Source of the DNA: Oscillospiraceae bacterium
GTDB taxonomy: Bacteria > Bacillota > Clostridia > Oscillospirales > Acutalibacteraceae
Direction: 5' to 3'
Length of the DNA: 35,763 nt
NCBI GenBank assembly: GCA_015065505.1
Contig: SVQE01000026.1
Coordinates: 1 to 35,763, forward strand
Shown: positions 1 through 35,763 of the stretch, in pieces
Position numbering within the stretch: position 1 is the first letter of the stretch
Layout of the letters: the number at the start of each line of letters is the position of its first letter
The notes under the pieces: generated by a model
Told to the model about the DNA's origin: nothing
Database searches by the model: none
What the model saw: the letters and a program-made list of their open reading frames with translations, nothing else
Made by a program: the position numbers and the translations under genes

Positions 1-1091
1 ATCGGAAGAACAAGGAATAAGAAGTTATCGGAATTAACCGACATAATCTTTACGGGGCTGACAGGTCCGCAAAGCTCAATTTTAACCTCGTCCGTATCAG
101 AAGCATTAAGCGCGTCGAGCACAAATTTTGAATTGAAGCCTATTTCAACTCTGTCGCCGCTTGTGTTTGCATGGGTGTAGTCAACAACTCTTCCGAGTGA
201 AGAAACTGTTGAAACTCTCATCTGGTCGTTATCAAATAAGCATCTTATCGGGTTTTTCTGATTGTTTTCAATAACGGGAAGTGTTCTTTCAATGCAGTTA
301 ATTGCATCATTTGTGTTAATAAGAACAGTTGTTGAAATTGTTTTAGGAACTGCGCTGTTATAATCAAGAAATTCACCGTCAAGAAGTCGGCTGATAATTG
401 AATAATTTTCAATTTCAAAAACAATATGTCTTTTGCCGATGCTTATAACAATAGGTTTATCGCTTTCAATATTAAGAAGCTTGATTATTTCTCTAATTGT
501 TTTCTTCGGAACAATAAATGATAATTCTTCTGCATCAAAATCAATTTTTTCTTTTCTGATTGCAAGTCTGTAACCGTCAACACCAATAAGAGTAATTTCG
601 CCGTTTGCAATTTCAAATTTTAAGCCTGTATAAACGGGCTTTGAGCTTTCTGTTTCTGCAACTGCAAATATTGTTTGTGAAATCATTGAATGAATCATTT
701 TCTGATTTAATTCAATCTGTATTCCGCCGTTAACAGAGGGAAGCTCGGGATAATCGTCTGCATCAATACCCGTAATATTATAAGTTGCAGCTCCGCTTAC
801 GATTGAAACAGAAACACCGTTTGTTTCAACTGTTACAAATTCATCGGGAAGCTTTCGTATAATATCGCAGAGAATTTTTGCATTAACAACTATTGCACCT
901 GGTTCAATAACCTCGGTATCCATAATAGTATTAATACCAAATTCAAAATCATAACCAGTTAAACTGAGTGTATCTGAACCGCATTCAATAAGAATACCCT
1001 CAATAGTTGGAATAGTAACCTTTGTGCCTACCGCTCTTATAACATTATTACAAGCATTGCTGAGCTCTTTTGTGCTGCATATAAATTTCAT
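1..1091 (-). CDS. dnaN: DNA polymerase III subunit beta (sliding clamp), 3' end cut by the window
   Basis: The beta clamp is a ring-shaped homodimer that encircles DNA and tethers polymerase III. The frame stays open from the ATG at 1091 to the left window edge, giving 363 codons. The protein begins MKFICSTKELSNACNNVIRA and the last residues visible read NFLFLVLP, which matches the conserved C-terminal clamp strand, so probably only a few residues are missing. A GAAAGG ribosome binding site lies 6 nt before the ATG. It follows dnaA on the same strand after a 244-bp gap rich in DnaA boxes, the standard dnaA-dnaN order. Identity is sure from the overall three-domain clamp sequence and the neighbour. 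Confidence 0.97.
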   Translation of the reverse strand, partial: MKFICSTKELSNACNNVIRAVGTKVTIPTIEGILIECGSDTLSLTGYDFEFGINTIMDTEVIEPGAIVVNAKILCDIIRKLPDEFVTVETNGVSVSIVSGAATYNITGIDADDYPELPSVNGGIQIELNQKMIHSMISQTIFAVAETESSKPVYTGLKFEIANGEITLIGVDGYRLAIRKEKIDFDAEELSFIVPKKTIREIIKLLNIESDKPIVISIGKRHIVFEIENYSIISRLLDGEFLDYNSAVPKTISTTVLINTNDAINCIERTLPVIENNQKNPIRCLFDNDQMRVSTVSSLGRVVDYTHANTSGDRVEIGFNSKFVLDALNASDTDEVKIELCGPVSPVKIMSVNSDNFLFLVLP

Positions 1092-1335
1092 AATTCTACC
1101 TTTCTTTCCGCAGAAATCAATTTTTATCAAAATCTGTCAAATATGTTTTCTTATAGTAATAGTAGTAAGGGGTGTTAAAATTGTTGAAAACTTTGTTTTG
1201 CTTTTAAATAAAGTCATTTTTTATCCACATTTGAAAAAATAATTTTTAAGAAAAAATGTTAAAACTGTTTAAAACTATTTTTTTTAACATTCAATGTGAA
1301 AAATTCAATGTGAAAAATAAAAAAACTGTGGAAAA
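1092..1335. other. Probable oriC segment: DnaA-box cluster between dnaA and dnaN
   Basis: This AT-rich gap carries four matches to the DnaA box consensus TTWTNCACA: TTATCCACA at 1221-1229 (plus), TTTTTCACA at 1295-1303 and 1309-1317 (minus), and TTTTCCACA at 1327-1335 (minus, touching the dnaA stop). The two middle boxes lie in a perfect 14-bp tandem repeat (1290-1303, 1304-1317). Long A/T runs at 1235-1290 could serve as an unwinding element. Many Bacillota place oriC boxes both upstream of dnaA and here. No consensus box was found in the dnaA upstream gap, so this side may hold the main cluster. Origin function is inferred. Confidence 0.65.
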
Positions 1336-2679
1336 CTAATTTGAATCTTTAATGTTATTTATAATATCAAGAACCTTTGAATTAAGATTTGAATCAGTCT
1401 TTAAAAGCGTTTCCATTTTCTGAATATTATATAAAACAGAGGAATGATCCATATTATTAAATTCCTTGCCGATATCCGCATAGCTCATGCCGGTTATTTC
1501 GCGGATAATATAAAAGCACATCTTTTTTGCGTTTGAAATACTTGCAGTTCTTTTTTTACTGTAAATATCTTCAACCGAAACGCCCGTTGTTCTGCTAACC
1601 TCTTCAACAATTCTGTTAATTGTTATCGGAATGGGCTGAACATCCTCAATAATATCCTTAATTGCAGTCTGGGCAAGGGATATAGTCGGCACCTGATTTG
1701 TTAAAACACAGGTTGCATGAAGCTTTTTTGTTGTTCCTTCAAGCTGGCGGATATTTGATTTAATTCTTTCAGCTATGTAGTTAACAACATTATCGGGTAT
1801 TTCAAAATTAAGCAGCTCTGCTTTTCTTTTGATAATTGCACATCTTGTTTCATATTCGGGTGTCTGAATATCTGCAAGAAGTCCGCTGACGAATCTTGAA
1901 CGAAGTCTGTCTGCAAGAGTGTGTATTTCCTTCGGAGGTCTGTCAGAAGTTAAAACAACCTGCTTTCCGTTATCAACAAGTGCGTTGAAGGTGTGAAAAA
2001 ATTCTTCCTCGGTTGAAATCTTACCTGCAATAAACTGAATATCGTCAACAAGAAAAACATCAATATTATTTCTGTATTTATTGTGAAATTCATCAACAGT
2101 GTGTTTTCCGAGACATGAAATAAATTCATTTGCAAATTCTTCGGCTTTAATATAAACAACCTTCATATCGGGAAAGTTCTTTTTTATTTCATAGCTGATT
2201 GCATTTAAAATATGAGTTTTTCCGAGACCTGAATTACCGTATATGAAAAGAGGATTATAATTTGTTAAGTTGTTGCCCCTGCTTATCTGACCGCCCGGGT
2301 CGGAGGCGATTGCCTTTGCAGCTGTGTAGGCAAACTTGTTTGAAGGACCGACAATGAAATTGTCAAAGGTTAAAATATCATTTTTTAAATCCTCAAGTCC
2401 CTGATTTGTTTTAACATCCTCGGTAATGAAATCTTCGGGTGAAGTGTAAATAATTTCAACGGGGAAGCCGCAAACCTTTTCAAATGCCTCGCTGATTAAA
2501 TTACCGTATTGACCTATAACGGTGCTTTTTTTGAATTCATTTGAAAAGAAAAGCGTTGCCTTTCCGTTATCAAAGCTTTTTATTTCAATTTTCGACAGCC
2601 ATAAATCAAAAGCGGTGGCTGTTATTCTTTCTTTGCAGTAAGCTAAAACGCTTTGCCACAATTCATTAAAATTATCCAT
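1336..2679 (-). CDS. dnaA: Chromosomal replication initiator protein DnaA
   Basis: DnaA binds DnaA boxes at oriC, melts the origin and recruits the helicase. The 447-aa product has an N-terminal helicase/DnaB interaction domain (about 1-80), a short linker, an AAA+ domain with Walker A GNSGLGKT (148-155) and Walker B VFLVDD (208-213), and a C-terminal DNA-binding domain with the signature NNMDHSSVLYNIQKM. I chose the ATG at 2679 because AGAGGA lies 9 nt upstream and the likely promoter (-10 at 2721-2726) would start the transcript at about 2714. A longer in-frame start at 2715 would lie at or before the transcript start. dnaN follows. Length is normal for the family. Confidence 0.97.
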   Translation of the reverse strand: MDNFNELWQSVLAYCKERITATAFDLWLSKIEIKSFDNGKATLFFSNEFKKSTVIGQYGNLISEAFEKVCGFPVEIIYTSPEDFITEDVKTNQGLEDLKNDILTFDNFIVGPSNKFAYTAAKAIASDPGGQISRGNNLTNYNPLFIYGNSGLGKTHILNAISYEIKKNFPDMKVVYIKAEEFANEFISCLGKHTVDEFHNKYRNNIDVFLVDDIQFIAGKISTEEEFFHTFNALVDNGKQVVLTSDRPPKEIHTLADRLRSRFVSGLLADIQTPEYETRCAIIKRKAELLNFEIPDNVVNYIAERIKSNIRQLEGTTKKLHATCVLTNQVPTISLAQTAIKDIIEDVQPIPITINRIVEEVSRTTGVSVEDIYSKKRTASISNAKKMCFYIIREITGMSYADIGKEFNNMDHSSVLYNIQKMETLLKTDSNLNSKVLDIINNIKDSN

Positions 2680-2720
2680 ATATATTAATCCTCTTAAATA
2701 ATTAAAAAATATCACTATTA

Positions 2721-2749
2721 ATTATAATAAATAGAGTATATTAAGTCAA
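2721..2749 (-). promoter_or_regulatory. Predicted sigma-A promoter of dnaA
   Basis: On the minus strand TTGACT (2744-2749) and TATAAT (2721-2726) are 17 nt apart. The transcript would begin near 2714, leaving a 35-nt leader before the ATG at 2679. This placement helps decide the dnaA start codon. Confidence 0.7.
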
Positions 2750-2809
2750 TATTTAATTTTAAATATTTTAATAATTATAAACATTATATTTTAGAAGTGT
2801 TGAAAACTA

Positions 2810-2838
2810 TTGCTTTTTTATTTTTGATAAGATATAAT
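2810..2838 (+). promoter_or_regulatory. Predicted sigma-A promoter of the LCP-like gene
   Basis: A perfect -10 TATAAT (2833-2838) has a weak -35 TTGCTT (2810-2815) 17 nt upstream. It fires away from the dnaA promoter, so the 2.7-2.8 kb gap is a divergent control region. Confidence 0.5.
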
Positions 2839-2841
2839 TAT

Positions 2842-2883
2842 TTAGGCATTAAGGCTTACTGGGTTCGATTTCCTAATGCCTAA
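2842..2883 (+). promoter_or_regulatory. Leader hairpin at the start of the LCP-like transcript
   Basis: TTAGGCATTA (2842-2851) and TAATGCCTAA (2874-2883) form a perfect 10-bp stem, with two further pairs beyond one bulged base. It begins close to the predicted transcript start and ends 10 nt before the AAAGGAGG ribosome binding site. It could stabilise the mRNA 5' end or regulate it. It is not followed by a T-run and so is not a terminator. Confidence 0.45.
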
Positions 2884-2908
2884 GCATCAAATGAAAGGAG
2901 GACGGAAA

Positions 2909-3832
2909 ATGAAAATTTTCAAAAACAGGGGCGATATTTATATTCCCAAAGGAAATTATAAAAAAAGCAGGGAAGAAACAATATTAAAGCTGCTTCTTGT
3001 TTTTATAATTATTTTCACCATTGTTTTTCTTGTCCTTCTCGGTCATAAATATAAAAATGCCGCAAGCTTTTTCGGCGACGGCGAGGTTACAACAACCCAG
3101 ATTGTAATAAACGAAGAAGAGCTTCCTAAGATTTCGGGCAAAACCAATTTTATGTTTCTTGAAACGGACGATGAAAAATCCGTTATTCATTATATTATTC
3201 TTATTCAGGCAGATAAGGATTCAAAGGCATATAAGGTTTGCTCGCTTTCACCTCAGACAAAAATTGATAATGAGAGTATAAGTGAAATATATGAAAACGG
3301 CGGCGGCGCTTCTCTTCAGACCAAGCTAACAGAGTATTTCGGTTTTGAAATCAATTATTTCGCGGAATTTGATAATTCATCATTCGTTGAATTCGGCTCA
3401 AAAATGGGCGATATTATTTATAATTCCTATGAAGATATCAAGTTTTCGGGCGGAAGCGGCGACGATAAATATACTATTCGCATTTCCGAAGGCGAACAGA
3501 ATATAAACAGTAAGGAATTATCAAATCTCTTAAGATATTATTCAAACGAAAAGAAGGATTACGGTATTGAAAACGAGGTAATTCTTTCGGCATTAACGCA
3601 ATTATTCAATGAAGATAATTTTGAGGACAGTGAATCGCTTTTCAGACTCTTTATAAAATCCTCAACAAATAATATAACTGTCCGTGATTTTGAAAATGCA
3701 AAGAATGCGCTTATGTATTTCTGTTATAAAAACGAGGATATAACGGTTTACAGCGTTCAGAGCAAATACGATAAAAAGAATGTTTTAACACAGCAGTCGG
3801 TTAAGGAGATAAAAGGTTATTTTAGCAAATAA
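2909..3832 (+). CDS. Membrane-anchored LytR-CpsA-Psr (LCP)-like protein, degenerate active site
   Basis: LCP enzymes transfer undecaprenyl-linked glycopolymers to peptidoglycan outside the cell. This 307-aa protein has a basic cytoplasmic N-terminus, one membrane helix (about residues 26-45) and an extracellular domain whose layout (a KVCSLSPQTKI strand, then ENGGGASLQTKLTEYFG, then INYFAEFDNSSFVEFGSKMG) matches the LCP fold. The usual SIPRDT arginine motif is replaced by CSLSPQT, and the later conserved arginines are not obvious. It may therefore be a non-catalytic relative. The ATG at 2909 is chosen because AAAGGAGG (2894-2901) precedes it. An in-frame ATG at 2876 lies inside the leader hairpin and has no ribosome binding site. 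It is divergent from dnaA. Confidence 0.55.
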   Translation: MKIFKNRGDIYIPKGNYKKSREETILKLLLVFIIIFTIVFLVLLGHKYKNAASFFGDGEVTTTQIVINEEELPKISGKTNFMFLETDDEKSVIHYIILIQADKDSKAYKVCSLSPQTKIDNESISEIYENGGGASLQTKLTEYFGFEINYFAEFDNSSFVEFGSKMGDIIYNSYEDIKFSGGSGDDKYTIRISEGEQNINSKELSNLLRYYSNEKKDYGIENEVILSALTQLFNEDNFEDSESLFRLFIKSSTNNITVRDFENAKNALMYFCYKNEDITVYSVQSKYDKKNVLTQQSVKEIKGYFSK

Positions 3833-3909
3833 TTGACCGAGCGCAGCGAGAAACCAAACAGCCTCCCTTGTAAAGGGAGGGGGACCGCATAGCGGTGGAG
3901 GGATGGTCG
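3833..3909 (+). repeat. Palindromic REP-like repeat, left copy flanking the DUF559 gene
   Basis: The core (3861-3909) holds two hairpins: CCTCCCTT/AAGGGAGG (3862-3869, 3873-3880) and ACCGC/GCGGT (3884-3896), then GGAGGGATGGTCG. It matches the copy at 4359-4407 in inverted orientation at 48 of 49 bases. The preceding 3833-3860 segment, with GAGCGCAGCGAGAAACC, recurs in inverted form at the outer edge of the repeat at 31.5 kb, so the full repeat unit probably starts right after the LCP-like stop codon. Confidence 0.8.
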
Positions 3910-3956
3910 CTGTGCAAAAGAATGCCTATTGTTATATAAAAAATTTTTGAATTTCT

Positions 3957-4307
3957 ATGAAAAGACATAATCCGGAACTAACTTTTTATGCGAGAAAAAA
4001 CAGAAAAAATATGACACGGCAGGAAAGCCATTTATGGTATGATTTTCTGAGAAAATACCCTGTTAATTTTTTAAGACAGAAAATTATTGAAAACTATATA
4101 GTTGATTTTTATTGCTCAAAAGCAAAAGTTGCAATAGAAATTGACGGAGAATATCATAATTACACAAATTCAGAAAAAGAAATAATAAGAACAACACAGA
4201 TTGAAAAGTATGATATATTACTTATCAGAATAACTAATGAATTAATTGACAGTAAGTTTGAAGAATGCTGTGAGCATATTGATAAAGCTGTAAAAGAAAG
4301 ATTATAG
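3957..4307 (+). CDS. DUF559 (Vsr-like, PD-(D/E)XK superfamily) endonuclease-domain protein
   Basis: The 116-aa protein is nearly all DUF559 domain: the N-terminal helix MTRQESHLWYDFLRKYP (19-35), then FLRQKIIENYIVDFYC (38-53) and KVAIEIDGEYH (57-67). D50, E61 and D63 are in the positions of a PD-(D/E)XK metal site, and Q41/K42 and H67 are also typical. The family is related to very-short-patch-repair endonucleases. Its cellular role is not established. No Shine-Dalgarno sequence precedes the ATG, unlike most neighbours. The gene lies between inverted repeats, which suggests that it acts on, or travels with, those repeats. Family is sure, function unknown. Confidence 0.85.
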   Translation: MKRHNPELTFYARKNRKNMTRQESHLWYDFLRKYPVNFLRQKIIENYIVDFYCSKAKVAIEIDGEYHNYTNSEKEIIRTTQIEKYDILLIRITNELIDSKFEECCEHIDKAVKERL

Positions 4308-4358
4308 ATAATATTTGGATACGAACTAAAGTTGCCGGGATGATTTCTTATACTTAAA

Positions 4359-4407
4359 CGACCATCCCTCCACCGCTATGCGGTCCCCCTCCCTTTTCAA
4401 GGGAGGC
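4359..4407 (-). repeat. Palindromic REP-like repeat, right copy (inverted)
   Basis: It is the reverse complement of 3861-3909 with a single difference, in the loop of the CCTCCCTT hairpin. It ends 8 bp before the folE ribosome binding region, so the repeat lies in the folE leader. Confidence 0.85.
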
Positions 4408-4430
4408 AATAAGGTTAGGAGATTTTATAT

Positions 4431-5000
4431 ATGATTTCAGAAGAAAATAAAAAAATAATAATGAAGGCGGTTGAGGATATTCTCATTGCCGTTGGCGAAA
4501 ACCCTGAAAGAGAGGGCTTGAAGGAAACTCCGAAAAGAGTTGCAAATATGTATGAAGAAATGTTCTGCGGCTTGCACGAGGACCCGAAGCAGCTTCTTAA
4601 GCTGTTTAACGAAAAATCAAACGATGAAATGGTTATAGTAAGGGATATTCCGTTTTCTTCAATGTGCGAGCACCATCTTCTTCCCTTTGTAGGAAAAGCG
4701 CATATTGCATATATTCCGAGCGATAACAAGATTATCGGTCTTTCAAAGCTTGCAAGAATTGTTGATAATTTTGCAAAAAAACCCCAGGTTCAGGAAAGAC
4801 TCACACACGATATTGCAGATTTTATTAATGAGAATATTTCACCGAGGGGCGTTGCCGTTATTATTGAAGCTGAGCATATGTGTATGAGCATAAGGGGCGC
4901 AAAGGCTTCGGGCTCAATAACTCAGACCTCGGCTCTCAGAGGAATAATGAGAAACGACGCAAGGTCAAGAGCAGAGGTTCTGGCGCTGCTTAATAAATAA
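4431..5000 (+). CDS. folE: GTP cyclohydrolase I
   Basis: FolE converts GTP to 7,8-dihydroneopterin triphosphate, the first step of folate synthesis. The 189-aa sequence shows the family in full: [19 protein letters not shown], the zinc/catalytic motif [37 protein letters not shown] and the second zinc cysteine in [17 protein letters not shown] lies about 9 nt before the ATG. It is the first gene of a four-gene folate operon and is 4 bp from folP. The inverted repeat just upstream means that its promoter is either inside the DUF559 element or further back. I saw no clear promoter. Confidence 0.97.
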
Positions 5001-5004
5001 AGCT

Positions 5005-5808
5005 ATGATTTGGAATTGCAGAGATAAAAAAATTGAATACGGCAATAAAACCGTTTTAATGGGAATAGTTAATGTAACCCCCGATTCCTTTTCGGACGGC
5101 GGCAGCTTTTTTGATGAAGAAAGTGCCGTTTTGCACGCGCTTGAATTAATTGATGACGGCGCGGATATTATTGATTTGGGCGCTCAGTCAACACGCCCGG
5201 GATATAATGAAATATCACCCGAGGAGGAATGGGAAAGGCTTGCTTCGGTTTTACCGAAAATAAGAGAAAAAACAGATATTCCGATATCCGTTGACACATA
5301 TTTTCCCTATGTTGCCGAAAAAGCCCTTCAAAACGGCGCAGATATTATTAATGATGTTTCGGGCATAATCAATCCCAAAATGGCTGAAATCATCAAAAAA
5401 TCGGGCGCAGGCTGGGTTTTAATGCACAGCTCAGAGGGCTCTTGCAGCGAGGTTGGCGAGTTTTTCAGAAATGCTGAAGCAAAATGCCTTGAGCTCGGCA
5501 TAAACAAAAATCAGCTCTGCTTTGATATGGGAATCGGCTTCGGCAAAAGCTATGAGCAGAATTTAGAACTAATTGCAAATATCGGTGAATATAAATTAGA
5601 GGGATATCCGCTGCTGCTCGGCGTAAGCAGAAAAAGGGTTATCGGCAAATCAAGCAATCAGGAAAACCCTAAGGAGCGAATATTCGGCAATATTGCAGCA
5701 GATACGGTGGGCATTTTAAACGGCGCCGATATTATCAGGCTTCACGATGTTAAAAATGAAAAGCAGGGAATCAAAACCGCAGAGGAATTAAAAAAATGGA
5801 TAAAATAA
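5005..5808 (+). CDS. folP: Dihydropteroate synthase
   Basis: FolP condenses p-aminobenzoate with dihydropterin pyrophosphate to give dihydropteroate and is the sulfonamide target. The 267-aa TIM-barrel protein carries the pterin-binding signatures MGIVNVTPDSFSDGG (19-33) and DIIDLGAQSTRPG (54-66), then ISVDTYFP, INDVSGI and LLLGVSRKRVIG. It starts 4 bp after folE and its last 13 bases overlap folB, so translation is probably coupled. Confidence 0.97.
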   Translation: MIWNCRDKKIEYGNKTVLMGIVNVTPDSFSDGGSFFDEESAVLHALELIDDGADIIDLGAQSTRPGYNEISPEEEWERLASVLPKIREKTDIPISVDTYFPYVAEKALQNGADIINDVSGIINPKMAEIIKKSGAGWVLMHSSEGSCSEVGEFFRNAEAKCLELGINKNQLCFDMGIGFGKSYEQNLELIANIGEYKLEGYPLLLGVSRKRVIGKSSNQENPKERIFGNIAADTVGILNGADIIRLHDVKNEKQGIKTAEELKKWIK

Positions 5809-6155
5809 CAATAAAAAATCTAAAGCTATTCGCTTTTCACGGCGTAAATCCCGAGGAAAAGGAAAACGGGCAGAATTTTTATATTGATGTTGACTACTAT
5901 GTTAATATAATTAAAGCCTGCAAAAGCGATGATATAAACGACACTGTGAGCTATGCAAAGGTTGTTAAGGTTATAAGAGAAGCCTTTACAAGTGATAAGT
6001 TCAATCTTATCGAAAAAGCCGCTCAAACGGTTGCTGATGCGATTTTTGAGAATTTTGAAACCATATACAAGGTTGAAATAACCTTAAAAAAGCCCGAAGC
6101 ACCCGTAAATGCGGAATTTGACTATATGGCAGTAACAATTTTCAGAGAGAGGTAA
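5796..6155 (+). CDS. folB: Dihydroneopterin aldolase
   Basis: FolB cleaves 7,8-dihydroneopterin to 6-hydroxymethyl-dihydropterin and glycolaldehyde. The 119-aa protein has the family motifs LFAFHGVNPEEKENGQNFYIDV split across residues 9-30 (with the conserved Glu), NLIEKAAQTVADAIF, and a C-terminal KKPEAPV strand with the catalytic Lys region. It overlaps folP by 13 bp and is followed 2 bp later by folK. Confidence 0.95.
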   Translation: MDKITIKNLKLFAFHGVNPEEKENGQNFYIDVDYYVNIIKACKSDDINDTVSYAKVVKVIREAFTSDKFNLIEKAAQTVADAIFENFETIYKVEITLKKPEAPVNAEFDYMAVTIFRER

Positions 6156-6157
6156 TT

Positions 6158-6643
6158 ATGCATTATATATTAGCGCTCGGGAGCAATCTCGGAGATAAAA
6201 AGCAAAATCTTGAAAAGGCGATTGAAGCCTTGAATAATATTCCATATACCGATGTTATTAAAACCTCGTCGGTTTATGAAACCGAGCCCGTTGATTATTT
6301 AAGGCAGGATAATTTCTATAACATTGTTATTGAAGTTAAATCCCTGTTTGAGCCAAACGAAATGCTTGGAATATGCATGGGCATTGAATCGGGACTCGGC
6401 AGAATACGCGGAATTAAAAACGGTCCGAGAATAATCGACCTAGATATTATCTTTGCAGAGGATAAGATTATTAAAACCAAAAATTTATCAGTTCCTCATT
6501 TAAGATATAATGAAAGAAATTTTGTTATTTCTCCGCTTCTTGAAATACATCCCGAGGGCGAATTTTACGGAATTAATTTTAAAAAATACATAGAATCCGT
6601 TTCAGACCAGAAAATAAAAACTGTTGATAAAATTTCCGTTTAA
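6158..6643 (+). CDS. folK: 2-amino-4-hydroxy-6-hydroxymethyldihydropteridine pyrophosphokinase (HPPK)
   Basis: FolK pyrophosphorylates 6-hydroxymethyl-dihydropterin using ATP and supplies the substrate of FolP. The 161-aa sequence opens with LALGSNLGDKKQNLEKAI and contains FYNIVIEV, the GLGRIRG loop and the signature GPRIIDLDIIF, then LSVPHLRYNERNFVISPL. A GAGAGG ribosome binding site overlaps the end of folB. It is the last gene of the operon, followed by a strong hairpin at 6672-6721. Confidence 0.96.
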   Translation: MHYILALGSNLGDKKQNLEKAIEALNNIPYTDVIKTSSVYETEPVDYLRQDNFYNIVIEVKSLFEPNEMLGICMGIESGLGRIRGIKNGPRIIDLDIIFAEDKIIKTKNLSVPHLRYNERNFVISPLLEIHPEGEFYGINFKKYIESVSDQKIKTVDKISV

Positions 6644-6671
6644 ATGAATTAATTAACAAAACTAAAAAAGG

Positions 6672-6726
6672 CTCCCTTGCAAATAATAATATTGCCGAAA
6701 GGCGATTATTTGCAAAGGGAGTTTTC
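6672..6726 (+). terminator. Hairpin terminator of the folate operon that contains the next ribosome binding site
   Basis: Arms 6672-6687 and 6705-6721 form a 16-bp stem with a single bulged A, followed by TTTTC. The 3' arm ends in AAAGGGAG, which is also the only ribosome binding site for the small ORF starting at 6730. Forming the hairpin would both stop the transcript and hide that site. Confidence 0.75.
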
Positions 6727-6729
6727 TTT

Positions 6730-6903
6730 ATGAAAATGAACACAACAAAAAACATAATGAAGGGAATCGGCGCAACGCTTGCAGTTTGCTCGGCGGTAAC
6801 TATGATGGCGGCAACAAAAAGCAATACGGGCGCTAAAAAAACAATGAAAAAAACGGCAAGCAAAATTGCCGATGTTGTTGACACCTTTTCTTCATTTATG
6901 TAA
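6730..6903 (+). CDS. Small hypothetical protein (57 aa), hydrophobic patch and basic C-terminus
   Basis: The ORF encodes a 57-aa peptide beginning MKMNTTKNIMKGIGATLAVC, with a short Ala/Val/Met-rich hydrophobic stretch (about 13-29) followed by a Lys-rich tail (KKTMKKTASKIADVV). It resembles the small YtxH-like cationic proteins common in Clostridia, but I cannot name a family with confidence. It has a good AAAGGGAG site 8 nt upstream, buried in the preceding terminator hairpin, and its own terminator downstream at 6906-6936. Its coding nature is supported by that signal set, not by homology. Confidence 0.55.
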   Translation: MKMNTTKNIMKGIGATLAVCSAVTMMAATKSNTGAKKTMKKTASKIADVVDTFSSFM

Positions 6904-6905
6904 CA

Positions 6906-6936
6906 AAAGAGGCAGTACCAAAACGGTATTGCCTCT
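6906..6936. terminator. Bidirectional terminator between convergent genes
   Basis: AAAGAGGCAGTACC and GGTATTGCCTCTTT form a stem with a short AAAAC loop and A/T runs on both sides. It ends the small ORF from the left and the YdeI-like gene from the right. Confidence 0.8.
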
Positions 6937-7476
6937 TTATCCGTAATACTTATCTATTCCGCCGTAGCCTATAATCAGCTTGTTTTCACGCGTTTTTTTA
7001 ATAAAGCTTGCGAGCCTTTTTTCAAATTCCTCGTGTCGTTTTCTTGCAGCGTCAATATATGCAACGCGAATTCTTTTATACGGCTCGGTGAAATTTAAAT
7101 AGTTTTTCCACGCGGTTTCATCCTTTTTTATTTCATCAATAATATCCTCGGGAAAAACAAAGGGTGTGTTTATTAATTCCTCAACCGATTCTCTGATTTT
7201 CGGATGAAGCATATTATTTTCATCAAGCCATATCAAACGCTCGATATTCGGCTGTGAATACGAGCTGCCCTTTCTTCTCGGCGTAAAACGGCGGATGTTA
7301 TGCATTTCATCAAGCGTTCCCGAAACGCCGTCAATCCAGCCGAAGCAAAGCGCTTCCTCAACGGCATCGTTATATGAAACGCTTTTCTCATTTGCCTCTT
7401 TTTCCGCAATCTCTTTTTGACAGCGGGATTTCGTTTTTGATATATGTGTTCCATACATCCATTCTGTCGTTTTCAT
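6937..7476 (-). CDS. N-terminally truncated YdeI/OmdA-family protein, possible pseudogene
   Basis: The conserved part starts at SVSYNDAVEEALCFGWIDG, followed by RRFTPRRKGSSYSQPN and a Lys/Arg-rich C-terminus, all typical of the YdeI/OmpD-associated (COG4430) family. Full members have about 45 further residues with a WLxxNH motif before this point, and those are absent. Instead the frame runs back into the 3' end of the acetyltransferase gene, overlapping it by about 90 bp in another frame. No start codon has a ribosome binding site; the ATG at 7476 is given only as the best guess. A deletion that joined two neighbouring genes would explain this. The product may be non-functional or expressed by translational coupling. 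Confidence 0.6.
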   Translation of the reverse strand: MKTTEWMYGTHISKTKSRCQKEIAEKEANEKSVSYNDAVEEALCFGWIDGVSGTLDEMHNIRRFTPRRKGSSYSQPNIERLIWLDENNMLHPKIRESVEELINTPFVFPEDIIDEIKKDETAWKNYLNFTEPYKRIRVAYIDAARKRHEEFEKRLASFIKKTRENKLIIGYGGIDKYYG

Positions 7477-8053
7477 CAAGCTGACGGATAACCCTTGCAG
7501 GAACTCCGCCTGCAATGCAGTTCGGCGGAATATCCTTATTTACAACCGCACCTGCTGCAATAATGCTGTTTTCGCCAACCGTAACGCCGCCGCAGATGAT
7601 CGCGCCCGAGCATATCCAGCAGTTTTTCTTAAGCGTTATCGGCTTTGCATATTCAAGGTCGTGAAAGCCGTCGGGGTATTTCTGATAGGTTCTTTCTTCC
7701 GGAAGAAAAGGGTGCATCGGGGTTGCAAGAGTAACGCTTGCGCCAATCCAGACATTATCCTCAAGCGTAATTTTTGCAACATCAAGGAAGGTACAGTTAT
7801 AATTAGCAAAGCAGCCCTTGCCAACGGTTATATTTTCGCCGTATTCGCAGTAAAACGGTGAAAAAACGGCAAAATCATTCTCCTTTGATGACGGAATGAG
7901 CTTGTTTAAAAGCTTCTGCTTTTTTGCATATCTTGTTAAAGGCGTTCTGTTGAATTTATCGCAGAGAGTAAGCCCCTTGATGTGATGCCTGTCTATTTCA
8001 GGGTTTTCGGGGTTATAAAGCCTGCCGCCTGTCATTCTTTCAAATTCTGTCAT
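7388..8053 (-). CDS. Maltose/galactoside O-acetyltransferase family protein (hexapeptide repeat)
   Basis: This 221-aa left-handed beta-helix acetyltransferase transfers acetyl from acetyl-CoA to a sugar. The N-terminal Mac domain (MTEFERMTGGRLYNP) is followed by hexapeptide repeats with ITVGKGCFANYNC, VWIGASVTLATPMHP (catalytic His) and ENSIIAAGAVVNKDIPPN, ending in GGVPARVIRQLDENDRMD. The tail after that (VWNTYIKNEIPLSKRDCGKRGK, residues about 200-221) is not clearly part of the fold and overlaps the truncated YdeI-like gene, so the true C-terminus may have been altered by a deletion. The ATG at 8053 is preferred; a GTG 12 bases upstream is also possible. The exact substrate is unknown. Confidence 0.85.
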   Translation of the reverse strand: MTEFERMTGGRLYNPENPEIDRHHIKGLTLCDKFNRTPLTRYAKKQKLLNKLIPSSKENDFAVFSPFYCEYGENITVGKGCFANYNCTFLDVAKITLEDNVWIGASVTLATPMHPFLPEERTYQKYPDGFHDLEYAKPITLKKNCWICSGAIICGGVTVGENSIIAAGAVVNKDIPPNCIAGGVPARVIRQLDENDRMDVWNTYIKNEIPLSKRDCGKRGK

Positions 8054-8080
8054 AGCTTTTCTCACAATGTTTCAGTTATT

Positions 8081-8109
8081 AAAAAAATGCCTCAAAAGAG
8101 GCATTTTTT
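8081..8109 (-). terminator. Terminator of fba
   Basis: AAAAATGCCTC and GAGGCATTTTT form an 11-bp stem with an AAAA loop, directly after the fba stop on the minus strand, with T-runs on both strands. It separates fba from the acetyltransferase. Confidence 0.85.
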
Positions 8110-8110
8110 A

Positions 8111-9052
8111 TTAGTCAAATGCGTGGCCTGATGAACCGAATACAACGTCAATCTTATGAGCAACAACCTCTTCAATGAGATTTCTTGCAGGAGTAAGATA
8201 CTGACGGGGGTCAAAGTGTGTCGGATTCTCTGCAAAGTGCTTTCTTAAAGCAGCTGTCATTGCAATTCTGATATCCGAGTCAACATTAACCTTGCAAACT
8301 GCCATTGAAGCAGCCTTTCTGAGCATATCCTCGGGAATGCCGATAGCGTCGGGCATTGAGCCGCCGAATTCGTTAATCATTTTGATGTGGTCCTGATTAA
8401 CAGAGCTTGCGCCGTGAAGAACAATCGGGAATTCGGGAAGCTGTTTGCCAACCTCTTCAAGAATGTCAAAACGAAGCTGGGGCTTCTGACCGGGCTTGAA
8501 TTTATAAGCGCCGTGGCTTGTTCCGATTGCAATAGCAAGTGAGTCAACGCCTGTTCTTGTTGCAAAATCATAAACCTCTTCGGGTCTTGTGTATGATTCG
8601 TTACCTGCTTCAACAACAACGTCATCCTCAACGCCTGCAAGTGTTCCGAGCTCACCCTCAACAACAACGCCGTGGTCGTGAGCATATTCAACAACCTGCT
8701 TTGTGAGCTTGATGTTTTCTTCATAGGGAAGTGAAGAACCGTCAATCATAACGGAAGTAAATCCGCCGTCAATACAGGATTTGCAGGTTTCAAAATCAGG
8801 ACCGTGGTCGAGATGAAGAGCAATCGGAAGTCCTGTTTCCTCTGCTGCAGCCTTAACCATAGCAACAAGATAACCGTGAGCAGCATATTTTCTTGCGCCT
8901 GATGAGCACTGAAGAATAACGGGAGCCTCAAGCTTCTGAGCTGCACGGGTGATACCCTGAACAATTTCCATATTGTTTACATTAAAAGCGCCGATGGCAT
9001 AGCCGCCTTCATAAGCTTTCTTAAACATTTCTGTGGTTGTTACAAGTGGCAT
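8111..9052 (-). CDS. fba: Class II fructose-1,6-bisphosphate aldolase
   Basis: The enzyme reversibly cleaves fructose-1,6-bisphosphate to dihydroxyacetone phosphate and glyceraldehyde-3-phosphate in glycolysis. The 313-aa zinc-dependent barrel shows the catalytic Asp82 and zinc ligand His83 in ALHLDHGPDFETC, Glu134 in EGELGTLAGVEDD, and zinc ligands His180 (GTSHGAYK) and His213 (VLHGASSV). AGGAG lies before the ATG and a good promoter is at 9095-9123. It stands alone between its promoter and a terminator. Codons are the frequent ones of the window, as for a highly expressed gene. Confidence 0.96.
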   Translation of the reverse strand: MPLVTTTEMFKKAYEGGYAIGAFNVNNMEIVQGITRAAQKLEAPVILQCSSGARKYAAHGYLVAMVKAAAEETGLPIALHLDHGPDFETCKSCIDGGFTSVMIDGSSLPYEENIKLTKQVVEYAHDHGVVVEGELGTLAGVEDDVVVEAGNESYTRPEEVYDFATRTGVDSLAIAIGTSHGAYKFKPGQKPQLRFDILEEVGKQLPEFPIVLHGASSVNQDHIKMINEFGGSMPDAIGIPEDMLRKAASMAVCKVNVDSDIRIAMTAALRKHFAENPTHFDPRQYLTPARNLIEEVVAHKIDVVFGSSGHAFD

Positions 9053-9094
9053 AATATTTTTCTCCTAACATTTTATTGGATTTTATCCTTTAGT

Positions 9095-9123
9095 ATTATA
9101 ATATATATTACATTATATTTCAA
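9095..9123 (-). promoter_or_regulatory. Predicted sigma-A promoter of fba
   Basis: Minus strand TTGAAA (9118-9123) and TATAAT (9095-9100) are spaced by 17 nt. The ribosome binding site and ATG follow about 45 nt downstream. Confidence 0.75.
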
Positions 9124-9130
9124 CAACTAT

Positions 9131-9349
9131 TTTAGGGCGGAGTGGTTCAACAGCTGAAGTAAAGAGGGTGCGTCTATTCGTGCGCCATGGGGACGCACCT
9201 CCGAACGCGCAACAAATAAGAATGGTTCGGTGGAGGAACGTCCCCGTGTGCTGTGAAGGGAACGCTCACAGTCGTCCGCCGATAATACAATCGGAACGAA
9301 GCGACCCGAAATTCATAATTCATAATTATTGATCGCTCGCAACTCGAAA
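9131..9349. repeat. Non-coding dispersed repeat patch
   Basis: There is no credible ORF here. Segment 9273-9313 matches 34713-34754 in inverted orientation (shared GAATTTCGGGTCGCT and GATTGTAT blocks). The patch also has GGGGACGCACC/CGTCCCCGTG pieces, two ATTCATAATT copies, and CTCGCAACTCGAAACT, which recurs at 18.33 kb. It separates the fba promoter region from the end of ribU. Confidence 0.6.
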
Positions 9350-9350
9350 C

Positions 9351-9962
9351 TTACTTGTTCTTTCCGTGCAAAATCGGTGAAAGGGGCTTATAAATCAGCA
9401 TTGAAATCGCTACAACCGCCAGTCCTTTTACAATAGTAAACGGCACATTAAATATTATCAAACCATCCGTTACGCTTGTAAGTGACGGCATAACCACTTT
9501 GTAAAGACCAAGTACAGCATTCTCAGGAAAACCGAGCACAGAATAATATAAAGGGTAAATAATAAAGTAATTTACAACCACACTGAATAGTCCCATTGTT
9601 ACTGCTCCTATTGCTCCTGCAATAAATGCGTTGCCCCTTGTCTTTTTTAATCTGTAGATATAGCCTGCAACTGCAGTAAAGCACGCTGCGAGTAAAAAGT
9701 TTGAAAGAGGACCTACAAAACTTGTCGCACCAATCGGAATATGGACAACATTTTTGATAAGTGAAATAATAACACCCGCAGCAGGTCCATATGCAAAGGC
9801 TCCTATTAATGCAGGCAAGTCGGAAAAGTCAAACTTCAGAAAGCTCGGCACTATCGGAATGCTGAACTCTAAAAATTGAAGTACAATGGATACTGCTGTA
9901 AGTATTCCGCTTCCGGCAATCATGCGTACATTAACTTTTGATTTTTTGTTTTCGTTTTTCAT
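9351..9962 (-). CDS. ribU: Riboflavin ECF transporter substrate-binding component RibU
   Basis: RibU is the membrane S-component that binds riboflavin and works with the shared EcfAA'T energy module, which is encoded elsewhere. The 203-aa protein has about six membrane helices, with the family's LEFSIPIVPSFLKFDFSD and the PALIGAFAYGPAAGVIISLIKN stretch (split across residues 50-71) and the later VVMPSLTSVTDGLIIFNVPF. The FMN riboswitch directly upstream confirms the riboflavin assignment. AGGGAG precedes the ATG. Confidence 0.94.
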   Translation of the reverse strand: MKNENKKSKVNVRMIAGSGILTAVSIVLQFLEFSIPIVPSFLKFDFSDLPALIGAFAYGPAAGVIISLIKNVVHIPIGATSFVGPLSNFLLAACFTAVAGYIYRLKKTRGNAFIAGAIGAVTMGLFSVVVNYFIIYPLYYSVLGFPENAVLGLYKVVMPSLTSVTDGLIIFNVPFTIVKGLAVVAISMLIYKPLSPILHGKNK

Positions 9963-9984
9963 AATAATCTTCTCCCTTTTTGGA

Positions 9985-10016
9985 GCAAAAGAGAACCCCG
10001 ACTTTTTAGTCGGGGT
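9985..10016 (-). terminator. Riboswitch expression-platform terminator before ribU
   Basis: ACCCCGACT and AGTCGGGGT (9995-10016) form a 9-bp stem followed on the minus strand by TCTCTTTT. It lies between the FMN aptamer and the ribU ribosome binding site, so FMN binding is expected to cause early termination. Confidence 0.75.
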
Positions 10017-10037
10017 GATATTGTTTTCACAATATAA

Positions 10038-10160
10038 TTTCTCTCGTCCGGACTATAACCGTCGGTTACGGAATTACACCGTATCAGTTCTTAAAATCGC
10101 TCATTTTAAGAAGTCGCAGACTTTAACTGCCGGTGGGGAATTGCACCCCGCCCCGAAATA
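10038..10160 (-). ncRNA. FMN riboswitch (RFN element)
   Basis: Read on the minus strand, the element has the conserved blocks TTCGGGGCGGGGTGCAATTC, CCCCACCGGC, GGTGTAATTCCGTAACCGAC and AGTCCGGACGAGAGAAA in the right order, with a variable hairpin between them (around 10086-10112). This is the standard RFN aptamer controlling riboflavin uptake or synthesis genes. Confidence 0.96.
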
Positions 10161-10194
10161 TTTTTATTAAACAGATATAATTATCTGCTAATTC

Positions 10195-10222
10195 ATTATA
10201 TAACGAATAGAGATTTTGTCAA
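10195..10222 (-). promoter_or_regulatory. Predicted sigma-A promoter of the FMN riboswitch-ribU transcript
   Basis: Minus strand TTGACA (10217-10222), a 16-nt spacer and TATAAT (10195-10200), about 30 nt before the aptamer. Confidence 0.8.
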
Positions 10223-10310
10223 TATTGGCTTACAGATAATAGAAAATGTAAAGAAAACCCAAAAAACTATACAAATTATTCAACTTATGTCTACTAAACT
10301 ACCCCTAAAT

Positions 10311-10339
10311 TTGACATAAAGGAAAAAATCTGTTATAAA
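10311..10339 (+). promoter_or_regulatory. Predicted extended -10 promoter of the secreted FnIII protein
   Basis: TTGACA (10311-10316), a 17-nt spacer and TATAAA (10334-10339) preceded by TGT (extended -10). A short inverted repeat GTTAC/GTAAC (10347-10362) sits around the transcript start and could be an operator. Confidence 0.7.
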
Positions 10340-10388
10340 CTTGAAAGTTACAAATCGGTAACAATTTATTACAAAAGGAGTAATCACT

Positions 10389-11507
10389 ATTAGTATCAGA
10401 GTAAAAGCAATTTCTGTTATCCTTTCAGTGATGTTTGTTTTCTCGGGTGCTGTTTTTGCATCAGCTGCACAAACAAACCCTGAACAGAGCAAAAATAACG
10501 ACTCTGCTTCTGCAAACATCAGCAAGGCTGTTGAAACTGATAATGTTTTCGGCGGCAGCGGCTTTGAAATCAATGTTGATAAAATTTCGGATAACAGCGC
10601 AACACTTAGCTGGAACAGCAAGGGTTTGCTTATCAGATATAGGGTTTGCAAATTCGATTCGCTGACAGGTAAATGGGAAGAATATGCCGAAACCGACGAA
10701 AACTTAATAGATATAAAAAATCTCAGTGCAAACACAGGTTATATGTTCTGCGTTTTCAATTCTGCAACTAACGACCCTCTCGGAGTTCAGGCGTTTAAAA
10801 CAGCAATAAAAAAACCTGCACTTAAAGTTAAAGAAAAATCCTCAAATATGATTGTTCTTTCTCTCGGAGAGCACTCAAAGAAGGAAACAGTTGTTATTTA
10901 CAGAAAAACCGCAGGCAAAAAATTCAAAAAGCTTGCCGAGGTTAAGGGAAAATCAAGCTATAAGGATAAAGACCTTAAAGGCAACACAACCTATTATTAT
11001 AAGGCAAAGGTTATAACAACTAAAAAGGGAAAGAAGCTTGAAAGCAAGTTTTCCAAAACAATTAAAGCAAAAACAGCGCTTAAAATGGGGCTTCCCTCAG
11101 TAAGCGGTAAAACAAAAACCTTTGCATATTATACTGCAGTAACTGCAAGAAGCTCACCGCAGTATAAGCTTTTAAACTCAAAGGAATGCACAACCGATGA
11201 AGAAACCGGAATAAGAATGTACGACGGCTGCTACTGCGTTGCACTCGGCTCTTACTACGGAACAAAAATCGGAACAAAATACAGAATAACCTTCTCAAAC
11301 GGAAACTCAATAAATGTTATTCTCTGCGACCAGAAGGCAAACCGCCACACCGATTCAAAGCATCAGTATGCGGTTAACAACAAGGACATTGTTGAGTTCT
11401 ATGTTCAGAAAAGTATGATGCCCAGAGCTATCAGAGGCAGGGGCAACTACGGCGTTCTTCCCCAGTTTTCGGGAAGCGTTGTAAGCATAGAAAAATATAT
11501 GGACTAA
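10389..11507 (+). CDS. Secreted fibronectin type III protein with C-terminal beta-barrel-like domain; apparent ATT start
   Basis: The 372-aa product starts with a full signal peptide (basic Arg/Lys, then a hydrophobic core ending in GAVFASAA) only if translation begins at the ATT at 10389, 8 nt after AAAAGGAG (10373-10380). No in-frame ATG, GTG or TTG lies between. A GTG at 10428 would drop the charged end of the signal and has no ribosome binding site. Next come two FnIII-like beta-sandwich domains (about 45-135 and 140-220) and a C-terminal domain (about 230-365) with AYYTAVTARSSPQYKLL, YDGCYCVALGSYYGTKIG and a VEFYV strand, resembling domains seen in clostridial surface proteins. The function is probably in the cell wall but is unknown. 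Confidence 0.75.
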   Translation: MSIRVKAISVILSVMFVFSGAVFASAAQTNPEQSKNNDSASANISKAVETDNVFGGSGFEINVDKISDNSATLSWNSKGLLIRYRVCKFDSLTGKWEEYAETDENLIDIKNLSANTGYMFCVFNSATNDPLGVQAFKTAIKKPALKVKEKSSNMIVLSLGEHSKKETVVIYRKTAGKKFKKLAEVKGKSSYKDKDLKGNTTYYYKAKVITTKKGKKLESKFSKTIKAKTALKMGLPSVSGKTKTFAYYTAVTARSSPQYKLLNSKECTTDEETGIRMYDGCYCVALGSYYGTKIGTKYRITFSNGNSINVILCDQKANRHTDSKHQYAVNNKDIVEFYVQKSMMPRAIRGRGNYGVLPQFSGSVVSIEKYMD

Positions 11508-11509
11508 GA

Positions 11510-11548
11510 AAAAGGCTTTTCACCCTTTGGGGCGAAAAGCCTTTTATT
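11510..11548 (+). terminator. Terminator after the secreted FnIII protein
   Basis: AAAAGGCTTTTC (11510-11521) pairs with GAAAAGCCTTTT (11534-11545), followed by ATTT. It starts within 3 bases of the stop codon. Confidence 0.85.
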
Positions 11549-11618
11549 TGGAATTATTATTGATAATATTTATAATATGTAATATAATTATCCTATATTA
11601 TTGATATGAGGTATGAAT

Positions 11619-13430
11619 ATGTTTATTTTATTGGCAACGCTTGTTGCATTTATAACGGCAGCAATAGATATTAAATTTTTCAGCAGCGAAAAGGGCGGAA
11701 AGAATTGCATACTGAAAACACTTAAAAATCTTGTTTTAGTTGATTTTCTTTCGCTCGGCGCAGCAAAATACATATTAAGGCTGCCCCATTTCTTAATTAC
11801 AGAGGGCTGCGAAGCAAAGCATTATATTCTTTTCTGCGTTGCATCAATTATTGTCGGCGCTGTTATGCTTGCAATATATGCTTTTGAAAAGAAATACTGC
11901 GTTCGCGAAGAGGAAAAAAGCAAAAAGGGCGCTATTGCTCTCAAGGTTATTTCAACTGTTTTGTTTTTCATAGGCTGTGTGCTTTTCTTTGCAACGATAT
12001 GGACGGGCGACACCTTCGGAAAGCTTACGGGCGACCAGATTGTTGTTAATATGCTCTCCCCAGCCGAGGGCTCTGATACAAGCACATATATAACGGTTGC
12101 CGAGGGACCCGTTTTCAGCACACTTTTATTCACAATAATCTTTGCATTTATCGATTTTTCAAAATTAAAGCTCATCATCAAAAACAAGACTCTTATTGCG
12201 GATAAGGCAAAGAGAATCTGCTGTTTTGTTCTTTCCGTTGCAGTGCTTATCGGCGCATTCAGCTTTGGCTACACAAAGTGCACGCTTTATAAAATCTATA
12301 ACGGCTATTTTGTTGAATCAACGGTGCTTGATGATATTTATGTAAATCCAAGAGAAACAAAAATAACCTTCCCCGAAAAGAAGAGAAATCTTATTCACAT
12401 ATATCTTGAATCCCTTGAAAACAGCTATTTTTCAAAGGATATCGGCGGATTTATGGAAATGAATCTCATGCCCGAGCTCGAGCAGCTTTCATACAGCGGC
12501 GTTGTTTTCTCAAATAACGAGGGCTTCTTCGGCGGACCGCTTGAAGCAACGGGAACTCAGTGGTCCTGCGCTTCAATGGTTAATCAGACAACGGGACTTC
12601 CGATGAAGATGCCTGCCGAAACGGATAGTTATGCAAACGATGAGGGCTTCCTTCCGGGCGCATATACAATTAACGATATTCTTCATGACCAGGGCTACGA
12701 GCAAACCCTTATGATTGGCGCTGATGCTGCATTCGGCGGACTTGACACCTACTACACAACCCACGGCGATGTTAAGGTTTTCGACTATTCCTATGCAAAG
12801 GAAAACGGCTTGATTCCCGAGGACTATTTAGTTTGGTGGGGCTATGAGGACGATAAGCTCTATGAGTTTGCAAAGGAAGAAATAACAAGGCTCTATGAAA
12901 CGGGCAAGCCGTTTAATTTCGCAATGGAAACTGCGGACACCCATATGCCAAACGGCTATCTCAGCGAAAATGCCGAAACGCCGTACGATAATCAGTATGC
13001 AAATGTTATTGCATACAGCACTTCCCAGGCGGTTGAGTTTATCAAGTGGATTCAGGCACAGCCGTTTTATGAGGATACAACCATTGTTATTATCGGCGAC
13101 CACATCAGTATGGAAACCAATTTCTTCAAGCACTACGGTTTTACCGACGATTATTTAAGAACTCAGTATAACTGCATTATCAATCCTGCACCGAGCGTTG
13201 CAAATCCGAGCGAGAAGGTTACAAGAAACCGCAAGTGGAGCAACTGGGATTACTTCCCGACAATTCTTGCGGCAATGGGCTGCGAAATCGAGGGCGACAG
13301 ACTCGGCGTCGGCACAAACCTTTTCAGCGGAAAAGAAACAATTTTTGAAGAAAAGGGCGTTGATTATATCAACAAGGAATTTGAAAAGAAAAGCCCTCTT
13401 TATAACAAAGAAATTTTCAAAGCAGAATAA
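11619..13430 (+). CDS. MdoB/LTA-synthase-like phosphoglycerol transferase (alkaline phosphatase superfamily)
   Basis: These membrane enzymes move phosphoglycerol units onto teichoic acids or glycans outside the cell. The 603-aa protein has about five N-terminal membrane helices (residues 1-230), then a sulfatase-fold domain with a metal-binding Glu in LIHIYLESLENSYFS, the likely catalytic Thr in EATGTQWSCASMVNQTTGLP, and IIGDHISME near the C-terminal metal site. The TQWSCASMV block is closer to MdoB/OpgB than to S. aureus LtaS. The ATG at 11619 is preferred because ATGAGG lies 7 nt upstream; the ATG at 11613 is too close to it. It ends at a shared terminator. Confidence 0.88.
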   Translation: MFILLATLVAFITAAIDIKFFSSEKGGKNCILKTLKNLVLVDFLSLGAAKYILRLPHFLITEGCEAKHYILFCVASIIVGAVMLAIYAFEKKYCVREEEKSKKGAIALKVISTVLFFIGCVLFFATIWTGDTFGKLTGDQIVVNMLSPAEGSDTSTYITVAEGPVFSTLLFTIIFAFIDFSKLKLIIKNKTLIADKAKRICCFVLSVAVLIGAFSFGYTKCTLYKIYNGYFVESTVLDDIYVNPRETKITFPEKKRNLIHIYLESLENSYFSKDIGGFMEMNLMPELEQLSYSGVVFSNNEGFFGGPLEATGTQWSCASMVNQTTGLPMKMPAETDSYANDEGFLPGAYTINDILHDQGYEQTLMIGADAAFGGLDTYYTTHGDVKVFDYSYAKENGLIPEDYLVWWGYEDDKLYEFAKEEITRLYETGKPFNFAMETADTHMPNGYLSENAETPYDNQYANVIAYSTSQAVEFIKWIQAQPFYEDTTIVIIGDHISMETNFFKHYGFTDDYLRTQYNCIINPAPSVANPSEKVTRNRKWSNWDYFPTILAAMGCEIEGDRLGVGTNLFSGKETIFEEKGVDYINKEFEKKSPLYNKEIFKAE

Positions 13431-13434
13431 TATT

Positions 13435-13481
13435 AAAGCAGAACCTAAGTTGCCCACCCTTTAGGTTCTGCTTTTTTTTTG
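13435..13481. terminator. Bidirectional terminator between convergent genes
   Basis: AAAGCAGAACCTAA and TTAGGTTCTGCTTT form a long stem with an 11-nt loop and a run of nine to ten T on the plus strand. It also serves the metallophosphoesterase gene on the minus strand. Confidence 0.85.
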
Positions 13482-13485
13482 AAGT

Positions 13486-14862
13486 TTAATCCTGTTCGTT
13501 GCTTACTGTTTCTTTAAGCGGACTTTCAACTGCGCCTTCAATCTCAGCCATATGGTGTTCCATATCAACGCTTTCCTTTTTATTTATCGGGGAATACTTA
13601 TCCTGATAATAGTTTTCGCCGACATTGTCGAAGCTTGAGTCGGGATGAACCGTAATAACGGTGCAGCCCCTCTGAAGTCCGTATTTATTAATTCCGCTGT
13701 ATGCAAGATAGTCTATTGAATATCCGTATGTAAGGCGAATGCCCTTATATTCAACGCAGAGGTTGTTCAGGTGGTCGTGGCCGAAGAAAACGCCCTGAGT
13801 GCCGTTTTCTCTGAACGCATCGAAAATGCCGTAGTTATATTTACTGCAGCAGATAGCCTCGTTGCCTTCGCCGATTTCGCCGTAAATATATTTAAGATTA
13901 TCCGTATCCTTGAAGCCTGCTTTTTTATATTCGTTGTATGCATCCATCATTTCAATCGGCGGAATGTGGAAGAAGGCAAGGGATTTCGGCTCTTCGCCTC
14001 CGTTTAATTCGGTTAATTCCTCAACCGTTTGCTTATACCATTCAACCTGGTCTGCGTGAATGCAGTCGTATTTCCATTTGATTCCGAGATAGTCGCCGTC
14101 GGTATATGAATGAGAGTCAAACACAAACAGGCTCTGGGTTATTTTGCCCTGACTGTTTTTAACATTTATAACATAGTTTCCGCAGCCGCTGACATCATCG
14201 GGTCCGCTGACGAAAAGGCAGTGAGGATAGGTCTTTTTATCCTGATAAATCGAAGAAATTGCATCCCTTGAATAGTAGGAATAAACCTCGGTGTCGTGGT
14301 TTCCGAAGGCAAGACACCAGTAAACGCCAAGCTTTTCCATCATCTGAGCAAAAAGCTTTGCGCTCTGCTTGTTATTAAATGTTCCTGCCGAATAGGGAAC
14401 GGGGAAGGCAACATCGCCCGTAACGATAACCAAATCGGGCTTTTCTGCAGTTACCATAGCGGCAACGGCGTTGAGCGCCATATTGTCGTTTTTAACGCTG
14501 AGCATACCGCCGCCGATATGCACATCGGTTATCTGAAGAATTTTGAAATCCCTGTCGGTTGTGAAGGTGTAGTAACCGTCTTCCTTTTCGGGCTTGAGCT
14601 GATTTTCATAAACAACCTTTTCTACGTTGTTTCTGACAAACGCATTGTTTGAGCGCAGAGAAACAACGTTAACAATGGCAAGAATAAAGGTTATCAGCGC
14701 GATTGCAAACACAATCCAGAACAGAACCTTTACAATTTTTCTGCGCCTGCTGCCGCGGTGCCGTCTTGATTTTTTCTTTTTATTATTGTTTTGTTCGTTT
14801 TTAGCCTGCTCATTAACCTCTTCGTTAAGCTTTTCGCTCATTTTTTCGTTTGATTCAGCCAT
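13486..14862 (-). CDS. Membrane-anchored metallophosphoesterase (calcineurin-like)
   Basis: The 458-aa protein has a highly charged cytoplasmic N-terminus (1-42, Glu/Lys/Arg-rich), one membrane helix (about 44-66) and an outer metallophosphoesterase domain with the classic motifs TDVHIG, VIVTGDVAF, AFGNHDTE, FFHIPP and FFGHDHLN. These supply the two-metal site. The family cleaves phosphoesters; fungal and bacterial members of this type are often called DUF/Mpe-like surface phosphoesterases, but the substrate is unknown. It lies 4 bp after the CDF-type transporter and is probably co-transcribed with it. A metal-dependent secreted enzyme beside a metal transporter is suggestive only. Confidence 0.88.
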   Translation of the reverse strand: MAESNEKMSEKLNEEVNEQAKNEQNNNKKKKSRRHRGSRRRKIVKVLFWIVFAIALITFILAIVNVVSLRSNNAFVRNNVEKVVYENQLKPEKEDGYYTFTTDRDFKILQITDVHIGGGMLSVKNDNMALNAVAAMVTAEKPDLVIVTGDVAFPVPYSAGTFNNKQSAKLFAQMMEKLGVYWCLAFGNHDTEVYSYYSRDAISSIYQDKKTYPHCLFVSGPDDVSGCGNYVINVKNSQGKITQSLFVFDSHSYTDGDYLGIKWKYDCIHADQVEWYKQTVEELTELNGGEEPKSLAFFHIPPIEMMDAYNEYKKAGFKDTDNLKYIYGEIGEGNEAICCSKYNYGIFDAFRENGTQGVFFGHDHLNNLCVEYKGIRLTYGYSIDYLAYSGINKYGLQRGCTVITVHPDSSFDNVGENYYQDKYSPINKKESVDMEHHMAEIEGAVESPLKETVSNEQD

Positions 14863-14866
14863 TATG

Positions 14867-15475
14867 TCACCTCTTGTCAGTGATTAAAAATTTTGATTCT
14901 TTTATAATGTTTTTTATTGCCGAAACCGTTATTGCAATTCCGCAGATAACTGCAAAAAAGCCGTCAACGGTTAGGTTTAAATTATTCAAAAGCATACCCA
15001 TAATTGCAAACAGCGTTATGAAGCAATCCAAAAAGCTGTCGAGCAGCAGCGCCCTGAAAATGGGCGAGGGCATTTTTTTGTTTATAAAATAGAAGAAAAC
15101 GCCTAAAAATATTTTCACGAATATTGTTGCAACAATAATAATCGTATATCGGGCGGAATATGAAATCGGAAGGGGATAGAGTATTCTGTCGACGCCGTTA
15201 AATATAAAGTATAAGCCGCAAACAGTTATAAAAATGCTTATAACAAAATCGGCAAGGCTTTGCGCTCTGTCGGATGCTTTCGAGTTCAGCTTAAGGCTTA
15301 ATGCTATTCCCGCGATTGCAATAACGCAGGCAAGGGTGTCGCCGAGATTATTAATTGAATCACAGTAAATTGCAAGTGCGTTTGAAGCAATGCCGATATA
15401 GAGCTTTATTAAAAATAAAACAAAATTAACAGCACAACCTGTTATTCCTGCCCATATTGCAGGTTTTTTAAGCAT
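14867..15475 (-). CDS. CDF (cation diffusion facilitator)-like transporter, membrane domain only
   Basis: CDF proteins exchange divalent metals for protons. This 202-aa protein has six predicted membrane helices and the two site-A motifs: N42xxxD46 in TM2 (SINNLGD) and D146xxxD150 in TM5 (LLLDSFLD). Zinc CDFs normally have His or Asp at the first position of each motif, so the Asn/Asp set suggests another metal, perhaps manganese. The cytoplasmic C-terminal ferredoxin-like domain (about 80-100 aa) is absent: the protein stops soon after TM6. The ATG at 15475 is chosen; a GTG three codons earlier is possible. It is 4 bp upstream of the metallophosphoesterase gene. Confidence 0.8.
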   Translation of the reverse strand: MLKKPAIWAGITGCAVNFVLFLIKLYIGIASNALAIYCDSINNLGDTLACVIAIAGIALSLKLNSKASDRAQSLADFVISIFITVCGLYFIFNGVDRILYPLPISYSARYTIIIVATIFVKIFLGVFFYFINKKMPSPIFRALLLDSFLDCFITLFAIMGMLLNNLNLTVDGFFAVICGIAITVSAIKNIIKESKFLITDKR

Positions 15476-15582
15476 AATAAACACCGTATATTTTCAGAAT
15501 TATTACCATTATAACATATTTGCTTTTATATTTCTATATAATAAATAACTTATTTTTGTGAATAATATAACGGGTGAATACT

Positions 15583-16077
15583 ATGGAAATTATTTGTGCG
15601 GTTTTATCGTTTTTAAATCTCATTCTGCTTCTTGTTTTACTCTTTAAAAAAGAGCTTTTCAGCCTTTTTTCAAATAAAAGCGCTGTGGTTATTATGCAAA
15701 ATTCAAAAATCAACATCAAAGCGCTGAAAAATGCAGGAATAAGCATTGATGAGCTTATGAGCAGGGCAAGGCTTAGCGGATACTATAATATAGGCGATAT
15801 AGACACTGCAATTCTTGAGCCCTGCGGCAAAATCAGTTTTCTTCCTGCGCCGATGAAAAGAAATCTTAATCCCAAGGATTTCAACTTTGCGCCCGTAAGA
15901 GAGGGAATGAGCCGAGTTATTATTTCAAACGGAAGAATTATTAAAGATAATCTTTTGCTCTCGGGTATCAGCGAAAGCGATTTGTTTAATCTGCTTTCTC
16001 AAAGGGGCAGCAGGCTTGATGATATTGCCATTGCAACCGCAAACGAAGCAGGAAGAATAGATTTTTTCAACAAATAA
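15583..16077 (+). CDS. Single-pass membrane protein with YetF-like (DUF421 C-terminal) domain
   Basis: The 164-aa protein has one N-terminal membrane helix (about 3-25) followed by two repeats of a small alpha/beta domain: VVIMQNSKINIKALKNAGIS then ELMSRARLSGYYNIGDIDTAIL and GKISFLP, and again SRVIISNGRIIKDNLLLSGIS with DLFNLLSQRGSRLDDI. This is the YetF/DUF421 cytoplasmic domain. Normal DUF421 proteins have three membrane helices. GGGTGA lies 5 nt before the ATG at 15583. The function of the family is unclear; it is linked to the membrane of spores and cells in Bacillus. Confidence 0.8.
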   Translation: MEIICAVLSFLNLILLLVLLFKKELFSLFSNKSAVVIMQNSKINIKALKNAGISIDELMSRARLSGYYNIGDIDTAILEPCGKISFLPAPMKRNLNPKDFNFAPVREGMSRVIISNGRIIKDNLLLSGISESDLFNLLSQRGSRLDDIAIATANEAGRIDFFNK

Positions 16078-16118
16078 ATTGATTTTTATATACAATAAGC
16101 GGTAATAGCTCAAATTGC

Positions 16119-16189
16119 TTGACAAAAAAGATAAAAGTAACTATAATTCATATGATTGGTATGTTCATATGTTAGTATCAATCATATGA
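16119..16189 (+). promoter_or_regulatory. Promoter and palindromic operator of the arsR-transporter operon
   Basis: TTGACA (16119-16124), a 17-nt spacer and TATAAT (16142-16147) form an ideal sigma-A promoter. Immediately downstream a perfect 11-bp inverted repeat, TCATATGATTG (16148-16158) and CAATCATATGA (16179-16189), encloses a further CATATG-centred palindrome (16166-16171). It overlaps the transcription start, as expected for repression by an ArsR/SmtB dimer. Confidence 0.85.
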
Positions 16190-16191
16190 GG

Positions 16192-16332
16192 TGACCGGGC
16201 AAAGCTGCGCTTCCCCTCATCCGTCAGCCTTTCGGCTGCCACCTTTTGCTCGCCGCAGACGGCTAACCCCTTTGTCTGCTGCGCAGACATTTCCCCTGTC
16301 AAAGGGAATGCCCCGAGGGGAAGGCAGATAGG
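16192..16332. repeat. GC-rich palindromic repeat inserted in the arsR leader
   Basis: This 140-bp segment has several short hairpins (CAGCC/GGCTG, GTCTGC/GCAGAC, TTCCC/GGGAA, CCCC/GGGG) and is richer in GC than its surroundings. Blocks such as CTTCCCCTC, CGCAGACG and CCCTGTCAAAGGGAATG resemble the repeat family at 3.86, 31.4 and 34.77 kb. It lies between the operator and the ribosome binding site of the regulator gene. Confidence 0.65.
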
Positions 16333-16343
16333 AGATACATATT

Positions 16344-16625
16344 ATGAAAGAACAGGAAATTTTTGATTTAGCAGAATTTTTCAAGGCGTTTTCAGATTCA
16401 ACAAGGGTTAAAATCCTTCTTGCGCTTTTTGAAGAGGAGCTGAATGTTTCGCAGATTGTTGAAAAAATCGGCGTTTCGCAGACAGCGGCATCGCATCAGC
16501 TCAGGTCTTTGAAGCAGAGCCATCTGGTTCGCTGCAGAAGAGAGGGAAAGAATATGTTTTATTCCCTTGCAGACGACCATGTTAAAATAATTATGGATTG
16601 TGCCATTGAGCACATTGAGGAGTGA
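16344..16625 (+). CDS. ArsR/SmtB-family zinc-type metalloregulator
   Basis: This 93-aa winged-helix repressor has the core ALFEEELNVSQIVEKIGVSQ and the recognition helix TAASHQLRSLKQSHLV, then a wing (CRREGKNMFYSL). Helix 5 reads DDHVKIIMDCAIEHIEE and provides D77, H79, H90 and E93, the exact D-H-H-E ligand spacing of the zinc site in SmtB and CzrA. The cysteine motif (CxC) of Cd/Pb sensors in helix 3 is absent. A zinc-responsive (or Co-responsive) repressor is therefore likely. AGGAG precedes the ATG, and the transporter gene starts 3 bp after the stop. It is expected to bind the palindrome at 16148-16189. Confidence 0.93.
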   Translation: MKEQEIFDLAEFFKAFSDSTRVKILLALFEEELNVSQIVEKIGVSQTAASHQLRSLKQSHLVRCRREGKNMFYSLADDHVKIIMDCAIEHIEE

Positions 16626-16628
16626 ATT

Positions 16629-17597
16629 ATGGCAGAGCATAAACACGAACACTCTCACGAGCACGACCATTCCCATAATCATGAAAACTTCGAGCATTCA
16701 AAAAAAGCTTTAATTATCAAGCTTTTTATTGCCGTAGTATTTTTTGCAGCAGGCTATATTGCCGATGAAATACTCTCGGCACCGCTCTACATATATCTGA
16801 GCTGCTTTATAATTTCATATATTGCAGTCGGTTTTGAGGTTGTTAAGGACGCCGTTGAAGATATTTTTGCAGGCAAGGTTTTTAACGAGTGCTTTTTGAT
16901 GAGCATTGCTTCTCTGGGCGCATTTGTTATAGGCGAATACAGCGAGGGCTGTGCAGTTATGCTGCTCTATTCCATTGGTGAATTTATTCACGGCGCGGCA
17001 ATAAGCAAAAGCAAAAAGGCAATCAGAAAAATCGAAAATGAAAGCGGAAATCCCCATCATCACGAGTCGAGCGAAAACGAAAGCTTTATTGCGGCATTCG
17101 CAAAGGTATATACCCCGATAGTCTGCATTATTGCAATTCTTGTTGTTATTATTCCGCCGCTGTTTCTTTATCAGGAATGGAAGGAATGGATTTACAGAGG
17201 ACTTTCGGTTCTTGTTATCGGCTGTCCGTGCGCTATTGTTATTTCTGTTCCGCTCAGCTTTTCGTGCGCTATTGACGCCTGCACAAGGCGCGGAATATAT
17301 GTTTATCACACGAATGCGCTTGAAAAGCTATATAAAAGCGGAAATGTAAGCGAAGGCATTGTTATTGAAAACAACAGCGAGGACAAGCTTTCGTTTGTTA
17401 AAACGGCAGCAAAGAAGGCGGTTGTTATTTCGCGTGAAAATATTGCAGTTGCAATAGGCGTTAAGCTTGTTGTGCTGATTTTAGTTGTTTTTCTCAACCG
17501 GGAGCTGCCCATGTGGCTTGCTGCATTCAGCGATGTCGGCATTTCATTTATTGCAATTCTTAATTCATTAAGGTCGTTGAGGATAAAAACAAAGTAA
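16629..17597 (+). CDS. Catalytic-domain-less P1B-type (Zn/Cd) ATPase membrane scaffold with His-rich N-terminus
   Basis: The 322-aa protein begins with a His-rich tail (13 His in residues 4-23). It then has all eight helices of a P1B-2 ATPase: TM1-2 (27-70), TM3-4 (86-124), TM5 (160-180), TM6 with C199-P-C201, TM7 with K279 and TM8 with D302. These correspond to the CPC, Lys and Asp of the ZntA metal site. The actuator domain is replaced by a short His-containing linker (about 134-155), and the phosphorylation/nucleotide domains by about 30 residues (233-262). DKTGT, TGE and GDGxNDxP are all missing, so it cannot be an ATP-driven pump in the known way. It could be a passive metal conduit, a zinc buffer or a partner of another pump. 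GAGGAG lies before the ATG. There are no stops or frameshifts. Confidence 0.85.
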   Translation: MAEHKHEHSHEHDHSHNHENFEHSKKALIIKLFIAVVFFAAGYIADEILSAPLYIYLSCFIISYIAVGFEVVKDAVEDIFAGKVFNECFLMSIASLGAFVIGEYSEGCAVMLLYSIGEFIHGAAISKSKKAIRKIENESGNPHHHESSENESFIAAFAKVYTPIVCIIAILVVIIPPLFLYQEWKEWIYRGLSVLVIGCPCAIVISVPLSFSCAIDACTRRGIYVYHTNALEKLYKSGNVSEGIVIENNSEDKLSFVKTAAKKAVVISRENIAVAIGVKLVVLILVVFLNRELPMWLAAFSDVGISFIAILNSLRSLRIKTK

Positions 17598-17601
17598 AGC
17601 T

Positions 17602-18324
17602 ATGCAGAAATTATTTATTGATTACACACCCGAAAACGAAATAGTTCTTGAGGGCGAGCAGGCGCGCCATATAGCAAAATCGCTCAGAATGAAAAAGGGC
17701 GATATGTTAACGGTTAACGATTCAAACGGCAGCGATTACGGATGCTCGATAGAAGAAATAACCAAAGACAGCGTTATTCTCAAGGTTTGCTATAAGCAGG
17801 CATCAAACAGCGAGCCCACCTGCAGGGTCAGCATATATCAGGGAAACCCGAAGGGAAGCAAGCTTGAGGATATTATTCAGAAATGCGTTGAGCTCGGCGT
17901 TTTTGAAATAACCCCGGTGCTTACAAAGAGATGTGTCAGCCGTCCCGACGAGAAAAGCGCAAAAAAGAAAACCGAAAGATATAATAAAATCGCCCTTGAA
18001 GCCGCTCAGCAAAGCGGACGGGGCGCAATTCCGAAGGTTAATGATTTAATTTCTTTAAAGCAGGCTGTAAGCGAGGATAACAGCGAGGTTAAAATCGTTT
18101 TCTATGAGGGCGGCGGTCAGCCGCTTAGAAGCCTTGTAAACGAAAACGCTGAAAGCATTTCAATCTACATAGGGCCCGAAGGCGGTTTTGAAAAGGAAGA
18201 GGTTGATTTGATAACCGCAAACGGTGCAGCCGCAGCAACTCTCGGCAAGCGAATTCTCCGCACCCAGACCGCCCCCGTTGCCGCCCTTTCGGCAATAATG
18301 CTGATTACAAAAAATCTTGAATAA
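17602..18324 (+). CDS. rsmE: 16S rRNA m3U1498 methyltransferase RsmE
   Basis: RsmE methylates N3 of U1498 in 16S rRNA using S-adenosylmethionine. The 240-aa SPOUT enzyme has an N-terminal PUA-like domain with EGEQARHIAKSLRMKKGD and a C-terminal knotted domain with GNPKGSKLEDIIQKCVELGV, ALEAAQQSGRGAIPKV, IYIGPEGGFEKEEVD and LGKRILRTQTAPVAAL. It starts 4 bp after the scaffold gene without a clear ribosome binding site, which suggests translational coupling, although the two functions are unrelated. Confidence 0.96.
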   Translation: MQKLFIDYTPENEIVLEGEQARHIAKSLRMKKGDMLTVNDSNGSDYGCSIEEITKDSVILKVCYKQASNSEPTCRVSIYQGNPKGSKLEDIIQKCVELGVFEITPVLTKRCVSRPDEKSAKKKTERYNKIALEAAQQSGRGAIPKVNDLISLKQAVSEDNSEVKIVFYEGGGQPLRSLVNENAESISIYIGPEGGFEKEEVDLITANGAAAATLGKRILRTQTAPVAALSAIMLITKNLE

Positions 18325-18361
18325 ATCTGAGCTCGCAACTCGAAACTCGCAACTCGAAACT

Positions 18362-18416
18362 GAATAATTTAAAATAGCGATTTGCTTTTCTTGCAAATCG
18401 CTATTTTAAATTATTC
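18362..18416. terminator. Very long bidirectional terminator shared by rsmE and ogg
   Basis: Arms 18362-18385 and 18393-18416 form a perfect 24-bp stem with a 7-nt loop. The right arm includes the last five codons and the stop of ogg. Before it lie two tandem CTCGCAACTCGAAA copies (18331-18360), a motif also seen at 9.34 kb. Confidence 0.85.
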
Positions 18417-19222
18417 CTCGCCCAGTGGAACAAATACTGCTGGGCAATTCCCTCAATTCCCTCAAAGCATTCGGGCAAGCCGTTAGGATAATATTCCATA
18501 ACTCTTTTCATCCAGACATCAACGGGGAAGGCGCTGTAAAACCCGAAGCCAAACAGCAGCGCGCAGTTTGCAACCTTAATTCCCACGCCGTAGATGTTCA
18601 AAAGCTCTTTCCTTGCCTCGTCGAGCGAAAGGCTTTTTATTTTTTGCAAATCAATTTCACCCGAAGCAACATCCTTTGAAAGCTTTTCAAGGTATTTTGC
18701 TCTGTAGCCGCAGCCAAGCGCCTCAAAATCGGCAACGCTGAGCGAAGAAAGCGTTTCTGCAGAGGGGAAAGAATAAAAGCCGTTTCCCAAATCGTCACCG
18801 TATGCCTTGCAGAGACGCGAAATTATAAGCTTAATTCTTTTAATATTGTTTTGCTGGCTTATAACAAAGGAGCAAAGCGCTTCCCACGGCTCCTGATTTA
18901 AAATTCTTATGCCGTAGTATTCATCAATCGTTGAAGAAAGCAGCTCATCCTCTTTGAGCTTATCGCAGATTGCCTTATAATCCTTATTCAAATCAAAATA
19001 ATTAACCCAAAAATCATCAAAAACATCCATATCGGTGTCTTCAAAAATCAGATTACCGTTCTCTTTTTTGATATTAAGAAAATAACCGCCTGCAACTCCG
19101 CTGTAGGAGCCGTCGTCATTGCGCTCCCATCTGAACGCCTGACCGCAGTCAAGAGTGAGATCTAAATCAAGGCATTCAACATCCGACACAATTATCGAAT
19201 TGTTTAATTTTTCTTTCTTCAT
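18401..19222 (-). CDS. ogg: 8-oxoguanine DNA glycosylase/AP lyase (OGG1 type)
   Basis: The enzyme removes 8-oxoguanine from DNA and cuts the abasic site. The 273-aa protein has the N-terminal OGG domain (LTLDCGQAFRWERNDDGSYS), FVISQQNNIKRIKLIISRLC, and the helix-hairpin-helix GVGIKVANCALL with the catalytic Lys. The essential Asp is in AFPVDVWMKRVM. Bacterial OGG1-type glycosylases are typical of Clostridia. The ATG at 19222 is preferred over one at 19276; an AAAGAGA-like site lies upstream of it, and the extra 18 residues have no counterpart in the family. Confidence 0.93.
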   Translation of the reverse strand: MKKEKLNNSIIVSDVECLDLDLTLDCGQAFRWERNDDGSYSGVAGGYFLNIKKENGNLIFEDTDMDVFDDFWVNYFDLNKDYKAICDKLKEDELLSSTIDEYYGIRILNQEPWEALCSFVISQQNNIKRIKLIISRLCKAYGDDLGNGFYSFPSAETLSSLSVADFEALGCGYRAKYLEKLSKDVASGEIDLQKIKSLSLDEARKELLNIYGVGIKVANCALLFGFGFYSAFPVDVWMKRVMEYYPNGLPECFEGIEGIAQQYLFHWARNNLK

Positions 19223-19629
19223 TCTTAGTCTCTTTTCGTCAATATTATACAAATAATTATAACATCTATTTGTCAAGAGTCAAATTAAAAAACAGCAATT
19301 TTCACAAAAAATTATTACTCTTTTGTAATGTTAAAAACTAAGTGTAAAAAGTTGAAAAGATGCACTTTAACGGGTGAAAATAGGTTTTCAACACCTGAAA
19401 AACGCTTAAATATGGGGTTTTTTGTTAGGTTTTTAACATTTTCCACCGAGTTTTCCACATTGGTTTCAAAATTGTTAATATTACACGTTGTTATCAAAAA
19501 CCCTTGTCAAGAAAAATTTATTGCTCAAAACTAACAAAAATCAATGCTTAAATAATTGAATAATTTTGTGCGATTTTTCAAACACTATTTGTATAATTTA
19601 AATTCATTTTTTTACAGGGAGAGGATACA
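19223..19629. other. Intergenic region with DnaA-box-like sites and a -10 element
   Basis: No gene could be supported. The gap is AT-rich with TTTTCCACA (19451-19459, a DnaA-box consensus match), a near match TTTTCCACC (19439-19447) and several GTTTTTAACA/TTTTCAACA words. A TATAAT (19592-19597) and the GGGAGAGG site (19617-19624) lead into the next gene. The small frames here carry no recognisable domains. Confidence 0.5.
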
Positions 19630-19896
19630 GTGATTAAAGGAATCAACAAGCAGGTTTTAGAGGTAACAAATCCGCAATCGCCGTATTTTGAAAAAATTGT
19701 GTTTTTTGTTAAGCCTGCTTCCTCGCAGGTTGAGGAAAAAACACTTAAAGAGGAAGCGCAGAGAATAACGGAAAAAATGAAAAAGCCGCCAAGAGAGAAG
19801 AAATCCTTTAAACAAATTGCAGCAGGCGGACTCTATGTTCTACTCGGTGCAGGCGCAGGCTGTGCGCTTTCGTTTCTGATAACATCGATTATTTAG
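19630..19896 (+). CDS. Small membrane-anchored protein (88 aa), family not recognised
   Basis: It starts at GTG 19630 with a strong GGGAGAGG site. The protein has a charged, probably cytoplasmic N-terminal region (1-63; EKIVFFVKPASSQVEEK, then Lys/Glu-rich helices) and a C-terminal hydrophobic helix (about 65-88; GGLYVLLGAGAGCALSFL), so it is a tail-anchored membrane protein. It lies 11 bp before sleB and is probably co-transcribed. The pair may act in sporulation or the cell envelope. Function is unknown; the good start signals and operon context argue that it is real. Confidence 0.75.
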   Translation: MIKGINKQVLEVTNPQSPYFEKIVFFVKPASSQVEEKTLKEEAQRITEKMKKPPREKKSFKQIAAGGLYVLLGAGAGCALSFLITSII

Positions 19897-19907
19897 GAGG
19901 AATAATA

Positions 19908-20594
19908 ATGAAAAAGCTTTTAAATACTATATTAATACTGTTTTTGGTGATTTCCGTATGTGCAGGCGGAATAGGCGCATATGCGGCGGTTTTCAGGGAT
20001 GAAAGCGTTTATGCGCTTTCGCGCTACGGCTCAACGGGCACCGAGGTTAAAAACATTCAGAAGGTTTTAAAGAAGCTCGGTTATTATACGGGCTCGGTTG
20101 ACGGAATATACGGAACAAAAACAAAGAAGGCAGTAACCTCGTTTCAGCGCGACTGCGGCTTAACCGTTGACGGCATCTGCGGACCGCAAACGCTTCTCTA
20201 TCTCGGGCTTTCATCGGGCTCTCAGAGCTCCTCGGGCTATTCAAATGAGGATATAACTCTGCTTGCAAAGGTTATTTCAGCCGAGGCAAGGGGAGAAAGC
20301 TATGAAGGGCAGGTTGCCGTTGGTGCGGTTATTCTCAACAGGGTTGCTCACCCGAGCTTTCCCGACACAATCAGCGGTGTAATCTATCAGAACGGCGCAT
20401 TTTCCTGCGTTAACGATTCAAACTGGTATCAGCCCGTTGCAGATTCGGCAAAACGCGCAGCGCAGGATGCTCTGAACGGCTGGGACCCTTCGGGCGGAGC
20501 GGTTTATTACTATAACCCTGCAAAAACCAACGATAAATGGATAAGAACAAGAACGGTCATAAAAGTTATAGGAAGCCATTATTTCTGTAAATAA
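19908..20594 (+). CDS. sleB: SleB-like spore cortex-lytic / cell wall hydrolase
   Basis: SleB-type enzymes are lytic transglycosylases that degrade spore cortex peptidoglycan at germination. The 228-aa protein has a signal peptide (1-27), a peptidoglycan-binding domain (about 38-100; STGTEVKNIQKVLKKLGYY, DGIYGTKTKKAVTSFQ, DGICGPQTL) and a Hydrolase_2 domain (about 113-228; LLAKVISAEARGESYEGQVA with the catalytic Glu, VILNRVAHPSFPDTI and GAFSCV). The usual partner ypeB is not next to it. It implies that the organism sporulates, or once did. AGGAGG precedes the ATG. Confidence 0.92.
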   Translation: MKKLLNTILILFLVISVCAGGIGAYAAVFRDESVYALSRYGSTGTEVKNIQKVLKKLGYYTGSVDGIYGTKTKKAVTSFQRDCGLTVDGICGPQTLLYLGLSSGSQSSSGYSNEDITLLAKVISAEARGESYEGQVAVGAVILNRVAHPSFPDTISGVIYQNGAFSCVNDSNWYQPVADSAKRAAQDALNGWDPSGGAVYYYNPAKTNDKWIRTRTVIKVIGSHYFCK

Positions 20595-20735
20595 TGAATT
20601 GCCCATGGCATGAATTGAACTGCGTTCATGAATTGCACGGGTGCATGAATTGCCTGCGGCATTGATAATAAGGCAATTCAATTCATGGAGCGCAGCGAGA
20701 ATTCATGGCGAAGCCAATTCACGACGAAGTCAATT
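20595..20735. repeat. Symmetric array of short hairpins separated by TGAATT then AATTCA
   Basis: Right after the sleB stop there are four TGAATT spacers (20595, 20611, 20629, 20646) alternating with mini-hairpins TGCC/GGCA, GAAC/GTTC, TGCA/TGCA and TGCC/GGCA. Past a centre near 20665, four AATTCA spacers (20675, 20680, 20700, 20716) alternate with TGGC/GCCA and GAC/GTC hairpins. The whole is a large palindrome with hairpin branches. A like-built array with TGAAAT/ATTTCA spacers is at 34.41 kb. Confidence 0.75.
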
Positions 20736-20744
20736 AATAAAAAA

Positions 20745-20773
20745 CAAGCAGCATCACGATTTGTGATGCTGCT
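20745..20773 (-). terminator. Terminator of the Xre regulator
   Basis: AGCAGCATCAC (20747-20757) and GTGATGCTGCT (20763-20773) form an 11-bp stem, followed on the minus strand by TTGTTTTTTATT. Confidence 0.85.
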
Positions 20774-20995
20774 CTACTTATTTCTTTTCGGATTATCTGT
20801 CTGCCCCAGGATGTAATCAATGCTGACATTGTGAAACTCCGATAACAAAATCAAAACTTCGGGCGGAATAGTGCGCTCGCCGCTTTCATAATATGCGTAA
20901 GTTCTTTGCGGAAGATTTATTTTTTTACCCATTTCAAATTGTGTTAAATCAGCGTCTTCCCGTAAATCACGAATTCTTTGAAATTTCAATGCCAT
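20774..20995 (-). CDS. Xre-family helix-turn-helix regulator
   Basis: The 73-aa protein is a single Cro/CI-type HTH: IRDLREDADLTQFEMGKKIN, then PQRTYAYYESGERTIPPEVL and SEFHNVSIDYILGQTD. It has no effector domain. The ATG at 20995 (MALKFQ) begins right before the domain; a start at 21022 would overlap the operator at 21017-21029. It is divergent from the secreted protein gene at 21081, and the shared gap has two copies of a GAACA-N3-TGTTC-type palindrome. It probably represses one or both genes. Confidence 0.9.
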   Translation of the reverse strand: MALKFQRIRDLREDADLTQFEMGKKINLPQRTYAYYESGERTIPPEVLILLSEFHNVSIDYILGQTDNPKRNK

Positions 20996-21016
20996 CACCG
21001 ATTTAATTATAACCAA

Positions 21017-21060
21017 GAACATATTGTTCTATTGACAACAAGAACAAATTGTTCTATAAT
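21017..21060 (+). promoter_or_regulatory. Promoter of the secreted protein with two Xre operators
   Basis: TTGACA (21032-21037), a 17-nt spacer and TATAAT (21055-21060). GAACATATTGTTC (21017-21029) lies just upstream of the -35, and GAACAAATTGTTC (21042-21054) exactly fills the spacer. The two near-palindromes differ at one central base. A protein on the second site would block RNA polymerase. Confidence 0.85.
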
Positions 21061-21080
21061 ATATTAGAAAGGAGTTTTTT

Positions 21081-22433
21081 ATGAAAAAAATAATTAGTTT
21101 ATTATTATCAATTATTATTGTAATCAGCATACCGCTATCAGTTTCTGCAAAAGAAACAACATTTCTTTTGAATAATTCATGGTATGAAGGCTATGTTGAT
21201 GACATAAATATAACAAATTGGTATTGCTTTACACTTGAAGATGACGGTGTATTATCTTTAGCTTTAATGCATTATTCAGGAGTTGGCTTTACCGTATACA
21301 ATGATGATTTATCGGAAGTGGTGATATCTGATTGGCTTCAGCACGGAACGGCTGATTCTCCTGTTACCAGTAAATATGAAGAAATTATAAGCAAGGGTAC
21401 TTACTATATAAAAATATCTTCATATGTTGACACGGGAATCGGTGTGTTCAGGTATTCAGGAAAATACAGAATTAAAGGAACCTTTAAAGGATACAAAACA
21501 AATGATAAAGAGCCAAATGATTTTGATTGTCCGATGTTAATAGCTCCGCAAAAAACTATAATCGGTGCAGTTACAGCGCAAGATCATATAGATTGGTATA
21601 AACTTGTTATATCCAAACCAAAAACTATAATACTAACCTTTAATCATTATTGCAATATTTTCTATTGCCTATATAATCAAGATTTAATTGAAATAACTGA
21701 TCCGGAGAACGGACAAGGATGGCTACAAGGCGGTAACGAGCAATCGCCGACGGTTGAAAAATATAAATACAAACTTAATAAAGGTACATACTATATAAAA
21801 GTTGCAGATTCATTCGATTCCGGTATAGGTATATTCAGAGGTAACGGAAAATACCAAATATCATGGAAATATTATGTCAAAAAGCCATCAAAACTATATG
21901 TAACAAGTCATAAAACAACAAGCCTAAAGCTTTCATGGAGCAAAGTCGGTGATGTTAGTGGTTATCAGCTTCAGCACAAATCGGGCAAAGGCTGGAAAAC
22001 CATCAAAAGAACAACCTCAAATTCATATGCTGTTAAAAACCTTAAATCAGGAACAAAAAAAGAGTTCAGAGTTCGCTCATTCATCGAAGTTGATGGTAAT
22101 AAATATTACAGTAGTTGGAAGACACTCACAACAGCTACAAAGCCGAGCACACCGAGCATTAAAACTCCTTCAACGAATAAAAAGCATCAAATAATTGTGA
22201 AATGGAAAAAGGTTTCAGCCTGCTCGGGATATCAGGTTCAATACAGCAATAAAAAGAATTTCAGTTCAGTTATCGCGACAAAAACCGTTTCGGGTAAGGA
22301 TAAAACAAGCTATACGGGGAAGAACTTCACAAAGGGAAAAACCTATTATGTTCGTGTTCGCGCATATAAAACAGTTAACGGAACAAAGTATTACGGTGCC
22401 TGGAGTTCTGTTAAATCAATAAAGTGTAAATAA
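21081..22433 (+). CDS. Secreted protein with two PPC-like beta domains and two fibronectin type III domains
   Basis: The 450-aa protein has a signal peptide (1-23, ending SVSA), two repeated beta-sandwich domains resembling bacterial pre-peptidase C-terminal domains (about 25-135 and 140-265; each with a WYCF/WYKL strand, a GTYYIKI/GTYYIKV strand and a GKY strand), and two FnIII domains (about 270-355 and 360-450). No catalytic domain or wall-anchor motif is seen. It is probably a surface adhesion or binding protein. Codon use is more AT-rich than in the neighbours, which may reflect transfer. AAAGGAG precedes the ATG, and the promoter carries Xre operators. A terminator follows at 22534. Confidence 0.82.
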   Translation: MKKIISLLLSIIIVISIPLSVSAKETTFLLNNSWYEGYVDDINITNWYCFTLEDDGVLSLALMHYSGVGFTVYNDDLSEVVISDWLQHGTADSPVTSKYEEIISKGTYYIKISSYVDTGIGVFRYSGKYRIKGTFKGYKTNDKEPNDFDCPMLIAPQKTIIGAVTAQDHIDWYKLVISKPKTIILTFNHYCNIFYCLYNQDLIEITDPENGQGWLQGGNEQSPTVEKYKYKLNKGTYYIKVADSFDSGIGIFRGNGKYQISWKYYVKKPSKLYVTSHKTTSLKLSWSKVGDVSGYQLQHKSGKGWKTIKRTTSNSYAVKNLKSGTKKEFRVRSFIEVDGNKYYSSWKTLTTATKPSTPSIKTPSTNKKHQIIVKWKKVSACSGYQVQYSNKKNFSSVIATKTVSGKDKTSYTGKNFTKGKTYYVRVRAYKTVNGTKYYGAWSSVKSIKCK

Positions 22434-22533
22434 GAATAGAAAAAAGGCTGAGGAAAAAAGATGCAGAATTCCGTTTTCTTGCGAGCGGGAGCTGTACAAA
22501 GGTACTGCCCCCGAGCAAAAAACGGAAAACGCC

Positions 22534-22572
22534 AAAAATCCCGAGGATTCGATGTCCTCGGGATTTTTCTTT
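22534..22572 (+). terminator. Terminator after the secreted protein, preceded by a second hairpin
   Basis: AAAATCCCGAGGA and TCCTCGGGATTTTT form a strong stem with a T-run on the plus strand. Just before it (22469-22529) another imperfect hairpin joins CCGTTTTCTTGC with GCAAAAAACGG and contains an inner GTAC/GTAC stem. Confidence 0.85.
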
Positions 22573-22653
22573 TATTAATCAATTATTTGTAATGAAACGA
22601 ACCGAACATAATTATAATACTCGGCGTGTTTATGCGCCTTTTAACCAGCCTGA

Positions 22654-24054
22654 TTACTTCGTAAAGAAAGTTAAGAAAGCTTTATATGTCATATAAACAT
22701 CGGTTTTTGAAACGAGTTCATAGGGAGCGTGCATTGAAAGCACGGGAACGCCGACATCGATTGTGTCAACATCCATATTTGCGATAAAGAGGGCAACTGT
22801 TCCGCCGCCGCCGTTATCAACCTTGCCGAGCTCGCCGCTCTGCCAAAGAACGCCGTTTTCTTCAAGCATATTCTTAACGAAGGAAACAAATTCAGCCGAA
22901 GCGTCGCTTGTTCCGTACTTACCGCCGTGACCTGTGAATTTTGTTACGCAAACGCCCTGATTGATGAAGCTTGCATTTGTTTTTTCAAATGCGCTGCCCC
23001 AGGTCGGGTCGTACGCTGCGTTAACATCCGCAGAAAGGCACATTGAGTTGCGAAGAACATCTCTGCCCTCATAGCCCTCAAGTCTTGCCAAATCCTCAAT
23101 GAAGTATTTAAGATATGATGAAGCAAGTCCTGTGTTGCCGTCAGAGCCGATTTCTTCTTTATCGGTTAAAACGGTTATCGCGGTGTATTCGGGAGCTTCT
23201 TCAATATCAAGAATTGCCTGAAGTGCAGGATATGCGCAAACCCTGTCGTCGTGGCCGTAGCCGCCGATTAAGCTTCTGTCGAAGCCGATATCGTCAACGG
23301 TGAAGGCAGGCACAAGCTCAAGCTCTGCAGAAAGAAAATCTCTTTCAACAATGCCGTATTTTTCATAGAGAAGTGCAAGGATTGCAAGCTTAACTCTTTC
23401 GCTTTCCTCATCATCCTTAAACGGTCTTGAGCCGATAACAACATTAAGCTCTTCGCCCTTAACTATATCGTTTGCATCTCTCTTCATCTGCTCTCTGTCG
23501 AGGTGGGGAAGAAGGTCGGTTATGCAGAATTTCGGCTCGCCTGCTGCTTCGCCGATTTTAACATCAACAAAGCTGCCGTCGTTCTTGCAGATTCTTCCGT
23601 GAAGAGAAAGCGGAATAGCTGTCCACTGATATTTTTTAATTCCGCCGTAGTAGTGTGTTTTGAAAAATCCGATGCCATCCTCTTCAAAAACGGGGCACTG
23701 CTTAAGGTCGATTCTCGGTGAATCAATGTGTGCGGCAGAAATTCTTACGCCGTCCTTTATGCTTCTTTTGCCCTTAACGCAAAGAATAATTGCCTTTCCT
23801 CTGTTAGCGCGGAAAACCTTATCGCCGGGCTTGAGCTCCTCGCCGAACTCATCAAATTTAACAAAGCCGTTTAAAACCGCAAGCGCTTCAACAAAAGAAG
23901 CAACCTCGCGTTCTGTTTTGCATTCCTGAAGAAATTCCTTGTATCCCTCGCAGAAATCGTCGCAGACCTTGATTTCCTCCTCACTCATGAAATCAATGGC
24001 GTTTTCTTTTTTGTTAAACAGCATTTCCTTCATTTGTTTTGTTTTTTCACTCAT
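22654..24054 (-). CDS. M18-family aminopeptidase (aspartyl aminopeptidase type)
   Basis: M18 enzymes are large oligomeric zinc aminopeptidases that prefer acidic N-terminal residues. The 466-aa protein has the metal-ligand motifs SAAHIDSPRIDLK, GGYGHDDRVCAYPALQ, VLTDKEEIGSDGNTG (catalytic Glu) and a C-terminal SMHAPYELVSKTD. It fits the bacterial 'probable M18-family aminopeptidase 1' group. Its ATG overlaps the stop of the Sua5-CoaE gene (ATGA, 24051-24054), so translation is coupled. It is the last gene of the DUF951-prfA-Sua5/CoaE-M18 run. Confidence 0.93.
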   Translation of the reverse strand: MSEKTKQMKEMLFNKKENAIDFMSEEEIKVCDDFCEGYKEFLQECKTEREVASFVEALAVLNGFVKFDEFGEELKPGDKVFRANRGKAIILCVKGKRSIKDGVRISAAHIDSPRIDLKQCPVFEEDGIGFFKTHYYGGIKKYQWTAIPLSLHGRICKNDGSFVDVKIGEAAGEPKFCITDLLPHLDREQMKRDANDIVKGEELNVVIGSRPFKDDEESERVKLAILALLYEKYGIVERDFLSAELELVPAFTVDDIGFDRSLIGGYGHDDRVCAYPALQAILDIEEAPEYTAITVLTDKEEIGSDGNTGLASSYLKYFIEDLARLEGYEGRDVLRNSMCLSADVNAAYDPTWGSAFEKTNASFINQGVCVTKFTGHGGKYGTSDASAEFVSFVKNMLEENGVLWQSGELGKVDNGGGGTVALFIANMDVDTIDVGVPVLSMHAPYELVSKTDVYMTYKAFLTFFTK

Positions 24055-25619
24055 AGGATTACCTCCAATATACTGTTAATTTGCTTAATAATATCTTCGC
24101 CGTCATTATGAATAACATAATCACTGCGGTTAATATAGTATTTTTCATCAAACTGCGCGTTTATTCTTTGAATTGCCTGTTCCTCTGAAATATTATCTCT
24201 TTTGATTATCCTTGATAATCTGTTTTCAAAGGAAGCCATAACGCAGATTATTTTATAGCAATCGTTTTCGGCTTTCGCTTCAAACAGCTGCGGCGCTTCA
24301 AGAACGCAGGGAACAGCGCTTTCGCGCTTGCATTCTTCAATTATTGCAGGGTGCATAATTCTGTTTAATAAATCGGTTTTTTCCCTGCTTTCAAACGCTC
24401 TTTTTGCAAGCAGCTTTCTGTTAAGCCCGCCGTTTTCAAGAATATCCTCGCCGAATGCCTTCTGAAGCTCTTTTAAAAGGGGCGAGCCCTTTTCGGTGAG
24501 CCTTCTTGCAACAAGGTCGCTGTTTATAATCTTAAAGCCGCGCCTTTCAAGCTCGCTGCAAATGTGGCTTTTGCCTGCGCCCGTAGGACCCGTTAAGCCG
24601 ATTGTGAACGGCTTATTCAAATCAATAACATTGAACGCCGCTGCGCGGATAAGTCTGTTATAAACCGCTGTGCCGACGCCGTTTTTGTTCGGAATTCTTG
24701 CATAAACCTTTTCAGCGCCGAGCTCGTCGAGCTCTCTGAGCTTATCAAAAAGCAGCTTTGCCTGACTTAAATCGTCGTTTTCCTTGCCGAAAACAACCTT
24801 CGGAATTGTTATATTATCCTCTTCAAAGCAAAGCGCAAAGGCATTTTGTTTTGAATTTACAAAGCTTTCGTAGGTTTTTTTATCAGCGTCAACAATTATA
24901 ATTTTTGCTTTGGGTGAATAGTGCTTGTATTTCATACCCGGTGAAGCGGCAGTTTCATTCGCTCCCATTTCGCTGAGCACAGCCTTTGCAAGCTTTGTTT
25001 CACCGATAACGCTTTCAATCATTTCCTTTGTTATCGCACCGGGACGAAGAATAACGGGCGTTTCGCCTGCAAGGGTGATAACCGTTGATTCAACACCGAA
25101 TTCGCAGTCGCCGCCGTCAACAATCGCGTCGATTTTACCCATCATATCGCTTATAACATGCTCTGCCTTTGTGGGTGAGGGAAGTCCGCTTGTGTTTGCG
25201 CTTGGTGCGGCAATCGGAACGCCTGCGGCTGTTATAACCGCTCTTGCCGTTTCATTTTTCGGCATACGGAAGGCAACAGTGTCAAGCCCTCCGCTGACTG
25301 TGCTGCCGATTAGTGAGGATTTTTTCAGAATAATTGTAAGCGGCGCAGGGAAAAACGCGTCAATAAGCTTCTGCGCCTTTTCGGATATTTCCTCAACAAG
25401 CGGAGGGATATCCTCTTTTTTTGCAATGTGAACAATAAGCGGATTGTCGCTCGGTCTGCCCTTTGCGCGATATATGCTTTTAACCGCCTCATCATCAAGC
25501 GCGTTTGCGCCAAGACCGTAAACGGTTTCCGTCGGGAAGGCAACAAGTCCGCCGCTTTTCAGAATTTCACCTGCAAGCGCGATATCCTGTTTTGATGTTG
25601 AAAGTATTTTTGTTTCCAT
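24051..25619 (-). CDS. Fusion of threonylcarbamoyl-AMP synthase (Sua5/TsaC) and dephospho-CoA kinase (CoaE)
   Basis: The N-terminal YrdC domain (about 8-200; LVAFPTETVYGLGANA, KGRPSDNPLIVHI, PSANTSGLPSPT, FGVESTVI, LRPGAIT) makes threonylcarbamoyl-AMP for the tRNA t6A modification, and is followed by a Sua5 C-terminal domain (about 230-325; SPGMKYKHYSPKAKI linker). Residues 337-522 are a full CoaE: Walker A GLTGPTGAGKS (341-351), INSDLVARRL, MHPAIIEEC, VLEAPQLFEA and the lid RIIKRDNISEEQA. CoaE phosphorylates dephospho-CoA to CoA. Both halves look intact and no stop or frameshift separates them. It lies 1 bp after prfA and overlaps the M18 gene. Confidence 0.93.
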   Translation of the reverse strand: METKILSTSKQDIALAGEILKSGGLVAFPTETVYGLGANALDDEAVKSIYRAKGRPSDNPLIVHIAKKEDIPPLVEEISEKAQKLIDAFFPAPLTIILKKSSLIGSTVSGGLDTVAFRMPKNETARAVITAAGVPIAAPSANTSGLPSPTKAEHVISDMMGKIDAIVDGGDCEFGVESTVITLAGETPVILRPGAITKEMIESVIGETKLAKAVLSEMGANETAASPGMKYKHYSPKAKIIIVDADKKTYESFVNSKQNAFALCFEEDNITIPKVVFGKENDDLSQAKLLFDKLRELDELGAEKVYARIPNKNGVGTAVYNRLIRAAAFNVIDLNKPFTIGLTGPTGAGKSHICSELERRGFKIINSDLVARRLTEKGSPLLKELQKAFGEDILENGGLNRKLLAKRAFESREKTDLLNRIMHPAIIEECKRESAVPCVLEAPQLFEAKAENDCYKIICVMASFENRLSRIIKRDNISEEQAIQRINAQFDEKYYINRSDYVIHNDGEDIIKQINSILEVIL

Positions 25620-25620
25620 T

Positions 25621-26694
25621 TTATTCTTCCGATGCTTTAAGCTTTTCGGCAGTGTCGGCGGTTATGAGCGCGTCAATAAGCTCGTCGAGGTCGCCGTTTA
25701 AAATCTGCTCAAGCTTATATAAGGTTAAATTTATTCTGTGGTCGGAAACTCTTCCCTGAGGATAGTTATATGTTCTTATTCTTTCGCTTCTGTCGCCGGT
25801 GCCAACCTGGGCTTTTCTTTCGCCTGCAATTTCAGCGTCGTGCTTTGCCTTCTCGGCATCGTAAAGCCTTGCGCGAAGCACCTTCATTGCCTTTTCCTTG
25901 TTTTTGTGCTGGCTTCTTTCATCCTGACATTCAACAACCGTTCCTGTCGGAATATGGGTTATTCTGATAGCGGAGGAGGTTTTGTTGATGTGCTGACCGC
26001 CTGCACCGCTTGAACGGAAGGTGTCTATTTCAAGGTCCTTTTCGTTAAGCTCAAAATCAACCTCATCAGCCTCGGGAAGAACTGCAACCGTTGTTGTTGA
26101 GGTGTGAATTCGTCCCTGGCTTTCGGTTTCGGGAACACGCTGAACGCGGTGAACGCCCGATTCAAACTTAAAGCGCGAATATGCGCCGTCGCCGTTTACC
26201 GAAAAGCTTACTTCCTTGAAGCCGCCAAGCCCTGTCTCGCTTGCCGAAAGAAGCTCGCATTTAAAGCCCTTTGCTTCGGCGTACATATTATACATTCTAT
26301 ATAAAACGCCTGCGAAAAGCGCGCTTTCTTCACCGCCTGCACCGCCGCGGATTTCAATAATAACGTTTCTGTCATCGTTGGGGTCTCTGGGAAGAAGCAG
26401 GATTTTAAGCTCCTCGCTTATTCTTTCCATATCCTCTTTGCTCTGCTCGAATTCCTCTTTTACCATCTGGGCAAAATCCGAGTCAAGCGATGAATCCGAA
26501 AGCATTTCCCTTGATTCCTCAAAGGTTTCCTTTGCTTTTTTATATTCTCTGAATTTTTCAACAACGGGGGTGAGCTGTTTTATTTCCTTCATAAGCTTTG
26601 TATATTGCTCCATATCGGCAACAACCTCGCTTTTGCAAACAAGCTCGTTAACCTCGTCGAATCTTTTTTCAACCTGTTCCAATTTATCAAACAT
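25621..26694 (-). CDS. prfA: Peptide chain release factor 1
   Basis: RF1 ends translation at UAA and UAG. The 357-aa protein has the N-terminal coiled region, PxT-type codon recognition loop ([14 protein letters not shown]), and the catalytic GGQ in [20 protein letters not shown], followed by [20 protein letters not shown]. The start ATG is fixed by homology ([11 protein letters not shown]). No ribosome binding site precedes it: the 20 bases before the ATG belong to the inverted repeat of a structured element (26698-26920). prfA lies 1 bp before the Sua5-CoaE fusion. Confidence 0.96.
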
Positions 26695-26697
26695 AGT

Positions 26698-26920
26698 TAA
26701 GCAGCCTGAGACCGAAACATAATCGTTTCTCAGCCGTCCTTTCTTGATATTTTCGCCGTAATCTCCTCGATTTACGACAGTAAAACTTCGTCGATTACGA
26801 CGAAACTATCTAATAAATTACTGGCTGAGAAATGCGCAGCAGTTTTTAGATAGCAGATAATTTTAAAAGCAAATAGAATACGCATCTAAAAACCGATTAG
26901 TTTCGGTTTCAGACTGCTTA
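26698..26920 (-). repeat. TIR-bounded, foldable element (MITE-like or structured leader) filling the prfA leader
   Basis: Ends 26698-26725 and 26894-26920 are inverted repeats with one gap and two mismatches. Inside are nested stems: 26726-26735 with 26823-26832 (TTTCTCAGCC/GGCTGAGAAA), 26753-26763 with 26793-26803 (one mismatch) and 26842-26851 with 26884-26893 (GTTTTTAGAT/ATCTAAAAAC). The RNA would fold as a closed stem with two arms. It starts next to the DUF951 stop and ends 3 bp before the prfA ATG. It has no ORF of note. Confidence 0.75.
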
Positions 26921-27100
26921 TCAATTTTCTTTAATAGATTTTATATTCTTTTCGATTTTGCTTCGCGCAACCATAACCTCGCGGCTGCATTTGGTGCATC
27001 TGATTTTGAAATCCGCACCAATTCTCAAAACCTCAAATTCATTGTTTTTGCAGGGATGAGGCTTTTTCATAATCAAAATATCACCGACTTTAACATCCAT
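26921..27100 (-). CDS. DUF951 small zinc-ribbon-like protein (59 aa)
   Basis: This short protein reads MDVKVGDILIMKKPHPCKNN at its start, then EFEVLRIGADFKIRCTKC and REVMVARSKIEK. The Cys in HPC and the CTKC pair are conserved in DUF951 (COG4481), a small Bacillota protein often found near ychF or other translation genes. AGGGAGGA lies 5 nt before the ATG. The stop codon TGA overlaps the end of the structured element's inverted repeat. Its function is unknown; nucleic acid binding is plausible from the fold. Confidence 0.9.
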   Translation of the reverse strand: MDVKVGDILIMKKPHPCKNNEFEVLRIGADFKIRCTKCSREVMVARSKIEKNIKSIKEN

Positions 27101-27256
27101 TTGATTTTCCTCCCTCTGCTTTAATATAGTAACTTAACATAGTTTTAGGTTATTATACCACCAACTTTTGCCATTATCAACATAATTAATACTTTTATAA
27201 CATAGTTATATATAACCGGGTAATTTATGCCTAAACATTCAAAGATAGGAAGGATT

Positions 27257-28174
27257 ATGTTGAAATACTCTCCCGAAGGAACAAATAACGCGCTGGTTAA
27301 GAAATTTGAAAACAGATCTCAGCTTAAAGAGGCAATGAAAAATTCCGAAATTGTTGAAGGCAAGGTTCTTCTTTGCGATAAAGACCGCAATCTGCATATT
27401 GATTTAGGTGTTTGCAGGGGCGTTATTCCTTATCGCGAGGGCGCTCTGGGCATACAGGAGGGGAGCGTTCGCGATATTGCGCTTATATCAAAGGTTAACA
27501 AATATGTTTGCTTTAAAATAATCGGCTTCCACAAAACGCAAAGCGGCGAAAGAATTGCAGTGCTTTCAAGAAGAATTGTTCAGCTTGAATGTATGAAAAA
27601 CTACATAGATAAGCTCACCGAGGGCGATATAATCGAAGCAAAGGTAACCCATCTTGAAGCCTTCGGAGCGTTTATTGATATCGGCTGCGGAATTAATTCG
27701 CTTATTCCGATTGATATGCTTTCGGTTTCAAGAATAAGCAACCCCAACCAAAGGGTTTATGCAGGGCAGATTATAAGAACGGTTCTTAAAAAACGCGAGG
27801 CTGAAAAGCTGACCTTTTCGCTCAAAGAGCTTCTTGGAACCTGGGAAGAAAACGCTGCGCTGTTTTCACAGTATGAAACAGTTGGCGGCATAGTCAGAAG
27901 TGTTGAAAGCTACGGCGTTTTTATTGAGCTTATGCCAAACCTTGCAGGTCTTGCAGAGCTTGATTGCAGCCTCAGGGAAGGGCAGAGCGTTTCGGTTTTT
28001 ATTAAATCCATTATTCCCGAAAAAATGAAAATAAAGCTTGCCGTTGTTGAAGCCTTTGATGATTGCGAGCAAACGCCCGAGCTTGTTTATTTTGAAAAAG
28101 GAAAACATATTTCATCGTGGCAGTATTCGCCCGAAGGGGCGGTTAAGGTTGTGAGGAGCGAGTTTGGGGGATAG
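27257..28174 (+). CDS. S1 RNA-binding domain protein (RpsA-like, three S1 repeats)
   Basis: The 305-aa protein has three S1-type OB folds: about 33-110 (EIVEGKVLLCDKDRNLHIDL, GVIPYREG), 120-190 (EGDIIEAKVTHLEAFGAFID, SLIPIDMLS) and 205-260 (VGGIVRSVESYGVFIEL, LAGLAEL). Proteins of this type bind mRNA and are often labelled 30S ribosomal protein S1-like, but this one has three repeats, against four to six in typical S1, so it may have a specialised role. The ATG at 27257 follows AGGAAGG. An ATG at 27227 is in frame but has a poor site. It stands alone, divergent from DUF951. Confidence 0.88.
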   Translation: MLKYSPEGTNNALVKKFENRSQLKEAMKNSEIVEGKVLLCDKDRNLHIDLGVCRGVIPYREGALGIQEGSVRDIALISKVNKYVCFKIIGFHKTQSGERIAVLSRRIVQLECMKNYIDKLTEGDIIEAKVTHLEAFGAFIDIGCGINSLIPIDMLSVSRISNPNQRVYAGQIIRTVLKKREAEKLTFSLKELLGTWEENAALFSQYETVGGIVRSVESYGVFIELMPNLAGLAELDCSLREGQSVSVFIKSIIPEKMKIKLAVVEAFDDCEQTPELVYFEKGKHISSWQYSPEGAVKVVRSEFGG

Positions 28175-28420
28175 TAAATAGTGCATAGTGAATAGTGCAT
28201 AGTGAATAGTGAATAGTTGGTTGTGTGCGGATTTGTTTTGTTCTGCGCCGACAGAGTTCGTAAAGGCAACCTTTTATTGCCGTGCTCGGCGCACGGCAAT
28301 GATTACGAGGCCCTCCTCTCAACTATCGAAAGGTCCACCGGACCTTTCTCCCAAATTTTCCCAGCAGCGAGCTGCACGAAAAATTTGGAGTTTCGTTTCT
28401 CGCCTCGTAATCCGTTCCGC
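28172..28420. repeat. Non-coding, hairpin-rich region downstream of the tRNA-Gly gene
   Basis: It starts with tandem AGTGCATAGTGAAT-type repeats (28172-28218). Hairpins follow: ATTGCCGTGC/GCACGGCAAT (28276-28300) and GAAAGGTCC/GGACCTTTC (28328-28348). GATTACGAGG (28301-28310) copies the 3' part of the tRNA, and CCTCGTAATCCG (28403-28414) is its inverse. I see no gene; the frames crossing the tRNA are artefacts. Confidence 0.65.
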
Positions 28421-28452
28421 GCAAAAAAGGCACCCGAATGGGTGCCTTTTTT
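28421..28452 (-). terminator. Terminator of tRNA-Gly
   Basis: AAAAAAGGCACCC and GGGTGCCTTTTTT form a 13-bp stem with a GAAT loop, 4 nt after the encoded CCA end on the minus strand. Confidence 0.9.
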
Positions 28453-28455
28453 GTG

Positions 28456-28531
28456 TGGAGCGGATTACGAGGCTCGAACTCGCTACCTCCACCTTGGCAA
28501 GGTGGCGCTCTACCGGATGAGCTAAATCCGC
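28456..28531 (-). tRNA. tRNA-Gly(GCC)
   Basis: The cloverleaf is complete: acceptor GCGGATT/AATCCGC, D-arm GCTC...GAGC, anticodon stem CCACC/GGTGG with loop TTGCCAA (anticodon GCC), T-arm CGAGTTCGAGCCTCG with GTTCGAG loop, discriminator T and an encoded CCA. It has its own promoter (28548-28576) and terminator. Confidence 0.97.
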
Positions 28532-28547
28532 ATTCATTGCAAGGAGT

Positions 28548-28576
28548 ATTATACCCAAGCAAAGCGATTTTGTCAA
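28548..28576 (-). promoter_or_regulatory. Predicted sigma-A promoter of tRNA-Gly
   Basis: Minus strand TTGACA (28571-28576), 17-nt spacer and TATAAT (28548-28553), about 17 nt before the tRNA 5' end. Both hexamers are consensus. Confidence 0.9.
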
Positions 28577-28717
28577 GAAAAAAACAACAGTTTTATTAAC
28601 TTTCTTTTTCCTCTTGTGTATGCCGACAGCGTGCTACACAATATAGACCGTATTTACAATATATATCATTTTTGATAAAATTATATAGTGTCAAAAATTA
28701 TGAAAGGAGCGCTTGAA

Positions 28718-29737
28718 ATGAAATATCAGATTATGCCAATGGGAAAAATCTGGGAAAACGGTATGTTTTCGGTGCCGTCGCTTATTGCAAAAAACTACAT
28801 AAAGCTTGCAAGCGAATATCAGCTTAAAGCGCTTCTTCTCATATTATCAAACGGCGGAAACCTCAGCAGCAAAGAAATTGCAAAAACTCTGGGCTGTACC
28901 GAAAGCGACGCGGACGATTTCCTTGAATTCTGGGTTGACGAGGGTGTTTTGACCTGCGATAACAAAGCCGCAGAGCCCGAAATCGTTAAAGCGCCCGAGG
29001 CAGAAGAGAAAAAAGAGGTTAAAAAAGAGAGCGCTCCTGCCGAAAAAGCGCTTGAAAGCATTCCCGTACCCCGTTTGAAGCCCGATGATGTTGTTCGTAT
29101 TCTCAGGGAAAATCCCGACATAGAACAGCTTCTTCAAAGCGCACAGGAGGTTTTCGGCAGACCTGTCAGCCATGTTGAGCAGGAGGCTGCTATCAATATG
29201 GTTTTATACTATGGCTTGCCGTGCGAAATTGTTTTAACCATTCTTCAGTATTATAAAACCGAAAAGGATAAAAAGCGTGCCATTGGCATTGCATATCTCG
29301 GCGCGATGGCTAAAAACTGGAGTGAGGAAGGCATAACAACGCTTGAAGCGGCTGAAGAAAAGCTGCGCGAGCTTGAAAATTCGGACAGACTATGGAAGGA
29401 AATTATTGCCCTCAGCTCGGTTGCATACAGAAACCCAACAGTTAAGCAAAGAAAAATGATTAAAGAGTGGCACGAGGATTTTTCGCTTGATATGATTTCC
29501 TTTGCCTGCGATTTAATGAAGGAAAATGCCGATAAGCCAACGCTTAAATATGTTGATTCCATTCTTCGTAACTGGAAGAAAGCAGGCGTTAAAACGCTTG
29601 ATGAGGCTAAGGCTGATAACGAACAGCATCAGAAAAACAAAGAAAAAACCAAATCCTCAAAGCTTCAGGGCAAGCCCTCGTTTGATATAAGCGAAATTGA
29701 AAAAAGAGCCCTGTATAACGACGATTACGATATATAG
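28718..29737 (+). CDS. DnaD/DnaB-type primosomal protein
   Basis: The 339-aa protein has an N-terminal winged-helix part (about 1-90; FSVPSLIAKNYIKLASEYQL, SSKEIAKTLGCTESDADDFL), an acidic/Lys linker (95-125) and two DnaB_2/DnaD C-terminal domains (about 130-205 and 220-300), ending with a Lys-rich tail and FDISEIEKRALYNDDYDI. In Bacillota DnaD and DnaB remodel DNA and help load the helicase at oriC and restart sites. The next gene is a DnaI/DnaC-like loader, which supports that role. AAAGGAG lies 8 nt before the ATG at 28718. Confidence 0.92.
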   Translation: MKYQIMPMGKIWENGMFSVPSLIAKNYIKLASEYQLKALLLILSNGGNLSSKEIAKTLGCTESDADDFLEFWVDEGVLTCDNKAAEPEIVKAPEAEEKKEVKKESAPAEKALESIPVPRLKPDDVVRILRENPDIEQLLQSAQEVFGRPVSHVEQEAAINMVLYYGLPCEIVLTILQYYKTEKDKKRAIGIAYLGAMAKNWSEEGITTLEAAEEKLRELENSDRLWKEIIALSSVAYRNPTVKQRKMIKEWHEDFSLDMISFACDLMKENADKPTLKYVDSILRNWKKAGVKTLDEAKADNEQHQKNKEKTKSSKLQGKPSFDISEIEKRALYNDDYDI

Positions 29738-29749
29738 AAGGTATAAAAT

Positions 29750-30718
29750 ATGTCTTATCCTGCACACATTTACAGAAAAGCAGAAAGAATACTTGAACAG
29801 AGAAGGGATAATGCCGTATCTGAGGCACAGCTTCGTGCAGACGATATAAGAAGCGAAATTCCCGAAATAGATAATATTCAGAAACAGCTTTCAAAAATCG
29901 GGCTTGAAACCTCGCAGCTCTTTTTCTTCAAGGGCAACACCGAGGAAAAGGTTAACGAGCTTCGCGCGCAGAGCAAAAGCCTGATTGCAAAAAGAGCTGA
30001 AATACTTAAAAAGCACGGCTACAGCGAGGATTCAATGCAGCCGCAGTATATCTGCGCCGTTTGCGAGGACAGGGGCTTTATTAAGGGCAGGCTCTGCAAC
30101 TGCCACCGCCAGCTTCTCATAGATATTATGAAAAACGAAATCAAAAGGTTTGCGCCGATTGATGAATGCACCTTTGAAAACTTCAAGCTTGATTACTACA
30201 GCAGCGAGGCGCTTGAAAATTCAATCGTTCCCCGTGAAAGAGCAGGAAAAATACTTGAATCCGCAAGAAGATATGCTCAGAATTTCTCGCCGGACAGCAA
30301 AAACCTTTTGTTCGTTGGTGCAACGGGGCTCGGCAAAACGCATCTTTCGCTTGCGATTGCAAATGTTGTTATAAACAAGGGCTTCTATGTTTGCTACGGA
30401 ACAAGTCAGAATATCTGCGATGATTTGCAGTCAGAGCAATTCGGCAGGGTTGACGGAATTAACTACACAAAGCAGCAGGTTTTAAACTGTGATTTGCTTA
30501 TTCTCGACGACCTCGGCACAGAGGTTGAAAACCAGTATTCAATCGCTGCACTTTATAACATAATTAATTCCCGTATTCTTGCAAAAAAGCCGACTGTTAT
30601 CAGCACAAATTACGAGCTTTCCGAGCTTCTTAACAAATACGACCAGAGAATAACAAGCCGAATAACGGGCGAATACACAACAATGACAATTTTCGGAAAA
30701 GACATTAGGAATATATAA
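29750..30718 (+). CDS. DnaI/DnaC-like AAA+ helicase loader
   Basis: The 322-aa protein has an N-terminal coiled region, a zinc-binding motif (ICAVCEDRGFIKGRLCNCH, about 101-119), and a AAA+ ATPase with Walker A VGATGLGKTH, Walker B LLILDDLGTE and the arginine-rich sensor/finger YDQRITSRI. Such proteins load the replicative helicase DnaB/DnaC onto DNA. It follows the DnaD-like gene by 12 bp with an AGAAGG site, and the pair is ended by the terminator at 30722-30765. IstB of insertion sequences is related, but the zinc motif and the context favour a helicase loader. Confidence 0.92.
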   Translation: MSYPAHIYRKAERILEQRRDNAVSEAQLRADDIRSEIPEIDNIQKQLSKIGLETSQLFFFKGNTEEKVNELRAQSKSLIAKRAEILKKHGYSEDSMQPQYICAVCEDRGFIKGRLCNCHRQLLIDIMKNEIKRFAPIDECTFENFKLDYYSSEALENSIVPRERAGKILESARRYAQNFSPDSKNLLFVGATGLGKTHLSLAIANVVINKGFYVCYGTSQNICDDLQSEQFGRVDGINYTKQQVLNCDLLILDDLGTEVENQYSIAALYNIINSRILAKKPTVISTNYELSELLNKYDQRITSRITGEYTTMTIFGKDIRNI

Positions 30719-30721
30719 TAA

Positions 30722-30766
30722 GAAAAAGCATCGCTTTGGGGTGTCCAATGCGATGCTTTTTGTTTT
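30722..30766. terminator. Terminator between the helicase loader and the uracil-DNA glycosylase
   Basis: AAAAAGCATCGC (30723-30734) and GCGATGCTTTTT (30750-30761) form a 12-bp stem followed by TGTTTTT. It is placed between convergent genes and probably works both ways. Confidence 0.85.
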
Positions 30767-30772
30767 TGCATA

Positions 30773-31336
30773 TTATATTTCTATACCAAGTTCCTCTATT
30801 TTATCCCTTACCTTAAGCCAGTCTGCGAATGCAAGCTCTTTGTTGTTCGGATTTCTGAGGATTGCGGCAGGGTGGAAGGTGCCCATCATCAGCACACCGC
30901 CCTTTTCAATAAATTCACCGTGCTGCTTTGTTACTCTGAAATCGGGTGAAATAAGGCGCTGAGCCGAAATTCTGCCGACGCAGATAATGATTTTAGGCTT
31001 GATTATCTTAAACTGCTCTCTCAGCCAGCCGATGCACATATCCTGTTCCTCGGGCTTCGGGTCGCGGTTTTGCGGCGGACGGCATTTAACCATATTTGCG
31101 ATATAAACATTTTTATCTCGTGAAAGGTCTATGCTTTCAAGAAATTTATCAAGCAGCTTTCCGCTTCTGCCAACAAAGGGCTCGCCCTGCAAATCCTCGT
31201 TTTCGCCGGGCCCCTCGCCTATAAGCATAATATCGGCGTTCTTGTTTCCAACACCGAAAACAAGATTTGTTCTTCCTTCGCATAAAGCGCATTTTCTGCA
31301 GTCCTTGCACTGAATTTCAAGCTCATCAAGAGTCAT
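30773..31336 (-). CDS. Family 4 uracil-DNA glycosylase (Fe-S type)
   Basis: The enzyme removes uracil from DNA. The 187-aa sequence has the Fe-S cysteines (CKDCRKCALC near the N-terminus and KCRPPQNRDPKPEEQDMC), motif A GEGPGENEDLQGEPFVGRSG and the C-terminal GTFHPAAILRNPNNK with the HP(A/S) motif. The ATG at 31336 is chosen because TAGGAGA precedes it; the longer start at 31366 has no support. It is convergent with the DnaI-like gene. Confidence 0.93.
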   Translation of the reverse strand: MTLDELEIQCKDCRKCALCEGRTNLVFGVGNKNADIMLIGEGPGENEDLQGEPFVGRSGKLLDKFLESIDLSRDKNVYIANMVKCRPPQNRDPKPEEQDMCIGWLREQFKIIKPKIIICVGRISAQRLISPDFRVTKQHGEFIEKGGVLMMGTFHPAAILRNPNNKELAFADWLKVRDKIEELGIEI

Positions 31337-31384
31337 AATTAAATCTCCTAACCTTTTTGTCTCCATACAAATCCCAACCTATTT

Positions 31385-31596
31385 GCCTCCCTTGTCAAAG
31401 GGAGGGGGACCGCTTGCGGTGGAGGGATGGTCATAGAGTTTCAGAACGCCTTACTGCAACAAGTTCTTAATCACAGCGACCATCCCCTCTGTCACTTCGT
31501 GGACTCTTTGCTAGCGCAGACGCTCCCCTCAGTCACTTCGTGACAGCTCCCCTTGGCAGGGGAGCCAAGCAGGTTTCTCGCTTCGCTCAATCAATT
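31385..31596. repeat. Gene-less inverted pair of the REP-like repeat family
   Basis: The left half (31385-31432) matches the core of the 3861-3909 repeat, with the CCTCCCTT/AAGGGAGG hairpin and ACCGC/GCGGT hairpin (loop changed) and GGAGGGATGGTC. About 45 bp later, an inverted relative (31478-31570) starts CGACCATCCC and ends CCCCTTGGCAGGGGAGCC, followed by GGTTTCTCGCTTCGCTCAATCAA (31574-31596), the inverse of the segment that precedes the copy at 3833. It reads as a short version of the 3.8-kb element without the DUF559 gene. Confidence 0.75.
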
Positions 31597-31620
31597 TTAT
31601 ATATTATACCAAAATAATGG

Positions 31621-31649
31621 TTGAAAAACAATCAAAAGTGTTATAAAAT
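31621..31649 (+). promoter_or_regulatory. Predicted promoter of pduL
   Basis: TTGAAA (31621-31626), 17-nt spacer and TAAAAT (31644-31649). TTGGAGG follows just before the pduL ATG. Confidence 0.6.
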
Positions 31650-31695
31650 AGCAACGATAAAACAATAATGTTAAATCTTTTGGAGGTTATATATT

Positions 31696-32274
31696 ATGAA
31701 AAACGAAGTTGTTGTTGAAATTTCTGCCCGTCACGTTCATGTTTCACAGGAAGACCTTGAAACTCTTTTCGGCAAGGGCTATGAATTAACAGTTAAGAAA
31801 ATGCTTTCTCAGCCGGGTCAGTATGCTTGTGAAGAGAGAGTAAGAGTAATCGGAACAAAGGGTGAATTCCCTGCTGTTTCAATTCTCGGTCCTGTAAGAA
31901 AGGAAACCCAGGTTGAGCTTTCATTAACAGACGCACGCTCAATCGGCGTTGTTGCTCCCGTAAGAGAATCGGGCGACCTTGAGGGCAGCGGAACCTGCAA
32001 GCTTGTTGGTCCTGCAGGCGAGGTAGAGCTTGAAAAGGGCGTTGTTGCAGCAAAGCGCCACATCCACGCAACAGTTAAGGATGCTGAGGAAATGGGTCTT
32101 GAAAACGGCGAAATCGTTTCCGTTGAAATCCCGACAGCTAACGACAGAGCATTAACCTTCGGTGATGTTGTTGTTCGTGTTTCAGATAGCTATGCCTTTG
32201 CAATGCACATTGATACAGATGAAGCAAATGCAGCAGGCATGAAACCTAATACAATCGGAAGAATTATTAAATAA
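31696..32274 (+). CDS. pduL: Phosphate propanoyltransferase / phosphotransacylase PduL
   Basis: PduL converts acyl-CoA and phosphate to acyl-phosphate and CoA, linking acetyl- or propionyl-CoA to ATP formation by acetate or propionate kinase. The 192-aa protein has two beta-barrel domains and the zinc-binding His motifs VEISARHVHVS (start), AAKRHIHATVKDAE and FAMHIDTDEANAAG. No microcompartment genes lie nearby and there is no N-terminal encapsulation peptide, so it likely serves as the housekeeping phosphotransacetylase in place of Pta. It uses frequent codons, in line with high expression. Confidence 0.95.
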   Translation: MKNEVVVEISARHVHVSQEDLETLFGKGYELTVKKMLSQPGQYACEERVRVIGTKGEFPAVSILGPVRKETQVELSLTDARSIGVVAPVRESGDLEGSGTCKLVGPAGEVELEKGVVAAKRHIHATVKDAEEMGLENGEIVSVEIPTANDRALTFGDVVVRVSDSYAFAMHIDTDEANAAGMKPNTIGRIIK

Positions 32275-32320
32275 AATCTAAAATCAAACGCTCCGAAAGG
32301 GGCGTCCGTCATAAAGAAGT

Positions 32321-32354
32321 TAAGCAGGTAGCGATATATTCGTTACCTGCTTAT
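32321..32354 (-). terminator. Terminator of the acyl-CoA synthetase-like gene
   Basis: TAAGCAGGTAGCG and CGTTACCTGCTTA form a 13-bp stem with one G-U pair; on the minus strand it follows the stop by a few bases. A smaller hairpin ACGC/GCGT with a GAAAGG loop (32288-32305) may end pduL. Confidence 0.65.
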
Positions 32355-32357
32355 TAA

Positions 32358-34094
32358 TTATAGATTTTTATACTGTTTTTCAAGGGATTTATAGTCAGGC
32401 TTTTGGCTGGAGGTCAAAGGTATTGAGTCAATAAATATAACCTTTTTTGGCACTTGATATTCAGAAATATTATTCATACAATAACGGATAATTTCTTCAT
32501 CAGTTAATGCATTACTTTCTTTTAGCTGAACGAAAGCAATCGGTATATTTTCTCTTTCTTTATCGGGAACAGTAATTACCGCACAGTTTTCAACCGCTGG
32601 AATGGAGGCAACACAGCTTTCCGTTTTAGAAGGGATTAGTTTAGCCGGACTTTTGTCCAAATCAATAGTCATTACTAATCGTCTAAGTCTGTCAACAAAG
32701 AATAGCTCACCTCTTTCGTTGACGCGCATAATATCTTCTGTGTTATACCAAGTAACACCGTTTTCATCTTTGATAAGGCTTTGCTTTGTTGCTTCCTCGT
32801 CGCCGTAATACTCGCTCATCATGGCAGGGGAATAAATATACAGCAAGCCTTCTGTTGCATTTTCAAGTTCTTTTCCTGTTTCGGCGTCAACAAACTTAAA
32901 CATATTGCCGATACAGGGCTTACCGAGACTGCCCAAAGTCGGATTATCATAATAGCAATATGAAAACGAGCCGAGCACCTCGCTTGCACCGTAGCCCTGA
33001 ACAATCTTTGCCGTACCGCCGTGCGCATTAATGTATTCGTCTGCGCCGAGCTTAACTTCGTCTTTAAGTTCAACACCACCAACTGAAACAACGCGCCATT
33101 TTGAGCAATCCAAGTTTTTATTAAGTTGTAGCATTTTTGCAATATACGGCGGTATCGTCGGCCAGTGATTGAACTGATACTGGTTGTTCCTTTTTTCAAG
33201 GTTATCAGGCTCATATAACGGATCAAGCGCTACTGTTATGCCGAGGCACAGCGGCTCGTGAATCATATTGAGAAGCGAATAGAATATCCAAAGCGGAAAC
33301 GTTGTGAACAAAACATCACCGATATTATATCTGCCTACCTCTGTCATCCCGAGCACCTGAATAAAGGAATCCATTGCGCGCCATGTTGCCGTACACGCTT
33401 TGCTGTTTCCTGTTGAGCCTGAGGTGTAAGCAACTGCTGCCATATGGTTTTCTTCAAAAGGCACGGGCGTAATTTCTTCATAAGAACTTTCGCCAAGTTT
33501 TATCAACTGCTGACAGTTAATAATGCTTTTTCCGTCAATTAGTTTTGACTTAATGCCTTTTGCTTTTTCAATTACTGTGTACTTGGCTTTATCTGTGCTT
33601 AAGCCTTTAGACATACCGTCAAGAAGCGAAGTAACAATAACCTTTTCAACGCCGATTTTTTTCAGCATATCAAGCGTTTCATCACTGCAAAAGATATCAT
33701 TTGCAACGAAGTATTTAGAATCAAAATTCTGAAATTCTCTTTTGAGCTCATCAATACCGCTTGAGCTATTCACCATATGCTGACAAGCACCAAGCTTATC
33801 AAGAGCGTAAAAAATCGCGATTGCATAAGGTGCACCTAACAGACTAACGGTTACAACATCATTTTTTCTGACGCCAAGTTCATGAAAGCCTTTTGCCATA
33901 ACATCAATAATGGCTAGCATTTCACTATATTTTATATCGTTTCCCATATACTTTACGGCAACATTGTCAGATAATTCTGCCGCTGTTTCGAAAAACCTAT
34001 TATATGGCGTATCGCACTCAATCAGCCTTTCAATTTCGCCTGCAACTGTTATTGCTTCTGCCTTCTCACGCAGTTTTGCTAAATCTATGTTCAT
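32358..34094 (-). CDS. Adenylate-forming enzyme (acyl-CoA synthetase/AMP ligase family)
   Basis: The 578-aa protein is a class I adenylate-forming enzyme: A3 motif VAYTSGSTGNSKACTATW, A5 QGYGASEVLGS, A7-like WYNTEDIMRVNERGELFFVDR, then RRLVMTIDLDKSPAKLIPSK and a small C-terminal domain. The usual catalytic Lys near the end (PxxxxGKxxR) is replaced by SSQKPDYKSLEKQYKNL, a Lys-containing but shortened form. The acid substrate is unknown. The ATG at 34094 follows GGAGGGA; a longer frame to 34166 crosses the terminator hairpin in the leader. The gene stands alone and its leader is highly structured (34104-34286). The sequence is somewhat unlike its neighbours, so transfer is possible. Confidence 0.87.
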   Translation of the reverse strand: MNIDLAKLREKAEAITVAGEIERLIECDTPYNRFFETAAELSDNVAVKYMGNDIKYSEMLAIIDVMAKGFHELGVRKNDVVTVSLLGAPYAIAIFYALDKLGACQHMVNSSSGIDELKREFQNFDSKYFVANDIFCSDETLDMLKKIGVEKVIVTSLLDGMSKGLSTDKAKYTVIEKAKGIKSKLIDGKSIINCQQLIKLGESSYEEITPVPFEENHMAAVAYTSGSTGNSKACTATWRAMDSFIQVLGMTEVGRYNIGDVLFTTFPLWIFYSLLNMIHEPLCLGITVALDPLYEPDNLEKRNNQYQFNHWPTIPPYIAKMLQLNKNLDCSKWRVVSVGGVELKDEVKLGADEYINAHGGTAKIVQGYGASEVLGSFSYCYYDNPTLGSLGKPCIGNMFKFVDAETGKELENATEGLLYIYSPAMMSEYYGDEEATKQSLIKDENGVTWYNTEDIMRVNERGELFFVDRLRRLVMTIDLDKSPAKLIPSKTESCVASIPAVENCAVITVPDKERENIPIAFVQLKESNALTDEEIIRYCMNNISEYQVPKKVIFIDSIPLTSSQKPDYKSLEKQYKNL

Positions 34095-34103
34095 ATTCCC
34101 TCC

Positions 34104-34286
34104 AAAAAATAAAAAATGCGTACAGCCAAGCTGTACGCCAAAAAACGCAAGCTCAACTGTCGCCAAACATTATCACACAGATACAACAAGACCATATGCA
34201 AATAAGAGCATGCATTTTTATCAAAAGAGATAAAAATAGCATACGGACATTGTTGCAAAAATATTCATTTGTGATAATATTTGGCG
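34104..34286 (-). ncRNA. Candidate cis-regulatory leader RNA with terminator/antiterminator
   Basis: In minus-strand sense the leader forms an outer stem P1 (34286-34270 with 34177-34161, 16 of 17 pairs), then P2a (34256-34250 with 34189-34183), P2b (34246-34239 with 34199-34192) and P3 (34237-34229 with 34222-34214). An intrinsic terminator follows: GCGTACAGC/GCTGTACGC (34138-34118) and a T-rich run (34116-34104), right before the GGAGGGA site. GCGACAGTTGAGC (34163-34151) can instead pair with GCTTGGCTGTACGC (34131-34118), using three bases of P1. It matches no riboswitch class I know. Confidence 0.55.
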
Positions 34287-34291
34287 CTTTC

Positions 34292-34320
34292 ATTTTAGCA
34301 TTTAAACAACTCTATGTCAA
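34292..34320 (-). promoter_or_regulatory. Predicted promoter of the acyl-CoA synthetase leader
   Basis: Minus strand TTGACA (34315-34320), 17-nt spacer and TAAAAT (34292-34297). The transcript would start right at the 5' side of stem P1. Confidence 0.75.
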
Positions 34321-34410
34321 GAAATATGTCATATAGTGTAGCGAGCATAGGATTTGTAAAGACAAATCCGGAAAAGAAAAACAGACCGAAACAGAACGGT
34401 CTGTTACTAA

Positions 34411-34574
34411 TGAAATATTGCTGACGCAATGTGAAATAATTTGCTAAAGCAAATCGTGAAATATCTCGCTTTGCTCGATGTGAAATTAAATTAATCCTTA
34501 ACATGCCGCAGGCATATTTCACTGCGAAGCAATTTCACGTTCTGAAAGAACATTTCACTAATCCGCAAGGATTA
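34411..34574. repeat. Symmetric array of short hairpins separated by TGAAAT then ATTTCA
   Basis: Four TGAAAT spacers (34411, 34432, 34457, 34481) alternate with mini-hairpins ATTGC/GCAAT, ATTTGC/GCAAAT and an imperfect one. After a centre near 34495, three ATTTCA spacers (34516, 34532, 34552) alternate with ATGCC/GGCAT (34503-34515), TGC/GCA and GTTC/GAAC. The array ends with TAATCC/GGATTA (34559-34574). It has the same design as the 20.6-kb array but different words. Confidence 0.75.
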
Positions 34575-34582
34575 ATTTAACT

Positions 34583-34627
34583 GGGAGAACCTTCTTTACG
34601 AAGGTCCTCCCAAAGGGGCGTTTTTTA
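34583..34627 (+). terminator. Hairpin with nearby T-run, possible terminator
   Basis: GGGAGAACCTTC (34583-34594) and GAAGGTCCTCCC (34600-34611) form a stem with one mismatch, and a TTTTTTAT run follows 8 nt later. No gene clearly ends here, so it may be part of the repeat patch. Confidence 0.4.
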
Positions 34628-34635
34628 TATAATTA

Positions 34636-34880
34636 CGAGTTACGAATTTCGGGTCGCTGCCTCTTCGACACACGGGGACAAAACAATTAAGAATTAAGAT
34701 TTAAGAATGAAGAATTTCGGGTCGCTGCGCACGGCGATTGTATTTTCGGCGAACTAAAGCCTCACACCTTCCCCTTGAGGGGAAGGGGGACCGCTTGCGG
34801 TGGATGAGGTGTTTTCCCTCTTTACATAAGTTAAGGATAGACGAGGCGGACGAATAGACGTAACCTTTACAGCACAGTAA
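34636..34880. repeat. Dispersed repeat patch with a REP-like hairpin unit
   Basis: The patch holds two GAATTTCGGGTCGCTGC copies (34646 and 34713), a 42-bp stretch homologous in inverted form to 9273-9313, and a REP-like unit (34767-34811) with CCTTCCCCTT/GGGGAAGG, ACCGC/GCGGT and GGATGAGGTG that resembles the 3.86-kb repeat core. No gene was found. Confidence 0.65.
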
Positions 34881-34896
34881 AAGTAATATCGTACAA

Positions 34897-35297
34897 AAAA
34901 AGCACCCTTGAACAAACAAGGGTGCTGAATAGATAAGCAAACTATCTCTTGCTGAACTGTCGGAGCGTTAAGAAAACACTCCAGTGGAGTGTTTTTAGCT
35001 TCGACCGCAAGAGCTATGCTCTGAGGACCCGCAGTGTAAAAGTGCTGATGAAAAGAAAAACGCTCCCAAAAGGAAGCGTTTTTGGAAAACTATCTCTTTG
35101 AGAACTGGGGTGCGCTTCGTCAGAACAAACTCCGTGATTGAAATATATTGCTCTTTATTATTTGATATGAGCAATATATTATGAATCACTTCGATTGTTC
35201 TTCCTCTCCCCAAAAAATCTTTGATTTTTCGGGGGCCCCGATAACGCAAGACGCGCACAAAAAACAACACCCTCGCAATAAGCAAAGGTGTTGAAAA
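34897..35297 (-). repeat. Tandem degenerate copies of the rpsI 3' end, each followed by a terminator
   Basis: The last 25 bases of rpsI (35308-35332) recur exactly at 35091-35115, encoding APQFSKR and a stop, and in degenerate form at 34943-34967, encoding RQFSKR and a stop. On the minus strand each is followed by a hairpin: 35265-35293 (after rpsI), 35056-35083 (after copy 2) and 34901-34926 (after copy 3). A further hairpin is at 34973-34996, and a 12-bp perfect stem (35142-35153, 35169-35180) lies between rpsI and copy 2. No gene sits between the copies. Confidence 0.7.
35258..35297 (-). terminator. Terminator of the rplM-rpsI operon
   Basis: CAACACC (35265-35271) and GGTGTTG (35287-35293) form a stem with a 15-nt loop, and a T-run follows on the minus strand (TTTTTTGTG). 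Confidence 0.7.
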
Positions 35298-35306
35298 CTT
35301 GAGAGA

Positions 35307-35705
35307 TTATCTCTTTGAGAACTGGGGTGCGCGTCTTGCTGCTTTGAGACCGTACTTCTTTCTTTCCTTCATTCTCGGGTCACGAGTGAGGAAGCCTGCC
35401 TTCTTGAGTGCAGGACGAAGGCTTTCGTCATACTGAAGAAGAGCTCTTGAAAGACCGTGACGGATAGCACCTGCCTGACCTGTTACACCGCCGCCGTTTA
35501 CACGGCAAACGATATCAAACTTCTCAGCTGTATCTGTTAATGCGAGAGGCTGACGAACGATGAGCTTGAGTGTTTCAAGTCCGAAATAATCGTCGATATC
35601 TCTGTCGTTGATTGTGATTTTACCTGTGCCTGCATAAACGCGTACACGAGCAACAGATTCTTTTCTTCTGCCTGTTCCGTAGAAATAAGGATTTGATTCG
35701 TACAT
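35307..35705 (-). CDS. rpsI: 30S ribosomal protein S9
   Basis: S9 lies in the 30S head, and its C-terminal tail reaches the P-site tRNA. The 132-aa protein has the family pattern [50 protein letters not shown] and the basic tail [22 protein letters not shown] lies 9 nt before the ATG. It follows rplM by 16 bp, the universal bacterial order. The last codons are repeated downstream (see 34897-35297). Confidence 0.98.
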
Positions 35706-35721
35706 TAGCTACATACCTCCC

Positions 35722-35763
35722 TTACATTTCCCAAGCTTCAGGCTTCTGAGCCTCGTGCTTGTG
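35722..35763 (-). CDS. rplM: 50S ribosomal protein L13, C-terminal end only
   Basis: Fourteen codons up to a TAA are in the window, reading HKHEAQKPEAWEM. This fits the usual end of L13 (a His-rich stretch, QxPE and a hydrophobic end), and L13 directly precedes S9 in almost all bacteria. The rest lies beyond the right edge. Confidence 0.85.
   Translation of the reverse strand, partial: HKHEAQKPEAWEM

Follow-up and report, generated by a model that had tools for sequence, protein, structure and literature searches.

The membrane part of a P1B-2 heavy-metal pump has been retained without its ATP-driven motor in a clade of related gut bacteria, which suggests that this part of the pump has taken on an independent life. 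The gene lies in the window, the stretch of 35,763 nucleotides of an Oscillospiraceae contig (SVQE01000026.1) that was analysed as a whole. The reading favoured here, with roughly even confidence and from sequence comparison, is that its 322-residue product, induced by metal, transports Zn(II)-like ions without using ATP. The features around the gene are the following.

14867..15484, minus strand: cation diffusion facilitator (CDF), 205 aa; PF01545, E 1.8e-20 over residues 17-197
15574..16077, plus strand: DUF421/YetF C-terminal-domain protein; PF04239, E 2.3e-24; upstream neighbour at many loci
16119..16147, plus strand: sigma-70 promoter TTGACA-17-TATAAT, 12/12 consensus positions
16148..16189, no strand assigned: inverted-repeat operator-like element right after the -10 box; arms TCATATGATTGGTA / TATCAATCATATGA
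16344..16625, plus strand: ArsR/SmtB-family metalloregulator, 93 aa; NF033788, E 2.5e-26; HTH_5
16629..17597, plus strand: motor-less P1B-2 membrane-domain protein, 322 aa
17602..18324, plus strand: rsmE-type 16S rRNA methyltransferase; PF04452, E 1.9e-50

The ArsR stop codon and the start of the 322-aa frame are 3 bp apart, and 4 bp separate the end of that frame from rsmE. A ribosome-binding site, GAGGAG (16617-16622), stands 6 nt 5' of the ATG, in keeping with the intact frame and good ribosome binding site described in a first-pass annotation of this DNA. The regulator combines the HTH_5 fold with an exact alpha-5 pattern DxH..HxxE (D77, H79, H90, and E93), which was kept in all 31 aligned ArsR rows and which we take to be the zinc-sensor site of SmtB and CzrA; the earlier assignment as a zinc-type ArsR with a D-H-H-E site was thereby upheld.

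A phmmer comparison against the Protein Data Bank matched the 322-aa protein to ZntA (4umv) with an E value of 7.3e-35 in three blocks, residues 60-133, 149-236, and 266-318 corresponding to 156-229, 342-429, and 680-730 of 4umv, the third block being weak by itself (i-Evalue 0.1). Between the blocks, short linkers replace the actuator (A) domain and the P and N domains. The actuator domain with its TGE motif is missing between the TM4 and TM5 blocks; the window protein has no TGE, and a TGE string found in some orthologs, which in L026 and L027 lies inside the short linker, comes with no A domain. The DKTGT motif and the P domain are absent, as is the N domain, with about 16 residues separating ALEKL (230-234) from the TM7 helix (from 251). 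Consistent with this, only positions 106-180 of the 181-position Pfam E1-E2_ATPase profile are covered, and no match to the Pfam HAD-like Hydrolase was found in the protein at E up to 1. The top NCBIfam models are ZntA-type pumps, with scores far under their cut-offs. The loss of the actuator and phosphorylation/nucleotide domains noted at first pass is thus borne out, and the lack of DKTGT means that there is no phosphorylation cycle. With three defining features absent, the protein is by definition outside the P-type ATPases, and annotating such motor-less genes as ATPases would be wrong; if functional, it would act like the membrane half of such a pump.

What is kept is the membrane domain of the P1B-2 group, with eight helices in P1B order and the ZntA membrane fold. 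An AlphaFold2 (AF2) model, built from a shallow alignment of 30 rows of which 13 were full-length pumps, gave a pLDDT of 78.6 and a pTM of 0.74 and contained eight helical membrane segments, with a break at 198-200, at the CPC motif. In Foldseek searches the best PDB matches of the model were ZntA structures, 4umw (E 5.2e-9, TMq 0.68) and 4umv (E 5.2e-8, TMq 0.50), with large rmsd values of 10.7 and 6.7 A, respectively. The ZntA alignment and the model thus agree with the previously proposed eight-helix domain bearing CPC at 199-201, K279, and D302, and the predicted fold is that of ZntA.

The excerpt consulted of a study on PIB-2 pumps (PMC6305203) gives the signatures N(x)7K and DxG(x)7N, and assigns in ZntA the exit to E202, the inlet to E214, the cap to M187 and F210, and the gate to K693, with E184 and D348 as further inlet residues. 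The 322-aa protein carries CPC at 199-201, N(x)7K as N271/K279, and DxG(x)7N as D302/G304/N312. In the phmmer alignment E106 is equivalent to E202, E118 to E214, M91 to M187, Y114 to F210, C199 and C201 to C392 and C394, K279 to K693, and D302 to D714. The residues E106, E118, C199, P200, C201, N271, K279, D302, G304, and N312 are invariant across 14/14 short, 5/5 remnant (the two motor-less forms described below), and 38/38 full-length unique rows, three of the latter coming from outside the locus family. The cap position M91 is variable, being isoleucine in 8 of the 14 short forms. At the two further inlet acids of ZntA, the window protein has C88 (for E184) and A155 (for D348); the D348 position is alanine or serine in the short forms and is non-acidic in the remnant and full-length rows too.

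With a nine-row profile, motor-less proteins were matched in one piece in 19 of the 80 genomes of the genus ([Eubacterium] coprostanoligenes group) at E values of 1.1e-145 or lower, nine of the 19 proteins being themselves rows of the profile. A singleton is therefore ruled out, and the concern that only this genome might have the gene was not borne out. The set comprises 14 short forms (315-357 aa) and five remnant forms (395-406 aa) that retain a scrap of the P domain. Named records of the genus are ruminant-gut and other metagenome-assembled genomes and the isolate E. coprostanoligenes ATCC 51222, whose remnant form is 395 aa long; NCBI files this species under Eubacteriaceae. All 14 short and all five remnant genes are open frames. 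Pairwise NG86 dN/dS ratios, which are rough because dS exceeds 1 in most pairs, were 0.049-0.113 in 13 of 15 pairs of short forms (two saturated), 0.032-0.098 in 9 of 10 pairs of remnant forms (one saturated), and 0.079-0.157 in 10 of 11 pairs of the rsmE control (one saturated). The motor-less gene is constrained as much as its housekeeping neighbour rsmE and is under strong purifying selection, so the ratio near 1 that had been named as a sign of decay was not found.

Wider searches covered 394 genomes of the order, 391 of the class, 398 of the phylum, and 398 of the family at cut-offs of 1e-50 or 1e-45; with such strict cut-offs and at most five candidates scored per genome, these searches can overlook motor-less forms that are distant. 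Five genomes of the family sample passed, two of them motor-less (the window genome and G004) and three being pieces of 660-678-aa frames. Plasmid-borne relatives were discarded: 1494 plasmid records matched, but no match covered 80% at a single site, and the 10 listed reached up to 63%. No description of a motor-less P1B membrane-domain protein was found among the matches listed in the open-licence literature.

The protein is derived from a ZntA-type pump that lay beside ArsR at this locus. At all 14 short-form loci ArsR lies directly upstream and rsmE directly downstream. Among the 19 full-length genus loci fetched, an ArsR match lies upstream in 16 and rsmE directly downstream in none, and 15 share the common upstream neighbours, DUF421 and/or CDF-phosphoesterase. 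This common synteny indicates that the short form arose at this very locus by excision of the motor and is not a new gene elsewhere. As full-length pumps hold the locus in sister species, the simplest account is that an ancestor lost the motor by deletion and that the shortened product was kept. In trees of the neighbouring phosphoesterase, g4, and ArsR genes, the short-form genomes (12, 7, and 14 rows) fell on one side of a branch with SH-aLRT values of 99, 99, and 96, respectively, as vertical descent predicts. The five remnant genes occupy a different locus with no ArsR match, at least 560 bp of upstream DNA being available for three of them (L030, L155, and L152, the last with 562 bp).

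A membrane-core tree of 67 deduplicated rows, from which rows with less than 60% model cover and most Bacillaceae and Pseudomonadota (all but seven of L110-L147) were omitted and in which the bootstrap was not quite settled, recovered a short clade (100/100) and a remnant clade (100/99) as sisters (96/88). Both belong to a 55-row group (100/99) that otherwise consists of 36 full-length rows. A full-length row, L084, is their sister with weak support (89/50), so the exact branch point of the motor-less forms among the pumps is not fixed. The outgroup rows are all full-length except two distant bare forms, indicating that full length is ancestral. The short forms of all 14 species fall into a single clade on a long stem (0.51), so the deletion is old. 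The first-pass annotation had raised a full-length ATPase at this locus in close relatives as a sign of recent deletion; such pumps do occur there, at the 15 loci mentioned above, but the 14-species clade and its stem do not fit a recent event. The remnant forms keep the distal part of the P domain (GKGINDIPMLEAAD..AVGED in L030) and lack both DKTGT and the A domain. In an AF2 model of the ATCC 51222 protein (pLDDT 76.8, pTM 0.72) this scrap consists of alternating strands and helices, and it may still fold as a small relic.

Decay into a pseudogene or collapse of the assembly is the least probable of the explanations considered. The full-length pumps at the locus in sister species are what would speak for it, together with one stop counted in the G009 match; this stop lies at the end of the match, where the gene itself terminates (frame 6125-7096). 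It is opposed by the open frames of all 19 motor-less genes with their dN/dS of 0.03-0.11, by the descent of the short forms in one clade with the stem described, and by the isolate with its remnant form; the recovery of short forms from 14 separate assemblies, in addition to this isolate, contradicts a collapse. The earlier argument against simple decay is thereby strengthened.

The short clade has also gained residues. Relative to 35 full-length rows (the 38 without the three from outside the locus family), Cys, His, Asp, or Glu was gained at eight positions after residue 20, namely D78, C88, H121, E136, H143, C213, D216, and H227, each in 13 or 14 of the 14 rows (among them the possible ligands C88, C213, and D78 in 14/14, and H121, D216, and H227 in 13/14), and such residues were lost at four positions. 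Position 88 is also cysteine in one of the three full-length rows from outside that family. H121 lies one turn from E118, and D216 lies 15 residues below CPC toward the cytosol. C88, H121, D216, and H227 are possible ligands at the cytosolic side, where C88, E118, H121, and D216 would form a new site. The five remnant forms have N88, Q121, G216, and N227 instead, so the gained inlet residues are not needed for every motor-less form.

In the transport mechanism proposed on this basis, metal would enter at a remodelled cytosolic mouth made up of E87, C88, E118, H121, and D216, pass through the C199/C201/D302 site, and leave past E106, with K279 serving as a built-in gate. The likely drive would be an ion gradient, with H+ exchange at E106, D302, or K279; this is preferred to a passive pore because an open pore admits zinc when outside zinc is high. 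ArsR would free the operon when metal is in excess, and probably also a second full P1B-2 pump in trans. Since a zinc-induced open zinc pore would be harmful, a coupled carrier or a partner role is favoured over a passive conduit. Several points count against a carrier. ZntA is thought to move zinc through ATP-driven E1/E2 switching, and the ability of the isolated domain to switch would have to be assumed. The conservation of the path could equally serve structure or hetero-assembly. The absence of the gained inlet residues from the five remnant forms, and of CPC from a further relative (G883), also weighs against it, as do the cysteine at position 88 in a full-length row, the non-acidic residue at the D348 position, the variable cap, the missing E118 of one distant bare form, and the shallow alignment and large rmsd values of the model.

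The same ligands could serve a membrane metal buffer or sensor that binds zinc at the CPC/D site and the His-rich tail and does not move it, a reading that we consider improbable. The ligand residues are retained, new ones have been gained, and the N-terminus has 5-14 histidines within its first 40 residues in the 14 unique short rows. The tail is not an addition, as had been supposed at first pass, but ancestral: the 11 N-termini of full-length relatives shown are all His/Cys-rich and mostly longer. Moreover, the exit residue E106 and the gate K279 vary no more than the ligands do. A pure storage protein would not obviously need these two, and their conservation favours movement of the metal over its storage.

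More weight, though still that of an unlikely alternative, is given to an accessory or regulatory subunit, in which the short protein pairs with, or hands metal to, a second full P1B-2 pump under the same ArsR. The window ArsR is the sole ArsR match in its own genome at E 0.001. That genome also encodes a second, full-length P1B-2 pump of 636 aa (C74), which has an ArsR-type operator, ATATGAACAATCGTTCATAT, 3' of its own promoter, and no ArsR match was found beside it; a separate HMA-like metal-binding ORF lies between this promoter and the pump. Across 11 second-pump loci from eight short-form and three remnant-form genomes, the own genome included, an operator-like match was found upstream in 9/11, an HMA-like ORF in 9/11, and a TTGAC-TATAAT promoter in 7/11, all counted with loose patterns and no chance control. 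ArsR, the short protein, and the second pump may reasonably be taken from these sequence patterns to form one regulon, and the sole ArsR and the operator on the second pump make the subunit idea more concrete. Co-regulation is not interaction, however, and genomes with remnant forms, where the motor-less gene has no adjoining ArsR, likewise contain the second pump with this type of operator. In addition, a purely regulatory role needs no conservation of the full permeation path.

ArsA is an ATPase that acts on the membrane transporter ArsB, and by analogy an ATPase motor encoded elsewhere could drive the membrane domain in trans. Conservation of the stalk extensions that flank the missing domains speaks for this, with A230, L231, E232, L234, and K236 and then A261, K262, and K263 invariant in six short rows. 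A scan for DKTGT codons in the 89%-complete genome nevertheless gave four matches and no lone motor, two lying in complete P1B pumps and the others in frames just 17 and 51 aa long, and the annotated neighbours include no motor gene. Such a split pump is very improbable.

Motor loss was also met outside the genus. G282 of the same order (378-aa protein) and G640 of the same class (353-aa protein; L171 8148..9209, plus strand) each encode a bare membrane domain that retains CPC, K, and D, one of the two being without E118. In the G640 protein a His-rich insert separates TM3 from TM4. No ArsR-like ORF was seen beside either gene. The idea that the motor-less forms would always adjoin ArsR therefore holds for all 14 short forms but fails for the five remnant and these two distant forms. 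No bare orthologs were found among E 1e-20 matches in the 60 genomes around each; the second of these searches yielded two paralogous P1B relatives in G903, 573 and 569 aa long and 63% identical (L196 1100..2821 and L197 5782..7491, both minus strand). The pair has no A domain, DKTGT is changed to DKSVV or DKSAL, the P/N region is kept, and CPC, K, and D are retained. A 548-aa P1B relative in G883 (L217 5614..7258, plus strand) has no A domain either, with DKNGI for DKTGT and LPV for CPC; it may represent a further stage of inactivation.

Placing the short, remnant, and two distant bare forms in one clade was rejected in an AU test (p-AU 0.0017), in which the distant rows are long branches; a clade of the two distant proteins was not rejected (p-AU 0.37). 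Repeated loss of the motor in Clostridia is therefore likely, but not proven given the long branches of the two distant rows. As a broader and more tentative proposal, to which we lend clearly less than even confidence, the P1B-2 membrane domain might have been turned, repeatedly in related Clostridia and with its cytosolic mouth rebuilt, into a secondary transporter of a new class. The intermediates of such a path would still be alive as dead A-less pumps, P-remnant forms, and bare membrane domains.

P-type pumps are taken as wholly dependent on a phosphorylated motor, and we know of no P1B membrane domain that works as a secondary transporter. With the P1B-2 Zn/Cd pumps ZntA and CadA the 322-aa protein shares the eight-helix domain, CPC, N(x)7K, DxG(x)7N, the exit and inlet glutamates, ArsR/SmtB control, and its locus in sister species; it differs from them in lacking the actuator, P, and N domains and DKTGT, and in its new Cys, His, and Asp residues on the cytosolic side. 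The membrane part of ArsB can likewise work with or without its ATPase, though its fold is unrelated and its substrate is As(III)/Sb(III). CDFs are secondary transporters in any case. One of them, CdfX of Cupriavidus metallidurans, has no cytoplasmic domain and exports zinc, and in the excerpt consulted of its report (PMC11580412) it provides a precedent for the proposed carrier, as a metal exporter reduced to its membrane part, metal-induced and near a P1B pump gene; it differs in having the CDF fold. TMEM94 also has a P-type-like architecture with no ATPase activity detected (PMC12134183), but it is human and retains pump-like cytoplasmic domains, and the excerpt consulted mentions no heavy-metal CPC site. 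A conserved motor-less domain with a full metal path would show the transport unit uncoupled in nature, and, if ATP-free flux is true, it would constitute a new transporter class. It would offer a case for the interconversion of primary pumps and secondary carriers, and a compact natural protein in which to study how the membrane part moves by itself.

The leader of the operon shows several further features. The two arms of the operator-like repeat in the window are 93% complementary across 14 nt, and a comparable promoter lies within 240 nt 5' of ArsR at 12 of the 14 short-form loci and at 12 of the 13 full-length ones examined. Of the 14 short-form leaders, 11 (all but L029, L150, and L154) contain an inverted repeat whose arm includes CATATG; it is longer than the ATGAAC..CAT site that stands at the corresponding place in all 13 full-length leaders. 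The arms diverge between species yet remain complementary in three, the window (TCATATGATTG/CAATCATATGA), L025 (CCTCATATGAGTGGT/ACCACTCATATGAGG), and L151 (TTCATATGTTTG/CAAACATATGAA), whereas in L153 they break this pattern. Such diverging yet complementary arms are odd for a fixed protein-binding site, and the repeat might reflect a hairpin with which the transcript begins; no Rfam match at the gathering score was found in 15500..18400. The G+C-rich stretch at 16190..16330, between the operator and the ArsR start, has 9-nt inverted repeats at 16210-16218 and 16315-16323. Its 18-base core pattern is absent from the other fetched loci except two that overlap the window, and it looks like a small inserted repeat element.

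The two genes on the upstream side were also compared. The CDF at 14867..15484, an upstream neighbour at many loci by synteny, has no cytoplasmic C-terminal domain and in this resembles CdfX; its matches at short-form and full-length loci alike are frames of about 200-218 aa. The DUF421/YetF neighbour measures 138-193 aa in short-form species compared with 223-277 aa in full-length species, so that two adjacent membrane-protein genes, this one and the pump, are shrunken in one clade.
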